Below are positions 1 to 64,000 of a DNA stretch of 64,000 bases, piece by piece. Position 1 is the first letter of the stretch. The number at the start of each line of letters is the position of its first letter. The translations under genes and the position numbers were made by a program. The stretch lies in the NCBI RefSeq assembly GCF_038050405.1, contig NZ_CP150900.1, positions 2,294,001-2,358,000 on the forward strand, in the 5' to 3' direction. The notes under the pieces were generated by a model. That model had not been told where the DNA came from, did not search any database, and saw only the letters and a list, made by a program, of their open reading frames with translations. The DNA is from Paraburkholderia sp. IMGN_8. Lineage in GTDB: Bacteria > Pseudomonadota > Gammaproteobacteria > Burkholderiales > Burkholderiaceae.

Positions 1-187
1 GCTCGGCGACATGGACGTGAATTGTTCGGGCACGAACAATTGCTATGGCCCGAGCGGCAATTTTGGTGTCCTCTCAACGAGCAACAGTCGCTACTCGAAA
101 GCCTACGGCGCCGGTGCAGGCTGGAACTTTGCTACTGGCATCGGCACGGTCAACGTGACCAATCTGGTGAAAGCCTGGCCGCGTTGA
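1..187 (+). CDS. C-terminal end of an S53 (sedolisin/kumamolisin-like) serine peptidase, partial
   Basis: An open frame enters from the left edge (first full codon at 2) and stops with TGA at 185-187, giving 61 residues. The tail GWNFATGIGTVNVTNLVKAW is the typical ending of secreted pro-kumamolisin-type S53 peptidases, where the Ca-binding and C-terminal region closes with a G-W-N-xx-T-G-x-G motif. The catalytic Ser-Glu-Asp lies outside the window, so activity cannot be judged. The family assignment rests on this tail alone. Confidence 0.6.
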   Translation, partial: LGDMDVNCSGTNNCYGPSGNFGVLSTSNSRYSKAYGAGAGWNFATGIGTVNVTNLVKAWPR

Positions 188-285
188 CCGGTTCGATGAG
201 AGGGGCGTGGACCTTGCGCCACCGGAACCTCTCATCGTGCAAGTGGTCTATATACGATATTGCCCTTTTTTCGGGGGTGTCCAAA

Positions 286-1656
286 ATGGCTGCCACGCAA
301 TCAGGGGCAAAGCCCCTCTCCGATGCGGACGCCCGGCGCCAGTTGCGCCGCGCCGTCATCGCCAGCACGATTGGTACCACGATCGAATGGTACGACTTCT
401 TCCTCTACAGCACGGTCACCGGCCTGGTTTTCGCGAAGCTGTATTTTCCAGCGTCGGACCCGCTCGTCGGCACATTGCAGGCTTTTCTGATCTACGCCGT
501 CGGTTTCGTAGCGAGGCCGGTTGGCGCGGCCATTTTCGGCCACTACGGCGATCGCATCGGACGCAAGGCGACGCTGATCGTGACGCTGTTACTGATGGGA
601 CTCGCCACGTTTGCCGTGGCCTTTGTTCCGACCTATGCGGCGATCGGCATCTGGGGCGCCGTCGCGCTCACGGTGCTGCGCTTCATCCAGGGTGTGGGCG
701 TCGGCGGCGAATGGGGCGGCTCGGTCCTGATGTCGATGGAATGGGCGCGTACCAACGCGCATCGCGGCTTCGTCGCCTCCTGGCCGCAGTTCGGGGTGCC
801 GGCGGGACTTTTCCTGGCCAACCTGGCAGTGCTGGCCATGAGTCAGATCTCCGGCAGCAATTTCCTCACGTGGGGCTGGCGAGTGCCTTTCCTGCTCAGT
901 ATCGTACTGGTCGCGATCGGCCTCTACATCCGTTTGAATATTCTCGAGACGCCGATCTTCGCGCGACTCCTGGCTGAGCGCAAGATCGAGAAGACGCCGA
1001 TGCTCGAGGTGTTGCGCCGCCAGCCGAAAGACATCCTTCTCTCGGCTTTTGCGCGCATGGCCGAACAGGCACCTTTCTATATTTTCACGGCCTTCGTCTT
1101 CACCTATGGCGTCTCGACACTGGGCGTGACACGCGACCTGTTGCTGACGGCGGTGCTGGCGGCCTCAGTGCTGGAATTCGGCACTATCCCGCTCTTTGGC
1201 CATGTGTCCGATCTGATCGGGCGGCGGCGGATGTATATGATCGGTGCTGCCGCCGTCGGCGTATTCGGCTTCGTCTATTTTGCTATGGTCGGCACCAGGG
1301 ATCCGATGTGGATCTTCGCGGCCATCGTGCTCTCGCTGGTGCCGCATTCGATGATGTACGGTCCCCAGGCCGCTTTGATCGCTGAATCCTTCACGGGGCG
1401 GCTGCGTTACAGCGGTGCGTCGCTGGGCTACCAGTTGGCTTCGGTCATTGCCGGCGGCCCTGCGCCGCTGATTGCGACCGCGCTCTTCGCTTACTACCAT
1501 TCGGGCTATGCAATCGCGGGCTATGTCCTGGCGTGCGCGGTCCTCAGCCTGATCGCCGCTTCGCGGCTGGGCGATTACACGAACAAGGATATCTCGCGGG
1601 AATACGACGATCCGCGCGCGATGAGCGATAGCGGACACGCGAACCCGGCTGCATGA
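286..1656 (+). CDS. MFS transporter, metabolite:H+ symporter (MHS) family
   Basis: The 456-residue product is a 12-helix inner-membrane carrier. The N-terminus holds the MHS signature (STIGTTIEWYDFFLYS) followed by loop 2-3 GHYGDRIGRKATL, as in ShiA, KgtP and ProP-like proton symporters of organic acids. A second DLIGRR loop follows helix 8, as expected for the duplicated MFS fold. The frame is open 88 codons further upstream, but ATG 286 is preferred because the family homology starts just after it. It is convergent with the LysR gene at 1764-2666. The substrate cannot be read from the sequence; a carboxylate or aromatic acid is plausible beside the salicylate operon. Confidence 0.85.
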   Translation: MAATQSGAKPLSDADARRQLRRAVIASTIGTTIEWYDFFLYSTVTGLVFAKLYFPASDPLVGTLQAFLIYAVGFVARPVGAAIFGHYGDRIGRKATLIVTLLLMGLATFAVAFVPTYAAIGIWGAVALTVLRFIQGVGVGGEWGGSVLMSMEWARTNAHRGFVASWPQFGVPAGLFLANLAVLAMSQISGSNFLTWGWRVPFLLSIVLVAIGLYIRLNILETPIFARLLAERKIEKTPMLEVLRRQPKDILLSAFARMAEQAPFYIFTAFVFTYGVSTLGVTRDLLLTAVLAASVLEFGTIPLFGHVSDLIGRRRMYMIGAAAVGVFGFVYFAMVGTRDPMWIFAAIVLSLVPHSMMYGPQAALIAESFTGRLRYSGASLGYQLASVIAGGPAPLIATALFAYYHSGYAIAGYVLACAVLSLIAASRLGDYTNKDISREYDDPRAMSDSGHANPAA

Positions 1657-1763
1657 TTCATCAGCTTGCCGCGGCTTGCGCCAATACGCCGAGGTAAGTT
1701 GCTCAAGCTGGGGCCAGCACGCCCATGGTGGCGTTGAAGCGGCGCAGTCACGCAAATCCCGGC

Positions 1764-2666
1764 TCAAAGCGAGAACTCATCAAATATGAGTTGCCGAAGC
1801 CACTGATTGCTGGGCTCGCGATGGTTGCGCGCATGCCAGAGAACATTAATCGAAATATCCGGAATCTTGATAGGGCACGGTGCCGACTCGAGACCAAACG
1901 GAGCGAGTGTCCTCGCCGCATAAGCTTCTGGAACAACGGCGATCAGATCCGTCGTCTGAAGGATGTGTCCCACAGCCACGAAATGCGGTACGCGCAGACG
2001 CATGTGGCGCGTTACACCGGCGCGCTGGATGGCCGTGTCGACCATGCCATGACCCGTACCCTCCGCGACAATCGAGACATGCTCCGCTTGCCAGAACGCC
2101 TTCGGAGTCATGCCGGTCCTGGCCAGTGGATGGCCCTTGCGAAAGATGCAAACGTATCTCTGCCTGAAAAGACGCCGCTGAAAGAAACCTGTCTTGAGGT
2201 CAGGTAGGAATCCGATCGCGAGGTCGACACGTCCGGCCTCCATTTCCTCGCTAAGCGTGTCGGCATGATTGCGCACAGTGCTGATAGAAACGCCCGGCGC
2301 AACCTGGGCGAGCCTCTTCATGAGGGCGGGGAGAAAGTAGATTTCTCCGATATCGGTCATCGCCAATGTGAACGCACGAGTGCTGGACGCCGGGTCGAAG
2401 TTCGATGTTGCATTCAGCGTGTTGTATATCGCACCAAGCGCGAAGCCGATGGGCTCCGCAAGCGTCTCGGCCAGGGGCGTCGGGATCATGCCTTTCGACG
2501 TTCTGAGGAACAGTTCGTCCCCTAGGAGTTTTCGCAGCCGGTTGAGGGCGTTGCTAATGGCGGGCTGGGAAATCCCTAAGGTGTTCGCGACTGCCGATAC
2601 GCGGCGCTGCCGAAGCAACTCATTGAATACGACCAGCAGGTTGAGGTCGATATCTTGAAGTTCCAT
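1764..2666 (-). CDS. LysR-type regulator (NahR/NagR-like), probable activator of the salicylate operon
   Basis: The 300-residue protein starts with MELQDIDLNLLVVFNELL and a winged helix-turn-helix (ANTLGISQPAISNALNRLRK, about residues 21-40), followed by the LysR substrate-binding half. The start at 2666 is supported by a strong AGGAGG about 9 bases upstream; a longer reading to 2798 would run through the divergent promoter. NahR/DntR/LinR-type regulators share the ELQDIDLNLL opening and respond to salicylate-like inducers. It is divergent from nagAa with a perfect LysR half-site pair between them, so control of the operon at 2797-8464 is a well-founded inference. The effector is not proven by sequence. 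Confidence 0.87.
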   Translation of the reverse strand: MELQDIDLNLLVVFNELLRQRRVSAVANTLGISQPAISNALNRLRKLLGDELFLRTSKGMIPTPLAETLAEPIGFALGAIYNTLNATSNFDPASSTRAFTLAMTDIGEIYFLPALMKRLAQVAPGVSISTVRNHADTLSEEMEAGRVDLAIGFLPDLKTGFFQRRLFRQRYVCIFRKGHPLARTGMTPKAFWQAEHVSIVAEGTGHGMVDTAIQRAGVTRHMRLRVPHFVAVGHILQTTDLIAVVPEAYAARTLAPFGLESAPCPIKIPDISINVLWHARNHREPSNQWLRQLIFDEFSL

Positions 2667-2692
2667 CCGTGGTCTCCTCCTTTGATCACCAT

Positions 2693-2709
2693 TATCACTG
2701 TCGGTGATA
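2693..2709. promoter_or_regulatory. LysR operator box TATCAC-N5-GTGATA
   Basis: A 6-bp perfect inverted repeat with a 5-base spacer lies between the divergent regulator and nagAa. It contains the canonical T-N11-A (T2695, A2707) of LysR-family binding sites. ATCACC at 2685-2690 and another GATATCA further right could form the activation half-site. The position, 27 bases before the LysR start and about 90 before nagAa, fits autoregulation plus operon activation. Confidence 0.6.
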
Positions 2710-2796
2710 TCAACTATCAAGCAGTTTCTATTTATCAATAGCAGCGTCGGCGGCATCATGAATGCACTCACTGACCAGCCCGGAGACACTGGCGCC

Positions 2797-3783
2797 ATGG
2801 AAGTATCTATTCTGCCGCTTCAGCGCATGCTCGACGTGCGTGCTGGCGAAAACCTGCTCGAAGTGCTGCGTGCCAACCAGATTCCCATCTCATACAGTTG
2901 CATGGCAGGCCGCTGTGGCACATGCCGCTGCCGGGTCGCATCCGGCCGCGTACTGGTGACGGGTAGCGGGGACTCGAATGCACCGATGAGTCGGGGCGAG
3001 TCAGTGCTCGCATGTCAGACGACACTCGTTGAAAACTGCTCGATCGAGATTCCAGAGGTGGACGAAGTGGTCGTTCATCCGGCGAAGATCCTGAAGTCGA
3101 CTGTGCTTGGCATCGAAGACCTGACGCACGACATCAAGCGCTTGCGCCTCGGACTGTCCAGGCCGCTCGAATTTTCACCTGGTCAATACGCGAATCTCCA
3201 GTTCACGCCACAGCATATTCGCCCCTATTCGATGGCGGTGACGCAGAACCCTGAAGAGATCGAGTTTCATATCCGGCTCGTACCGGACGGCCGCGTGACT
3301 TCTTACATCGGCAACGAACTGAAGGTCGGTGACCCGGTGCGGGTCAGTGGTCCGCTTGGCACTGCATACCTGCGCCGTAAGAACGCTGCCCCTATTGTTT
3401 GTATTGCCGGTGGTACTGGACTCGCACCAATTCTCTCGATCCTCCGGGGTATGGCCGAAGCAGGAATGAATAACCCCGTCCACGTGTATTTCGGGGTTCG
3501 CTCGAATATCGACGTATATGGCGAACCTTGGCTGAGGGAGTTGCAAAGCCGGCTTCCCCGCTTGAAGTTTCACGTCGTCGTTGCGTCCGGTGAGAAAGTG
3601 AACGGTTTTCGCAGCGGTGTTGTAACGCAAGCCGTGAGCGACGACTGGAGCGACATGCGTGGCTGGAGCGCATACATCGCTGGCGCTCCAGTCATGGTCG
3701 ACGCGGCGTCGATACTACTCAGGCAGAAGGGTGTCGAGCCTGAACGCATCTACGCCGATGCTTTTTATCCGAGTGGCATCTGA
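2797..3783 (+). CDS. nagAa: Ferredoxin reductase of salicylate 5-hydroxylase / ring-hydroxylating oxygenase
   Basis: The 328-residue flavoprotein passes electrons from NAD(P)H through FAD and an N-terminal plant-type [2Fe-2S] cluster to the Rieske ferredoxin. Cluster ligands are Cys35, Cys40, Cys43 (SCMAGRCGTC) and Cys73. The FAD-binding motif RPYSMA and the NAD pocket GGTGLAPILSILRG follow in the usual order. Start 2797 gives exactly the length usual for NagAa/NahAa and has GGAG 11 bases upstream; ATG 2758 is an alternative adding 13 residues. It is the first gene of the operon, next to the LysR box. Naphthalene dioxygenase shares this reductase in Ralstonia U2, but no nagAc/Ad is present here. 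Confidence 0.88.
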   Translation: MEVSILPLQRMLDVRAGENLLEVLRANQIPISYSCMAGRCGTCRCRVASGRVLVTGSGDSNAPMSRGESVLACQTTLVENCSIEIPEVDEVVVHPAKILKSTVLGIEDLTHDIKRLRLGLSRPLEFSPGQYANLQFTPQHIRPYSMAVTQNPEEIEFHIRLVPDGRVTSYIGNELKVGDPVRVSGPLGTAYLRRKNAAPIVCIAGGTGLAPILSILRGMAEAGMNNPVHVYFGVRSNIDVYGEPWLRELQSRLPRLKFHVVVASGEKVNGFRSGVVTQAVSDDWSDMRGWSAYIAGAPVMVDAASILLRQKGVEPERIYADAFYPSGI

Positions 3784-3825
3784 CGGACCCGCAGCGTCAA
3801 ACAAATTCAATCATAGGAGACAGGT

Positions 3826-5082
3826 ATGAACGAGGCTCCGGTTGTATTCAGGAAATCGGAGTGGAAGGGGGAAGGCTCGAGCCGCATTCCATTCTGGGCA
3901 TACACAGACGAAGACGTCTATCGCCGCGAGCTCGAGCGTTTCTTTTACTCGGGTCACTGGTGCTATGTTGCCCTCGAAGCGGAGATCCCGAACCCAGGCG
4001 ATTTCAAGAGAACGGTTATCGGCGAGCGATCCGTTATCGTCAGCCGGGCGGCCGATGGCGAAATCTATGCGGTGGAGAATGTTTGCGCACATCGGGGCGT
4101 TCAATTTTGCCGCGAAAAGTCGGGCAACCGGAAGGACTTCACCTGCCCCTATCACCAGTGGAACTATGACCTGAAGGGCAATCTGGTTGGCGTTCCGTTC
4201 CGTCGCGGTGTGAAGCTCGATGGCAAGGTCAACGGCGGTATGCCTTCCGATTTCGATCCGAAGGCCCACGGCCTCACCAAGCTGAAGGTCGCAGCGCGTA
4301 ACGGCGTCGTGTTCGCGTCCTTCGACCACGACCTTCAGTCGCTAGAGGAGTATCTGGGTCCGACGATCTTGCGCTACTTCGATCGTGTCTTCGACGGACG
4401 CAAGCTGACTATTCTCGGCTACAACCGGCAGCGTATTCCAGGCAACTGGAAGTTGATGCAGGAAAACATCAAGGATCCCTATCACCCCGGGTTGCTGCAC
4501 ACGTGGTTTGTCACGTTCGGGCTATGGCGAGCCGACAATAAATCGGAACTGAAGATGGATGAGCACTTCCGTCACGCAGCCATGATCTCGACACGCGGCG
4601 CCGCAGGCAAAAGCGAGGTGACGTCTGGCGTCTCGAGCTTCAAGGAACAGATGCACCTGAATGACGACCGAATCCTCGACATCGTCAAGGAAGATTGGTG
4701 GGGCGAACCGACGGCTGTAATGATGACGCTGTTTCCAAGCGTGATCATCCAGCAGCAGGTCAACTCCGTGTCGACGCGGCACATTCAGCCCAACGGCCAC
4801 GGATCATTCGATTTCGTGTGGACGCATTTCGGATTCGAAGACGACAGCGAAGAGATGACGCGGCGCCGACTTCGTCAGGCCAACCTGTTCGGCCCGGCTG
4901 GCTTTGTTTCAGCCGACGACGGAGAAGTCATCGAATTCTCGCAGGAGGGTTTTGAGCAGAAGCCGTTCCATCGAACGATTGCCGAACTGGGCGGCCGCGA
5001 AGTGGCGGATTCCGATCACATGGTGACCGAAACGCTTATTCGCGGGATGTATGACTACTGGCGTCGTGTCATGGAGGTTTGA
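3826..5082 (+). CDS. nagG: Salicylate 5-hydroxylase, large (Rieske) oxygenase subunit
   Basis: The 418-residue alpha subunit carries a Rieske [2Fe-2S] site with Cys87-x-His89 and Cys107-x2-His110, and the mononuclear iron motif [12 protein letters not shown] with Asp217 bridging and His220 and His225 as ligands. The body closely matches what is known of NagG ([42 protein letters not shown]), which converts salicylate to gentisate, rather than of naphthalene or benzoate dioxygenases. AGGAG lies about 8 bases before ATG 3826. The start of nagH overlaps only by a GA after its stop. An anthranilate-type substrate is the main alternative, but the gentisate genes downstream argue for salicylate. 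Confidence 0.9.
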
Positions 5083-5083
5083 G

Positions 5084-5557
5084 ATGCTCGATTTCGATAC
5101 ATACCAACAATTGCTAGCGCTTTACTCGGACTACGCATCTGCCATCGATAACAACGAATGGGATAAGTGGCCGGAGTTCTTTACGGAAGAGTGCGAGTAC
5201 AAGGTGCAGCCTCGCGAGAACTTCGACCGGGGCTACCCGCTCGCGACCTTGGCATTCGAAAGCCGCGGCATGTTGAAAGACCGGGTCTACGGCATGACGG
5301 AGACGATCTTTCACGATCCGTACTACCAGAGGCATGTCGTCGGTACCCCACGCATCCTGCACGTTGACCAGAAGCGTATCCGTTCCGAGGCGAACTATGC
5401 CGTCTTTCGTACCAAGCCCGATGAGATTTCCACAGTTTTCAACGTCGGCCGCTACATCGACACGATTCGCCGCACGGACGCAGGCCTGAAGTTTGAATCG
5501 CGCGTGTGCGTTTTCGATAGCGAAATGATCGCCAACTCGCTGATTTATCCGATTTGA
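5084..5557 (+). CDS. nagH: Salicylate 5-hydroxylase, small (beta) subunit
   Basis: The 157-residue protein belongs to the ring-hydroxylating beta-subunit family (NTF2-like cone fold), with the conserved opening [20 protein letters not shown] and the closing [20 protein letters not shown]. It stabilises the alpha3beta3 oxygenase and has no metal site. The start at 5084 is one base after the nagG stop, so translation is probably coupled (GGAGG at 5073-5077). An upstream in-frame ATG at 5051 lies inside nagG and is unlikely to be used. Confidence 0.9.
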
Positions 5558-5565
5558 GGTTTGCC

Positions 5566-5877
5566 ATGACACAACAATGGACCAGGGTCATCGAGCTGGT
5601 TGCAGTTCCGAATGACGACGTCGTCGCAGTGCAGGCTAGCGGGACGGAACTCGCGATCTATGGCGTAGACGGAGAAGTATTCGCTACGGACAACATCTGC
5701 ACACACGGTCATGCGCGATTGTGTGACGGTTTTCTGGAAGGGCACGAAATAGAGTGTCCGCTGCATCAGGGACGTTTCGATATCCGCAACGGGAAGGCGA
5801 TGTGCGAACCCCTGACCGGGGACATCAAGGCATATCCCGTGAAGATCGAGGATGGCAGCGTCTTCGTCCAGATCTAG
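5566..5877 (+). CDS. nagAb: Rieske-type ferredoxin of salicylate 5-hydroxylase
   Basis: The 103-residue protein has one Rieske motif, Cys45-x-His47 and Cys64-x2-His67 (CTHGHARLCDGFLEGHEIEC around it), and is the electron shuttle between NagAa and NagG. Its length matches NagAb/NahAb (about 104). It lies 8 bases after nagH with a GAGG at 5556-5559 before ATG 5566; the open frame extends to 5554 but the family starts at MTQQW. Confidence 0.9.
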   Translation: MTQQWTRVIELVAVPNDDVVAVQASGTELAIYGVDGEVFATDNICTHGHARLCDGFLEGHEIECPLHQGRFDIRNGKAMCEPLTGDIKAYPVKIEDGSVFVQI

Positions 5878-5992
5878 ATTGCGCCGAGCCCTGGAAGTGT
5901 CTCGAAGTTAAATTCCCGACGTCCCGCTAGCTGCAATGTCGGAACCATTTGCACTAAAGGGGACGTCGCCGATCCAATCACAGGAGACGTGT

Positions 5993-7039
5993 ATGACCGC
6001 AAATACGCAACTCGAACAACGCGCGGCTTATTACGGACAGATCGCCCAACAAAAATTGGCACCGTTGTGGGAATCGCTGCACAACCTCGTTCCGAAGCAG
6101 CCCAAGCCGCAGGCCGTTGCCGCGGTCTGGAAATACGCGCAGATACGTCACCTCGTCTTGCAGTCTGGGGCGCTTATCAGCGCTGAAGAAGCGGTGCGAC
6201 GCGTGCTGATCCTCGAGAATCCAGGCCTGCCCGGCAAGTCGAGCATGACGCCAAATCTCTATGCGGGCCTCCAACTTATCCTTCCCGGCGAGATTGCACC
6301 GAGCCATCGTCATACCCAGTCAGCTTTGCGCTTCATTGTAGAAGGTGAGAGCGCATGGACCGCCGTCAATGGCGAGCGCACGGCGATGCGCCCGGGCGAC
6401 TTCATTATTACGCCGTCGTGGACCTGGCACGACCACGGCAATTTGACGGTTGAGGAGGGCGGCGTACCGGTGGTCTGGCTCGATGGGCTCGATATCCCGC
6501 TTGTCGCGCATCTGGACGCAGGTCTCGCCGAGAATTTTTCCAAGGCGACACAGCCTGTTACACGGCCCGAGGGTGACAGCTTTGCGCGCTATGGGCACAA
6601 CATGCTACCGGTTCGCTACAAGGTAGAGGATCCCACTTCGCCGATTTTCAGCTATCCGTACGAACGTAGTCGCGAGGCGCTTGATCGTCTGTACCGCAAC
6701 GGGGAGCACGACAAGTGGGACGGTGTGAAGCTGCGGTACGCGAATCCGGCGTCGGGTGGCTATCCAATGCCGACCATCGCTACCTTCATGCAATTCCTGC
6801 CGGCCGGATTCCGCGGGCGGACCTATCGCAGTACCGATGCAACCGTTTACTGCGTTGTGGAAGGGCGGGGCACGGTACATATCGGCGAACAGACTTTCAC
6901 GTTCGAGCCGCACGACGTCTTCGTCGTGCCTTCGTGGGCGCAGGTGCGTCTCGACGCGGACAGCGATGCGGTGCTGTTCAGTTATTCGGATCGACCAGTA
7001 TTGGCTGCACTGAATTTGCTACGCGAAGAGCGCGTTTGA
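5993..7039 (+). CDS. nagI: Gentisate 1,2-dioxygenase
   Basis: The 348-residue bicupin opens the gentisate ring to maleylpyruvate with Fe(II) and O2. The N-terminal cupin shows the iron-binding [14 protein letters not shown] motif (His105, His107) and a later His in SWTWHDHGN (His146/148). A second cupin without the full triad follows ([15 protein letters not shown]). The start at 5993 has GGAGA 8 bases upstream; an in-frame ATG at 5936 would add 19 unconserved residues. The 115-base gap after nagAb is the largest in the operon and might hold a secondary promoter, although none is obvious. Confidence 0.92.
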
Positions 7040-7071
7040 AGTCACTTTTAACCATTTTCAGGTTGAACACT

Positions 7072-7770
7072 ATGGCATTCGTTTTCACTCCAGAGGCGCC
7101 CATCGCTGTTCCTGTCGTCGGCGGGGACGACAAGTTCGCCGTGCGCCGCGTCTATTGCGTCGGCCGTAACTACGCGGCACACGCGCGCGAGATGGGCTAC
7201 GATCCGGACCGCGAGCCGCCGTTCTTCTTCTGCAAGCCGGCTGACGCGGTCGTACCGGTTTCGTACGGCGAAACTCTCGATCTCGAATACCCGTCGCAAA
7301 CTTCGAACTATCACTACGAGGCGGAACTCGTCGCGGTGATCGGCAAGGGCGGCGCAGACATTCCCGTCGAAAAAGCACTCGACTACGTGTGGGGCTATGC
7401 GGTTGGTCTGGATATGACGCGCCGTGACTTGCAGATGAAAATGCGCGAAATGGGCAGGCCGTGGGAACTGGGCAAAGCATTTGACCGCTCTGCGCCACTG
7501 GGTCCGATTCACCCGGTCGCCAGCGTTGGTCACTTCGAAAGTGCTGGCCTGTGGCTCACGGTAAACGGCGAGATGAAGCAGAAGAGTGACGTGTCGCACC
7601 TGATCTGGTCGGTTGCGGAAACGGTCGCTTACCTGTCTCAATTCTTCCGCCTCGAACCAGGCGATGTGATCTTCACCGGCACTCCGGAAGGTGTTGGCGC
7701 GGTCAAAACCGGCGATACGATGAAAGTCGGCGTTGATCGGCTTGGCGAGCTGACCGTGCGAGTTATTTGA
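7072..7770 (+). CDS. nagK: Fumarylpyruvate hydrolase (FAH family)
   Basis: The 232-residue enzyme belongs to the fumarylacetoacetate hydrolase superfamily. It shows VYCVGRNYAAHAREMG near the N-terminus, the metal-binding acidic HYEAELVAVIG segment, GYAVGLDMTRRDLQ, and the closing FTGTPEGVGAVKTGD loop. In the gentisate path it cleaves fumarylpyruvate to fumarate and pyruvate. ATG 7072 starts 32 bases after nagI; family homology begins there (MAFVFTPEAP). Confidence 0.9.
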   Translation: MAFVFTPEAPIAVPVVGGDDKFAVRRVYCVGRNYAAHAREMGYDPDREPPFFFCKPADAVVPVSYGETLDLEYPSQTSNYHYEAELVAVIGKGGADIPVEKALDYVWGYAVGLDMTRRDLQMKMREMGRPWELGKAFDRSAPLGPIHPVASVGHFESAGLWLTVNGEMKQKSDVSHLIWSVAETVAYLSQFFRLEPGDVIFTGTPEGVGAVKTGDTMKVGVDRLGELTVRVI

Positions 7771-7792
7771 CAGTGGTCAGGAGGGTGTTGCC

Positions 7793-8464
7793 GTGCAGCT
7801 CTACAGCTTTTTCAATAGTTCGACGTCGTACCGCGTGCGTATCGCGCTTGCGCTGAAGGGTCTCGATTTTTCGTACGAGCAGGTGAACATCCGCACCGGC
7901 GCGCATCGCGACGCTCGTTACGTCGCTGAAATCAATCCTTCAGCAGCAGTGTCCGCACTGGTCGATGGCGAGTTCCGCCTCGGCCAGTCGCTCGCGATCA
8001 TCGACGACTACCTCGACGAACGCCATCCGGAGCCACGCCTGATACCCGACGATGCGCGCGAGCGGGCGCGGGTGCTGGAGTTGTCAAACCTGATCGCGTG
8101 CGATATTCATCCGGTCAACAATCTGCGCGTGCTGCGTTATCTGCAGGATGAACTGAAGGTGACGCCCGAGCAGAAGGATGCGTGGTATCGGCACTGGATC
8201 GCCGAGGGCATGACGAGCGTTGAGCGTCTGCTCGCACGCGCAGACGCGGAAGCTGCTGCCGGTGGCACCGCTGGTCCGTGGTGCTTCGGTGCGAAGCCTA
8301 CGCTAGCCGATGTGTGCCTCGTGCCGCAATTTGCCAACGCGCAGAGAATGGGGTGCGATATGAGCGTTTACTCGCGGAGCCTCAAGATCTATGAGCACGC
8401 GAATAAACATCCCGCGTTCGAGCGTGCGAAACCGCAGAACCAACCGGATTACGTATCGGCTTGA
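7793..8464 (+). CDS. nagL: Maleylpyruvate isomerase (zeta-class glutathione S-transferase)
   Basis: The 223-residue GST-fold enzyme isomerises maleylpyruvate to fumarylpyruvate with glutathione as cofactor. The zeta-class signature FFNSSTSYRVRIALALKG sits at residues 5-22, and the GSH-binding QSLAIIDDYLDE at about 64-75. The start is GTG at 7793 with GGAGG at 7778-7782. The isomerase lets the hydrolase NagK act on the trans isomer, so this gene makes the operon complete. It is the last gene on this strand before a convergent porin gene. Confidence 0.9.
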   Translation: MQLYSFFNSSTSYRVRIALALKGLDFSYEQVNIRTGAHRDARYVAEINPSAAVSALVDGEFRLGQSLAIIDDYLDERHPEPRLIPDDARERARVLELSNLIACDIHPVNNLRVLRYLQDELKVTPEQKDAWYRHWIAEGMTSVERLLARADAEAAAGGTAGPWCFGAKPTLADVCLVPQFANAQRMGCDMSVYSRSLKIYEHANKHPAFERAKPQNQPDYVSA

Positions 8465-8550
8465 TAAAGCCAGGCGAGGTCGCCCGCGTTAGCAAGCGAA
8501 GTGCCTACGTGCGGACTTGTTGACGAAGGCGCGGGCGATGGTCGAGCTAT

Positions 8551-9777
8551 TCAGAATTTATGTCGAAGACCCAGACGTAGGCCGATCTGTTTATCGGTTG
8601 CCGACGGCGTGAATCCGCTAATGTTAGCTACAGCAGACTGGCCCAATGAGTCGCGACCGTTTGCCTTTTGTAGTACTGCCAGGGCATAGACATCGGTTCT
8701 CTTTGAGAGGTTGTAATCGGCCCCCAGATCAAGCTGGAGATATTTCGCGCCTCCGTCCCCCTTCACTGAGTTGCGCTGCGTGTAATCGAAAGCAATGCCT
8801 GTGAGCAGCGCTGGTGTGATCATGGTTCGAACGCTAAGCTCCGCGCTGGTAAAAATGGCATTGCCCGAGTAGTGAAGTGGGTTCGGACCGGACGACGAGC
8901 CGAGCGATCCGAAGCGCGTGTTCGTCACCACCGCACTGATGGTGGTTTGGTCGATCTTGTAAGCCGCACCGCCGCCGATAATCTCGAGTGTCTTCGCTGA
9001 AGCGTATCCCGCTGAACCCGGAGACGCCTGCGGTGCGGTGGTAGACCCGAAAGAGCCGATATTGTTGGCAGTGGCGAGTCCCTTGTTTGGCGTATTGCCA
9101 TAGAAGGAGACATTTGGATCCCGTGCATTCAGATATCCCGCTCCGAACGAGAAGGAGCCGCCGTTATAGTTGATGCCCAGAGACCATATCTGATTCTGCG
9201 TCTCGCTGCCTGCGACGCCGCCGAAGCTATAGAGGCCGCCCGCGCGGATACCGTGGAAAGTCGGCGTAGTGTATTTGATCGAGTTATTGATACGGTTCGT
9301 GTTGCTAAGGTTGTCGATGTCGTTCAGGTGCGAGGACATGTAACCGCCCCAAGACCCCGACGCCGAAAACTGCTGGACAGAATCAACAAGCGGGTCGTAT
9401 TGACGACCCGCCGTCACGGTGCCGTAGTTTGCCGACAATAGTCCCACATAGGCTTGCCGCCCGAATTCCGCCCCGCCTTGTGCCAAAGCACCGCTGTTCA
9501 CCATGAACCCGTTTTCCAGTACGAAGATTGCCTTTAGGCCGCCCCCCAGGTCTTCTGTGCCACGCAGGCCCCAGCGGCTCCCTGATAGACCCGTGGTGTG
9601 GGCATCCGTGAGCGCAACCTGACTGGCGCCGGTATTGCGACCATTTGCTTTGCCGGTCTGCGCGTTGTTTGTATAAGTCACGCCGACATCGATCAAACCG
9701 TACAGCGTTACGCTGCTTTGGGCATGAGCGGTTCCCGCCGTAACGGCAATAAGGCAGGCAGCAGAATACCTCTTCAT
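8551..9777 (-). CDS. Gram-negative outer-membrane porin (OmpC-like, Burkholderiales type)
   Basis: The 408-residue protein has a signal peptide ending AGTAHA-QSSVTLYG, the standard opening of trimeric 16-strand porins of Burkholderia. Further marks are the SRWGLRGTEDLGGGLKAIF segment, the loop-3 region (AGRQYDPLV) and a C-terminal aromatic residue (LRHKF) for BAM recognition. GGAGA lies upstream of ATG 9777. It is 101 bases downstream of the AAHS symporter on the same strand, and convergent with nagL, so a role in passage of aromatic acids is plausible but not shown. Confidence 0.9.
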   Translation of the reverse strand: MKRYSAACLIAVTAGTAHAQSSVTLYGLIDVGVTYTNNAQTGKANGRNTGASQVALTDAHTTGLSGSRWGLRGTEDLGGGLKAIFVLENGFMVNSGALAQGGAEFGRQAYVGLLSANYGTVTAGRQYDPLVDSVQQFSASGSWGGYMSSHLNDIDNLSNTNRINNSIKYTTPTFHGIRAGGLYSFGGVAGSETQNQIWSLGINYNGGSFSFGAGYLNARDPNVSFYGNTPNKGLATANNIGSFGSTTAPQASPGSAGYASAKTLEIIGGGAAYKIDQTTISAVVTNTRFGSLGSSSGPNPLHYSGNAIFTSAELSVRTMITPALLTGIAFDYTQRNSVKGDGGAKYLQLDLGADYNLSKRTDVYALAVLQKANGRDSLGQSAVANISGFTPSATDKQIGLRLGLRHKF

Positions 9778-9878
9778 GGAAGTCTCCGATTTTTATAGGG
9801 AAGGAATGCGTGCCTCGATGAGGCACACGGGTTACTGTGTTGTCGATGCAATGCGGATTTAGTCGACGTGAGACGACC

Positions 9879-11216
9879 TTAGACGACGGCGGATTTGACG
9901 CTGTGGCCGCCTGGCTGGAGGCCACATGAATAGATGGCAATCGATGCCATCGCTGCGGGAACGGCAATGATGAGGAAGAGGAGGGAGAAGCCGATGTTCG
10001 CAGTAAGAAGCACTCCGCCGACAAGTGCGCCGCAGACCGATCCGAGGCGACCGACCCCGAGTGCCCAGCTGACACCAGTGACCCGGCTCGCCGTGGGATA
10101 GTAGCGAGCTGCGAATGCATTGGCACCCACTTGCGAACCGCTAATGCAGAATCCGACGCCTGTCACCGTTGCTGCCAGCAGTGAGCCCTGTGCGTAGCCT
10201 GTTGCCATGAGGAAGAGTGTGCCGGCCGCATACGCGGAACCGAGCACGATGGTCGGCGGGAAGCGGTCCATCAGAAAACCAATGACGAGCGCGCCGACAG
10301 TGCCGCCCACCTGATAAAGAATTGCGATCCTTGCCGCGGCGGCGAGAGACAAGCCAGAGCTATGGATGAGCGTCGGCAGCCAATTCGTCATGAGATAAAC
10401 AATCAACAGGCTCATGAAGAAAACGCTCCAGAGCAGCAAGGTGCCGCGCCGAAAGCCGACGGCAAAAAGCTGTCGGACCGGCGAGCCTTGGGCTTTAGTT
10501 TCCCGGAGGGAAAACTGAGTGTTTTCGTTGTACTGAACGGGGGCGATGCGCGACAGAAGCGGCCCAATCCGGGTCGACTTAAATCCGCGCGATACCATGA
10601 ATCGTACCGATTCAGGGAGCAGCGCTGCGAGAAGCGGCACCAGCGCCAAAGGGAGTACGCCTCCGAAAATGAGGACACTTCGCCATCCGTGGTCTGGCAA
10701 CAGTTGAGCTGAGACGACGCCGCCCAAGCCGGAGCCCATCGTGAATCCGCAGAACATGACCGTCGTGAGGAAAGACTTCCGGCGTTCGGGGCAATACTCC
10801 GAGGTCAGCGCGATGGCGTTCGGCATCGCGCCTCCGAGACCGAGGCCGGTGACGAAGCGCAGCGCAATGAGGAATTCGACGCTTGGCGAGTACGCTGCTG
10901 CGAGGCTTGCGACGCCGAAGAACGCCACTGTCGCGATCAGCGTCTTCTTGCGGCCAACTCGATCGGCAAGTGGACCGAATGCCAACGCACCGATCATCAG
11001 GCCGGCCAGCCCGGCGCCGAACAGCGAACCCAGCAAGGAAGGGCCGATATGCCAATCGTGCGTCAATGCGGGTGCGATGAAGCCGACGCAAGCAGTGTCG
11101 AAACCGTCGACAGCGACGATGCAGAAACAAAGGAATACCACCCGCCATTGAAACGGCGAGAAAGGTTGCGCATCCAGCCAGGCGCGGACGTCGATGACTG
11201 GCGAAGAGGTCTTCAT
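9879..11216 (-). CDS. MFS aromatic acid:H+ symporter (AAHS family, PcaK/BenK/GenK-like)
   Basis: The 445-residue 12-helix carrier has the AAHS helix-1 motif VDGFDTACVGFIAPAL with the conserved Asp, the loop 2-3 GPLADRVGRKKTL, and LTSEYCPERRKS after helix 4. The family takes up benzoate, 4-hydroxybenzoate or gentisate by proton symport. Start 11216 has GGAGA about 7 bases upstream; the frame is open to 11300 but without homology. Beside the salicylate/gentisate operon, gentisate or salicylate is the likely substrate by context. Confidence 0.87.
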   Translation of the reverse strand: MKTSSPVIDVRAWLDAQPFSPFQWRVVFLCFCIVAVDGFDTACVGFIAPALTHDWHIGPSLLGSLFGAGLAGLMIGALAFGPLADRVGRKKTLIATVAFFGVASLAAAYSPSVEFLIALRFVTGLGLGGAMPNAIALTSEYCPERRKSFLTTVMFCGFTMGSGLGGVVSAQLLPDHGWRSVLIFGGVLPLALVPLLAALLPESVRFMVSRGFKSTRIGPLLSRIAPVQYNENTQFSLRETKAQGSPVRQLFAVGFRRGTLLLWSVFFMSLLIVYLMTNWLPTLIHSSGLSLAAAARIAILYQVGGTVGALVIGFLMDRFPPTIVLGSAYAAGTLFLMATGYAQGSLLAATVTGVGFCISGSQVGANAFAARYYPTASRVTGVSWALGVGRLGSVCGALVGGVLLTANIGFSLLFLIIAVPAAMASIAIYSCGLQPGGHSVKSAVV

Positions 11217-11917
11217 TGAATGTCTCCAGAATGTGATTTTTATCTCTGGCCTCCAAAGTAATCGGGCGGTCTTCCCGCCGTCTACGTGAGGCCAGCGCAT
11301 ATTGCCTATTCACGATAGTTATTTCGCATGTGGTGGTATGGCATCTCGCGAGGACGGGTTCTAACTTGCAGCCGATCGGGTTACCTGGTTGTTGCGCACG
11401 CGTCGTTGAAACGCAGCCCCAACAACGCTTGGGAGGATTCGCCGGGTTGCTGCGCTCAAGACAGCGTTGCATCTGGGCAAACAGGGCAGTGCGGCGATCC
11501 CATAGAGAATCGCCGCGTAGACGCCGAAGCATCGTTATCCCTGGATTGACGGCGTCGGAGGTCAATTGGCGAGCCGCTTAAATGCCGTTCTCGCGTCGTG
11601 CTGGAGCCGACATCGGCCGAATTTTGAGTAGTTGAGAAGAAAAAGATACGAATGAAGCAGCGCGTCTCGCGACATTTTCCTTAATTGCATTGCTTGGTGC
11701 ATGTGCGACCAAGCCACACGCCGAGTACGACACGGACAAAAAGTTTTCGATCAAGGCGATCGCGGTGAATGTGCCGAAAACCCACGCGGCACTCCGTTGA
11801 ACGCATATCTCGCCCAGCTTTACGACAGCGTCACTTCCGACTACGCTCACATGGAGGGCGTGTTGGCCTCGTCGAAGAAGAAAGCGTCATCGTTTCGACA
11901 TCGAAGGAGTGTGCGCG
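11217..11917. other. Gap of 700 bases, probable promoter region plus a lipoprotein remnant
   Basis: The left part should hold the promoter of the AAHS symporter gene. From about 11330 to 11600 both strands have only short open frames without recognisable similarity. The right part contains the broken lipoprotein-like stretch listed separately and the ribosome-binding site AAGGAG (11904-11909) of the patatin gene. Confidence 0.5.
11645..11800 (+). pseudogene. Remnant of a small lipoprotein gene
   Basis: The frame reads a hydrophobic stretch with a lipobox (SLIALLGAC followed by ATKPHAEYDTDKKF), the layout of a lipoprotein signal, and stops at 11798-11800. It has no start codon in frame: a stop lies just upstream, while ATG 11652 begins MKQRVSRHFP and stops in another frame. 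One base lost near 11660 would join the two. Only the first 40 or so residues survive, and the family is not recognised. Confidence 0.35.
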
Positions 11918-13060
11918 ATGGAGGATAGGCAAACGGCGGCGGCAGTCGGGCCGAACGGGGCGGGCGCGCTCCCCAGCGTCGCGCTGGCACTGCAGGGCGG
12001 CGGGTCGCATGGCGCCTTCACATGGGGCGTGCTCGACCGTCTGCTGGAAGAGGTCGCGCGGGGGAGGCTTCATATCGCCGCAATAAGCGGCGCGAGCGCG
12101 GGCGGCATCAATGCCACGCTGTGTGCGTGCGGACTGGCGCTCGGCGGCGCCGAAGCGGCGCGAGGCAAGCTCCGCACCTTCTGGGAAGCGGTATCGCGCG
12201 GCGGGGCACTCGCCGGCAATCCGCTTTTCGGTTTTGCCGAGCCCGGTCCGTTCGGGGGCTGGAACATCGACTGGAGTCCAGTGGCGATCGCACTCGAGGC
12301 CGTGGGCCTCGTCATCTCTCCGTACAACAATCCGTTCTACCGGGATGCGCTGCGCCCACTGCTTGAGGAAGTATTGCCCCCCGCCGAGCTGGCGGCGTTC
12401 AACCAGGCAGAAGGAGCGGTGCGCGTATTCGTCTCGGCGACGAATGTACGCGACAATCAGCGCACGATTTTCACGCAACCGGCTCTCTCCATCGATGCGT
12501 TGCGTGCCTCCGCGTGTCTGCCGACCGAGTTTCGGGCGGTGAAAATCGACGGTGTGCCCTACTGGGACGGCGGATATCTCGGCAACCCGCCACTGTCGCC
12601 GCTCGTCGATGTCGCCCAGGATCTGATCCTGGTGATGGTCAATCCGCTTGTCCGGCAACACATGCCGCCCAGAAATGCGCGCGACATTCAGGATCGCCTG
12701 AACGAGATCGGTTTCAACACATCCGTCGTGCTCGAGATCAATGCCATCGAGGCGGTGAATCGCGTCCTCGCCGATCTCGATGCCGCGAACGCCACGAAGC
12801 CGACAAAATACAAGACCGTGCGTTTCCATCTGATCCGTGACGACCGTTTCCTGGCGGAGTTCGGCTTCGTGTCGAAGAGCAGCACGTCATGGGCGCTTAT
12901 CGACAAGTTGTTCGAGCGCGGGCGCGCGGTGGCCGACCGATGGCTCGCTTCCAGTCACGTCCAGCTCGGCCGCGCGGCCTCGTGTGATGTACACGCCGAA
13001 CTGGTCAAACCGGTACTGGGGGCGGGGGGCGTCGCGCACGCGCCGGCAGACGCGAGGTGA
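11918..13060 (+). CDS. Patatin-like phospholipase / lipid acyl hydrolase
   Basis: The 380-residue protein carries the patatin Ser-Asp dyad: oxyanion loop GGGSHG (about 27-32), nucleophile elbow GASAG with Ser60, and the catalytic Asp217 in WDGGYLGNPP. No signal peptide is seen, so it is probably cytoplasmic or membrane-associated. ATG 11918 has AAGGAG 8 bases upstream; GTG 11909 overlaps that site and is less likely. It lies next to PHB genes, and in polyhydroxyalkanoate producers such patatins are often found near storage genes. A lipolytic role at PHB granule surfaces is a guess only. Confidence 0.85.
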   Translation: MEDRQTAAAVGPNGAGALPSVALALQGGGSHGAFTWGVLDRLLEEVARGRLHIAAISGASAGGINATLCACGLALGGAEAARGKLRTFWEAVSRGGALAGNPLFGFAEPGPFGGWNIDWSPVAIALEAVGLVISPYNNPFYRDALRPLLEEVLPPAELAAFNQAEGAVRVFVSATNVRDNQRTIFTQPALSIDALRASACLPTEFRAVKIDGVPYWDGGYLGNPPLSPLVDVAQDLILVMVNPLVRQHMPPRNARDIQDRLNEIGFNTSVVLEINAIEAVNRVLADLDAANATKPTKYKTVRFHLIRDDRFLAEFGFVSKSSTSWALIDKLFERGRAVADRWLASSHVQLGRAASCDVHAELVKPVLGAGGVAHAPADAR

Positions 13061-13112
13061 CGTGACGCGATATGCATGCTTTGCAGCAGCGAGCCCAACG
13101 AACCTATCGGGT

Positions 13113-14378
13113 TCAACAAACCGTTTCGCTACCCTCCGGTGCGTGGACCGATGCGCGTCGAATTTCGCTATCGTGAATGAGCTCCCTGACGATCGGGTAG
13201 ATCTGCGCCTCCCAGCGCCGGCCCGCGAACACGCCGTAATGTCCGACCCCGGTCTGCATGTAATGGGTCTTCATATAGGGTGGCAGACTGCCGCACATTT
13301 CGTGCGCCGCTTCGGTCTGGCCGACCGCGCAAATGTCGTCTTTCTCCCCCTCGATGGTCAGTAGCGCGGTGTGTTTGATGGCACGCGTGTCCACGCGACG
13401 CCCAGCGATCAGCAGCTTGCCAAGCGGCAGCGCATGCTGCTGAAAAACCCGGCTCACCGTGTCGAGGTAAAACTCGGCCGGCAAATCCATCGTCGCAAAA
13501 TAATTTGCGTAGAACGCGCGGATCACCTCGGCTTTCCCCGTGTCGCCCTGCACCCGGTAATTGTAGAAATCGATCAACGCGCTGACGTGCCGCCGAAGGT
13601 CCAGCGACATGAACGCACCAAGCTGCACGAATCCGGGATAGACGCGCCGCATCGCCCCTGGGAAGCGCATTGGCACGAGGTCGATCAGATTGTTCTCGAA
13701 CCATGCGAGCGGGGTTCTCACGGTCCATTCGTCTACCTGGGTTGGATTGACGCGGGTATCGTTAGGGCCGGCGATCAGCGTCATGCTGCGCGGTTGCGCC
13801 GGACTGTCATCTTCGGCCATCAGCGCGACTGCGGCCAGCGTCGCGACCGTCGGCTGACAGACCGCCACCACGTGAGTCCCCGGACCAAGCAGTTCGAGAA
13901 AACGAACCAGATGCCCGACGAAATCGTCGAAACCGAACGGGCCGTCCGCCAGAGGGACGTCGCGCGCATTGTGCCAATCGGTGACGTACACGTCGTGCTC
14001 GGCGAGCATAGTGGCCACCGTGCCGCGCAGTAGCGTGGCGAAGTGGCCCGCCAATGGCGCGACGAGCAGGACCCGCGGTAGGGTGGGCTGGACGTCTTTC
14101 CTGAAATGCAGCAGCGAGCAAAACGGCGTGCGATTCACAACCTCTTCGCTCACTGTGACCACCTGGCGATCAATCTGGACAGAACGAATGCCAAACGGCG
14201 GCCGCTGATGCGTGAGGCGCGCGAGCGCCAGCCATTCATGGAACGCGTCGAACTCCCTCGTCCGGCTGTTCGGGGACAACAGTCCTGGCCACGCCGCAGA
14301 GGAAGCGGTTACCGCGCTGGCGACCGCCTGAAGCGGGGCGGCCATGTCGACATACGACTGGTAAGCTTGATACATCAT
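13113..14378 (-). CDS. phaZ: Intracellular poly(3-hydroxybutyrate) depolymerase, PhaZ type
   Basis: The 421-residue alpha/beta-hydrolase matches the PhaZa1 family of intracellular depolymerases, whose nucleophile is Cys rather than Ser: HVVAVCQPTVATLAA with Cys174. The family's other triad residues are expected in the TIEGEKDDIC (Asp) and GVGHYGVFAG (His) segments, both present. PLAGHFATLLRGTV and VYVTDWHNARDVP are family hallmarks. It degrades amorphous PHB in the granule. It faces the patatin gene tail to tail and belongs to a PHB block with the phasin and a second paralogue at 16364. Confidence 0.88.
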   Translation of the reverse strand: MMYQAYQSYVDMAAPLQAVASAVTASSAAWPGLLSPNSRTREFDAFHEWLALARLTHQRPPFGIRSVQIDRQVVTVSEEVVNRTPFCSLLHFRKDVQPTLPRVLLVAPLAGHFATLLRGTVATMLAEHDVYVTDWHNARDVPLADGPFGFDDFVGHLVRFLELLGPGTHVVAVCQPTVATLAAVALMAEDDSPAQPRSMTLIAGPNDTRVNPTQVDEWTVRTPLAWFENNLIDLVPMRFPGAMRRVYPGFVQLGAFMSLDLRRHVSALIDFYNYRVQGDTGKAEVIRAFYANYFATMDLPAEFYLDTVSRVFQQHALPLGKLLIAGRRVDTRAIKHTALLTIEGEKDDICAVGQTEAAHEMCGSLPPYMKTHYMQTGVGHYGVFAGRRWEAQIYPIVRELIHDSEIRRASVHAPEGSETVC

Positions 14379-14468
14379 GCGGGAGCCCGCAAAATAACCA
14401 CTGTAGAGGCTCGAAAAACCAAAAATGGCCTGTCGTTCCTATATAGTTAGTATATCTATTTTTATCAT

Positions 14469-14675
14469 TTGATAGTGGGACACCTCGGCGCGCGGTGCAT
14501 GGCCGATGCCATGTACGCGCCGGTCGTCACCCGGTTTCTGACCTATGACGTGCAACTGGATGACGTTTCGGCCGCCTATTGCCGGACGATTCTGGCCCTG
14601 CCGGAAATGCAGGAGTGGATCGCAGCCGCCAGGCAGGAACCCGACGAGATCGACGAACTCGATGTCGAGTTCTGA
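14469..14675 (+). pseudogene. C-terminal fragment of a glutathione S-transferase gene
   Basis: The 68-codon frame reads RCMADAMYAPVVTRFLTYDV, then a PEMQEWIAAA helix and an acidic tail, which is the characteristic end of a GST C-terminal domain. The N-terminal thioredoxin-like half is missing, and the first ten codons have no similarity. A start at ATG 14499 or 14469 would give a 58-68 residue peptide without a glutathione site. It is most simply a 5'-deleted remnant. Confidence 0.6.
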
Positions 14676-14927
14676 GCCGCACGGGGCGAAACGGCTTCGA
14701 CTTCGCGAGAACGCCGCCGCGTAGCCGGCGGCGCTGCGCGTCTCGTGCCCGTTGGGCCGCCGGGATTCACGCCTGGCTCGCGGGATGACTCATCCGTTTC
14801 CTGAATGACGTCGGTGACGGCGGCCGGGCGCTGAATTCCAAATGCCGGCACAAGGAGGCACCGGCAGACGATCAATACGCTCCGCAGCGTCCCCGGCGAC
14901 GGCCGCTGCGGAAACGCGCGTCAATCG

Positions 14928-15494
14928 CTACTTCCTCGCGGCGCGCGACGTTTGCTCGACGGCCTGTTGCGTCGCTTTCGATGCGGCAGCCGCCACCACG
15001 TTGAAATTGCCTTCGACGATTTCAACCGCTTGCTGCGTGGCCTTGTGAACCGTTTCGTATGCGGCGTTGGCAGCCGTGATCGCCGACTGCATCACGGCAA
15101 CGGCGGCTTCCGAACCCGTGGGCGCGCTCTTCGCGATGTCGTCGACGAGCGTTTGCACCCGGCGGCTCTGCGCTTCGTATCGCGCCTCGGCGACCTTGGC
15201 GAATTCGGCTTGCGTCGACGTTGCAATTTCATACACGTGACGTCCATACGACAAGACCTTCTCGGCGAATGGCTGTGTCAGGCTGGCTTGCAGCGCGAGC
15301 AGTTCCTGCGGGTCCTTGACGGACAGCGCTTTCTGCACGTTATCCCGGATTTCGGCGAGTGTCGACTTCACGACCTCCTGGTTCAGATTAACCAGTTTCT
15401 CGAACCCTTCGAATGCCTTGTTCGTCAGACCGAACAGGGTGTCGAGGTTGGCTTTCTGGGCGGCATTGAATTGCTCGGGGGTCATCAGACTCAT
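14928..15494 (-). CDS. phaP: Phasin (PHB granule-associated protein)
   Basis: The 188-residue protein has the phasin_2 layout: [20 protein letters not shown] start, an [10 protein letters not shown] amphipathic helix, [14 protein letters not shown] in the middle, and an Ala/Thr-rich C-terminus ending AARK. It coats PHB granules and limits their size. AGGAG precedes a double ATG; the second (15494) has the better 7-base spacing and gives the usual MSL opening. It lies among the depolymerase genes on the same strand. Confidence 0.92.
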
Positions 15495-15755
15495 CATGAA
15501 GCTCCTGAAATTCGGCCCCGCGCGGGTTCTCGGAATCAGATCGAACCTTCGCGTGACAGGGCCGTGTTGATGGAACAATGGCGGTGTCCGGCACGTGCGC
15601 AACGCGACGTGCCGACGTTTTCAAGTGCTTACGCAGCGTTGCGCAAGCTGCGTCCGACGAGCCTCTTTCCTGGCTCCCGTGGCAGGGTGCCGGCTCATGC
15701 GCAGGTCAAATTCGCGCGCGCGTCCCTCGTCAGGAGGTGTACGACCGGGAGCCGC

Positions 15756-15953
15756 TCAGCGGATCCGGGCCACGGCTTCGAGGAGAGAATGCCCGTTGAC
15801 GGTTATCTCGGCGCGCTGGTGCCCGGACGCGAGCCGTTGCAGCCTGACGAGCTGACTTTCCAGGAGCGCGTCAAGATCCGCACGATTCAGTTCTACCTGA
15901 TCCGGGGCGTCCTTAAGCAGCATCAGGGTTGCAAATTCATGGGGACTCAGCAT
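15756..15953 (-). CDS. Small conserved protein of the PHB locus, unknown function
   Basis: The 65-residue product (start MLSPHEFATLMLLKDAPDQV) is mostly helical and acidic-basic mixed, without membrane segment or metal motif. A very good GGAGG lies 5 bases before ATG 15953, which decides the start against a longer frame to 16052. It sits between the phasin and the second depolymerase on the same strand. A role as a preceding regulator or chaperone in PHB turnover is only a positional guess. Confidence 0.7.
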   Translation of the reverse strand: MLSPHEFATLMLLKDAPDQVELNRADLDALLESQLVRLQRLASGHQRAEITVNGHSLLEAVARIR

Positions 15954-16363
15954 CTTCGCCTCCTCGGTTATAGGCGTTGCGTTTGCTGGGGAGTTTGCAT
16001 GACAGCCATCGCGCCGCGAGCGGGGCTCGGTGGGCGAATACCGCGACCTCACACGCGAGGTGCTGGCTGACCGGGCGCCTGGTGCACGCTGTAGGAGAAT
16101 CCATTTAATGCCGCCCGGACCGAAAGATCAATACGGGAAACATCTTTTTTAAAGACAACCTTCGCTGCCCAGCCGCCCGGTCGAAGTCTGCCGGCTTTCG
16201 CGTGGGATGATGTTGCCGCGCAGTTCAATCACTGTCCGCCCGATTGCAGGGCGGCATTCGCTTTTTCGACCATCCTCCACCCGCATCTCCCCGGGCATTC
16301 GTTGCGGTTCGCTTGCGACGATGGCAGAGATTCGGGCTTAACCTACAAGGAAAGGCACCCCGG

Positions 16364-17599
16364 TCAGCGCACCGACGCCCAGAACCGGACCACAGCGGGG
16401 TGAATCACCTCGTGCCACCTCGGGCCGGTGAACAGGTCGTAGTGGTCGCAATCCGGTATCGTCCAACGGCAGCGCTTCTGTGCCGGGATCGCACTGCACA
16501 GCGTGTGAGCGGCATGTGTCTGGCCCGCGCCGGCAATGTCGTCGCGGTCGCCCTCGACAGTGCAAAGCGCCATGGATGCGAGATCCTGCGGCTGTACACA
16601 GCTTCCGCCGACGCGCCATTCCCCACGGGCAAGGTGCTGTTCCTGAAAGATCACGAGGATCGTGTCGAGCAGATAATCTTCAGTCATGTCGAGGGTCGCG
16701 GCGTATTCGTTCAGTGAACGCAGGCTGTTCGCGACGGCTGTCGCGTCAGCTGAGAGACGGCTCGACCAGTAGCGCGATTCGAGTGCCAACTGGCGGTGCG
16801 GATGCGCGGTGACGATCGCCGCATGCTGGATGAAACCCGGACAGACCCGGCGGCCGGAACCGGCGTAGCGGGGCGGAACGGTGTCGATCACCGTGTCGCG
16901 AAACCAGTCGAGGCTGTGGCTTTGCGCCATCCGGTCGACGGCCGTCGGATTGAGGCGCGTATCGATCGGCCCGCCCATCAGCGTGAGGCTGAGCGGCGGT
17001 GCTTCTCCTTGCCTCGCCAGCAATGCCGAAGCCGCAAGGGTCGGCGCAGTAGCCTGGCAGACGGCGATGACGTGCGTATGCGAGCAGCCCAGTTTGCGCA
17101 GAAAGCGTTCGAGCGCGAGCACATAGTCGTCGAGTCCGAAGCGGCCTGCGGCAAGCGGCACGTCACGCGCGTTGGCCCAGTCCGTGACGTACACATCGCC
17201 GTCCTGTAGCAGCGTTTCGACGGTCTCGCGTAGCATGACCGCGTGGTGTCCCGCGAGCGGCGCGCAAAGGAAGATGTCCGGTGGCGCGGTGCGGTTTTGA
17301 CCGCGCGTGGGTGCAACTGGCGCCGGCGCGCGCATGAATTGCCGCAGCGCGCAAAACGGCGTGCTGTCGACCACCCGTTCGACCACGGGTACCGACTGGT
17401 CGCCGACCGTCACCGCGGGGATGCCGAACGGCGGTGGCGCGGGGGGCGGTCGAACCAGCCGGTACAGCCAGTCATAGCCGGCAGCGGCGACGGGCGTGCA
17501 AGGCATCGCCTGCGGCGTCCAGACGTCGCATCCGCGCATCGCCCAGTCACTGATCGACTGCATCAGGTCACGCTGAGCTTCAAGCCACGCGTACCACAT
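16364..17599 (-). CDS. Second intracellular PHB depolymerase paralogue
   Basis: The 411-residue protein is a diverged relative of the product at 13113-14378, sharing the Cys nucleophile (HVIAVCQATAPTLAA, Cys181), the PLAGHHAVMLRETV segment, VYVTDWANARDVP, the Asp-bearing TVEGDRDDIAGAGQ and the His in CDHYDLFTGPRW. Its opening MWYAWLEAQRDL is typical of PhaZ proteins. It follows a small zinc-ribbon gene by 34 bases on the same strand and probably shares its transcript. Two paralogues in one locus suggest either different PHA chain specificity or different regulation. Confidence 0.87.
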   Translation of the reverse strand: MWYAWLEAQRDLMQSISDWAMRGCDVWTPQAMPCTPVAAAGYDWLYRLVRPPPAPPPFGIPAVTVGDQSVPVVERVVDSTPFCALRQFMRAPAPVAPTRGQNRTAPPDIFLCAPLAGHHAVMLRETVETLLQDGDVYVTDWANARDVPLAAGRFGLDDYVLALERFLRKLGCSHTHVIAVCQATAPTLAASALLARQGEAPPLSLTLMGGPIDTRLNPTAVDRMAQSHSLDWFRDTVIDTVPPRYAGSGRRVCPGFIQHAAIVTAHPHRQLALESRYWSSRLSADATAVANSLRSLNEYAATLDMTEDYLLDTILVIFQEQHLARGEWRVGGSCVQPQDLASMALCTVEGDRDDIAGAGQTHAAHTLCSAIPAQKRCRWTIPDCDHYDLFTGPRWHEVIHPAVVRFWASVR

Positions 17600-17633
17600 G
17601 CTGTCTCCTGCGTTTCGTCGGAAAGACGTGGCG

Positions 17634-17879
17634 TTACTCGTCGATTGGTACGTCGAACTGCGTTCGACAACCTGGGCATTTGAATGGCTCGACGTTACCT
17701 TGCGCCGGCAATGCAGCGAGCGGCTGCTCCTCGCCGGCGAGGTAGCAGACTGGGCACGGAAACGCGTCGTGCGATCGAAGTCTGTGCCACCGGTCCACGA
17801 ACCGCTGAATGTCGATAGGCTGGACGCCGTTCGCTTCGAGGTGGTCGAGAAACACGTGGAACAGAGCGGGGCTTTGCAT
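17634..17879 (-). CDS. Small zinc-ribbon-like protein (two CPxC knuckles)
   Basis: The 81-residue protein starts at ATG 17879 behind a clear GGAGG. A helical N-terminal half (ALFHVFLDHLEANGVQPIDI) is followed by two Cys pairs, CPVC and CPGC, 30 residues apart, a likely four-Cys Zn site. No enzyme motif is seen. It is the first gene of the pair with the second PHB depolymerase and could modulate it, but this is inferred from position only. Confidence 0.65.
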   Translation of the reverse strand: MQSPALFHVFLDHLEANGVQPIDIQRFVDRWHRLRSHDAFPCPVCYLAGEEQPLAALPAQGNVEPFKCPGCRTQFDVPIDE

Positions 17880-18252
17880 TAAGACCTCCGCAGCGATTTT
17901 CAGCCATCGTAGCATCTGCCACCAATGTGCGACTGGTAGTCCGGGAGTTCCGCGCGCAAGCCACGCTGGATGTTCAGTGCTAGGGTCTGTTCGCATATGA
18001 AACGCACCTGCGTGTCGACGACGGACTGCCAAAAACGAGCAACAGTATCAGCAACGACGAGTGTTCGGGAATGACAACCGGAAGCCGAGCCATCTGTTGG
18101 CGCTTCACGAAGCACTTGCTTACTCCTGGTGGTCGCCGACGGGACACATTCGCGCAACGCAGCCTCCAACCTATAATGATTGTGTTGGACGACCACTCTG
18201 TTGGGTCTTGGCGCAATGAGTGGCTACCAGCACAAAAGCGGCGGAGATGGGC
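17880..18252. other. Divergent intergenic region, no gene recognised
   Basis: This stretch separates the zinc-ribbon gene (minus) from the Mth938-like gene (plus). Open frames on either strand are short, overlap each other and match nothing I recognise. TATAATG at 18172-18178 would be a good -10 box for the rightward gene. Confidence 0.4.
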
Positions 18253-18600
18253 ATGCGCTTCGAAGCATTTTCCTTTGGTTCCATCCGCATTGATGGCGTC
18301 ACCTACCAGCATGACGTGGTGATCGAGCACGGACAGGTTCGCAAACGCAAGAAGAACCCATCCAAGGCGTTCCGCGAGACCTTTGGGCACACACCGCTGT
18401 CATTGGCGGAGGACATACCCTGGAAATGCACGCGGCTGGTGATTGGTACCGGCACCGGGGCATTACCGGTAATGGAAGAGGTGAAGCTCGAGGCCCGGCG
18501 TCGGCAAGTCGAACTGCTGATCCTGCCGACAGCAGAGGCCATCGCCAATCTGAAGGAGCACCCTGACCAGGCCAATGCCATCCTGCATGTCACGTGCTAG
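18253..18600 (+). CDS. Mth938-like domain (DUF498) protein
   Basis: The 115-residue protein shows the DUF498/Mth938 pattern: FGSIRIDGVTYQHDVVI at the N-terminus, WKCTRLVIGTGTGALPVMEE in the middle and LLILPTAEAIANL near the end. The family has a compact fold of unknown biochemical role (NDUFAF3 in mitochondria is a relative). ATG 18253 has GGAG 6 bases upstream; GTG 18220 is possible. It stands alone, with the end in a Cys codon directly before TAG. Confidence 0.85.
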   Translation: MRFEAFSFGSIRIDGVTYQHDVVIEHGQVRKRKKNPSKAFRETFGHTPLSLAEDIPWKCTRLVIGTGTGALPVMEEVKLEARRRQVELLILPTAEAIANLKEHPDQANAILHVTC

Positions 18601-18856
18601 GCCATTTGGCGTGGTATGAATTTACATCGAAACTGAGCAGCATTTAGCCAGTTCACGTACGCGACGCACCAGCGCTCGCTGATGAGGTTCGCCTCGAGCG
18701 GAAAGTGGAGTCGCTTAAGTGCTGTGGTTTTCCCGGGTGAATATTGTTCGCCCGGGAGAGGCACGTAGAATGAGCGTCGGCGTGTCCGCCGCGTAACCGT
18801 GATCCCCGCACGACGAGCACCCAGCGCCCCCTGGCGGTAACTGAGTGAATCGATTT

Positions 18857-19966
18857 ATGAATCGCAGAAAAGCATTGCTCGCCTGCGCAAATGCCGGCCT
18901 GCTGTGCATGGCGCGCCCCAGTTTAGCGTCGAGATCGTCGCCTCGTGTGGTATTCCTCAACCCAGGCGAGGCCGTCGAGCGTGGCACCGGGCAGCATTGG
19001 CAACTGGTCGCCCAATTCATGGCCATCGCGGCGAAGACCTTCGATATGCAGTTGGAGGTACTGTACGCGGAGCGCGACCACCTGTTGATGCTGCGTCAGG
19101 CCGAAGAAGTCGCGCTACGTCCGGATGCGCCGGACTATGTCGTGATCGTCAACGAAAAGATGGCCGCGCAGCAGATGCTGAAGACGTTGGCGCGTTCATC
19201 CGCAAAGATCCTGCTTATCCACAACGACCTCACGCCCGGGCAGCGGCACGAGCTCGGCAACGAGCGGCAGCAGATCCAGAACTGGATCGGAACGGTGACG
19301 GCAAACGCCGCACGCGGTGGCTATCGTTTGATGGAATATTTGTATCGACGACTTGGCGAGAGCGGGGCGAAGGTGATCGGCATTACGGGAGACCCCAAAA
19401 CGCCCGTCTCGCAGGAGCGTGCGGCCGGCGTCGACGCATTCATCTCCCGGGCGCCGAACGCGCGCACCTGTCAACTGGTGTTTAGCGACTGGAGCTATGC
19501 CGACAGCAATCAAAAGGCGCGTGTGCTGCTTGCCCGGTATCCGGACGCGAATGTGATCTGGGCCGCCAATGACACGATGACACTCGGGGCTCTGAATGCG
19601 GTCAAGGCGTGCAACGCTCACGTCCTGATTGGGGGAGTAGGAGCCCTAAAAGAGGCGCTGGCTAACGTGGCCGACGGCAGTCTGGCGGCCATGGTGGCGG
19701 GCGACTATTTCATCGGCGCCTGGGCCATGGTCTTGCTGCACGACTACCATTGCGGCAAAGACTTTGCCGCTTCCGGCGGTGTTTGCCAGAAGCTCGACTA
19801 CCTGAGCGTCATCCATCATGACAATGTCGCTCGATACAATGAGGCAGTTTTCGGGCGCGGCCATACGCTCGACTTCGGTCCGTACTCAAAATACCTGTAT
19901 CCACGTCCTGGCTCATACGACTTCAGCATGGAAAAACTCCTGAACACCACGTCGAAGGTTTCCTGA
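18857..19966 (+). CDS. Periplasmic sugar-type binding protein coupled to a sensor kinase
   Basis: The 369-residue protein has a signal peptide with a twin-Arg-like MNRRKALLACANAG opening and cleavage near SLASRSS. The body is a type I periplasmic binding protein (PVVFLNPGEAVERG, an IGTVTANAARGGYRLMEYLY region, VIWAANDTMTLGAL), as used for sugars or autoinducer-2. No permease or ATPase gene lies nearby. Its TGA overlaps the ATG of the kinase gene (TGATG), so the two are translationally coupled and the protein probably presents a ligand to the kinase, as TorT does for TorS. GTG 18845 is an alternative start. Confidence 0.83.
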   Translation: MNRRKALLACANAGLLCMARPSLASRSSPRVVFLNPGEAVERGTGQHWQLVAQFMAIAAKTFDMQLEVLYAERDHLLMLRQAEEVALRPDAPDYVVIVNEKMAAQQMLKTLARSSAKILLIHNDLTPGQRHELGNERQQIQNWIGTVTANAARGGYRLMEYLYRRLGESGAKVIGITGDPKTPVSQERAAGVDAFISRAPNARTCQLVFSDWSYADSNQKARVLLARYPDANVIWAANDTMTLGALNAVKACNAHVLIGGVGALKEALANVADGSLAAMVAGDYFIGAWAMVLLHDYHCGKDFAASGGVCQKLDYLSVIHHDNVARYNEAVFGRGHTLDFGPYSKYLYPRPGSYDFSMEKLLNTTSKVS

Positions 19967-21783
19967 TGCGTTTGTCGCCACGGCTTGCGCGCTCGCTCAG
20001 TCTGCACACCAAGCTGATGCTCGCGCTCGTCGTGCTTGTTGCGCTTGTGGCCGGCACCTCCGCGTACAGTCTTGTCGAACACGAGCGGGGGCGCCGGCTT
20101 GTCGAACTGGAGGAGCGCGCCACGCGGATTGCCGATCTGTTCAGCCACTCGCTGGCGCAACCGCTGTGGAACGTCGATCGTGACGCAATCGACAGCCAGC
20201 TTGCGGCGCTTGCGCCCAATCCCGAGGTCGCGGAATTTACGGTTACTGCGGCGAACTACGGTACGGTTTCCACCGTGAAGGGGGCACGTGATGCGGACCC
20301 TGCGGACAGCGTGGTGCGCGTCAGGGCGATCGAATATGATCCGCCCGGTGCGGCGCCGCGGGAAAAGATCGGCGAAGTCCGCGTTGTGCTGACGAAGTCG
20401 GTCGCCGAGCAGGCGATCAGCAGCGCCCGCCGGGCCATTTTCGCGACCATGGCGATGGTTGTTGCCGCACTCTATGCCGCGACTTTCATCCTGCTCAAAC
20501 GGATGGTGCGCAGTCCGATCAATCGGCTGGAAGAAATGGTCGACCGGATCGCCGGCGGCGATCTTGACGCACGCTGCGCGGCGGAATCTGGAGATGAGCT
20601 TGGGCGGCTTGCTACGCGCGTGAATGTCATGGCGGACCGGCTCCGCGAATCGACGGCGTGCCTGCGCGAGAGCGAAAGAAAGTACCGCAGTATCGTGGAG
20701 AATTCGCTCGAAGGGATCTTTCTGCTGGATCGCCGCGGCCGGCTCAACGAGGCCAATGCGGCAATGGCGCACCTGCTCGGGTACGGCACGGCGGCCGACC
20801 TGATCGAGGCTTGGACAAACGATCCGGGCCGACGGCCGTTTTCGCCGGCGCAAACCGAGCGCCTGTTCGACATCCTGAGCACGCGCGGCGAAATTGCCGG
20901 CCTCGAACTGCAGTTACACCGGCTGGACGGCAAGCCGATCTGGGCTCAACTGAACGCACGTGGCGTGGCTGGCGACGATGGCGCCCCGCATTGCCTTGAA
21001 GGTCTGCTGACCGATATGACCGTCCGTAAGCACGCAGAGGAAGACCTGCGCCGCCATCGTGACCAGCTCGAACTGGAAGTCGGGGAGCGCAAACGCACCG
21101 AGCTCGAACTGCTGGCTTCGCGCGAGCAACTGCGCCAGCTGTCCGCGCACCTGGAGGCTGTCCGCGAGGAGGAGAGAAAGCGCATTGCAATGGAAATCCA
21201 TGATGAACTCGGCCAGTTGCTGACCGCGCTGAAAATGGACGTGTCGTTGCTGAAGATGCACCTGGCCGGAAATTCAATTGCAATCCGAAAAGCGGATGAG
21301 ATGCGCGAGCTGGTCGAGAAGACCATCCGGATCGTGCGCCATGTGGCGAGCCACTTGCGGCCCGCCGCGCTGAATTTCGGTCTTGCGTCGGCGCTGGAAT
21401 GGCTCGCCGAGGACTTCTCCAGACATACGCAGATCCCCTGTCATTTCCATATGAAGGGTGCGGAACCCAGCTTCACCGATCCGCGCGCAACAGCGATATT
21501 CCGCATCGTGCAGGAGTCGCTGACCAATGTGGCCCGCCATGCTGGCGCGTCGCGCGTCGACGTGATGCTGGTCAGCACCGAAGCGGGCTTCGAGTTGAGT
21601 ATCTGCGATGACGGAAGAGGTTTCGATATCGTTGCCGCGCGCGCCGGCTACTCGTACGGCTTGCAAGGGATGGCCGAACGCGCCCGCTTGATCGATGCCC
21701 GCCTGCATATCCAGAGCGAGCGGGGCGCCGGGTCGGTCGTGCGCCTTTGCGTTCAGGACGATTCCGTCACCTCTGAGTTCTGA
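19966..21783 (+). CDS. NarX/UhpB-type sensor histidine kinase with HAMP and PAS domains
   Basis: The 605-residue inner-membrane kinase has helices at about 16-36 and 156-177 around a 120-residue periplasmic domain, then HAMP (178-230), a PAS domain (236-355), a coiled coil (360-400) and a HisKA_3 dimer with His412 in MEIHDELGQ. The ATPase part shows ESLTNVARHA (N box) and DDGRGFD (G1). HisKA_3 kinases normally act on LuxR/NarL-type regulators, but none is encoded within reach. Its start overlaps the stop of the binding-protein gene, so the two products form a unit. Confidence 0.9.
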   Translation: MRLSPRLARSLSLHTKLMLALVVLVALVAGTSAYSLVEHERGRRLVELEERATRIADLFSHSLAQPLWNVDRDAIDSQLAALAPNPEVAEFTVTAANYGTVSTVKGARDADPADSVVRVRAIEYDPPGAAPREKIGEVRVVLTKSVAEQAISSARRAIFATMAMVVAALYAATFILLKRMVRSPINRLEEMVDRIAGGDLDARCAAESGDELGRLATRVNVMADRLRESTACLRESERKYRSIVENSLEGIFLLDRRGRLNEANAAMAHLLGYGTAADLIEAWTNDPGRRPFSPAQTERLFDILSTRGEIAGLELQLHRLDGKPIWAQLNARGVAGDDGAPHCLEGLLTDMTVRKHAEEDLRRHRDQLELEVGERKRTELELLASREQLRQLSAHLEAVREEERKRIAMEIHDELGQLLTALKMDVSLLKMHLAGNSIAIRKADEMRELVEKTIRIVRHVASHLRPAALNFGLASALEWLAEDFSRHTQIPCHFHMKGAEPSFTDPRATAIFRIVQESLTNVARHAGASRVDVMLVSTEAGFELSICDDGRGFDIVAARAGYSYGLQGMAERARLIDARLHIQSERGAGSVVRLCVQDDSVTSEF

Positions 21784-22076
21784 TTGCGTCAGGCGGAATG
21801 ACTTGTGCTGATCTCAACGGATCGCTACGGTGCAACGAAGCATCTGACGCACTCGATGCAGGAGGCTGATGTTCCAGCCAGGTGACGTTTGGTCGGGACG
21901 TGTTGGCTTATTGTCCCGAAGCACGACCGAAGAGCTTGCTTTCGATGCGTTTCACGCCGTCCCTCATATCACAGAAGCGCAGGTGATCAAGGGTTTATCC
22001 TGGGTCAAGAGGCTTGAAGAAGCACGTCGCGAATGCCGTTAAATGTACCAGATGGTTAACAAATTGGGGCGTTCGC

Positions 22077-23618
22077 ATGAAGTTGTCCACCAAGTTGCTG
22101 GCTCTGGTCGTCGCGGCCTTGCTCGGCGTTGTACTCGTTGCGGCAACCGCCGTTCAGACTGTACGCAGCTCGCTCGTCGACAGTCGGCGTGAACAGATCG
22201 TTATTCTTCTGACGAAAGCCGAGCATCTTGTCAATCACTACCGTGACCTGCAGTCGCGCGGCGTGCTGACGCGCGACCAGGCCCAACAAGCAGCCAAAGA
22301 CGTCGTCTCCCAGCTCAACGCGAACACGAAGAGCTACTACTGGGTCACTACGGCCGATGGCGTGAATTTGGTCCACCCGAATGCCCGGTTCATCGGGACC
22401 AGGGCTAAGGGCAATAAAACCACGACAGGGTTGACCGACAGCGAGGCTTACCGTGAGGGCATGGCGGCTTCGCATATTGCGCTCGTCGACGTACTCGTGA
22501 AGCGCACGCCGGATGCGGACCCGGAGCCGAAGTTGCAGGGCGTGGTTGCGATACCCGATTGGGACTGGTGGATCGGCACCGGCTTTTTCTATGACGACAT
22601 CAACGCAGCGTTCATGAAGCTCGTCATCGTTCTGGGTTCCATTGCAGCCGTCATCTTCACCGCGGTTGGCGCGATCGCATGGGCGGCGACGCGCGGCGTG
22701 AAGAGGGCGCTCGGCGGGGAGCCTGCCTATGCGACCCATATCGCCACGCAAATCGCGGGCGGCAATCTGGCCATCGAGGTTGAAGTGGGACGGGCGTTTC
22801 CGGGCAGCCTCCTATACGTGCTGAACGACATGAAGTCAAAGCTCGCGGCCATCGTGTCCGAGATCCAGTCGGCGAGTCATTCGATAGCAACGGGTTCAGG
22901 CGAAATCGCGCAAGGCAACCTCGATCTGTCCCAACGTACTGAGGAGCAGGCGGCGTCATTGCAGGAAACGGCCGCCAGCATGGAGCAGATTACGGCGACC
23001 GTTAAGCAGAACGCGGACAATGCAAGACAGGCGAACGGGCTCGCCAATGCCGCGACCGAGGCCACGGCGCGTGGGGGTTCCGCGGTACAGGAAGTGGTCG
23101 GGACGATGAAGCAGATCGAGAGCGAGTCGAAAAAAATCGCCGAGATCACTTCGGTTATCGAAGCCATTGCCTTTCAAACCAATATCCTTGCGCTCAATGC
23201 CGCTGTCGAGGCAGCACGGGCAGGCGAGGATGGGCGCGGTTTTGCTGTCGTGGCAGGCGAGGTCCGCGCCCTTGCGCAACGCAGTGCCGCAGCCGCGAAA
23301 GACATCAAGAGCCTGATCCAGGCGTCTGTGGCCAATGTCAGCGGCGGCACCCGGCTCGTCGAGGTAGCAGGTGGCCGGATGGCCGAGATCGAGCAGTCGA
23401 TTCGCCGGGTAACCGACATCATGGGCGAGATTTCCTCTGCGTCGGACGAGCAGAGCACTGGCATTGAGCAGGTCAGCCGGGCGGTGTCGCAGATGGATGA
23501 AGTGACGCAGCAGAATGCTGCACTGGTGGAGCAGGCGGCCGCGGCTGCGGCGTCGCTCGACGAACAGGCGGGGCGCCTGCGTTCTGTGGTGGCGGTATTT
23601 CGGGTGGCCGGACAATAG
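22077..23618 (+). CDS. Methyl-accepting chemotaxis protein with single Cache domain
   Basis: The 513-residue receptor has a first membrane helix ([18 protein letters not shown]), a periplasmic sCache_2 domain (region of [18 protein letters not shown] and [15 protein letters not shown]) that binds small carboxylates in known members, a second helix at about 190-210, a HAMP-like linker and a full signalling hairpin ([39 protein letters not shown]). ATG 22077 starts at the membrane anchor; the longer frame from 22014 adds 21 unconserved residues. It lacks a C-terminal CheR pentapeptide. Confidence 0.9.
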
Positions 23619-23766
23619 GTTGCCGTCATCAGATGCATGAGCGCCGGGGTACGGATATCCTGACGCGTGAATCAATCATTCCCCACCGAGCGATCCGCCT
23701 CTCCCGACGGAAAGAACTATTTCGACGCCTTAGCATGGTTTCGTACGGGATCACACGGAGGCGGAG

Positions 23767-24156
23767 ATGACAACGGCGGAGAAATCCTTGCGCGTGCTGG
23801 TTGACAAGTGGTTTGGCGCGACAGGCGTACGTCTTGTGCGTGTTCGGCTTCGTCGTCTCCCGGGGGCCAACGCGGCACGCTGTATTTGCGTCGAGATCCA
23901 ACGACCAGCCGGTGCACTTACGGTGTTTTTCTTCCGTCACCACGATGGTAGCTGGCAAGTGTTTCCGCCGGAGACGATCCGGCCTGCTATGAGCCTTGAC
24001 CGGCTTGACGACAGGCGCATGCAGTCGAGTGCACTGGACATCTCACCGGATCTTTCACGTGCTCTTGAAGTACTCCGGGCCATGACCTTGCCTTCAAAGT
24101 CTTCGAGCACCTATTGCGGGCCGGAATCGACGCGCCATTTCGTGTCTTTCATATAA
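23767..24156 (+). CDS. Hypothetical basic protein, unknown
   Basis: The 129-residue frame begins behind GGAGGCGGAG (spacing 0-5), which supports translation. It is rich in Arg (VRLVRVRLRRLPG) and contains an aromatic strand pair (ALTVFFFRHHDGSWQVFPP). No known family is recognised. Base composition falls sharply towards AT after its stop, where the accessory region begins. Confidence 0.55.
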   Translation: MTTAEKSLRVLVDKWFGATGVRLVRVRLRRLPGANAARCICVEIQRPAGALTVFFFRHHDGSWQVFPPETIRPAMSLDRLDDRRMQSSALDISPDLSRALEVLRAMTLPSKSSSTYCGPESTRHFVSFI

Positions 24157-24194
24157 ATTACAACCTGGATTTTGTTTGTTGTTGATAATTTACA

Positions 24195-24470
24195 TTATGT
24201 AAAATTGATAAGGCGAAAAGATTGTGCTGCCCTTCGTCGTCGATAGTGCTCGTACGTAAAGTTGTCATGTAAGGCTACCCAATCGCGTCCCGAAAATGAC
24301 AATCCACGTTTTTCGTACTGCGCGGACAGCTTTACGTCTTTTTCGCGTTCCAGAAATTTCAAGCGCTTTGTGCGGATACTTTTGCGTAGTCGCAGCCGAT
24401 ACGTGCTCAATTCTGGCGCTCCATGCTGTCGCTGCTCATCGGTTTTTTCCGGATCCGGCTTTTCGAGCAT
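24195..24470 (-). CDS. Possible short gene overlapping the exonuclease 3' end
   Basis: A 91-residue frame starts at ATG 24470 inside the exonuclease gene and continues past it to 24195. The part outside the overlap is charged and protein-like (LEREKDVKLSAQYEKRGLSF, DWVALHDNFTYEHYRR), with lower GC. It has no recognisable family and no clear ribosome-binding site. It may be a real downstream gene read by coupling or an accidental frame. Confidence 0.3.
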   Translation of the reverse strand: MLEKPDPEKTDEQRQHGAPELSTYRLRLRKSIRTKRLKFLEREKDVKLSAQYEKRGLSFSGRDWVALHDNFTYEHYRRRRAAQSFRLINFT

Positions 24471-24939
24471 CCATCCAAGCCAACCATCCGCGGCGATATG
24501 CCCGGGCGTCAGCCAAAGCATGGTGAAGCCTTTGATCGGTTTCATAGTAAGCGGCGACAGACCGGTCATAGACCGTCGTATCGATCAACGGCCGCAGATC
24601 AAAATAGGCTGACGCCAGATTAACGGGACGTGGCGAACCGAGCAAACCGAGCAAGAAATTGAAGTCTGTTGCTGAATCGCACGCCACTTGCACCTTGCGT
24701 GGAGAATCTGCAAGCCACGCACGTAGTTCAGCCCGGGCTTGTACAGTTGCACGGCATGGGCCGTCGACAAGCGGCAGGACCTCTCGTTTTACGAATTCGG
24801 TGCAATCAGCTACGCGCCATGTATCAGCAATCTCCACGTAGAACTCACGCTTTCCGCCTTCTGTCACGAGCGCCAGACTTATGAGTTGCGGAGCGGCTTG
24901 CTCATATCCTGTGTACTCGGTATCTAGAAAGAGCAGCAT
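24436..24939 (-). CDS. 3'-5' exoribonuclease, Rv2179c-like (DEDD superfamily)
   Basis: The 167-residue protein opens with the DEDD exonuclease I motif MLLFLDTEYTGYEQ (Asp6, Glu8), has an internal ACDSATDFNFLLGLLG (motif II Asp) and ends with HHALADARAYRRGWLAWM, the H-x4-D motif III. Rv2179c-like enzymes trim RNA 3' ends. It stands alone in AT-richer DNA. A second, broken copy of its C-terminal half lies on the other strand at about 57826-57980, so the gene has been duplicated within this window. Confidence 0.8.
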   Translation of the reverse strand: MLLFLDTEYTGYEQAAPQLISLALVTEGGKREFYVEIADTWRVADCTEFVKREVLPLVDGPCRATVQARAELRAWLADSPRKVQVACDSATDFNFLLGLLGSPRPVNLASAYFDLRPLIDTTVYDRSVAAYYETDQRLHHALADARAYRRGWLAWMDARKAGSGKNR

Positions 24940-25704
24940 ATTTGGCGAGATTTTGCGTTTCCACAGCCCGGCGAAAGCATACGACGCATGTTCCTGTCAT
25001 CCGGGTGCCCTCTTCCCTATTCTCGGAATTCCCCAGGTGGCATGGTTTTACGCGTACTTTACGCTGACCATAGGTGTCGCGAACGCGGTATCAAAAGAGT
25101 TACGCTCCCGTATCCTATGCCCTCAACGAATCTCAGGAAATGACTCTGTACCTTGAAATCCAGGAGGAACTGGACGAGATCAAGGATGGCGTGGTCGGCA
25201 CGTGGCTTGACCTCAAAGGACTCTTTGCTTTCAAAGGGCGGCAACAACTCGGATCGCAGTGCGGCGTCAGCCATGGTCAGACCTCAGTCCGGCGAGGCCG
25301 GGCGAAGAGTTTACCGCGCCACCTTTGGTTTTCAGGAGGCAGTTTTGCCCGCCAATTCCGAAGCCCGCGCTAACTTGGAAGCGTGTATCAGGCCGAAAGC
25401 CGCTTGCTGACGGTGATCACATAATCTACACGCACCGGGGCGGTAACCTATGGCAAAGACGAGTCACTGCCAAAGAGGTCCGCTCGATCCAGCGTCGCGC
25501 GGCCGAGCACGATGGGCGCATCGTCACCATCGGACAATCCGGCAGGTTTCGGCGTGGACCAGCCGTTCGGATGACGACGTTGTGGGATGAGCGAGCGGCA
25601 ACTATTGGCCGAACCCGGAAGCCCAATCAAGCGGTCAGCCCTCCTTTCGCATCTGTCAAGCTGGGTGTAGCAGTTTGCCCGAGAACAGCGCCCCCAGAAG
25701 TAGC
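24940..25704. other. 765-base gap without a recognised gene
   Basis: Both strands have medium open frames at 25059-25373, including a 71-residue minus-strand frame starting MADAALRSELLPPFES, and a plus-strand frame at 25259-25756. They overlap antisense to each other, have no clear start signals and match no family I know. Probably decayed island DNA between the exonuclease and the next hypothetical gene. Confidence 0.4.
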
Positions 25705-26349
25705 TCAGTTTTGGATGTTTTCCTCGCAATCTTCCCAGTACCTCAGCGGGTCGTGATGTTGTGGATAGCGTAAGTTAAGCCACGCTGACAGCCTGGTCCA
25801 ATCTGGATGGTTGGTACCAGTTTGAGCAGACCAGGTCGACGACCTCTCAAGAATTTGACCGTTCCCGCGATCACGAACAAGCAAGCTGCCTAGTCCGCTT
25901 GAACTGTTCGCCTGTGCCTCAACCAGATACCGCGGCAGAATCCTGAGTTCAGCATCCTTGGCCCACCCGTATAAGGCGCGGACCACGCCGGACGGATCTC
26001 GCAACTCTATGGGGCCGCTTTCTGGGCGAACGGCGGTCCATCCTTCAGGAAACTCGGCGACAACCTCGTTTTTACCCTCCCTCACCCACTTCACGCGCCA
26101 TGCCCGCGCCATCGCCTCGCGCATGCGAGAGACCGACTCGTAGCCGGCCGGCAACTCGATCGCCATCGGAAGAGTAATGAGGTTGTCTTTCCAGAGTTTG
26201 GTTTCGTCGTCGACGCGCTCGACCACGTCGAATACCCCTGCTTCGAATGGGTTCTCGGGCCGGCTCGATACTCTCACGTTCCCTTCGGGCAGACCCTCGA
26301 AAAGGCGCTCGGCATCATGGCGGGTAAGTTTGGTCTTTCCTTTCTTCAT
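25705..26349 (-). CDS. Hypothetical protein, unknown
   Basis: The 214-residue protein begins MKKGKTKLTRHDAERLF, is soluble, rich in Trp and charged residues, and ends PLRYWEDCEENIQN. No domain is recognised. A GAGAGAGC precedes ATG 26349. It has no same-strand neighbours within 700 bases, which is common for island cargo genes. Confidence 0.6.
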   Translation of the reverse strand: MKKGKTKLTRHDAERLFEGLPEGNVRVSSRPENPFEAGVFDVVERVDDETKLWKDNLITLPMAIELPAGYESVSRMREAMARAWRVKWVREGKNEVVAEFPEGWTAVRPESGPIELRDPSGVVRALYGWAKDAELRILPRYLVEAQANSSSGLGSLLVRDRGNGQILERSSTWSAQTGTNHPDWTRLSAWLNLRYPQHHDPLRYWEDCEENIQN

Positions 26350-26759
26350 TGCTCTCTCTGCAGCAAAGTTGTCTCGCTAACGCCTAGCCCTAATGACTGA
26401 AGTCGGGCGCGACTTCCTCTCACGCGCGATTGAAGGCGCTCACGATCCTATTCTGCGCTATTCGCTTGTTCCCGGCTTGCGCGGCGGCAATGGCACGGCT
26501 TGTGCCGCGTCCCTGCGGCGGATATCGGATGGATCGATCCACGCCATGTACGACCGGACCACTCCCTTAGCTGCCCCTGGATGTGCAACCGGGTGACCGG
26601 CGGAAATGGGTCCGGCAAGCGCCGGTCGCGGACATCACGGGTTGTACTCATGAACCGCAAGCGCTGGCGGCCGGTCTGATCGCGGGTTTCTCAACGGCCG
26701 GCTGAACATGCCTTGCCAGCGGAGGTCCAACTTATTGTTGTCTTCGACAGGGTTGGGCC
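26350..26759. other. 410-base gap, nothing recognised
   Basis: Only short frames on both strands are present (longest about 70 codons). The right end must hold the start signal of the FIST gene. I see no transposon ends, hairpin or RNA gene here. Confidence 0.4.
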
Positions 26760-27944
26760 ATGTCCCGCGCTTCGTTTGTCCACGCTCACGCCGCCCACGC
26801 CGATTGGCGGGTGGCTCTCGCCGAGTGCCAGAGGCAAATTCAAACCCAAATTGCGGCCCGTGCGGCGCAGCTTGACGAATCCGCTCCGTTCACGCTCGGC
26901 TGGTGTTACGTGAGCGACTATTACGCACCCGCGTCCGAGGCGATCCTCGACGAACTGCACCGGGGTCAGCCAGGCGTCGCCTGGGTCGGTACGGTCGGTG
27001 TCGGTGTGGCCGCCAGCGGCATCGAATACATCGACGAACCGGCCCTGGTGCTGATGGTCGCGCCACTGCCACGGGAATCATTCCGGCTATTCTCCGGCCG
27101 GCAGCCACTGCCTGCGACATCCTCCGGGTTCGTGGCCCATACCGCGCTGGTCCATGCCGAGGGCAGCACGCCGGACGTGCAAGAATTGCTGCACGAACTG
27201 AGCGCCCGCACGACCACGGGTTATCTCTTCGGCGGCCTATCCTCGGCGCGAAACCGTCCGCTGCACATGGCGGATGGCGTGTTCACCGGGGGAATGTCCG
27301 GCGTGCTCTTCGGCCCCGAGGTCGGTCTGATCTCACGCGTGACGCAGGGCTGCCAGCCCATCGGGCCGGTGCGCACCATCACCCAGGCCCAACACAATCT
27401 GGTGGGCACGCTGGACGGCAAGCCCGCACTCGATTGCGTGTTGCGAGATCTTGGACTCGACCGGGATCTGCCAATCGATGCGTTGTCGCAGGCGCTGTCT
27501 ACCACCCTGGCGGGCTTGAGCACCGGCGCCGAGGACGTGCCGAAATGGCCTGGAAAGTTCGGCGCGGATACACTCGTGCGGCACCTGGTGGGCGTGGATA
27601 CCCAGCACCGGGTCCTGGCGATTGCGGATCGGGTCGAGCCCGGCATGCATCTGGCCTTTTGCACGCGCAACCCCGAGGCTGCCCGGGTCGATCTGGTGCG
27701 CATTGCAACGGAAATCCGATCGGAACTGGAAAGCGGCACGGCGGGGCACATGTCGGGCGCCCTGTATGTCAGTTGCTCGGGACGGGGCGGGCCGCACTTC
27801 GGAGCGCGGCATGCGGAGTTGCAGACGGTGCGAAATGCCCTAGGCGAGGTACCGCTGGTGGGATTCTTCGCCGGCGGCGAGATTGCAAGGAATCACCTTT
27901 ACGGCTACACCGGCGTATTGACGGTCTTTACGAGCCCGGACTGA
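26760..27944 (+). CDS. FIST-domain signal protein (FIST_N + FIST_C)
   Basis: The 394-residue soluble protein has the FIST N half (FTLGWCYVSDYYAPASEAIL, VGTVGVGVAASG, HELSARTTTGYLFGGLSSAR) and the FIST C half ending PLVGFFAGGEIARNHLYGYT. FIST domains are found in signal-transduction proteins and are thought to bind small ligands such as amino acids. It is followed by a lipase-like metallo-hydrolase gene (broken) 93 bases downstream. No kinase or cyclase is fused to it. Confidence 0.85.
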   Translation: MSRASFVHAHAAHADWRVALAECQRQIQTQIAARAAQLDESAPFTLGWCYVSDYYAPASEAILDELHRGQPGVAWVGTVGVGVAASGIEYIDEPALVLMVAPLPRESFRLFSGRQPLPATSSGFVAHTALVHAEGSTPDVQELLHELSARTTTGYLFGGLSSARNRPLHMADGVFTGGMSGVLFGPEVGLISRVTQGCQPIGPVRTITQAQHNLVGTLDGKPALDCVLRDLGLDRDLPIDALSQALSTTLAGLSTGAEDVPKWPGKFGADTLVRHLVGVDTQHRVLAIADRVEPGMHLAFCTRNPEAARVDLVRIATEIRSELESGTAGHMSGALYVSCSGRGGPHFGARHAELQTVRNALGEVPLVGFFAGGEIARNHLYGYTGVLTVFTSPD

Positions 27945-28037
27945 GGCTCCGGACGGTTCTGATTTTCGCCATAGCACGAAGAATATCCATACTGCGTTCA
28001 TCCACAACAGCCATTCGTACGCCGCCCTGACAGATTC

Positions 28038-29075
28038 ATGCACGCCCTTTTCAAACCATGGCTTGTCAATGACGCGTTTGGCGACCCAGGTCTATATGTA
28101 GACTTTTGCGAAGAACGGCGTGCCCTCCTTTTCGATCTTGGCGATATCTCCAGGTTGTTGCCCTGCCAACTGCTGCGTTTGTCACATGTGTTTGTTACCC
28201 ATACGCACATGGACCATTTTTCCGGCTTCGATCGTCTCTTGCGCGTGATGCTCGGGCGCAAGGCTGGCATCGTGATGTTTGGCGGACCCAACTTTCTTAC
28301 ACAAATCGAACACAAGCTGAGCGCATATATCTGGAACGTGGTGCATCGCTACGAGGTCGAGCTGGTGATCGACGCGCGCGAAATCGGAGTGGACAGTAGC
28401 GGGCAGCGCGCACTCTTTTCCAGTCGGAGACGGTTCGCCCGCGAAGCCAGCCCATCCTTTGAACGATCTGACGACGTGGTGCACAACGAAGCAACCTTTC
28501 GCGTGCGCGGCCGGTTTGTCGATCATGACATCCCGTGCGTTGCGTACGTGCTCGAGGAGAAGGCCCGCGTCAAGGTCGCGAAGGACCGGCTCGCGGCACT
28601 GGGGGTGTCGACGGGTGCATGGCTGCGCGAACTGAAACATGCGGTGCTGACCGGCGCCCCCGACGAGACGCCCATTCAGGTTCAGTGGCGCGATCGGCAT
28701 GGCGAGCACGCCATGACCCGGCAGGTCGGCGAACTGCGTCACCTGATCGTCGACATCGTTCCTGGACAGCGCATTGGCTACGTAACGGATTTGCGCTAGA
28801 CGGAACCGAACGTAGAGACCCTGTCGGAGTTGATGCACGACGTGGACCTGCTGTTTATCGAGAGCGTTTTTCTTGACGAGGACAAGGCCCATGGCCTGCG
28901 CAAGAATCACCTGACGGCCCGCCAGGCCGGTCTGATCGCGCACCGGATCGGCGCCCGGGCGGTGGTACAGTTCCACTTTTCGCCGCGTTACGAAGGGCGC
29001 TCGGCAGCACTGATTGCAGAAGTGCAGGCGGTATGGTCCGCTACGCCGGTTCGGGTTGGCGAAAGGCCTGATTAG
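28038..29075 (+). pseudogene. RNase Z-like metallo-beta-lactamase gene interrupted by one amber codon
   Basis: The frame runs 253 codons from ATG 28038, meets TAG at 28797-28799, and continues in the same frame to 29075, giving a 345-codon gene split by a single stop. The first part has the Zn motif HTHMDHFSGFD (His55, His57, Asp59, His60); the ligands FIESVFLDED and HFSPRYEG lie after the stop, as in RNase Z/ElaC relatives. Loss of the second half should destroy the active site unless the amber is read through. The change is one base from TAC or TAT. It follows the FIST gene. Confidence 0.75.
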
Positions 29076-29272
29076 ACCGGGGAAGCTTCACCACCGACCG
29101 CTCGCTCATCGTCCATGGACTCCTTTGGCCACCCTGTTTCACGCGGCGGTTACGACGTCCTGTTGAGCCTGGAATGATAGTCAGGAATCGGCCACAAACA
29201 GCCGTTCGACCCCGTGACCTAGATCGTCAACAATCGCCTCCTGCAGGTCGCGAACGTGCGCGTCACGACAGC

Positions 29273-29370
29273 CGCAGTCGCCTCACGTCTTGCTGCGGAG
29301 GCGCGCTGAACAGACGGCTGTACTCGCGACTGAACTGCGAGGCGCTCTCGTCGCCAACTCGCGAAAAAAG
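29273..29370 (-). pseudogene. 3'-terminal fragment of an AraC-family regulator
   Basis: On the minus strand the frame reads GDESASQFSREYSRLFSAPP followed by QQDVRRLRLS and a stop at 29273-29275. This is the second helix-turn-helix and tail of an AraC/XylS regulator. Upstream the frame loses similarity at once, so only about 30 codons remain. It lies just downstream of the SnoaL-like gene. Confidence 0.55.
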
Positions 29371-29433
29371 GGGAGCGCGTATGCACTATCGCCCCGACAG
29401 AAAGTGCATACGGCGGGCGCGACTATCTTCCGC

Positions 29434-29850
29434 TCAGGCTGGAACCGCACCGATTTGCTGCAAGAGGGCCAAGAGGTCAGGTTGCCCGCGCTCTTCGACA
29501 ATTTTTCCGTTGGAAAACCGATAGAAGTTCACGGCCTGAACCTGGATCTTCTTTCCGCTCGCAGGCACGCCAAAGAAGGTGGCTTGGTGAGTACCGCGCA
29601 TGATGAAACGTGCGGCAACCGTGTCGTTTTCCGCGACCATTTCTTCGAGCGTCCAATGAATGTCGGGGAAACCAGAACGCATCATGCCGAGGATTTCCAT
29701 GTACCCGTGCGGTCCAATGAAAGGATCCGGGCTGACGGGGGCGTGGAAGATTGCATTGGCGTCAACAAGCTCTTCGGCAAGCGCCTCGCTGGCTGTATTG
29801 ATGAATTCAACAAAGCGGGACATCAACAGTTTGTTCGATTCGGCGGACAT
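29434..29850 (-). CDS. SnoaL-like / ester cyclase-type NTF2-fold protein
   Basis: The 138-residue protein has the SnoaL_2 pattern: LMSRFVEFINTASEALAEEL, HAPVSPDPFIGPHGYMEIL, WTLEEMVAENDTVAARFIM and QAVNFYRFSNGKIVEERGQP. Members include polyketide cyclases and ketosteroid-isomerase-like proteins; the substrate is not predictable. ATG 29850 is preferred over the frame start at 29886. It is divergent from a LysR gene across about 200 bases and is probably its target. Confidence 0.83.
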   Translation of the reverse strand: MSAESNKLLMSRFVEFINTASEALAEELVDANAIFHAPVSPDPFIGPHGYMEILGMMRSGFPDIHWTLEEMVAENDTVAARFIMRGTHQATFFGVPASGKKIQVQAVNFYRFSNGKIVEERGQPDLLALLQQIGAVPA

Positions 29851-30049
29851 GATTTGAACCTTGTAAGTGAGTGTGGTCGCCCGCAACGGCGTCGTTTGCG
29901 TGCACCGCCAAACGAGAGGCGGAGCGGGTTGCGGTCGGTCGCGTAAGTGCCGGGTTCAGCTTGCTTGCGACAACTTCAACAAGTCTAGACTGCAAATCAA
30001 TTTAGATAAATGCGTGATATCTTTGGACATTCACAACAGGACGTTTCGA

Positions 30050-30934
30050 ATGGATCGCCTCACGGGTATCAGCGTTTTCGCGAAAGCAGTCGAACTGGGT
30101 TCGTTCTCGGCGGCTGGGGATGCGCTTCAGATGTCGCCACAACTGGTCGGAAAACACGTCCAGGTGCTGGAACAGAGTCTCGGCGTGCGTCTGCTGAACA
30201 GAACGACGCGTAGGCAAAGCCCGACAGATATCGGCCGGGCTTACTACGAACGCGCCAAGATCATCCTCGCGGAGGTCGAGGCGGCCGAAAACCTCGTAGC
30301 CGAGACCCGTTCAGTGCCGACTGGCCGTCTGAAGATAAATGCGCCTGTGAGCTTCGGCATACACACCTTGGCGCCAAAGTTGCCGGAGTACCTTAAGGCG
30401 TTTCCGCAGGTCGCAGTTGACGTGACTCTGTCGAATCGAGCCGTCGATCTGATTGACGAGGGTTATGACGCTGTGTTCAGGATTGGCGAACTGGGGGATA
30501 GCGGCCTGATTGCTCAGCCACTGGCTCCATACCGGTTAGTGCTATGCGCTGCGCCATCGTATCTTGCTGCAAACCCGCGCATAACAGTTCCCGCTGATCT
30601 CGAGCACCATGAGTGTCTTGGCTTTGCGCATACTGAACTACGATCGGAGTGGACGTTTGATGGCCCTGAAGGCCGCGTCGCTGTGCAGGTTTCGGGGCGG
30701 TTCATGGGAGACCATGGGGAGGTGCTGCTGGCGGCCGCCGTGGCGGGCGTCGGGGTCATGCTTCAGCCCGTGGAACTGGTGAAGAGCGAACTCGATCGGG
30801 GCAGTCTGGTTGTTGTGCTTCCGGATTACCAGGCGCCTTCGCGGCCATTACACGTTCTATATGCGCGTGATCGCCGCGTGACGCCTAAGTTGAGGAGTTT
30901 TCTGGATTTTGCGCGGGAGCATTTCGGAGCTTAG
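30050..30934 (+). CDS. LysR-type transcriptional regulator
   Basis: The 294-residue protein begins MDRLTGISVFAKAVELGSF and has the HTH segment SAAGDALQMSPQLVGKHVQV, then a type 2 periplasmic-binding-like effector domain (PVSFGIHTLAPKLPEYL, GYDAVFRIGELGDSGL). AGGA lies 8 bases before ATG 30050. Divergence from the SnoaL-like gene suggests control of that gene. Confidence 0.9.
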   Translation: MDRLTGISVFAKAVELGSFSAAGDALQMSPQLVGKHVQVLEQSLGVRLLNRTTRRQSPTDIGRAYYERAKIILAEVEAAENLVAETRSVPTGRLKINAPVSFGIHTLAPKLPEYLKAFPQVAVDVTLSNRAVDLIDEGYDAVFRIGELGDSGLIAQPLAPYRLVLCAAPSYLAANPRITVPADLEHHECLGFAHTELRSEWTFDGPEGRVAVQVSGRFMGDHGEVLLAAAVAGVGVMLQPVELVKSELDRGSLVVVLPDYQAPSRPLHVLYARDRRVTPKLRSFLDFAREHFGA

Positions 30935-31364
30935 CGAAGTGATAGTTTCTCAGTGTTGTTCAAATGCCATCGGTGCCACACTCTGTCGAGCGGGCGCTGG
31001 TGGCAATGACCGCTTCGGGGAAAACTGAAGGTCTCGGATGGGTCGTCAAGCGTCTATCGCGGAGCTTTCCCTTTGGAGCGCAACGGACAGCCTTTAACGT
31101 AACTGAGATAACGAGAGATGTTGAATCGTCGAGAACTGGATTTGCGAATACATTCTCCTCGACAGTTGACCGACGTTCGTCGCAGGCATGCGGCAGCAGA
31201 TCAATTTAACTACCGGGTTGCGTACGGAATCGCGGAACGAGCACGGACAAGCGAGGCGGGAATGCTTCCGGCGGGGACATTGCGGAAAGGACTCAGCGAA
31301 CCGCCCGCTGCCCTTCCGGACTGCTAGACTGGAAGCTGCCCATGCAACCCATGGAGGAGGCATG
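30935..31364. other. 430-base gap, no gene recognised
   Basis: Short open frames occur on both strands but none has a start signal or similarity. The right edge carries a strong GGAGGAGG (31353-31360) belonging to the small gene that follows. Confidence 0.4.
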
Positions 31365-31577
31365 ATGTCCATCTACGTGGTGAAGACCGGTGAGCAGTTC
31401 CTCTCCACCGGCGAGGACGGCGACGTCGGCATGGCACCGGCGATTGAAAATGCCATGTCCTTTCTTTCGTATGAGGAAGCGGAAAAAGCGGCGAACGAGC
31501 ACGCCGACCCCGGATACGAAATCGTGGCCGTCTGCGTTACCAGACTGACGCGCAGTCCGTTGCTCGGCGCTCAGTGA
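31365..31577 (+). CDS. Small acidic hypothetical protein
   Basis: A 70-residue frame starts behind GGAGGAGG with two ATGs in a row (31362 and 31365); the second has better spacing. The product (MSIYVVKTGEQFLSTGEDGD opening, YEEAEKAANEHADPGYEI core) looks like a short alpha/beta domain with a conserved-looking SFLSYEEAEKAA helix. It is not assigned to a family. Confidence 0.6.
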   Translation: MSIYVVKTGEQFLSTGEDGDVGMAPAIENAMSFLSYEEAEKAANEHADPGYEIVAVCVTRLTRSPLLGAQ

Positions 31578-32583
31578 GGGAGGCCGCTAGCAATTTCGCT
31601 GGCGCCATGCGATATGGTCCTCCTGTTGGCTGCGTCCGAAATCATCCGCGAATCGGCTGCATCGCGCATCGAGATTCGCACGAGGCGGTCAACGTGCGCG
31701 TTGACCGCCTTCATCACGGGCTCATGGCAGCGAACGACGAACCGTCTTCTACGAACGCTCCCAGGAGTGCGGCAAGCCCTCCATAACTTGCGGTACAGAG
31801 TGCGGCGCATGGAGACCCGTCACCCTTGTTATTCACCCAACACCCCACCGCCGTTTCCGTGGCGTGATGAATACCGCCACTTGGCGGCCGCCACGGTCTC
31901 GCGCGCCTCGTGAGCACGGCGCTGTTTTGTCTCATTGCGGCCAGGAAGCGTCATTCGCTCGCACCGTCGCTTAGACATTGAGGCGTCAGTTCTCATCTGG
32001 AACCGGCCTTTGACCCGTCCGCTGAAAGATCGCTCGCCGGACGCGGCAGACGACTTGAGATTGCAAGAAGAGGCTTGGCCACCTGGATTTCCGCTATCGC
32101 TCGCCGGCAGACCGTGACAGGTCACGGCAAAAACCTGTTGACGTGCCTGAGACGAGTTCTTTTGCGGTCGTGCCCAAGGCCAGCTCCACAGTGTTCACCG
32201 TGTAGGCCGATTGTGCCGGCGCGGACGCGACCGGACTAAGCGTTGCCGCGAGGACGGTGGCGAGCCGGGCGGCAGACTGCACGTTCGCATCGGCGATGCG
32301 TGAGGGGCGCGCCCCAGGCCGCATGGGCGGTGACGCACGCCCACATTGATTTCTTTGTTTCATCTCCTATTCTCACTAGAAGCCATCGGGTACAGAGCCC
32401 CAATATGTCTTAAAGCAGTGAGGCTTGAATGTCAGTGTGGCGTTCGGACAGGAATGGTCACGTCCTGAATCCACACATCTCTGCCACAGCGTCGCATCAT
32501 TAACGGCCTGGCCGAGATGCTGCCGCGTGGCGAGTTCGTCGCTACTGTTTCTTGAGGACTTAACACTACGGTTGGAGGAAAAA
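31578..32583. other. 1-kb gap with only minor open frames
   Basis: I recognise no gene. A minus-strand frame at 32094-32363 has a hydrophobic stretch (LATVLAATLSPVASAPAQSA) that resembles a signal peptide, but it lacks a good start and continues without similarity. The end of the gap carries TTGGAGGA at 32572-32579, the ribosome-binding site of the next gene. Confidence 0.35.
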
Positions 32584-32841
32584 ATGGCAGATTGGAAAGT
32601 CGCCAGGGTCTCACAGGTTTTCGCAACAACCGATCCACTGTACGCTATGGTATTGCTGGAAGAATCACTGCCCGAAGGTGGTGAGGCGAGAACTTGGAGA
32701 AGAATAGAACCACGAAGCGCTGACGGCTGTAGTAATGTTTTTCAGATCGCAACAGGCGCTTGGGTAAGGGATCATGACCTGATCGTTTATCTGTTGAATG
32801 ATGCGGGTGAACTAACTGCCATGGCAAACTTCCTCACCTAG
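32584..32841 (+). CDS. Small hypothetical protein preceding the repeat gene
   Basis: The 85-residue product (MADWKVARVSQVFATTDPLY start, WVRDHDLIVYLLNDAGEL near the end) is soluble and mixed alpha/beta. TTGGAGGA lies 5 bases before ATG 32584. The stop is 14 bases before the start of the tandem-repeat gene, so the two are probably cotranscribed. No family recognised. Confidence 0.6.
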   Translation: MADWKVARVSQVFATTDPLYAMVLLEESLPEGGEARTWRRIEPRSADGCSNVFQIATGAWVRDHDLIVYLLNDAGELTAMANFLT

Positions 32842-32855
32842 GAGCGAGGCCGCAG

Positions 32856-33353
32856 ATGACTCCACGCTCCGAGCTAATTGCTCCCCCGGGCCAGAAAGAC
32901 CTCGAAGGCTTGCGGGCCCGACTGGCCCCCCGCTCCGAGGTAATGGCTCCCCCGGACCAGAAAGACCTTGAAGGCTTGCGGGCCCGACTGGCTCCTCGCT
33001 CCGAGCTAGTTGCTCCCCCGGACCCGAAAGACCTCGAAGGCTTGCGGACCCGATTGGCTCCACGCTCCGAGCTAGTTGCTCCCCCGGACGCGAAACACCT
33101 TGAAGGCTTGCGGGCGCAATTCGCTCCGCGCCGCGAGCCAATTGCGCCCCCCGGACCTGAGGATCTGAAAGGCCTGCAGGTCCGAATTGCCCCGCGCTCA
33201 GAGCCAATTGCTCCCCCAGAGCCGAAAGATCTGGAAGGCCTGCGGGCCCGGATGGCCCCGCGTTTAAAGCCGATTGCTCCGCCTGAGCCGAAGGATCTGG
33301 AAGCGTTGCGTCAAATAGCCTCACGCGCCGGGCCGATTGCTCCGCCGGATTGA
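32856..33353 (+). CDS. Protein made of 22-residue tandem repeats, unknown function
   Basis: All 165 residues are repeats of the unit LAPRSELVAPPDPKDLEGLRAR: seven full copies and a shortened last one. Each unit pairs a basic APRSE turn, a Pro-Pro-acidic turn and an amphipathic DLEGLRARL helix, so the protein may form a helical rod. There is no signal peptide or membrane segment. TAGGAG (32839-32844) lies 11 bases before ATG. The minus strand is also open through the repeats because the unit is a multiple of three; I favour the plus strand because of the close upstream gene and start signal. Family unknown. Confidence 0.6.
   Translation: MTPRSELIAPPGQKDLEGLRARLAPRSEVMAPPDQKDLEGLRARLAPRSELVAPPDPKDLEGLRTRLAPRSELVAPPDAKHLEGLRAQFAPRREPIAPPGPEDLKGLQVRIAPRSEPIAPPEPKDLEGLRARMAPRLKPIAPPEPKDLEALRQIASRAGPIAPPD
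32865..33326. repeat. 66-bp tandem repeats, seven copies
   Basis: The start of the unit (CGCTCCGAG or close variants) recurs at 32865, 32931, 32997, 33063, 33129, 33195 and 33261, exactly 66 bases apart. Copies 1-4 are nearly identical; copies 5-7 are more diverged. A 63-base variant copy closes the array. Confidence 0.95.
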
Positions 33354-33507
33354 TCTGACTGAACGCCGGAAAGCATCGGCGAGTCCTTGAGAGCAAAACT
33401 GCGATCGACACCGGACGGATTCCGGTCTATTCCCGCGTCGAGGAATTCCTGCGGCTGACCGCCAAGCAAGTCGCTGACCCTCTCAGAACGCCGGCAACAG
33501 ACGAAAA

Positions 33508-33533
33508 AGGCCGACCCCAAATGCGGTCGGCCT
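33508..33533 (-). terminator. Intrinsic terminator of the minus-strand pseudogene
   Basis: AGGCCGACC (33508-33516) and GGTCGGCCT (33525-33533) form a perfect 9-bp stem with an 8-base loop. Read on the minus strand it is followed by TTTTT (33503-33507), and it lies 24 bases after the stop of the remnant gene at 33558. Confidence 0.8.
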
Positions 33534-33557
33534 GGAGTTGCTTCAGTACATCACGGC

Positions 33558-33960
33558 TCAGTTCGTCACCACGCCGATCGTCGGCGCGGCCGAACTGTTG
33601 GCGTACCCAAGATAAAGCGTCTTGCCGTACAGGAACGACATGCCCAGTCCAGCGTCGGCTTGCCGAACAGTTCCTGCTGGATCGCAAGATTCGCGATCGC
33701 ATAGGACGTGCTGGCCGCCGGCTAAGCGAGCACCGACTGCGCGTTAGCTACCTGGAACGTCACGTTCAGGCCACTGCCGCCACCGGTGAACACCGTCGAT
33801 TGCGACGTCAGGCTGCTCGGACAATACCAGGTGATGCCCTCCACCGAACAGGTCGGCAACGGGGCATTTCGGCATATAGTCCGCGCCGGAGCCGCTTTCG
33901 ATGACCGCCGTCATGCTCGTGCCCTCCACCATCGTCACGTTGGCCGTCGACCGTTGAGGG
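33558..33960 (-). pseudogene. 3' end of a decayed exported/surface protein gene
   Basis: The minus strand reads VEGTSMTAVIESGSGADYMP near the right end, then AIANLAIQQELFGKP, and finishes in another frame GLGMSFLYGKTLYLGYANSS up to a stop at 33558-33560. The two frames would join if one base had been lost near 33660, and a stop also appears near 33725. It is followed by a good terminator. It resembles large Burkholderia surface proteins with Gly/Thr-rich C-termini, but the exact family is not certain. Confidence 0.45.
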
Positions 33961-34256
33961 TTCTATTGCTGCCGCACAGGCGAGACTGCATCGAGGGTCA
34001 GCAATGGGTCGAACTGGGTCCTTCATCGAACTTTCGAGTTCAGCCAGTTGCGGCCGTTCGCCGGTGCGGCTCGACCGGACACTCAAATGTTGGTTCCTTC
34101 CAGACAACGGACATCTACTGCTGGCTCGTTTTCGGACGCCTACTTTCAGTGCAACGCGAAGGCCGCTGGTGACACCGTTTCAGTTTTCGTTGTCAGGAAT
34201 AGAAGCTACAAACGAGAATACGCCGAGCGAAACAACAAATCACAGGCCTTAACACT

Positions 34257-35270
34257 ATGGCGACCCGCAAACTAGCAGACCTTCAAAAAGAAGCGACAGA
34301 AGCGCGTTCGCGCCTACTAATCGGAAGCTGGGACGCTGCACACCCAGACGTTGCCTTCCGGCTTGTGAGCCTCCGGGAACTTTTGAAACGACCTGAAGAC
34401 GACGAAATCAACCGACACGTTGTAGTAGCGACCGTCGCTGCTTTGCAAACCTACCTTCGAGGCGTGGTCGTTGCCCTATGCAACTTCGATAACACTTACC
34501 GTGTTCGCGCGGCCGAGCTGTTACAAGAAAAGATCTCCATCAAGGATGCGCTGGGATGGATCGGCGGAGCATCAGTGAGCTTTGGCGAACTGGTCGCCCA
34601 CTCGGCCACATGTAACTCAACCACCGACTACATCACTTGGATGAGTGCACTTCTCGCTGGCAACTTCCACGACCAGCTCAAAACCGCAGTACCTGAACTG
34701 GACGTCAGAAACAAAAAGCAACGCCCAGAACCAATCATCGCAGACGTCGACCTTCTGTTCAGCCGCCTTAGCGACCTGTTTCGATTGCGCCACATCCTCG
34801 CACACGAAGCAGCATCCGGCTTGCAGGTCCGCAATTCCACCGTATCCGAGATGCACAAATGTGCGTGCCTGCTGATCGAAGGCACGGACGCCGTTCTTTG
34901 GTCAACGGCGTACCAGAGCCTACCGCTAACACAAACCGAAATGAACATCCACGCAGCACAGCTTGCAACGAAAGCTGCATCCGCCATGGACGTAGAGCTG
35001 AACATCGGCCTTGCGTGCGCGAGCGACTCAACAATCACCGAATGGCTTACCAAGCATCAAGCCGAATGGATGCGTCTGTGCGACGACTGGTACAAAAACA
35101 CCTATGGCTCCATGCAAGGGACCATGTGGCCCTCAGTCGCAGGCGTCGATCGCGCCCGCGTAATCGAGGCGAGAACCGAGCAAATACGTCAATGGGTCCG
35201 CGTAATCCGCCCACCCGAGAACAACGGAAAACAGCAATACTGCGGCTTCGGCGGGTCGTTCGACTACTGA
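34257..35270 (+). CDS. HEPN-motif protein with LprI-like C-terminal segment
   Basis: The 337-residue protein has a helical region with the HEPN-type motif LFRLRHILAHE, Arg178-x4-His183, the catalytic signature of HEPN RNases. The C-terminal 60 residues (EWMRLCDDWYKNTYGSMQGT, then EARTEQIRQW) resemble the LprI/DUF1311 helical domain. No signal peptide is seen, so it acts in the cytoplasm if translated from ATG 34257. GC content is lower than in the flanks. It opens the cluster of immunity-like genes. A toxin or abortive-infection role is inference. Confidence 0.6.
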   Translation: MATRKLADLQKEATEARSRLLIGSWDAAHPDVAFRLVSLRELLKRPEDDEINRHVVVATVAALQTYLRGVVVALCNFDNTYRVRAAELLQEKISIKDALGWIGGASVSFGELVAHSATCNSTTDYITWMSALLAGNFHDQLKTAVPELDVRNKKQRPEPIIADVDLLFSRLSDLFRLRHILAHEAASGLQVRNSTVSEMHKCACLLIEGTDAVLWSTAYQSLPLTQTEMNIHAAQLATKAASAMDVELNIGLACASDSTITEWLTKHQAEWMRLCDDWYKNTYGSMQGTMWPSVAGVDRARVIEARTEQIRQWVRVIRPPENNGKQQYCGFGGSFDY

Positions 35271-35585
35271 AGCGCTTACCAGCCCCAACTTGATGGACTG
35301 TGCCCCATAAGCCCACGGAAGTCACGAAACACCTCAGCAGATCGCTTGTTTGACAGCCATGTCGTTTGTGTGAGGCTGAACGTGCGACCGTTCGACATCG
35401 AAAGCAGCCATTCCCACACCGCGACACCCAAGGACCGCAACGGGTCGCGTGCTGCCGATCGCGGCCTTGCGAGGTTCGGGCTGCGTATGCCACTTGCATG
35501 TGGCAGTGACCGGCCAGGTGCGGTCATTGGACTGATGGTGCTAGATTGGCGACAATCTGAAGCACCAAACTTCGAGCACTCCGAC
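35271..35585. other. 315-base gap, nothing recognised
   Basis: The plus strand is open through this gap into the next gene, and a minus-strand frame ends at 35276, but neither shows similarity. Neither has a convincing start. Confidence 0.35.
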
Positions 35586-36215
35586 ATGATCGTTAAATTC
35601 ATCCTCGAAATCATCGATGCGAACACGGCGTGTCCTGCAAAGAGCTTTGCGATCGAACTGCCAGATCCGTCTGTCGTTTCCTCTTTACTGGAGGACGAGG
35701 AATTTGATGCACATTGTGTCTATGAGTTAGACGCGCACGACACGGCTAGAATCTCAGCGCATTTCGGTTTCTCGGTTGGAGAATCGGCCTCAGCAATTCT
35801 GAGACCCCGTCATTGGCTTGATGACCTTCCTTACCAGGTCCACACAAATCGGGAGCTTGCGCTGATGCTTGACGGCGTGAAACCCTTTGCCGCTTTCGCC
35901 GCAGAATATCCATCGTTGACAGACGACAGTGTGATTCCAGAGCGGCTATTCGACCGTTATGTGGCGGCTGGACGATTTGTAAAGAGAGAGTACGTCGGAA
36001 CAAAGGTTCTCAAAGGCTACCGTACAAGGCGCGTTTTGTATGCGCGACCTGACGAAGCGTGGCGGATCGACGCCTATATACTTCTTTGGCATACAGGAGA
36101 AGTGACTGGCTGGAACGAAGCACTTGAACGCATGGAGGGCTTCCTTCTAGGTTACGAGGAGTGGCAGACAGACGCATACATTCTCGCGGTCAAAGCACGA
36201 ATGGGTGGCCAATGA
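35586..36215 (+). CDS. Hypothetical protein coupled to the Imm50-like gene
   Basis: The 209-residue protein starts MIVKFILEIIDANTACPAKS and has charged alpha/beta content with a C-terminal Trp-rich part (YILLWHTGEVTGWNEALERM). The frame is open upstream to 35346, with no similarity there. Its stop overlaps the next start (ATGA at 36212-36215), so the two are coupled. No catalytic motif is seen; being beside immunity-type proteins, it could be another immunity or antitoxin protein. Confidence 0.6.
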   Translation: MIVKFILEIIDANTACPAKSFAIELPDPSVVSSLLEDEEFDAHCVYELDAHDTARISAHFGFSVGESASAILRPRHWLDDLPYQVHTNRELALMLDGVKPFAAFAAEYPSLTDDSVIPERLFDRYVAAGRFVKREYVGTKVLKGYRTRRVLYARPDEAWRIDAYILLWHTGEVTGWNEALERMEGFLLGYEEWQTDAYILAVKARMGGQ

Positions 36216-36913
36216 AACTAAAGTCAAATTACGATAAGACGTTCCAGTACGTCCGCAAGAACGCACGAGGCTTGACGTATGACGTTGGGTACCACCTATA
36301 TCAGCGCGATGACGGTACATTTATCTACGGTTCCGAAATCGTCCAGGAAGCTTACGACGGTCGTATCGGGGGCGGGGCAAGCGTGCTGAATTTCCACGGT
36401 ACCAAGGAGCAAGCCGAGGAATATCTCCGAAGCGTACTAGAGGAGACGATAGAGAAGCTGCCGGAGTATTGGGAATCGAACCGTGACAGAAATCGCAATG
36501 AGACCGATGAGGGTGCAGTCAACGATGCATGGCTGATTCGCCGGATTTTTGGATACTGGCCTGAGTTTCACGATGCGAAAATGCTTTCCGTTGCGCTGCG
36601 CCGCCGTACATCTGGTGGGAGACCATGCACGGACATGGAGTTTTCGATTCATCATTGGGGCCAAGACAATCCGAACTCGAAAGGCGAAGACGTACATTGC
36701 AAGCTCACGTTTCTCCTGGAGGACGTAGCGGGGCAGGAGTTTGTCACTGACAACGTAGCCGATCCTTCGTATATCGGCGATTTGCGCTTTTCGCGGTGCG
36801 ACGACGGTCGCATCCAGGTCGATCTGGAGCCGTCCACCGGCTTTTCGCTCCTGCTCTATTGCATGGTCGCACGCGTGATGTGCGTTGAACGATATTCGCC
36901 CGAACGCGCGTAG
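36212..36913 (+). CDS. Imm50-like immunity protein with an extra N-terminal domain
   Basis: Residues 110-233 match the Imm50 pattern, IRRIFGYWPEFHDAKMLSVA followed by a beta-rich part (DMEFSIHHWG, HCKLTFLLEDV, DLRFSRC). Imm50 proteins protect against polymorphic toxins. Residues 1-90 (KTFQYVRKNARGLTYDVGYH) form a separate beta-rich segment not usual for the family. The start overlaps the previous gene by ATGA. No cognate toxin is seen in this window. Confidence 0.7.
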   Translation: MKLKSNYDKTFQYVRKNARGLTYDVGYHLYQRDDGTFIYGSEIVQEAYDGRIGGGASVLNFHGTKEQAEEYLRSVLEETIEKLPEYWESNRDRNRNETDEGAVNDAWLIRRIFGYWPEFHDAKMLSVALRRRTSGGRPCTDMEFSIHHWGQDNPNSKGEDVHCKLTFLLEDVAGQEFVTDNVADPSYIGDLRFSRCDDGRIQVDLEPSTGFSLLLYCMVARVMCVERYSPERA

Positions 36914-37033
36914 TCATGTGATATAAGACGTAGCGTCGCCAAAGACGCGAGGATCAGAGTTACGCCTTCAGCACGTATTCCGGCTGAGGTGTCGCTTTCA
37001 GGGCCGGCTCCATAACGCAGGGGATGTTGAGAA

Positions 37034-37579
37034 TTGGATCTCGCGGACTTCAATCGAATCTGGTCCCCGGTCTACGGGCATCCCGCCTGGTCTGTGAAGA
37101 AGGGGTACGGGAGCTTTCTTACGCTGGAGTTTGGACAGCCCGCGCTTCAGATAAGAGAGCCGCGATTCGCTTCGCCTGATGCGTCGGAACAGGTTCAAGA
37201 ACTTCTAGGCCGCAGACATGTGTCGGTGACCGGTAGCTGGCACTTGTGGATCTATTGCTGCAATTGGTCAATCGCGCTGAGCGGTAAAGAGGTCGTCCAC
37301 AACGAATCACCGACCGATGATATTGCGTTTGCAACGCAGCGACTCGACGGCCAAAAGCTACTGTCTGTAACGTGGGGGACGACGCTCGGTTCGTGGGTGT
37401 TCGCTTTCGACCTGGGCGGTGAGTTGAAGACATGGCCGTATGGCGAAGATCCGTCAGATGAGCAATGGCTTCTCTACGAAAGAGATTCGGGCAACGTTCT
37501 TTCCGTACGAGCGGACGGCCTCAGTTCTTATGGCGCGGGAAGCCGCACCGCGAAAGATGAAGAGTGGCGTCCGATATAA
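37034..37579 (+). CDS. Immunity-like conserved hypothetical protein
   Basis: The 181-residue protein (TTG start) has an N-terminal NRIWSPVYGHPAWSVKKGYG and a core HLWIYCCNWSIALSG, SWVFAFDLGGELKTWPYGED. The same arrangement occurs in small orphan proteins often found beside toxin immunity genes. It follows the Imm50-like gene by 120 bases. Start codon choice is uncertain: no ATG precedes the first conserved residues. Confidence 0.6.
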   Translation: MDLADFNRIWSPVYGHPAWSVKKGYGSFLTLEFGQPALQIREPRFASPDASEQVQELLGRRHVSVTGSWHLWIYCCNWSIALSGKEVVHNESPTDDIAFATQRLDGQKLLSVTWGTTLGSWVFAFDLGGELKTWPYGEDPSDEQWLLYERDSGNVLSVRADGLSSYGAGSRTAKDEEWRPI

Positions 37580-37875
37580 AAGCGCGAAGTGCAGTCGGAC
37601 GAGAGCACAGGTCCGTTCAACGGTGAGTCTCCAAGCATTACCACATCGCCAACGCCGAACGGCGAATGGCCGCTTCGGGCGAGAGCGACTGGCTGCTTCG
37701 GGTCGCACTGGGACAAATAACCCCCCCAGGACGCTGGCCACCGACCTGCGCCGAACTTCAGTAGCCGACCCACATCGGCCCGTCGGAACTTCCAGAAACG
37801 GTCATTCGTGGTCGAATGTACTAACAGCCATGAATGCTCGAAGAGGACTTCAGCCCGAGCCGGACGATGAAAGAC
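37580..37875. other. Gap of about 300 bases
   Basis: Medium frames on both strands overlap each other and end without similarity. I see no clear gene. Confidence 0.35.
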
Positions 37876-38043
37876 TCATTTCGCATCGCTCAAACCGTTG
37901 CTTAGTAAAGCATTGCCCCTCCTTTTGGCGGCTACGCGGTCGCCCGTTGACGGGGTCGGCTGCCGGTTGCGCCACGCGTTGATCGCGTCCTCGATTGCCT
38001 TGATGGAGACGTTTGCCGCGCCCGTCTGGCATGTTGCGGTCAT
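37876..38043 (-). pseudogene. DUF3717-like fragment
   Basis: A 55-codon frame starts MTATCQTGAANVSIKAIEDA and continues INAWRNRQPTPS, the AIxxAINxWR pattern of the small DUF3717 proteins of Burkholderia. The second half of that family (with an ALAPEVRALA-type helix) is not present; the frame ends GNALLSNGLSDAK. It is probably a truncated copy. Confidence 0.35.
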
Positions 38044-38153
38044 GGGCCCCTCACTGGTGAGCGCCCCGAGATCAGCGCCCATGGGCTGCTAGCGACGGGG
38101 CGGCATAAGCGCCGTGCCGTTTCGGACTAGAATCCTCTGAGGAGGTGTCAGTC

Positions 38154-38330
38154 ATGTCCGCTATCAAGCGCATCGATCCGGGCCATTCCGCCTATCAGGC
38201 CGCGCTGCACAGGACGACCCGCTACCCTGCGGAGCACGTCACGTTGACGGCTGGCTCCAGGAAGAGGCTGCGCCCCTGTGTGCCGCATCGAAAGGGCGGG
38301 CGCGGCAAGGTCGGCATCGGCGGCAAGTAG
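38154..38330 (+). CDS. Very small basic protein, unknown
   Basis: The 58-residue frame (MSAIKRIDPGHSAYQAALHR start, HRKGGRGKVGIGGK end) has GGAGG 8 bases before ATG 38154, a strong start signal for such a small gene. It is strongly basic and ends with a Gly/Lys/Arg tail, so nucleic-acid contact is possible. No family known. Confidence 0.45.
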   Translation: MSAIKRIDPGHSAYQAALHRTTRYPAEHVTLTAGSRKRLRPCVPHRKGGRGKVGIGGK

Positions 38331-38359
38331 GTACCTGCAACCCCTGTATGGCGTCGGGC

Positions 38360-38480
38360 TTTAGAAGGTGGCTTGACGTGAATTGGCTGTCCGGCGCGAG
38401 GGCGGATGAAACGCGGTCGCTCCTCCAGCTCTACCCTGCCGACTTGATGTCCGCCGAAGCGTATCCGCTGCCTCCGCGCA
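38360..38480 (+). pseudogene. Possible remnant of an SOS-response-associated peptidase (YedK/HMCES) gene
   Basis: The plus frame reads WLDVNWLSGARADETRSLLQ and then LYPADLMSAEAYPL. HMCES/YedK proteins have a RWLDP-xx-LLRPYPADxMxAYPVS element in this order near the C-terminus. The N-terminal MCGR catalytic segment is absent and the sequence loses similarity after 38480, so at best this is a scrap. Confidence 0.25.
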
Positions 38481-38544
38481 AGGCAGGACACTCGATCGGC
38501 ATTGACGGGCAGCCGTGCTGCGAGTGTCTTGAATCGTCGACGAT

Positions 38545-38967
38545 CTACCCCTCGATGTCGAACGGCCGCTGGCCGCTTGTTGCCTGTCGTGACCGGCTGA
38601 TGGCGGCGCAAATCCGATGAAAAAACTCAGAAGTGGGCATGCCGCGCGGGGAGCCGTCCGACGATGTTGTTGTCGCTGGTAATGCGCGGGAAAGTCCGAG
38701 CCGCGAATGCCGCTTCCCGCCATCCGGTAGACGCCTGCAAACCGCTCGCGGGGCTCGGGTGATATCGACGCGTGTCCCGGACCCGCCAGCGGTTTCTACG
38801 GGCCTTAAGGTGAGCTTTTTCGGGAGCAGTGCGCGGTCACACACCTTGAGCAGCATTCGCCCGATGCTCGCGCCGTACCGGTTCGCTTCGGTAATGCACC
38901 TCGACGCGCATTTTCGCGCGCAGGTTGGCACCGACAGAATCGCCGAGCTGTACCTGTCGGTTTTCAT
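38545..38967 (-). CDS. Hypothetical protein coupled to the preceding small gene
   Basis: A 140-residue frame starts with ATGA overlap to the stop of the 38964-39287 gene. Its first 60 codons have the high third-position GC of real genes; the C-terminal half is rich in Arg, Ser and Pro and less convincing. No family. It may be real only in its first half. Confidence 0.35.
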   Translation of the reverse strand: MKTDRYSSAILSVPTCARKCASRCITEANRYGASIGRMLLKVCDRALLPKKLTLRPVETAGGSGTRVDITRAPRAVCRRLPDGGKRHSRLGLSRALPATTTSSDGSPRGMPTSEFFHRICAAISRSRQATSGQRPFDIEG

Positions 38968-39287
38968 TTGGCTGCCTCAAGCCGCTCGCGCAACCAGTCG
39001 GTCACTGTAGCTTCCGGTGGACAGCCATATTCGAGCAGCACGAACCGGATATCGTTAAGCACCTGTTGAACCGTGTCGTACACGTAACGCGACACGTAGT
39101 TCTCCTGATCCTGTCCGAACACCGTCCCTACTTCGATGTCGATCAGCGCGAGGCGCATGCGACCCAGCAGCTCGCGCTGTGAGAGCGTCAGGTTCCTGTC
39201 ACGCAGGGTGCGCGTGGCGTCTTCAGCCAGCCGCTCACGCTGCCGTGACTGCAACTGCGCGATGCCCTTCAGGGTTTCATGTTTCAT
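38964..39287 (-). CDS. Small hypothetical helical protein
   Basis: The 107-residue protein (MKHETLKGIAQLQSRQRERL start, VQQVLNDIRFVLLEYGCPPE towards the end) is predicted all-helical with strong heptad-like patterns. It probably forms a dimer or binds a partner. Its end overlaps the next start, and it follows a phage-satellite-type frame, so it may be mobile-element cargo. No family recognised. Confidence 0.6.
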   Translation of the reverse strand: MKHETLKGIAQLQSRQRERLAEDATRTLRDRNLTLSQRELLGRMRLALIDIEVGTVFGQDQENYVSRYVYDTVQQVLNDIRFVLLEYGCPPEATVTDWLRERLEAAK

Positions 39288-39809
39288 GATTTGGTCCCCG
39301 TTTCATTTTTGTCGCGCCGGTCAAAGCGGGCGTGTGATTATTGGTCGCCTGTCCGATTGCGCGCTGCAATCTATGCGAGCAGTAGCGCGCCCGGTTCAGG
39401 CCACGGCAAAAACTTCCCCCATGCCGTGGATCAACAATACCCATTTTCCGATGATTTTCTGTGCGCTGATGCGCATTGGGCGATACCCCTACCGTCGTTG
39501 GAATCGCGGCGAAGAAAAAAACACCCCGACCGCGTTCTCGGCGGCCTTGCCCGTAGAGATGGAATACCCCCCTACACCCTGCGGGAAGGCCCGCCAAGGC
39601 CACCAGACGGCCCGCCACGGGCGTGCGCGCCGCCGGTTGACGTGCGCAGGTCCGACTTGCGGCAGGCCGTTGCGAGATGTTTTCGGTTCAGACCACAAGG
39701 CACGCCGATTACCGCACCCGGCCGTCGCGCCCGTGTAGGCAGTCACATTGCATCGAGTGCAGTTGATAAACCCGCCCTCGGCAATCTTCCCCAAACAAGT
39801 ACAGACCAC
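39277..39809 (-). pseudogene. Icd-like (host cell division inhibitor-type) coding region in two overlapping frames
   Basis: Frame A runs from 39809 to 39489 and ends NAVGVFFSSPRFQRR; frame B, shifted by one step, runs from about 39618 to 39277 and reads GVFFFAAIPTTVG, then RARYCSHRLQRAIGQATNNH and TPALTGATKMKRGPNHET. The end of B resembles Icd-like/Ash proteins of P4-type satellite phages. The frames meet at a run of seven T (A at 39515-39521 on the plus strand). Either an indel split one gene or the ribosome shifts at this run. The downstream end overlaps the 39287 gene by a few bases. Confidence 0.4.
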
Positions 39810-39949
39810 CGGGGGGTCTCAGTCTTGAAACACTAACGCCCGAATCTGTGGCTTGAAGAAGGTTGGTTGTGGCTCTTAGCCGATGGATACGCTGCGCCCG
39901 AGGCAATGGCACGCTTAATGCCTATCGCAATCGAAAGGGGGAGTCAAAA

Positions 39950-40435
39950 ATGACAAAGTTTAAAATTGCACTTGTTGCCTTTCTTGGGTTGCTGTTGGGA
40001 GCACCGGCGTTTGCTCAGTCGAGCAGAGAGTTGCAACGTGCATTCATGAAGATCGATGCACAGATCGAGACAGGCATAAATTATCGGGTTTACAACGTAC
40101 TCGTCGGCGACGCAAACCTTGAATTAAAATTGTATGCTGCGTCGAAGGAAGGAGTGCAACACCCGCAGGCCATAGCTAGCTTCAAGAGTTCCCTCCTCCA
40201 GTACGCTTTCGCCGCTACTCTTTGGGAGCGCAAGTTGCAGGGTGCAGGCTGGAATACAATTTCTCCTACCGAGCCGATGTATCAAGGATTATTGACTTCA
40301 TATCCCGATGCAACGAAGTCATTAAAGGAAGGCGGCGCCATGTTTGATGATAGAACGCTGAGCATTGAGTTTCTACTACCTCTTATCTGGCAACGCGCCG
40401 TTGAGCAAAGCAAGCTGGCAATGAGCTTGATGTAA
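39950..40435 (+). CDS. Exported hypothetical protein
   Basis: The 161-residue protein has a classical signal peptide (MTKFKIALVAFLGLLLGAPA-FAQ) followed by a helical body (SRELQRAFMKIDAQIETGIN). GGGGGAG lies before ATG 39950. It has an AT-richer composition than its neighbours, a mark of acquired DNA. No family recognised. Confidence 0.65.
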   Translation: MTKFKIALVAFLGLLLGAPAFAQSSRELQRAFMKIDAQIETGINYRVYNVLVGDANLELKLYAASKEGVQHPQAIASFKSSLLQYAFAATLWERKLQGAGWNTISPTEPMYQGLLTSYPDATKSLKEGGAMFDDRTLSIEFLLPLIWQRAVEQSKLAMSLM

Positions 40436-40539
40436 AGCTTCTTCGATGGTCGCGACGGACGCGCGCCAATTCCCGAAACCGCCGCCGTCGCACGCCCCTG
40501 ACCACCGCCAACCGTAGACGCGCCGGAGGTTCTGCGGCA

Positions 40540-41025
40540 TCACATCGCGCTTTCGAGAAAGTCCGTGATTGCATCACGACTCGGAGTGATGCCTCTCAAC
40601 TGAAGAACGGCACCTGCATTGCCTCGATGATAAATTCCGTGCAGGCAAACATGCAGAATGATCTCGCCTCGCCGCATGCGCGCCGGCTTTCCGCTGGTAA
40701 AGACGAAATCGACAGGCTGCTCGAAATCGCTCTCCGCCAAACTATCTAAGTAAGATGCGTACCAGTCGTCGACCGCTGTCGCACTGCTCGCAAGCGCATG
40801 CAACTCCGGGAGCTTTTCCGATCGCGCCGCCTGAAACCTGTGCGACAGTCCCTGTAGGTGATGCTGAAAGATTCTGTCAACCACATGTATATGGTCGAGG
40901 ATGCGTAGCATGACCGAGGCGTCCTCGTTGGTTAGTCGCTCGAAATTCTCGCTGACGACATCGTAGAGTCCGCGATCGGCCCATCGTTTGATGGCAATAA
41001 GTTTGGAGTAAGGCTGACAGATCAT
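40540..41025 (-). CDS. DinB-family protein (four-helix metal-binding)
   Basis: The 161-residue protein has the DinB/YfiT fold pattern: IAIKRWADRGLYDVVSENFE at the start, a His pair in LDHIHVVDRIFQHHL, and the last helix HVCLHGIYHRGNAGAVL whose His residues complete a metal site. Members act as thiol transferases or stress proteins. Start 41025 has AAGGA 9 bases upstream; a longer frame begins at 41061. It is divergent from a TetR regulator with a palindrome between, so it is the probable target. Confidence 0.83.
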   Translation of the reverse strand: MICQPYSKLIAIKRWADRGLYDVVSENFERLTNEDASVMLRILDHIHVVDRIFQHHLQGLSHRFQAARSEKLPELHALASSATAVDDWYASYLDSLAESDFEQPVDFVFTSGKPARMRRGEIILHVCLHGIYHRGNAGAVLQLRGITPSRDAITDFLESAM

Positions 41026-41111
41026 GAGAGGTTTCCTTCCACCGCCGAGGTAGCGATGCACGTTTGATCCAGGTTGGCTTCCCCGTTGCTATTCGATTCG
41101 CCAGATGCATA

Positions 41112-41131
41112 ATACGAGCGGTAGCTCGTAT
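41112..41131. promoter_or_regulatory. Perfect palindrome, probable TetR operator
   Basis: ATACGAGC-GGTA-GCTCGTAT is an exact 8-bp inverted repeat with a 4-base spacer. It lies between the divergent DinB-like (minus) and TetR (plus) genes, 30 bases before the TetR start. TetR-family repressors bind such near-20-bp palindromes and usually control both flanking genes. Confidence 0.75.
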
Positions 41132-41160
41132 TTACCTACTCGCATTTTGGAGCCCGGCAA

Positions 41161-41784
41161 ATGGCGCGGAAGCCGCTCACGAAACCCAGGAAACACGCCT
41201 CTCAAGAGAGATCGCGCGCGACGGTCGACGCACTGATTGAAGCGACCGCTCGCATTTTGGTCAGAGACGGCTTCGATAAAGCCAGCACCAACCGTATCGC
41301 CGAAAAGGCGGGCGTGAGCGTTGGTTCGCTCTATCAGTATTTCCCCAGCAAAGAGGCGCTCGTTGCTGCTGTCGTAGAGCGCCATAATCAGGAACTGATG
41401 GAGGTGGTCCGTGCCGCTCTCGCAGAGGTTGCAGTGCTCCCGATGGAGCAGGCGGTGCGCAAGCTTGTTGCCGCAGCGATCCAGGCGCATCGCATCGATC
41501 CCGGACTGCATCGCGTGCTTGCGGAGCAGATTCCGCGTACGGGAAGGCCTGGGAACACAGAAGTCTTGAATCGGGAAACCTATGCCTTGTTCAGGGCCTA
41601 CCTCGAAGCCCACTGCGATGAGTTTCGCGAAGTCGACCTGGGGCTTGCAACATTTGTGTGCGTTACATCAATAGAGGCGCTGACACATACAGCGGTCCTA
41701 GACCATTCTGAAAGTCTCTCGGACGAAGCGTTTGAAGCGCTCGTCGACGAGGCCACACGGCTCGTAGTCCGCTATCTGCAATAG
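41161..41784 (+). CDS. TetR-family repressor
   Basis: The 207-residue protein has the TetR HTH (ILVRDGFDKASTNRIAEKAG, VSVGSLYQYFPSKEAL) at about residues 32-67 after a basic N-terminus and a helical ligand domain without a known signature. It starts at ATG 41161, 30 bases after the palindrome, and probably represses itself and the DinB-like gene. The inducer is unknown. Confidence 0.9.
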   Translation: MARKPLTKPRKHASQERSRATVDALIEATARILVRDGFDKASTNRIAEKAGVSVGSLYQYFPSKEALVAAVVERHNQELMEVVRAALAEVAVLPMEQAVRKLVAAAIQAHRIDPGLHRVLAEQIPRTGRPGNTEVLNRETYALFRAYLEAHCDEFREVDLGLATFVCVTSIEALTHTAVLDHSESLSDEAFEALVDEATRLVVRYLQ

Positions 41785-42067
41785 TCACTCTCCAATTGTT
41801 TGTGACTGCATGAACCCAGCCGAACCCGGATATGCGAAGTCGGTTGCCATCGCAGTTGCTTCGCGGTTCCGCCAAGCGCGCGGCAATTTGAGTTCTCGAA
41901 AAGCTGCGGCGCGCATGCGGCATGGCAGCGCAAGCTTTTGAAGAGAGTGTGACCAGCCGCACGATCCGCCTGGAAAAATCCTTATAGATTATCGGATGTG
42001 GATTCCCCACGAACAACAACGCAGTTGACTCCCGAGCCGAAGCTCGGCGTAGGTCAAGGAGGACTCC

Positions 42068-44158
42068 ATGAAGCGAGGTCCGATTCGAATATTCTTGTCG
42101 GCTCTGTGCCTTGTAATGGCCGCCGCCCTTCTCCCGGCGCATGCCCAGGTGCGAACGCTCGATCGGGCGCTGGCCGCGAACCAGGCGACCGGAGCTGCGG
42201 ACACCTCGACCGTGCAGCAGAGCGTGCGCACCGGCAATCCCTTGCCGGGACATTCGCCGCGAAACCGTCCTTCCGTCGTGGGAAATGGTGCCGGCCTGCC
42301 GCTGCCGCACTGGTCCAGTTCGTTTCGCACCGGAGGCATCGATTACCCGTTCACGGTGATCGGTGCCGATCCGGCCAGCGGGCAGACCAGCGTCATTCCG
42401 ACCATCATCTTGCCCTATCGATTCGTCTTCTCGGACGGCACGATCCTGGACGCCACCACTGACGTCGTCGACGGCATCACGCCGTTGAACGGAGTCCTCG
42501 GCTCGCCCGCCTTTCAGCGCTATCCGTTCCAGGCAGGACCCACGCCGCTCGGGACGACGCAATGGGGCGACGCTTTCATGCGCGCCAACTTCTGGTCGGT
42601 TCACTCAGACCAGGGCCCCGGCTATCACGTGCTGCTTGCCACGCCAACCGTGCTGGCGCCGGTGACGATCCCTGTGCCTGCCGACATCGGCTATACCTTC
42701 GTGGTCGGAGGCCAACGCTACGGCGTCGTCGATTTCTGGTGGCTGACGGACGTCCAGACTACGGTGATGCGCACGTTGGGCGTCAGCCCCGATGTGCTGA
42801 CCATCCATCTGGCTTCGACGGTGATCTACAGCACCCAGGAGGGCGGGAATTTTCTGGGCTACCATTCGGCGACCGATCTCAGCGCGACAACCCATGTGCC
42901 GGGTATCAACACGTACATCCAAACCAGCTACTTTCCGGCAGCGGCCTTTGGAGGCCGTTTCGGCAACGTGACCGTGCTGGCGCACGAAGTGGTCGAGTGG
43001 CTCAATGATCCGCTGCTCAACAACGCTCCGCCCGTCTGGCGTGACCCGGTAGTGGCCCATTACTGCTGGAATTACCTGATGGAAGTTGCCGACCCGCTGG
43101 AGCGACTGGTGGGCTTCCAGGTCACCCTGAACGGCCGCAGCTACTTGCTGCCCGACGCGGTCTTTCAGCCGTGGTTCTCGCGCATGCCGGTCAGCTTCTC
43201 CGCCAATGGCTGGTATTCCTTTGCCAACCGGCTCAGTTCTTATTCCGAGAAGTGCCCGGTGTTCGAGATCTACGCAACAGCGGCGCTGCGCTTCCTCGAT
43301 GTGGACACCACGGTGTTCACCGGCATCAACAACAGCAAGCAGGTCGTCGGCTACGTGACGTTCGGCACTGCGCTCGGCAGCTTTCGCCTCGACAATGTCG
43401 ATCCGGTCAATGGTTGGCCGGTTACGGTCACGTCGATCTACGTGCCCGGCTCCCGGTTGACCCTGGCCAACAAGATCAATGATCAGGGGCAGGTCGTGGG
43501 CATTCAGGTCGACAGCGGCGGCGCAATGCACGGCTTCCTGCTGAGCAACGGCCAGTACAGCTCGGTCGACTTTCCAGGCGCCATCGCCACCGAGGCCCTG
43601 GCAATCAACAACGCACCGGTGCCGGTGATCGTCGGCAATTTCACCGACGCGACGGGGGTGACCCACGGCTTCGTACTCAGGAACGGCGTGTATCGGCAGA
43701 TCGACTATCCGTTCGCAACCGATGTCTCCATCACCGGCATCAACGACAGCGAACAGATCGTTGGCCTCTACGACGACGCTCCGGCCCCTGGTGTGCACGG
43801 ATTCGTCGGCAACCTGGGGACGGCAACGGCCCTCGAATTCCCGCCGCTCCCCCGCGGCAGTACGAGCGCGGGCGGTATCAACAACGCGGGCAATGTGATC
43901 GGGACGGTCCGAACCACGGGCGGCGCACCCATCGGCTTCCTGTTCGGAGCCGGCAACTACGAGGACGTCGCGCTCGGCACAGGTTTTCCGACTTTGATGA
44001 ACGACATCAACAATGCAGACTTGGCGGTTGGTAACTTCTACGACAGAACGACGGGATCCTGGGGGGCGATCGCCGTGCCCCTGTCATTGACCCCAGGGCG
44101 CTCAGAACCGCCCGCGCCAATGCTGCTTCGAATGCCGGCGGGTATGTTCGGGCGGTGA
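42068..44158 (+). CDS. Large exported protein: HExxxW-type domain plus HAF repeats
   Basis: The 696-residue protein has a signal peptide (ALCLVMAAALLPAHAQ). The middle contains VLAHEVVEWLNDP, an HExxxW motif like that of some metal-binding peptidases, followed by YCWNYLMEVADPLE. The C-terminal third has repeated HAF units (GINNSKQVVGY, INDQGQVVGIQ, INNAGNVIGTV, INNADLAVGNF), about 50-70 residues apart, which make a beta-propeller-like array in extracellular proteins. GGAGG lies 7 bases before ATG. A long antisense frame is a shadow. Function unknown; secretion is likely. Confidence 0.8.
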   Translation: MKRGPIRIFLSALCLVMAAALLPAHAQVRTLDRALAANQATGAADTSTVQQSVRTGNPLPGHSPRNRPSVVGNGAGLPLPHWSSSFRTGGIDYPFTVIGADPASGQTSVIPTIILPYRFVFSDGTILDATTDVVDGITPLNGVLGSPAFQRYPFQAGPTPLGTTQWGDAFMRANFWSVHSDQGPGYHVLLATPTVLAPVTIPVPADIGYTFVVGGQRYGVVDFWWLTDVQTTVMRTLGVSPDVLTIHLASTVIYSTQEGGNFLGYHSATDLSATTHVPGINTYIQTSYFPAAAFGGRFGNVTVLAHEVVEWLNDPLLNNAPPVWRDPVVAHYCWNYLMEVADPLERLVGFQVTLNGRSYLLPDAVFQPWFSRMPVSFSANGWYSFANRLSSYSEKCPVFEIYATAALRFLDVDTTVFTGINNSKQVVGYVTFGTALGSFRLDNVDPVNGWPVTVTSIYVPGSRLTLANKINDQGQVVGIQVDSGGAMHGFLLSNGQYSSVDFPGAIATEALAINNAPVPVIVGNFTDATGVTHGFVLRNGVYRQIDYPFATDVSITGINDSEQIVGLYDDAPAPGVHGFVGNLGTATALEFPPLPRGSTSAGGINNAGNVIGTVRTTGGAPIGFLFGAGNYEDVALGTGFPTLMNDINNADLAVGNFYDRTTGSWGAIAVPLSLTPGRSEPPAPMLLRMPAGMFGR

Positions 44159-44250
44159 GGTTTGTCGACTGCTTCTCGTCCGTCCCACGGAGGGGCAAAC
44201 GAGCGACCGCTTTGCGGCAGGGAAGTCGTCGAGGTGAATAGCCGGATTGG

Positions 44251-44450
44251 GTGTGCGCCGTGAAAAGGTGGCGCTTTCCAGCGGGTGCAAGCCCCGCCCG
44301 GCAAATGCTCCAGCCGGAAGCAACCGGAATGGTCGCCTCCCCCCGTAAGGGCCGACGAACATCGCAGCCCGGAGGAGTGAGAGGATATGGAAGAGGGTTC
44401 CCGCGGCCAGCACTTTGGATAGTCGTTTTTTCCGGCCAATGTATATGTAG
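44251..44450 (+). mobile_element. Group II intron-like 5' remnant
   Basis: The stretch begins GTGTGCGCC, a group II intron 5' boundary type, and continues with domain I-like elements (TTTCCAGCGGGTGCAAGCCC, then CGCCCGGCAAATGCTCCAGC and a GGAGGAGTGAGAGG run) that recall bacterial introns in arrangement. No reverse transcriptase frame and no domain V hairpin follow before 44600, so at most the 5' part survives. Another structured RNA is possible. Confidence 0.4.
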
Positions 44451-44700
44451 TGAAGGACATCATCCTACCTGGAAAGACCCACCGGTGCTGATCCCATACG
44501 AACCGACCCAAAAGAAAGCCTACCGGTTAAGGTCGGCTAAAGATTCTGGCTATTCCGAGGGCCGTGCCAGAACCTGAGAGAGGGTTATGCGCAAGATCCC
44601 CACCGGCTGGTCGCGGTATCTGAAACATCATGGCTCACGCAAACGCCAGTTTTGGCTGGCGAGCGCCGTGACGCGCGTCGCGCTGTACCGAGGGTTCAGG

Positions 44701-44997
44701 CTATTGACGCGTGACAGATTCCCGACCCAGTGCGGCGAGGATGGCATTGGTGAGCCCAAGCAACACCGAGTGATATTCGGCGGGCAACGCCACATCGTCC
44801 ATCTGCGCCATGGCGTCTTCAATGCCCCGGCGAAACGACCGGGCGACCTCGGCGCGCTGCGACGTCGAGAGGTGCAGCAGGGCCGCGTCAAAAAAAGCAC
44901 CCAGCACCATGGCCCGCGCGCCAAGCATGCTCATGGTCTTCGTGTTGGTGGTCACAAGCCCGGCCATCTTTCCCAGAACCTCGTTAGCATTGTCCAT
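44701..44997 (-). CDS. Small helical protein after the chemoreceptor
   Basis: The 98-residue protein (MDNANEVLGKMAGLVTTNTK start, VLLGLTNAILAALGRESVTR near the end) starts 13 bases after the chemoreceptor stop, so it is in the same operon. It has no transmembrane segment and a largely helical pattern. Being next to a receptor with a CheR-binding tail, it could be an accessory signalling protein. No family recognised. Confidence 0.7.
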   Translation of the reverse strand: MDNANEVLGKMAGLVTTNTKTMSMLGARAMVLGAFFDAALLHLSTSQRAEVARSFRRGIEDAMAQMDDVALPAEYHSVLLGLTNAILAALGRESVTRQ

Positions 44998-45010
44998 TTT
45001 TCAGACTCGC

Positions 45011-46747
45011 TCAGAATGTCTGCCAGTGCTCAGCACCGGTATCTGTCGCGGCCGCGGCGTCCCTGTCTGTGGTCATGGCTGGCGTCGTCTTCGTCTTTGT
45101 CGACGTTGCATGAGGGGGCGTGCGAACTGTCGGTGCCGGCCGACGCGATTCGTTCCGCGGGGCGACCACTCGGGACGCGGATGGCCCCGTATCTTCAATC
45201 CTGAAGACGGCCACGGCCTCACGCAACTCCTGGGCCTGCTGGGCCATCGACTGCGTAGCGGCCGCGGCTTCTTCGACGAGCGCGGCGTTCTGCTGGGTCA
45301 CCTGGTCCATCTGGCTGACCGCCTGGTTCACCTGCTCGATGCCGGTGCTCTGTTCTTCCGACGCCGACGAGATTTCGCTCACAATATCGGTTACGCGCTT
45401 CACTGACTCGACGATTTCGTTGATCGTGGTGCCCGCTTCCTCGACGAGCTTCGAGCCGGCGTCCACCCGATTCACAGACTCGCTGATCAGGTCCTTGATT
45501 TCCTTGGCCGCAGTGGCGCTGCGTTGGGCGAGCGTGCGGACCTCTCCGGCCACGACGGCAAATCCCCGACCCTGTTCGCCGGCGCGGGCCGCCTCGACCG
45601 CCGCGTTGAGCGCCAGGATGTTGGTCTGGAACGCGATGCCCTCGATCACGTTGATGATCTCGGACATTTTGGCTGAGCTGCCAGAGATCTCTTGCATCGT
45701 GTCGACGACACGCCCGACCACTTCGCCACCGCGCCGTGCGATGCCCGACGCTGCGCTGGCCAGCGTGGTTGCCTGTCTTGCGTTATTCGCGTTATGACGG
45801 ACCGTGCTGGTCAGCTCTTCCATGCTGGAGGCGGTTTCCTCCAGTGACGCCGCCTGCTCTTCAGTGCGCTGAGACAGATCGGTGTTGCCCTGGGCGATTT
45901 CGCCGGCAGCAACTGAGATCGACTCGCTGGAGGTCTGGATGCCCCGCACGATTCTGGTCAACTGGTCTTTCATGGCACCCAGTGAGAACATCAGGCTGCT
46001 GCAATCGCCCGCCTTCAACCGGACCACCGTGAGCAGGTTGCCGTCCGCGATGTCGCTGGCGAGTGCCGCCGCGTCGCGTGGCTCCCCCCCAAGCTGCTGT
46101 GCCAGACCGCGCGCAATGACCAGCGCCAACGCCAGTGCAATTACCGTTGCGATGACGATCAGTCCGACCACCAGGGCAACAGCATGCGAATACGCACGGT
46201 CTGCCGCCTCGCCTTCCCGGGCCGCCCCCGCGACGTTGACGTCGACGATCGTCTTGATGTCTTTTTCCATGGCCCCGCGAATCTCACCCAACTGACCTCG
46301 TAACAGGTCTATCGCGTCGGCCTGCTTGCTCTCTTTCACCAGGGCCCGGAGTTGCTGATCGAGGTCCAGGTATTGCGGCATGAGTCTCTGAATGTCTGCG
46401 TAGGCGGCTTTCTCCTCCGGCTCGGTGATAAGCTTCTCGTATTCGGCCGCGGGACGCCGGTAGTCTGCGAATCCCGCCTCGATCCGGGTTTCCGCTTCTT
46501 GGGCTTGGGCTGGCGTCAGCGACGAGGCGGCCCGGAATTCGGCGAGGCGAATCGCGCGGAGGCCGGACTGCATCTGCAGGCTGCTGCGCACGGAAGGTAG
46601 CCAGTTGTCACGTAGCTGCGCCACATGATTGTTTTCAGCGCTCACCTCGAAGAGGCTCAACGCACCCAGACCGATCAGCAGAGCGATCACAGCAGAGAAG
46701 CCCAGCATCAGCTGGGTCAATACCCTAAGATTTTTCAGAGATGGCAC
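45011..46747 (-). CDS. Methyl-accepting chemotaxis protein with 4-helix-bundle sensor and CheR tail
   Basis: The 578-residue receptor begins [20 protein letters not shown] with a first membrane helix, then a 4HB_MCP periplasmic domain ([20 protein letters not shown]), a second helix ([20 protein letters not shown]), HAMP, and the signalling hairpin ([20 protein letters not shown]). It ends EHWQTF, close to the NWETF pentapeptide that tethers CheR and CheB, after a 50-residue flexible Thr/Pro/Ala linker. The start is GTG 46747, with GGGA about 8 bases upstream. It leads a two-gene unit with the 98-residue protein. Confidence 0.9.
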
Positions 46748-47264
46748 AGTAAATTCCCTCGGTATTTGATTTTTTGAGATTCTGACAAATTGTATTTTTA
46801 ATATAATAACGACACGGCAAAACCAAACTTGACCCCAAACTGCTTGTTTGAAAGTCTTTGGACAAAATGGGTGGTGGTATTAATTCAAGTGTCCGGCGGA
46901 TCGAACGCAAAACTGCTGCCCCGGCCAGCGCCAGGCATCGCGCCCGCTTGACATGAAGTCTGTGAACGCCGACGCGGCAACACGCAACGGCTGACTTCTC
47001 GTCTAAATTTGCGGATCTCAGCCATGAGTGGCTGCAATTCTTCTAAGTTCGGGTGTTCGTAGTAGTTAGCCGAGAGGCGGTGATGGGTCGACTACCGCCG
47101 GTCGCGACCTCGCGGCCGGCTCACCTGACCTGAAGTTTCGGCTTACCATGGTTGGCACTGGCGCAGGCTCTGTTAACTTCGACGGGACCCATACGGACGC
47201 CCGTCGACTCGGCAGCGCGGATCGCGCGGCGTGACGATCGAGCGCGAAACAAGGAGGGTGCACG
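46748..47264. other. 517-base gap, promoter region of the chemoreceptor
   Basis: The left end is AT-rich (about 46780-46815), suiting a promoter for the receptor gene. The rest up to AGGAGGG before the dioxygenase start shows only overlapping short frames. I see no gene or repeat. Confidence 0.4.
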
Positions 47265-47879
47265 ATGCGCGCACGAAGTGTGAACCACGGGCGGCGCGAT
47301 TTTCTTCGCAGGTCGGGTGCGGTGCCGTCCACGTTGCTGCTGTTGGCGCTCGGAAAAACCGACGAAGGCCGGGCCGACGCAGTTTCACCGACGCCCGCCT
47401 GCGACGACGGTCACGGACCGACGCCGCGGCAGACGGCAGGCCCGTTCTTCCTGCCGCACTCGCCGCAACGCGCATCGTTGCTCGAACCGGGGATCAATGG
47501 ATCGAAGATCGTCCTGACCGGGCAGGTGCTGTCGACACGATGCAGGGCGGTGTCCGGGGCTTTGCTCGATTTCTGGCACGCTAATGACGCCGGGGAATAC
47601 GACGCCGAGGGGTTCCGGCTGCGCGGTCACCAATTCGCCGACAGCGAGGGACGCTACCGCCTCGAGACCATCGTGCCGGGTCTGTATCCGGGACGCACAC
47701 GACACTTCCATGTGACGGTGCAAGCGCCGAACGGGCCTACCCTCACGACCCAACTTTACTTTCCGGGCGAGCAGCGCAACGCTCGCGATTTCCTGTTTGA
47801 TCGCCGGCTGCTGATGACGATCGACGACCACGGCGGGCGCAAGGCGGCCCGGTTCGATTTCGTGCTCGCGTTCGCGTAG
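47265..47879 (+). CDS. Tat-exported intradiol ring-cleavage dioxygenase-like protein
   Basis: The 204-residue protein carries a twin-arginine signal (GRRDFLRRSGAVPSTLLLLAL). The body has the intradiol Fe(III) ligands at the usual spacing: Tyr112 (WHANDAGEYDAEG), Tyr141 (GLYPGRT), His147 and His149 (RHFHV). At about 160 mature residues it is shorter than catechol or protocatechuate enzymes and lacks their N-terminal linker domain, like the small exported group. AGGAGGG lies before ATG 47265. Substrate unknown; export means it acts in the periplasm. Confidence 0.83.
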   Translation: MRARSVNHGRRDFLRRSGAVPSTLLLLALGKTDEGRADAVSPTPACDDGHGPTPRQTAGPFFLPHSPQRASLLEPGINGSKIVLTGQVLSTRCRAVSGALLDFWHANDAGEYDAEGFRLRGHQFADSEGRYRLETIVPGLYPGRTRHFHVTVQAPNGPTLTTQLYFPGEQRNARDFLFDRRLLMTIDDHGGRKAARFDFVLAFA

Positions 47880-47921
47880 CGCAAGTCACGGATTTCGATG
47901 GCGCCCAGGATCTCATTCCGG

Positions 47922-49554
<1,633 letters not shown>

Positions 49555-49989
49555 GCACGGCTGGCGTAGACCGGTTAAAACTGTCGCCGTTGCGACAGTA
49601 AATGTGTCACCGGCGACGGCCGGTTCGTGGAGCGACTCGCGAGTTTCACCGCTGTCGGCTGGCGGTCGGAACACAAGCCGGTAGTCGTCCGGTGCCGCGC
49701 GCGATGGCGACGTCTCAATGCGGACGTTGGTGGGCGCTGTCGTGCGGACACTCGAAGGTCGGCTCTACTCGGACAGGGGGCGCTTAGCCGGCCGCTACGC
49801 TGTCACGTCGTCGGCCGAAGCGTACATTTGCGCAGCGCGGCAACGGACGCCATGCCGATGTCCGCTTCTGCTGCTCCTCCAGAAATGTCGGTGCTTTGCT
49901 GTGCTTTTGTCAATGGCAGGTCAAATACGGTGACGATATCTGAGACTCACCTCTACTTCTCGGCGGGCAGGTTCGTCGCATTTTTCTGT
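49555..49989. other. Gap after hmp without a recognised gene
   Basis: Apart from the hairpin at 49581 there are only short frames on both strands. The start of the DUF4157-like frame lies further right, on the minus strand. Confidence 0.35.
49581..49598 (-). terminator. Short hairpin after hmp
   Basis: CTGTCGC and GCGACAG form a perfect 7-bp stem with a CGTT loop, 26 bases after the hmp stop. No U-run follows on the plus strand; on the minus strand TTTT follows. It could terminate weakly or be a processing hairpin. Confidence 0.3.
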
Positions 49990-50268
49990 TCACTGACTGG
50001 CCGCCGAAGGTGCAAGTTCGCTTCCCCTGCGCTGCACGTCCGAGTTCACAATGTGCCCTCCCGCGCGATTTCCGATCGTCCGCTGCAGGCTCAGGAGGGA
50101 AGCTGGTGAAGCGCGGTTGGGAGTGGCGTTCGCCCCCTCTCGAGAGCCAGCCGGCCTTGATGTCGGAACCGGTTGTAACTCGGCGTTCGGGCCGGATCGT
50201 GCTGCGCACACAACGCCCTTGCTGTCGCCGACCGTTTGGTAGCTTGGCTGGCTGATTCTCTCAGTCAT
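49990..50268 (-). CDS. Short protein with a DUF4157-type motif
   Basis: The 92-residue frame contains LLSLQRTIGNRAGG, the LQRxIGNRAV motif found at the N-terminus of DUF4157 and other cargo/toxin proteins of extracellular contractile injection systems. The remaining sequence is disordered-looking and Ser/Ala/Pro-rich. Downstream no toxin domain follows. GAGG lies 7 bases before the start. It may be a truncated cargo gene. Confidence 0.35.
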   Translation of the reverse strand: MTERISQPSYQTVGDSKGVVCAARSGPNAELQPVPTSRPAGSREGANATPNRASPASLLSLQRTIGNRAGGHIVNSDVQRRGSELAPSAASQ

Positions 50269-50413
50269 TCTTTTGCCTCGCCGAGTTTCCAGGTTAAAGC
50301 AGCTGGAGCGCCCGTCGATTTTCGTCGGCGTTGCCCTATCGCCACAAGCATCGATTCTTGGAGGTCAAGGTACCAGCTAGGGTATGCGCAGGCAGTTTGC
50401 TGGGTGGCAGGCA

Positions 50414-51754
50414 TTAATCGTCGTCCTCCTCATGCTCACGATGTTTCCAGCCCTTGTGCCAGCCATTGTCGTGCCATTGCCGGCGGTCCCTGTACTCGGC
50501 CTCATATCCGTGGCCGTAGGCAACGGGCGCTTGCGCGTACACGATGGGAGGCTCCTGATACACGGCTGGGGGGCGCTCGTATACGACGGGAGCCGCTTCA
50601 AAGACGACGGTTGGCGGCGCTTCATACACGGGAACGTATCGCGCCGAACGGAGGCGATCCCGCGTGGCGAAATCGCCCGCACGACCAGGCCGCCCCGTAA
50701 CAAACTGCGGTGCAGCGAAATCCCGGGAAGGCACAGCGCCGTAATCGAACGGAGCGGAAGGTGCGTGCCGGGCGATCTCAGCACGGGAAACTGCAGTTCC
50801 GCGAGAAGAAGCCGACGATGATGGCGCGCCACGACCGGACGAAGACGTCTGTCGCCTTGGCGGTGTCGATCGGGTGATGCCGAGCGCCTGCCGCACGCTC
50901 GCCATAAAGTGCGACGCCCAATTCCCGCGATTTTGGGGCACGCCGTTGCCCCCTTTGCCAGGCCGCCCTGTAGCTGGCCGCGGTGCAGCAGAACCCCGGG
51001 AAGGTGCCGCGCGGCGGTCGAACGAAGTGGAAGGCGTAGGCGGGGCGAGTTCGGTACGGGCGATTGCGGTTGCGCGAGCAGAAGTTGCGGTTGACGGCTT
51101 GACCGGACCGGACGAAGACACTTGTTGCGTCGGCGATGCCGGTCCGGTTATCCCGAGCACCTGCTGTGTGCTCGCCTTCGATTCGACGTGGGCGCTCTGA
51201 TCATGGTTGGGCCAGACATCATACGTGACGGCACCCACGACCCCCACGACCCCGAAGGCCAATGCGCTTGCCGACGCAACCCAAAGCTCGGTGCGTCCGA
51301 ACAGCGTAGGCGGTGCGGCCGGTACTGGATCAACTGCAAGATTGGCGTACACAGCCAGGCTACCTGAACCCAGATGCAGCAACCCCGGCCGTCCGGGCAC
51401 GGCGCCGGCCTTCGATTCATTTCGTCTGATCTGTCGATAGACTTTGCTCACACTTGTGTGCAGCAGAGGGAACCTCCTGAAGAGGATGATGAGCGAAACG
51501 ATCACGCACATCAGCGTGTTGGCCAGATTCATCCAGAACATCCCATTCGGAATTCCCCGGCTCATCTCGAGGAGCATGAGTGCGAACGTGCCATTGCTGA
51601 GAGCCCAGCTTGCCCAACTGAGCAGACTGTGGCTGCGCACGTCTGCTTCCCTCGCGAGGAGTTTTCCGATGGTCGGAAGGTACGTCAGGATGCGCGCCCC
51701 ATTCCAGAACAGGAACATCGCGCTAAGAGCCTGGATGTAGAGTTCGTGAGACAT
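50414..51754 (-). CDS. Membrane protein with PQ-loop-like N-terminus and long Pro/Ala/Ser tail
   Basis: The 446-residue protein has about three N-terminal membrane segments (LYIQALSAMFLFWNGARILT, LSWASWALSNGTFALMLLEM, FWMNLANTLMCVIVSLIILF), like PQ-loop/SWEET-type half-transporters. A single helix (ELWVASASALAFGVVGVVGA) follows, then more than 200 residues of low complexity, and a C-terminal His/Trp/Asp/Glu-rich end (WHKGWKHREHEEDDD). Start 51754 has GGGAG 5 bases upstream. No known protein combines these parts; a regulatory or metal-binding tail is guessed. Confidence 0.7.
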   Translation of the reverse strand: MSHELYIQALSAMFLFWNGARILTYLPTIGKLLAREADVRSHSLLSWASWALSNGTFALMLLEMSRGIPNGMFWMNLANTLMCVIVSLIILFRRFPLLHTSVSKVYRQIRRNESKAGAVPGRPGLLHLGSGSLAVYANLAVDPVPAAPPTLFGRTELWVASASALAFGVVGVVGAVTYDVWPNHDQSAHVESKASTQQVLGITGPASPTQQVSSSGPVKPSTATSARATAIARTELAPPTPSTSFDRRAAPSRGSAAPRPATGRPGKGGNGVPQNRGNWASHFMASVRQALGITRSTPPRRQTSSSGRGAPSSSASSRGTAVSRAEIARHAPSAPFDYGAVPSRDFAAPQFVTGRPGRAGDFATRDRLRSARYVPVYEAPPTVVFEAAPVVYERPPAVYQEPPIVYAQAPVAYGHGYEAEYRDRRQWHDNGWHKGWKHREHEEDDD

Positions 51755-52219
51755 CTCGACTCCCTTGCCATGCATGGCAGGCCGGCTCCGGCCACTACGA
51801 TCATCCGCATCGTCTAGTCGCCAACATTGAGATTAGGCATGAAAAGCATGCCAACACCGCGTCCGGTCGCCCGTCCGGTGGTCCGATTTGCCGGCCGCGT
51901 GGGTAGCAACGTTTTCATAGCGCACCGGCTCATGATAGAAAACTTGTCGGAACATCGCTGCTCCCCGTCTTCTATCGCCTATGGATGTGCTGAACGAGCC
52001 GGTGAATCGGTGAATCTGAGACGTCCCGGCGACTTGAAGGTGGACAAGTCGCAGCACCGAGGGTGCGCCTTCTCGTTCGGGTCACTGGAGATAGACGTTT
52101 GTCAGCTTCCGTCGAACGGCAGCAGCAGATTCAAGCCGGCTATCCGCTAACCTTTCCCTTGTCGGACACCTGACCTCGTGGGTCTTCCCGCGAATGACGA
52201 GGACTCGCTGACTCGGTGT
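51755..52219. other. 465-base gap, nothing recognised
   Basis: Overlapping frames on both strands of 65-110 codons are present, none with a start signal or similarity. The promoter of the membrane-protein gene (minus) probably lies at its left end. Confidence 0.35.
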
Positions 52220-52627
52220 TTACTCGTCACGCATGAAAATGCGGATCGACGCCCAGAGGACAGTAGCGATTAGCTGTACCACGGTCATGCCAATCATGTC
52301 CGGCTCAAACGAGCCCGTCTTGTCTCGGGGAAAGCCCACCAGATAGGGACCGACAAAGGCGCCGAACGCGCCGATCGAGTTGATCAAGGCCAGACCACCA
52401 GCCGCTGGCTGACCGGACAGGATGCGCCTCGGCATCATAGAGAAAATCGTACAGGCAGGGATCGTGCGGACGAGGGCGGCGGTAATGCCAGTAATGCCGA
52501 TCAATTGATGAACATCCACTGCCAGTCGGCCAGGCCGAGTACGCCAGTTCAACCGGCGCAACCACGCTGAGACCCGGCCACCGATGAGCGAGGAAATCGG
52601 CGTCGACACCGTGAACCAGGCGAGCAC
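52220..52627 (-). pseudogene. 3' fragment of an MFS transporter gene
   Basis: The frame reads RRILSGQPAAGGLALINSIG and AFGAFVGPYLVGFPRDKTGS, FEPDMIGMTVVQLIA: the last four helices of an ACS-family MFS carrier. The first part is out of frame and decayed, and a start at 52627 has no promoter-like context. It is a truncated remnant at the edge of the island. Confidence 0.7.
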
Positions 52628-52875
52628 TGGGTTCGGTACTGCGCGGGAACAGGCATTTCACATGCGTGCGCCTTTGTAGGACACTCGGATGGCTGCTCTG
52701 CTCTGGAAAGGTGCCGTTGAGGTTCGCCGACTCCAACGGCGCTTCAGGGTCGAGACGGTGGTCATCCGTCACAGTGCGGCTGGAGATGGCCGGTTGAGCA
52801 CGAATAGGACTGCGCCGGAAAGCGGCCGCACGAACCCATACGTAGCATCGTTTCGTGCGGCCGGCATTGGCCGCG

Positions 52876-53490
52876 CTAGATTTCAGTCTGCTCCGAGATT
52901 TCAAGCGCGTCGTCGACTTCGATGCCAAGGTATCTGATTGTGCTTTCAATCTTGCTATGGCCGAGCAACAACTGGACGGCCCTGAGGTTCTTCGTGCGTT
53001 TGTAAATCAAAGTTGCCTTGGTACGGCGCATGGAATGTGTGCCGTAGACCGTCGGGTCAAGTCCAGCCGCGCCCGCCCATCGATGTATCATCCGCGCATA
53101 TTGCCGCGTTGAAAGGTGTGGGGACGCCGATAGTCGACTGGGGAAAAGGTACTGCTCCGGCCTCAGCGCAGCCTCTTCAAGCCACACGCCGACCGCCGAC
53201 CGGGTCGACTCGGTCAGTTCGAACTGTACGGGCCGCTGCGTTTTTCGCTGAACAATTAGCGCCCGCGGTAGCACCTGATTGCCGTGAGTGACATCGCGGA
53301 CTCGCAGACTGACAAGGTCACAACCGCACAGTTTGCTGTCGATCGCAAGGTTGAACAAGGCGAGATCGCGGACAGCATGAGCGTTCTGAAGATAGATTCG
53401 GATGGCCCAAACGTCTTTGGGCCTCAGCGGCGGCTTCTGGCCGATCAACTTGCCTTTGTTCCACGCCTCACGAGTTTGTTCGGTCTTCAT
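52876..53490 (-). CDS. Short tyrosine recombinase with a changed catalytic Arg
   Basis: The 204-residue protein is a catalytic-domain-only recombinase with the family opening NKGKLIGQKPPLRPKDVWAI. It shows Lys83, His152-xx-Arg155 (THSMRRT), His178 (LGHSKIE) and Tyr187 (IRYLGIE). The site of Arg I, which the family has in SKLRGCDLV, reads SKLCGCDLV with Cys55 (TGC). One C-to-T change from CGC explains this, and it should abolish cleavage. It sits at the left border of the HEPN island. Confidence 0.8.
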   Translation of the reverse strand: MKTEQTREAWNKGKLIGQKPPLRPKDVWAIRIYLQNAHAVRDLALFNLAIDSKLCGCDLVSLRVRDVTHGNQVLPRALIVQRKTQRPVQFELTESTRSAVGVWLEEAALRPEQYLFPSRLSASPHLSTRQYARMIHRWAGAAGLDPTVYGTHSMRRTKATLIYKRTKNLRAVQLLLGHSKIESTIRYLGIEVDDALEISEQTEI

Positions 53491-53775
53491 GACGGACTCC
53501 CACAGGGATCATGGGAGTTCGATTGTGTTACCCGCCCCCGACGCCCGCTTTTGGCGGATTTGCCGGAGACTCACACTCGGCCATGAAGCGACGTTCGCTC
53601 GACGGTGACATATGACTGAAACTCGCCGCGTTTCGGTCATTCGCCCCATTTGATGCCGGCTACCCGGTCAGGAAGGTTGGACGCCACTTGAGGAACCAGT
53701 CATCCCCGATCAGTCAGGTGAGCGTGAAGCGACCTGACTACAATCGGCCGAACAATACAGACACCGAGAGCAATC
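53491..53775. other. Gap between recombinase and lipoprotein
   Basis: About 285 bases with a few short frames and no recognised feature. Its right end should hold the lipoprotein promoter. Confidence 0.35.
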
Positions 53776-54057
53776 ATGAATCTCCGAAACGTCACCAGTG
53801 CATGTTGGGCCATGACATTCATGCTTCTCGTTTCCGGCTGTCAAAACAAGCCGACCGAAGATGAACTGACGCAAGCCCTGCAAGATCGCATCGACGCCGC
53901 GTACAGCCATATCAGCGAGGCGCGCGACCAACTGAACCGACTCGATAACGACAACTGGCAAGACGTTGTATCCAAAACGCGCGAATCCACACAAGCCGCC
54001 TTTGTCGATATCGAAAACGCCCAGTACGCGCTAAAGAAACTGAAGGACGCGCAATAG
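53776..54057 (+). CDS. Small lipoprotein with helical body
   Basis: The 93-residue protein has a lipoprotein signal (AMTFMLLVSGC-QNKPTEDEL) and a heptad-patterned helix (RIDAAYSHISEARDQLNRLD, AFVDIENAQYALKKLKDAQ), suggesting a coiled coil in the periplasm or outer membrane. It is the first gene of the island after the recombinase. No family beyond this pattern. Confidence 0.75.
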   Translation: MNLRNVTSACWAMTFMLLVSGCQNKPTEDELTQALQDRIDAAYSHISEARDQLNRLDNDNWQDVVSKTRESTQAAFVDIENAQYALKKLKDAQ

Positions 54058-54107
54058 GACGGCGAGGCTCGAAATCGAGCCGCAGCACCGCTCGCGCGGG
54101 CCTGCTG

Positions 54108-54884
54108 TTAACAGTATTCGTGCCATGAGGCAAGGAACAGGCGACCGAATTCGATGACCGTTTTGCTGTCGGAAAGTACCTGTGGATGAAGTAAGACGAC
54201 GCGCGAAGCGTTGCCATCTTCAAGCGAATGGAGGAACGTAAAGCAGGGTGAACCGATGGCTTCCTGCTCTGCCCAGATGGCGTTTATGCGGTCCCAATCG
54301 ACACGTCCCACAAGCCCCTGTTTTTCGACTTCGAGAGCGTTAAATCGCTCGCATTCTTCCTTCGTCAGAACCTTCGGCGGGATATACAGTGGTATCCGGT
54401 GCGCTAACGCGTCGCGGTAGTTCTTCAGGTAGTCGGTATGCCATTGCGTCATGGCATCGGACGAAAGGCGGTCCGCCACGGTAAGCGGAAGGTGCTTTCG
54501 CGTCGCTTCCCTGAACATGCTTACATTCAGGGGACTTCCGATTGTCGGCAAAAGATTGTGTCGAAGCACGAAGGCCCACGCGGAGTTTTCGAACACCCCA
54601 TAGACGTTCATCACGAACGCATGAAGATTTATTTGAACATCATGCAGGGATTCCATCGGCAACGGTCGATCAGTGTCCGCTGGAAATAGTTCGAACATCC
54701 GTTGCATGGCACGGCCCATGACGCCAAGGCGGCGCGCAGCGCCATGACAAAGATGTTCCTTCGATGCTGCAACATCGGTTGTGTCCGCTTCGCGCAGGCA
54801 TTCAAGCGTCAGGTCGCGCATATCGGAGTGCGCGGAAACGTAGCCATCCCTGAGGTCGTTTTGCTGCTCGTCGGTATAGGGCAT
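54108..54884 (-). CDS. HEPN-motif protein 1
   Basis: The 258-residue helical protein contains KNYRDALAHRIPLYIPP with Arg157-x4-His162, the HEPN RNase signature. The start is ATG 54884; the first 30 residues (MPYTDEQQNDLRDGYVSAHS) are polar. No membrane segment. It is divergent from two further R-x4-H genes, with 257 bases between. HEPN RNases of this kind are common in toxin-antitoxin and phage-defence loci, but the family also includes other roles. Confidence 0.65.
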   Translation of the reverse strand: MPYTDEQQNDLRDGYVSAHSDMRDLTLECLREADTTDVAASKEHLCHGAARRLGVMGRAMQRMFELFPADTDRPLPMESLHDVQINLHAFVMNVYGVFENSAWAFVLRHNLLPTIGSPLNVSMFREATRKHLPLTVADRLSSDAMTQWHTDYLKNYRDALAHRIPLYIPPKVLTKEECERFNALEVEKQGLVGRVDWDRINAIWAEQEAIGSPCFTFLHSLEDGNASRVVLLHPQVLSDSKTVIEFGRLFLASWHEYC

Positions 54885-55141
54885 GGCGACTGGACTTCGA
54901 TTGACGAGCGGAAACTATATCGTACCTAGCTTTCATCGTGCCGTGTGAGTGGAAGAGCAAGCGGATGCGTGGGCTGGCTCGAATCCCGACCCTCCGCGCC
55001 GTCCGCGTGGGTCTGCGCGCCGCTCGCAATGAGTCTGCCAACGGCCAACCTCGATAGCAGATGTCCTAGGTGCAGGAGAAGGCAGCGGCGGCATCGCACG
55101 TCTGTACAATTCCCTCGCAGCCTCACTAACGGGAGAAACCC

Positions 55142-55630
55142 ATGGAGCAGGCTTACGCGGCGATCGGGCGCGCGGTGATCGCGATGCAGATGTTCGAGGC
55201 GGCCTTCGTGTCGATCCACGAAGGCTTCAAGATGATCACCGACCCCGCGTACCTTAAGGCGACGGGCGGGATGATCGAAGAGGGGCGGTACAAAAACGCG
55301 ACGGCGAACATGGTGAAGGTCCTCTCGCAGCGTGGGCAGATCGCGGCAGATCTGGAGGACCGACTCAACACCCTAATTGACCGCCGCAACGAACTAATGC
55401 ACCGCTGGTTTCTTCGCAACGGCTGGCCCGCGAACGACGACAATGACCCGGCCAGCTATGCGGACGTGATCCGGCTCGCGCAGTGGGTCCGTACCGAGGC
55501 AGATGCGATCACGCACATGATGGCGGGCTACATGCTGAAGTACGCCCATCCCGACCAGCATGAAAAGAACCCCGAGGCGGTCATGAAGGCCGTCACAGCG
55601 ATGTTCCATCGGGTTCACGTGCAGGAGTAG
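55142..55630 (+). CDS. HEPN-motif protein 2
   Basis: The 162-residue all-helical protein has the motif NTLIDRRNELMHRWFL, Arg82-x4-His87, with Asn next to Arg as often in HEPN sites. The start (MEQAYAAIGRAVIAMQMFEA) follows a GGGAGAAACCC. Its stop lies 6 bases before the next gene, whose ribosome-binding site GCAGGAG overlaps it, so the two are one transcript and probably function together. Confidence 0.7.
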   Translation: MEQAYAAIGRAVIAMQMFEAAFVSIHEGFKMITDPAYLKATGGMIEEGRYKNATANMVKVLSQRGQIAADLEDRLNTLIDRRNELMHRWFLRNGWPANDDNDPASYADVIRLAQWVRTEADAITHMMAGYMLKYAHPDQHEKNPEAVMKAVTAMFHRVHVQE

Positions 55631-55636
55631 ACGAAC

Positions 55637-56212
55637 ATGCTCGTGACAAAAATCGACGCCGCCCGACGACAACTCATTACTGCCATTCGCCCTTTCTTCG
55701 ATGGCGGCGATCCCGTTTCCGTGTACTCGCTGGCATCGAACGCATGGGAGGTCATCGATGTGCTCTGCACGAGCGCGGGCGTGGAAAGCTTCTCCAAGCA
55801 GGCCCGCGAAAACCTGCCAGGCGGACACACGCTAAAGTACTACATCAACGAGCCGTGTCGAAACTTCTTCAAGCACGCCGAGCAAGACCCCAACCCTGAT
55901 AGCTCGGTCGAACTGCGCGAGGCCAACGTTGCCGCCATCCTGTTTTTGGCAGTGGAGGATTACATACGGTTTCGGCAGGGCGGTCCAGTAGAGGCGCAGG
56001 TCTTTCAGCTGTGGTTTATCGCCGTCTTCCCGGAGAAGGTCACCGAAGATGACCCTGTGGCGCAATCAAAACTCGAAAGCACCAAACTCGCGTTTCCCGG
56101 CATCGCCACACTTGCTTCGTCCGACCAGATCGAGATGGGGCGGCAGGTACTGGAGGCCGCGCGCAAAGATGCCGGACTCACGGCTGACCCGAAAACCGAG
56201 CCAAGCCTCTGA
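55637..56212 (+). CDS. HEPN-motif protein 3
   Basis: The 191-residue helical protein has YINEPCRNFFKHAEQDPNP with Arg75-x4-His80, another HEPN-type motif, in a different sequence context from its neighbour. GCAGGAG overlaps the preceding stop, and the start is ATG 55637. It might be a paralogous partner (heterodimer) or a separate nuclease. No nucleotidyltransferase (MNT) antitoxin is encoded next to it. Confidence 0.65.
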   Translation: MLVTKIDAARRQLITAIRPFFDGGDPVSVYSLASNAWEVIDVLCTSAGVESFSKQARENLPGGHTLKYYINEPCRNFFKHAEQDPNPDSSVELREANVAAILFLAVEDYIRFRQGGPVEAQVFQLWFIAVFPEKVTEDDPVAQSKLESTKLAFPGIATLASSDQIEMGRQVLEAARKDAGLTADPKTEPSL

Positions 56213-57378
56213 CTCTCAGATTAGATTGTCACTGGGAATAGTAAAAATAAATTTCGGAATTGAATTTCGAAAATCTTATTTGTTTATATCTTAATTATAT
56301 TCCAAACCCAATTAATTCTACTTAAATATAAATATCGAGTCCTGAATGAGGCTCCAATGTGTCATCGCATCGGGCCAGGGCAAACACCTTCTGACGTTGG
56401 AAAAGCTCCCTGGCGATCACCTGAACGCAACATCAGGAGACGGTGTCGTTGCGTTGCAGCGGCGTTGATATTGAAGAAAAAACGAATCAATGCTTAGCAG
56501 GGTGTATTCCAGCACGTTTGCCGCCCAACGCAGGCGCCGAGATGTCGAATTTTGCTGTGGCGATCAGTCGGCCAAGTGTCGTTTAGCAAGACGAGCGGCA
56601 TCTTTCTGCTAGTCCGTTTCTTCTTAAGCTGGGCGGATGCGGAAGCACCGCTTGCCAAATTCGAGGAAGCACTGTTCTCACTTATTCGGCATCCGCCCTG
56701 TACGAGGACAATGGCCGCCCGCTCGCTTTCTCCGGCAAGTTCCGAAAGATGGTCTAAGTCCGTCGTCTAGCTCTGACAGATCAATAAGCAGGCGTGACCG
56801 CGGATTTTTTACGAAAGAGACGGCCAATCACGCCAATGCCTTTCAAAGATTTGCTTCTCCCGATGTGATTTGCGTCGAATTTTTCAGCATGCGTCGACCA
56901 GACAGAATTGCGTCCACGTTTTTTCCATTGGTACTTTCCGTAGTTCATGGCGCTACACAAACCTGTCTGCCGAGATGTCCACGTGGTCGCTGACGTTGCG
57001 CAGTGAAATGCATGGTAGGCATAGCAGTCAAGCGCATAACATTACGTACGAGCACTGTTTGCATAAAACTATTCCCGTTCTTGGCACAATTTTGTTCCTA
57101 GCTACCAGGCTGGAACCGAGGCTTCGCGTGTTGCCAGGACCGAAGCCGCTGCCCGCGGTACGTATCACCTTCAACGTATCGATCTGCCGCTCGAAGTACG
57201 TGGAACTAGACTTGGGACGTTCTCGGAGCTAAATCGCGACGGGTTCTCCGGAACACACTTTTTCTGAAGTTGCTCGACCGTCGTCAATCTAATTCCCCGC
57301 ACCGCTGTCTCAGTTTAAGACGCTAATCTAAGCTGCCCTCTGATGTTTCGAGCCTGTTAGTGAAACATCTGCGGGTCC
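56213..57378. other. AT-rich, gene-poor stretch of the island
   Basis: The left part (about 56220-56335) is strongly AT-rich. Further on only short frames are found, and none matches a family. Mobile-element ends are not obvious. It separates the HEPN genes from the pseudogene block. Confidence 0.45.
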
Positions 57379-57786
57379 CTAACGCTTTGACCGTTTTTTA
57401 GAGCAAGTTGCGGAAAGTGGCTCGTCGGGAACCGGAACAGCTATAAGACGTTTCGCGGGGATCCCATCTCCCCTTGCCTCCCGTTGGGCGACCGTTTTTA
57501 GCAATACGCTTAAGGCGTCAGCGAGAACCTGCCGCGTAGGCCTCGCTTCATCGGGCGTAAGCTTGGCACTCACTTCCCGTGCCGCTATGGGTTGTGTGTA
57601 CTGCGGGCCATAGAGTATCGCAAGGAGCTTAAGATGGTTCGCAGGGATATCATCTCCGCGCGCTTCCTATCGGGCGATGGCTTGTCGCGACACACCCAAG
57701 GTTTCGGCGAAATTACGGTATTTTCTCCACTTTTGCACTATGCGCTCGCCTAACCAGAGTCTCGTGCGAGGAGATGTCTGCGGGGC
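57379..57786 (-). pseudogene. XRE-family regulator gene with a Trp-to-amber change
   Basis: The minus strand reads RTRLWLGERIVQKWRKYRN, then FAETLGVSRQAIAR, stop (TAG, complement of 57667-57669), then EARGDDIPANHLKLLAILYG and on to KKRSKR before the normal stop at 57379. The normal helix-turn-helix reads SRQAIARWEARG, so TGG became TAG. A second EARGDGIPA unit 60 codons later matches the first and gives a 43-base imperfect DNA repeat (57452 and 57634). Apart from this one codon the frame is open. The original start is not clear. Confidence 0.65.
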
Positions 57787-57825
57787 ACAGCGTCAATCTA
57801 TCCTATCTCACGGTGCCCTTCGAAT

Positions 57826-57980
57826 CTGGTCGCATGCCATTTCGACCTCCGGCCGCTGATCGACACGACGGTTTGTGATCGTACTGTGGCAGCCTATTAC
57901 GAGACCGATAGCCGCCCTTCCACCATGCTCCGGCTGACGCTCGTGCCTATCGGCGAGGCTGGCTTGCATGGATGAACGCC
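57826..57980 (+). pseudogene. Broken second copy of the exoribonuclease C-terminus
   Basis: The plus strand reads LVACHFDLRPLIDTTVCDRT and VAAYYETDSRPS, then in another frame HHAPADARAYRRGWLAWMNA. This matches the intact protein at 24436-24939 (YFDLRPLIDTTVYDRSVAAY, HHALADARAYRRGWLAWMDA) residue by residue with one frameshift near 57920. Only about 50 codons remain, from an independent copy of the family, at 33 kb distance and opposite strand. Confidence 0.75.
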
Positions 57981-58032
57981 CGCAGACTTGGGGCGTGTTT
58001 GAAGGGGGGCACAGACTGTCGCCTGCCGACTA

Positions 58033-58049
58033 GAGCGTGTTAGGAACTT
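58033..58049 (+). repeat. IS5 left inverted repeat
   Basis: GAGCGTGTTAGGAACTT, the left end, next to the transposase 3' side. Confidence 0.85.
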
Positions 58050-58852
58050 TGAAGGACTGGCACCGCGTGAACAAGCATAAGCATCGCGAAGACCACAAAA
58101 TGAAGCCCGGCGAGGGTTTCGGGTAGCCGTTCATAATCACGTGCGAGACGGCGGAAACGGTTGAGCCAGCCAAAGCTGCGCTCGACCACCCACCGCCGGG
58201 GCAGCAGTACAAATCCCTTTTTCGCTTCCTCCAGTTTGATCACCTGCAGTTCAATGCCTTCGTCGCGTGCGGCCTGCGCTGGCTCTTTGCCCGTGTATCC
58301 CTGATCCGCAAATGCCACCTTGACGGTATGTCCCGTTACTTGCTGAACCTGACGCGCAAGCTCTGCCACCTGTGCGCGCTCCTGTTCATTGGCTGGTGTC
58401 ACGTGCACCGCCAGCAACTGTCCCAAGGTGTCCACAGCAATGTGCACCTTGCTGCCGCGTTTGCGCTTATAACCGTCATAGCCCGCGCGTGGACCACTCT
58501 CGCAGGTCGACTGTATCGTGCGACCGTCCAGAATCACGGCGCTGGGCTGGCCCTGCCGTCCCTGTGCCACGCGTATCACCGAGCGCAGGTCGCAGACCAT
58601 GTGCTCAAAGCAGCCTGCCTGTAACCAGCGTTGAGTCTGCTGATACACCAGTTCCCAAGGTGGGAAATCATTGGGCAGCATCCTCCAGGGCGCGCCGGCC
58701 CGAGCCATCCAGCGTAACGCGTCAAACATGTCGCGCAGTTCGTATTTGCGCTGCGGCGCCGTGACGTCCATCAGCGTCAGATAGGCGGCCGCGAAGCTCC
58801 ATTCTTCGTCGGACACGTCGGTCGGGTACCCTTTGCGGTCTGCTTTTTTCAT
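58040..58852 (-). CDS. IS5-family transposase
   Basis: The 270-residue transposase (start MKKADRKGYPTDVSDEEWSF) shows the DDE acidic residues in VILDGRTIQSTCE, FADQGYTGKEP and VVERSFGWLNRFRRLARDYE, the last with the conserved Glu of IS5 enzymes. The whole frame is intact, so the element may be active. The alternative start at 58891 runs into the inverted repeat. Confidence 0.93.
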   Translation of the reverse strand: MKKADRKGYPTDVSDEEWSFAAAYLTLMDVTAPQRKYELRDMFDALRWMARAGAPWRMLPNDFPPWELVYQQTQRWLQAGCFEHMVCDLRSVIRVAQGRQGQPSAVILDGRTIQSTCESGPRAGYDGYKRKRGSKVHIAVDTLGQLLAVHVTPANEQERAQVAELARQVQQVTGHTVKVAFADQGYTGKEPAQAARDEGIELQVIKLEEAKKGFVLLPRRWVVERSFGWLNRFRRLARDYERLPETLAGLHFVVFAMLMLVHAVPVLQSS

Positions 58853-58878
58853 CCCGCCAGGATACCAGGTCTCACACC

Positions 58879-58895
58879 AAGTGCCTAACACGCTC
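58879..58895 (-). repeat. IS5 right inverted repeat
   Basis: Read on the minus strand it is GAGCGTGTTAGGCACTT, matching the left end at 16 of 17 positions. Confidence 0.85.
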
Positions 58896-58925
58896 TAAGT
58901 GCCGAACTCGGAAAAGGAGTCAAAG

Positions 58926-59369
58926 GTGAACGCTATTAACCATCTCCCGACACCGCGACAATGGGAACAGGCGCGCCGTCGGGTTAGGACGATTATCGAT
59001 GGTCCAAACATTGATATTGACCGGATGATTCACGCAGTGCTCGCTAACGGACAATTGACGAATGAACTGAGGGAGACTTTTCCAGTGCTCACCCGTCCTC
59101 AACTCGCGCAACAGGTTGAGGCCGTTGTGCGATCCTCGTCCGTCCCGCTCATCGAAGCGGACGTTCAAAATCGATCAAAACCCGCTACGACGAGCACACA
59201 TACGCCTCACTGTCGCGCCCAATGCAATCTGGCGTCGTGCTGCAGATATTTGTGGGCGAACGCGATCGCCATGCTGCCCTCACCGACCGCTGAAGCGACG
59301 CGCTTGACCGGGCTCAATCTCACATCCCCACAGGCAAACACGCCGGGAACACTCGATTCGAGTAGGTAG
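58926..59369 (+). pseudogene. 5' fragment of an unknown gene, cut by rearrangement
   Basis: The frame begins GTG 58926 (GGAG 6 bases upstream) and reads a plausible helical protein, INHLPTPRQWEQARRRVRTI, ANGQLTNELRETFPVLTRPQ. After about residue 85 the composition changes and the frame runs antisense into the end of the reductase-like gene at 59207. The real 3' part has probably been replaced by that gene's end. Family not identified. Confidence 0.4.
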
Positions 59370-60877
59370 GGATCCCGGCTTTGGGACCAGCGTCCCGCCT
59401 TGACGACGTCGTCGCCGGTGAGAACATATCCGCGCACATCGCGTGCGATTTCCGCCGGCAACCACTCAGTCTCTGCATCGGCCCCAATGAACACGAACAA
59501 TCCACCGCAGTCGTGTCGACGCACCTCTGCGCTCAACCCGTCGCGTACGTCGATCGCTGTCAAATGGGTATCGCCGCGCGCACCGACTACTTCCGATCGC
59601 AGTTGCACCCCTACGTTCGACTTCCCACGAAGCTGCTCGACAAGGTAGCGAGACATGCTCTTCTCCAGTGAATCGCCTCGCAGGACAAGCGTAACCATGC
59701 GCGCATGATTGGCAAAGTACAACGCTGCCTGGCCGGCCGAGTTTCCACCACCGATCAGATAGACGTCGAGTCCGTGAGTAGCGTTCGCTTCGCTGCGTGA
59801 CGCGCCGTAGTAAATGCCTTTACCGATAAACCGGTCGAAGCCGTCGATCGCGAGGCGGCGCCACGTGACGCCAGTCGCGAGAATGATCGTTCGCGCCCGG
59901 ATGACGTCGCCTCCGTCAAGGTGAACGCTACGCCCGGCGACATCGATTCGAACGACAGACCGTGTCACCAGAATCTCTGCACCGAGCCGCTTGGCCTGCT
60001 GCAGTGCACGGCTCGCCAGTTCGTCGCCCGACACACCGTTGGGGAAGCCGAGGTAGTTCTCAATACGCGAGGAGGTCCCGGCCTGCCCGCCTGGCGCTTC
60101 GCGCTCCAGCACCACGGTACGCAAGCCTTCCGACGCACCGTACACTGCCGCAGCGAGACCAGCTGGCCCGCCACCAATGATCATCGTGTCGTAGTCGGCG
60201 AGGCGCGGCTGTGTCTGCAGACCCAGCAACTCCGCAAGCTCGCGTGTCGTAGGTCGGCTCAGCACCGTCCCGTCGACCAGTCGCAATGCCGGGCAATCCC
60301 GCTCTGGCGGACAGGTTCCAGGCCAGCGCGCCGTCAGTTCGGGCGCATCCGGTGTCATCCAGTCGTAGCTGATCTGGTTGCGGGCGAGGAACTGGCGCAA
60401 CGCGGTACAAGCGGTGTCCCAGCGACTTCCAATCATGGTCACGCGGGCCTTGGGCGGCTCGGCGGAGAGACCCTGCAGTCCGCCAATGCGCTCGCGCGCA
60501 AGGGCGCCCATCTTGAACGCAATTTCCGGCGACGCCGCAGCAAGTACGTAGTAACGCTGGGCGTCCACGCGCATGACACGCGACGGCTCCGAGGCCCGAT
60601 AGGCGCCTGGAAACGGCGAACTCAGCGCGAGCGGCACTTCGCCAAAGATGGTTCCGGGCAGACGCCAGCCCAGCGTGCGCTCGATACCGTCGAACGTCTT
60701 GATGACTTCCATCTTGCCGGACACAACGGCGTACAGCGCGCGCTCCCCACCTTCGTGAACCGCGAACTCACCCGCGCACAGATGCAGGTCTGCGCACGTG
60801 TGCGCGAGATGCTCCAGTTCGTTGTCAGGGAGTGTTGAGAACAGCGGAATCGCCCGGATGTCGTCGATTGTCAGCAT
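59207..60877 (-). CDS. cNMP-binding-domain FAD oxidoreductase, thioredoxin reductase-like, lacking CxxC
   Basis: The 556-residue protein starts with a cyclic-nucleotide-binding domain (residues 1-130, VSGKMEVIKTFDGIERTLGW, PGTIFGEVPLALSSPFPG), continues with a glutaredoxin-like segment (NQISYDWMTPDAPELT) and a thioredoxin reductase fold: FAD motif IIGGGPAGLAAAVYG, NAD motif LIGGGNSAGQAAL, ATG motif ILATGVTWRRL. Where thioredoxin reductases have a CATC redox pair, this protein has GIYYGASRSEA, so the thiol centre is missing. Starts at ATG 60877. The role is not known; disulfide reduction by this route is unlikely. Confidence 0.85.
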   Translation of the reverse strand: MLTIDDIRAIPLFSTLPDNELEHLAHTCADLHLCAGEFAVHEGGERALYAVVSGKMEVIKTFDGIERTLGWRLPGTIFGEVPLALSSPFPGAYRASEPSRVMRVDAQRYYVLAAASPEIAFKMGALARERIGGLQGLSAEPPKARVTMIGSRWDTACTALRQFLARNQISYDWMTPDAPELTARWPGTCPPERDCPALRLVDGTVLSRPTTRELAELLGLQTQPRLADYDTMIIGGGPAGLAAAVYGASEGLRTVVLEREAPGGQAGTSSRIENYLGFPNGVSGDELASRALQQAKRLGAEILVTRSVVRIDVAGRSVHLDGGDVIRARTIILATGVTWRRLAIDGFDRFIGKGIYYGASRSEANATHGLDVYLIGGGNSAGQAALYFANHARMVTLVLRGDSLEKSMSRYLVEQLRGKSNVGVQLRSEVVGARGDTHLTAIDVRDGLSAEVRRHDCGGLFVFIGADAETEWLPAEIARDVRGYVLTGDDVVKAGRWSQSRDPYLLESSVPGVFACGDVRLSPVKRVASAVGEGSMAIAFAHKYLQHDARLHWARQ

Positions 60878-61258
60878 GGCTTCGTCCAAACAGGCAAGTG
60901 AGGTGAAGCTCGGTCCAAGGGCTCTCCGGTCGTCTGCCTGACAAAAAGGACATGCGCAAGCAGACCGCTCAGCCACCTAACGTTCGATGCGAGGCGAGCA
61001 CACCGCCGTTAGTCTTCCCTCGCCGAGCGCACTGATACTGCTCGAACAGTTATGCGAACGCATACCACAACCGCACTACAGACAGCAGGCAGACGTAGCC
61101 AGTATATGTTTATCCGCTGGAGCCAGTTCCCCGACCTAAGCGCGGCGCTAGCGCCAGTTGATCCTCCGAGGCGGCCGAGATCGGAGCGTTCCAGCAGGTC
61201 CGCTTTGAGCCTCACGACATGAATGACGGCTCCTGGCCGGCCTTCCGCCGATTCCCCG
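60878..61258. other. 380-base gap
   Basis: The left part should carry the promoter of the oxidoreductase gene. I see no open frame of note or structured element. Confidence 0.4.
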
Positions 61259-62023
61259 CTATCCGGCCAGTTCACGATGCAAGGCCCGATACTCCTGCGA
61301 AAGTTTGTGTCCTGGATCGAGGTGAATGACGGGGGTCGCCTGCTGGTGCGATTCGCGGATCTTCACGGACGAAGACAGCCGCGAAGCCAGCACCGGCAAG
61401 CCCTCACTGACGAGTTCGTCGACCAGCTTTTGAGGCAGGCTCGCACGAGGCTGAAACTGGTTGATGACAATCCCCTCCACCTCCAGCGCGACGTTGTGAT
61501 CCTGCTGGATCTCCTTCACGTTTTCCAGCAACGTGTAAAGCGCGCGACGGGAAAAGTCATCACAGTCGAACGGAATCAGACAACGCTCGACGGCGATCAG
61601 CGCGGAGCGGGTGTAGAAGTTCAACGCCGGCGGCGTGTCGATATAAATCGCGTCATACATGTCGAGTTCGTTGAGCGCGTCACGCAACTTGTAGATCTTG
61701 TAGCGGGATTCCAGTTTGCCGTGCAACGCGTCCAGATCAGGATGAGCGGGCATAACGTCCAGGTTCTCAAACGGCGTCGGATGAATGAAAGACGTGACTT
61801 CCACAGGCCTGAAGCTGAACGTTAACGCGGTTTCAAAGAAGCCGGCGACGGTGGGATGGGCCTCGCTGGCCTGCGGGCCGAGCAGGTATTGACTTGAATT
61901 CGCCTGGGCATCCAAGTCGATAACCAGAGTGCGCAGACCTTCGCTCGCGCTGATGGCCGCCAGGTTGCAGACGATGGTCGATTTGCCTACGCCACCTTTC
62001 TGATTGAATACGACGCGCCGCAT
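61259..62023 (-). CDS. ParA-family ATPase (orphan)
   Basis: The 254-residue protein has the deviant Walker A motif QKGGVGKST (from residue 8), LVIDLDAQANSSQYLLG as Walker A'/B region, and IYIDTPPAL. GGGGAG lies 3 bases before ATG 62023; an upstream frame to 62293 is without similarity. No ParB gene or parS-like repeat is next to it, so chromosome or plasmid partitioning by this gene alone is unlikely. It may position another complex. Confidence 0.87.
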   Translation of the reverse strand: MRRVVFNQKGGVGKSTIVCNLAAISASEGLRTLVIDLDAQANSSQYLLGPQASEAHPTVAGFFETALTFSFRPVEVTSFIHPTPFENLDVMPAHPDLDALHGKLESRYKIYKLRDALNELDMYDAIYIDTPPALNFYTRSALIAVERCLIPFDCDDFSRRALYTLLENVKEIQQDHNVALEVEGIVINQFQPRASLPQKLVDELVSEGLPVLASRLSSSVKIRESHQQATPVIHLDPGHKLSQEYRALHRELAG

Positions 62024-62296
62024 GTTCTCCCCTTGAATGGAAGCTGTCCCAAAGCCCCAGCATACCTGAGTCAGCGGACACCTTGCCGTATGCAGTTGAC
62101 CCGCGGCTGGAAAAAGAAACAAACTTATGCGAACCGACGACTCCTGAGTTACCAACACTAAATCAGCGTCCCGTGACGCGCGAGGTTGTTTCAGCAGCTC
62201 CGTTCTGCGCGCGTTGTTCGAGTGCAGTTCCGGACAGAAGCGATAGCAAGACGAGGTCGGACCGTTGCGAATGCCGCGATACCGTCTGTGCAAACG
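62024..62296. other. Gap of 270 bases
   Basis: No gene seen. It should hold the promoter of the ParA gene. Confidence 0.35.
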
Positions 62297-62527
62297 CTAC
62301 TGGCCGGCCGAAGCCCCCACCGGCGACGAAGTCGAAGTTCCCATGGCCGACGAAGCCGGCACACCCTTCTTCGATTTCCACTTCTTTGGCTTCTTTACGT
62401 GCTTTTCCACCGGCGGTGAGTACGAACTCACTGCACTCGCTTCATTCCTCGAAGGGGGCTGAGATTGCGCAAGCGGAGCGGAGGCCGCAAGCGCCAGAGC
62501 AGTCAACATCAGCGTCAATTTTTTCAC
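62297..62527 (-). CDS. Small exported Lys-rich protein
   Basis: The 76-residue product (GTG start 62527; GGAG 10 bases upstream) has a signal peptide (LTLMLTALALAASAPLAQS) and a mature part with VKKPKKWKSKKG in the middle and Ser/Thr/Gly-rich end. Similar short exported proteins occur in Burkholderia. Function unknown. Confidence 0.6.
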   Translation of the reverse strand: MKKLTLMLTALALAASAPLAQSQPPSRNEASAVSSYSPPVEKHVKKPKKWKSKKGVPASSAMGTSTSSPVGASAGQ

Positions 62528-62855
62528 AATGTTTTCTCCATCGACTGTCGTATTTACATGCACACGCTGGGTCATTATGTTCTGCGCTCCCCCGCGCCTG
62601 ACGTTCGACTGTAAAAGGAGCGCCCAGCAGCCCGTTTACATCGAGGTCCGGGCTCTCAGGTGAAAGCTCTTCCAGTGCGCTGTTGCTTCGGATGCGCGGC
62701 TGGCGACACGCAAAATCCCGCGCTTTGCCACTGCAGCGAAACCCGGCGACGGCCAACGGTTCGGCTTGATGCGGTACCCGACTACGCATCAGCCACATTC
62801 GGTTGGGCCGCGGTTGAATCGTCCTGGTCTGACGTGGACCGGCGCTGTGCGAAGT
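62528..62855. other. Gap of about 330 bases
   Basis: Overlapping short frames on both strands. Nothing recognised. Confidence 0.35.
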
Positions 62856-63476
62856 CTATTGCTTCGCGGTGCTCGTAACAAGCAAGCGGGCGACTTCCGC
62901 GACGCGCTTACCCTGGAACCGCGCGGCTTCCAGCGTGGCGCCGTCCGGCTTCGCCTGCCCTCCTGCTGAAGCATGCGTCGCACCGTACGGGGTGCCCGCC
63001 TTGAACATGACGGGATCGGCGTAACCCGGGGGAACGATGATCATCCCGAGGTGGGCAAGCGTGTTATACAGCGAAAGAATGGTGGATTCGTTGCCGCCAT
63101 GAAGAGACGACGTCGAGCTGAATGCGGATCCGATCTTCCCGTTCATCACCCCCCCAAACCAGAGACCGCCGAGGCTGTCAATGAACGCCCTCAACTCCGA
63201 GGCCGCCGAGCCGAATCGTGTCGGCGTACCAAAGATGATCGCATCCGCCCAGGTCACGTCCGCTTCGGACGGGGCTTCGTATTTGGCGTTCATCTTTGCC
63301 GCAGCTTCACGCCAGCCGGGCGCTTTGTCCATGACGTCTTCCGAGACGACCTCTCGAACGCGGCGGACACGTACCTCGGCTCCAGCCGCTTTTGCTCCAT
63401 CGGCAATGGCGCCCGCGAGAGATTCTGTGGAACCGTCCCGGGAGTAAAATATAACGGCTACCTTCTGCATATTCAT
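62856..63476 (-). CDS. wrbA: NAD(P)H:quinone oxidoreductase, WrbA-like
   Basis: The 206-residue flavodoxin-fold enzyme binds FMN in the N-terminal loop (VIFYSRDGSTESLAGAIADG), with the GTPTRFGSAASELRAFIDSL and SSTSSLHGGNESTILSLYNT motifs of WrbA, and it reduces quinones by two electrons. Start ATG 63476 has a weak signal; the longer frame to 63539 is unlikely. The only deviation from WrbA is the GYADPVMFKAG region. Confidence 0.87.
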   Translation of the reverse strand: MNMQKVAVIFYSRDGSTESLAGAIADGAKAAGAEVRVRRVREVVSEDVMDKAPGWREAAAKMNAKYEAPSEADVTWADAIIFGTPTRFGSAASELRAFIDSLGGLWFGGVMNGKIGSAFSSTSSLHGGNESTILSLYNTLAHLGMIIVPPGYADPVMFKAGTPYGATHASAGGQAKPDGATLEAARFQGKRVAEVARLLVTSTAKQ

Positions 63477-63859
63477 TTTGGCATCCTTAGCAAATAATCG
63501 ACTTCCAGGGAAACGGCTGAAAAGATATGATTTGATCACGTCGAGATCTGATTGGGTTAGGGGCCTGTTCGCTTAAGCGACGCGTTGCAATCGCTTCTTG
63601 GCGATAACTGATGTTATCCGAGATCGCCGCAGACACGCGATAGGTGATCCATGGATGCAGATTCCAATGCCATGGACGACACGGTGCGCCAACGACGTGA
63701 CAGGCCGAACGGGACGCCCATCACGGGACGAGACCGCGCCCGCTCCAGAACAAGAGCCGTCGGCGTCTGATAGGAGGGCGAATCAGGTTGAAGCCGAAAG
63801 CGCCTGCGACGGCCGCACCATGCGCTGCTGGCAATGATTGAGACGCGCCTGGAGTCAGG
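63477..63859. other. Gap upstream of wrbA
   Basis: Contains the wrbA promoter on the minus strand and the downstream side of the partial LysR gene. A 79-codon plus-strand frame at 63598-63837 is not supported. Confidence 0.4.
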
Positions 63860-64000
63860 TCAAATTCCAGCCAGTACATTCGGCATCGCGGTCACGAGAA
63901 AGTCCAGCAATGAACGCACAGAAGGCAATATTCCCTGGCGGCTGGGAACAAGCGCTGTCAGGCTCGATTCCCCCGCTGACCACCCCGGGAGAACCATCTG
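63860..64000 (-). CDS. C-terminal end of a LysR-type regulator, partial
   Basis: The frame enters from the right edge and ends at 63860-63862. It reads LTALVPSRQGILPSVRSLLD followed by FLVTAMPNVLAGI, the usual closing part of a LysR-family effector domain. In this type it is often divergent from or upstream of a target; here it precedes wrbA on the same strand with about 380 bases between. Confidence 0.75.
   Translation of the reverse strand, partial: QMVLPGWSAGESSLTALVPSRQGILPSVRSLLDFLVTAMPNVLAGI

Follow-up and report, generated by a model that had tools for sequence, protein, structure and literature searches.

Three neighbouring genes in the window (the whole stretch of DNA that was analysed, 64,000 nt from the 9.1-Mb genome of Paraburkholderia sp. 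IMGN_8) encode products with an R-x4-H motif of the HEPN type. Only two of the three recur together, and we therefore read the locus as a probable two-gene defence or toxin-antitoxin operon beside an independent mobile gene. Our best explanation, to which we give a probability of roughly 0.55, is a mobile gene 2-gene 3 operon encoding a HEPN effector and an altered-motif HEPN partner, next to an independent HEPN-like gene 1.

According to this explanation, genes 2 and 3 would form a mobile operon, probably translationally coupled, in a recombinase-linked region. Gene 2 would be a HEPN protein that resembles HepT and has its R-x4-H intact, acting as an RNA-cutting effector, and gene 3 a second HEPN-fold protein (AbiV/ApeA-like) in which N-x2-K-H is kept and R is usually lost. 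Gene 3 may restrain or trigger gene 2, or act through its altered site. The pair would then behave like a toxin-antitoxin or abortive-infection operon, in which RNA cleavage shuts down an infected or unsettled cell. Gene 1 would encode a HEPN-like protein that stands alone, apart from the pair, with a strictly conserved R-x4-H and relatives on plasmids and in viral contigs. RNase activity, the direction of inhibition and the defence role are the parts of this explanation that we infer.

The locus and its surroundings

Gene 1 (54108-54884, minus strand) encodes an all-helical protein of 258 aa, with R157-DALA-H162 at 54399-54416 on the minus strand. Gene 2 (55142-55630, plus strand), the first gene of the operon, encodes a HepT-like protein of 162 aa, with R82-NELM-H87-R-W89 at 55385-55402. 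Gene 3 (55637-56212, plus strand) encodes a helical protein of 191 aa from a widespread family with the signature (R/x)-N-F-F-K-H-A, here R75-NFFK-H80 at 55859-55876. Coordinates and translations of the open reading frames thus bear out the initial annotation, which had described three R-x4-H genes, the last two forming a tight operon (with a gap of 6 nt) that diverges from the first. The spacing between genes 1 and 2 is 257 nt, and all three genes fit inside 2.1 kb. A ribosome-binding-site-like AGGAG for gene 3, read from the sequence, lies within the last codons of gene 2 (55623-55627, plus strand), and a scan of the locus for promoters and terminators gave results at chance level. The closest named relatives of all three proteins are from Paraburkholderia and Burkholderia.

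The neighbouring recombinase of the initial annotation is a tyrosine recombinase of 204 aa (52876-53490, minus strand; PF00589, E 2.2e-19), and a putative lipoprotein at 53776-54057 has a lipobox-like stretch by eye. No MNT antitoxin lies nearby, as had also been claimed: PF01909 matches only once genome-wide, about 0.64 Mb off, in an 887-aa frame. A ParA/AAA-like ATPase (61259-62293) is 5 kb away from the three genes, and the 17 window proteins scanned against Pfam included no restriction genes. Beyond gene 3, GC content drops to 50-55% at 56213-57900, where there are only short, unassigned ORFs, followed by an IS4/5-type transposase at 58040-58891. Elsewhere in the window, Rfam ncS54, a Burkholderia sRNA, matches at 44510-44584 (minus strand, 54.5 bits).

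Gene 2 is HepT-like

R82 and H87 are kept in 36 of the 37 rows of the gene 2 alignment, which used all 36 relatives; the remaining row has a gap. Both residues are kept even in a relative of 26% identity. The residue after R82 is N in 26 rows, H in 9 and Y in 1, so the polar residue that follows the arginine in HEPN proteins is present here too. In Pfam, gene 2 matched the HepT-like family (E 0.018), which was also the most frequent family across the alignment (E<=0.1 in 18/37 members), at a score for gene 2 below the curated cut-off of PF01934 (15.2 bits vs 23.5). A comparison with a local HepT set gave P 0.0043, a value that is only indicative because the set is rough: a motif frame was obtained for 9 of its 11 loci, two being antisense to the match and one below the cut-off.

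In HepT-MntA systems (PF01934), the HepT tyrosine of R-x4-H-x-Y is AMPylated by MntA, as described in PMC7641770. Gene 2 resembles HepT in size, helical fold, R-N-x3-H and its weak profile match over the motif. It differs from HepT in its lack of an MNT partner, its score below the curated cut-off and its R-x4-H-x-W in place of R-x4-H-x-Y, the tryptophan (W89 of H87-R88-W89) being nearly invariant. Since there is no MNT gene nearby and a tryptophan replaces the AMP-accepting tyrosine, gene 2 does not belong with the MNT-type HepT proteins. With its intact motif and HepT-like profile, it is nevertheless the best candidate for the RNase effector of the locus. Searches found gene 2 in no viral contigs and no plasmids, and neither gene 2 nor gene 3 in named phage genomes.

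Gene 3 keeps the histidine and usually loses the arginine

Among near relatives, the motif of gene 3 is fully kept: R75 and H80 are present in 83/83 rows of an alignment built from 82 of the 120 listed relatives (270 were found), near-duplicates and fragments having been omitted. Across the wide family the HEPN R-x4-6-H is not kept, as the R is usually missing. Rows of less than 45% identity have R75 in only 16/76 cases, while H80 is present in 76/76, K79 in 75/76 and N76 in 72/76, conservation values that are biased because 64 of the 76 rows came from a pattern scan (for NFFKHA or one other peptide). That bias does not extend to the loss of R. A profile search independent of the pattern gave 12 of the rows (two are overlapping copies of one gene), and of these 5 have R and all 12 have H.

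Profile and structure searches both point weakly towards HEPN families. HEPN_Apea was matched by 9 of 51 wide-family members at E<=1 (best 0.0038) and was the sole family matched by more than one member. When ten members were rescanned singly, five matched HEPN_Apea, each over RNFFKH and all five R-bearing; two further R-bearing NFFKH members had no such match. No NFFKHA member scanned singly passed a Pfam cut-off. PADLOC with the 51 members gave five families with one member each, Cas13-ApeA (0.0061) among them. In a structure search with a model of genes 2 and 3 together (combined folding alignment of 64 rows, wide gene 3 alignment of 51 rows), the top two rows for the gene 3 part were both AbiV (PDB 9bj5 and 9bj7). 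BFVD gave nothing at E<=0.001 with the same model, and the local HepT set had no match to gene 3.

These likenesses have limits. According to PMC3710099, the motif H is typically missing from AbiV, in which a different H is conserved. Gene 3, by contrast, has the motif H, and the PDB profile search showed no sequence similarity between the two. A search for the AbiV family in 120 genomes of the order found it in one. The ApeA-like HEPN domain (PF18739), matched weakly around the motif by the nine gene 3 members and by one distant gene 1 relative, is in ApeA fused to an N-terminal, mostly beta domain of ~300 aa (PMC3710099). The small proteins of this locus have no such domain, and their matches are below the cut-off.

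The loss of R also bears on what gene 3 might do. It could be a HEPN-fold RNA-binding regulator with no nuclease activity, which would leave gene 2 as sole effector. This is a narrower form of our best explanation, not exclusive of it, and we hold it only tentatively, as somewhat unlikely. The scarcity of R75 in distant rows favours it, as does the precedent in PMC3710099 of motif-degenerate HEPN proteins, such as MtlR, that are probable RNA binders. The retention of H80, K79 and N76, biased as it is by the pattern scan, speaks against it. The same paper lists families, Parep1/8 and c2405, that have H but no R and may still be active; they resemble gene 3's wide family in this pattern and are other families in other contexts.

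Gene 3 relatives are widespread, with record titles placing the NFFKHA family in proteobacteria, planctomycetes and candidate phyla. They occur in 7 viral contigs, in one of them ~2 kb from an AAA_15/AAA_21 ATPase, and in some betaproteobacteria they lie between attC-like sequences recognised by eye. At four loci (L027, L028, L029 and L031), relatives of 49-52% identity have attC-like sequences on both sides and therefore look like integron cassettes. In two of these (L028 and L029), the gene 3 relative is immediately preceded by another gene 3-like gene, which lacks the R. Tandem diverged gene 3-like pairs were also seen at L009, L011 and L125 (G155, G077 and G350), one member having HKH and the other N-x2-KH at the motif, and no R. 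Around the window, an attC search found no pair, using a simple pattern scan that also missed sites recognised visually at other loci.

The gene 2-gene 3 pair recurs

Within the genus, 6 copies of gene 2 were found, and 4 of them are followed directly by gene 3. Starting instead from gene 3, we compared 14 distinct close loci (75-100% identity, one copy per genome, with those below 75% left out) and found an intact gene 2 directly upstream in 6 and none in 8. The junction of the intact pairs is consistent: the gap is 6 nt in five of the six loci (8 nt in G266), and AGGAG precedes gene 3 in four, with AAGAG and AGGGA in the other two. Genes 2 and 3 therefore have the compact, recurring two-gene arrangement that is a feature of toxin-antitoxin operons. 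We found no description of this pair in the open-licence literature.

Traces of gene 2 precede gene 3 in four of the eight loci that have no intact copy. Their local scores were 34 (L018), 23 (L021), 19 (L023) and 19 (L024), against maxima of 30, 20.5, 17 and 18 in 40 shuffles each, and in L023 and L024 the trace is only ~24 nt, at the stop codon and ribosome site. In L020, L025, L111 and L147, scores were not above the shuffles. Because the junction recurs in several genomes and gene 2 traces remain in 4/8 loci, the pair is probably old in the clade. Gene 2 has probably been lost repeatedly while gene 3 was retained, judging from these sequence comparisons. Such retention may be an antitoxin-like trace; a harmless solitary gene would leave the same one.

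The shared sequence extends a short way upstream of gene 2, as a leader (55074-55139, plus strand) that is 80% identical over 66 nt in G382 and 87% over 39 nt in G266. This leader is the left edge of the shared sequence, and gene 1 is therefore outside the shared unit.

The alternative is that genes 2 and 3 are independent solitary HEPN effectors joined by recombination, their operon being a unit of transport and not a functional pair. Several observations agree with it: the pair is intact in just 6 of the 14 loci, gene 3 relatives have many different neighbours (integron-like cassettes and the end of viral late genes among the matches listed), and gene 2 of G328 has a different gene 4 nt downstream, an unrelated 179-aa ORF (L114 954-1493, minus strand) with no Pfam match, a possible partner swap. 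The recurring junction and ribosome-site sequence, together with the gene 2 traces before otherwise solitary gene 3 copies, speak against this alternative, and we consider it rather unlikely.

Two further arrangements were observed. G363 has a diverged gene 2 alone, and G129 has a 251-aa frame (L012 1081-1836, minus strand) in which a gene 2-like part directly adjoins a degenerate gene 3-like part; a deletion appears to have fused the pair there.

Signs of mobility

The tyrosine recombinase is a possible mobiliser of the region. Its segment recurs in many Paraburkholderia genomes, often several times per genome. Beside it lies a ~90-nt segment (53577-53671) with a hairpin (53613-53639) that has matches in at least 7 of 97 genus genomes; in G382, the match is 84.7% over 85 nt and stands ~100 nt upstream of a gene 2-gene 3 pair. 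It is possible that 52810-53671 is a recombination site with cargo genes. Between the hairpin segment and gene 2 in G382 (L113 1407-1439), a short frame reading MVELFQKIHE-stop resembles the gene 2 C-terminus by eye, as if an earlier copy of gene 2 had been replaced. The plasmid, viral and cassette contexts of the genes' relatives fit toxin-antitoxin or defence cargo; mobility alone shows no function.

A more specific proposal for the pair

Taken further, genes 2 and 3 could be a HEPN-HEPN toxin-antitoxin or Abi pair, in which an altered-site (N-x2-K-H) HEPN antitoxin or sensor pairs with a canonical HEPN RNase. A heterodimer would then replace the usual homodimer, or the AMPylating MNT partner. 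The NFFKHA proteins that occur alone across bacteria would make up a large group of HEPN regulators or non-canonical nucleases that has gone unrecognised. If this were true, loci that repeatedly lose gene 2 and hold on to gene 3 are what one would expect, the antitoxin being the gene that is retained. There is a partial parallel: PMC3710099 (Table 1) lists the Bxe_C0808 HEPN family in an operon with AbiU2, so that two HEPN genes share one operon there as well. The parallel is one of operon make-up, and no AbiU2 match was listed for gene 2 or gene 3. We regard this proposal as speculative and doubtful in its full form.

Gene 1 is probably a separate HEPN-like gene

Gene 1 has a strictly kept motif, with R157, H162 and the D after R present in 111/111 aligned rows (110 of 120 listed proteins, from 857 found; partial or odd-length ones were omitted). 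It thus shows the kept R-x4-6-H with a polar residue following R that is one mark of the HEPN superfamily. Distant relatives from plasmids and viral contigs that were inspected carry the motif as RNPAAHRMPLYVP or RDSLAHRIP-like strings, and the residue after the R in distant relatives is N or H.

An AF2 model of gene 1 (pLDDT 93.9) places the motif at the end of helix 143-162, which short helices precede. Foldseek with this model gave no PDB match at E<=0.001. The best 50 VIA-align rows were filled with rhodopsins and receptors, which we took as generic helix packing; no HEPN structure was among these rows, which is not evidence against a HEPN fold. Pfam with the 111 members gave nine weak families, none of them HEPN, and the local HepT set had no match. 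One of six distant relatives scanned, from a viral contig, did match HEPN_Apea (E 0.0088) over residues 114-163, spanning its motif at 156-162.

Plasmid relatives of gene 1, mainly from rhizobia and kin, were found in 17 records, 13 of them typed as conjugative. Toxin-type genes were near the relative in two of the four plasmid records inspected (PIN and Fic in one, RES/Xre in the other). Relatives were also found in 5 viral contigs, in one case between frames read by eye as portal and protease-like, and a search of named phage genomes gave one weak match. Relatives in the protein database are present in other Paraburkholderia. The best reading of gene 1 from its sequence is a putative HEPN-like effector, separate and solitary.

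Is the motif meaningful?

R-x4-H alone is weak evidence: the window has 96 ORFs that are 150 aa or longer, of which 55 carry the motif, and R[NDH]-x3-H occurs in 16/96 (a count over all six frames, with spurious ORFs included). The motif by itself does not stand out from chance, and it is conservation in homologues that decides. The three products could be ordinary helical proteins with incidental R-x4-H strings, and this is in keeping with the high background count and with the fact that no match of the three proteins passed a curated profile threshold. Searches of PHROGs, NCBIfam and PADLOC with the three proteins gave nothing useful, PDB sequence profile searches with all three families gave nothing relevant, and pairwise profile comparisons among the three families gave nothing significant. 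However, even divergent relatives of genes 1 and 2 retain the R and the H, and the most recurrent weak family matches are to HEPN families, which makes coincidence improbable.

The predicted folds are helical and put the motif at the end of a helix or close to it, and all three products appear, on weak evidence that converges from independent sides, to belong in or near the HEPN superfamily. The HEPN-type character proposed in the initial annotation is therefore upheld in part: weak profile or structure matches support it for all three products, while R is lost across most of gene 3's wide family.

The trio does not recur in the genomes searched

The initial annotation went further and suggested a multi-RNase defence or dormancy module with all three genes acting together. 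Three equivalent RNases are doubtful because most of gene 3's wide family lacks the catalytic R. Among 144 genus genomes, 1 has gene 1, 6 have gene 2 and 12 have the gene 3 family, with distant relatives counted; among 299 family genomes, the counts were 4, 4 and 11, fragments and distant matches included. In a phylum sample (n=329), gene 1 was found only in this genome. In each genome only some of the first-look candidates were scored, and weak relatives may therefore have escaped these searches. In G296, gene 1 and distant relatives of gene 3 are both present, on separate contigs.

Within these limits, no second genome of the genus or the family sets had all three genes. A three-gene module is very improbable: closeness within 2.1 kb, a divergent gene 1 at 257 nt and a shared leaning to HEPN families speak for it, but all three genes co-occur only here, the sequence common to pair loci begins ~66 nt before gene 2 and leaves out gene 1, and the plasmid and viral-contig relatives of gene 1 have other neighbours.

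Implications

Three R-x4-H genes in a row do not amount to a three-RNase system. What deserves testing is the operon of genes 2 and 3, which recurs. Should the pair act as proposed, it would be a HEPN operon with no MNT, NTPase or restriction partner, and it would suggest how a degenerate HEPN partner can hold HEPN RNases. The NFFKHA family, in turn, allows a test of whether a HEPN site can work without its arginine.
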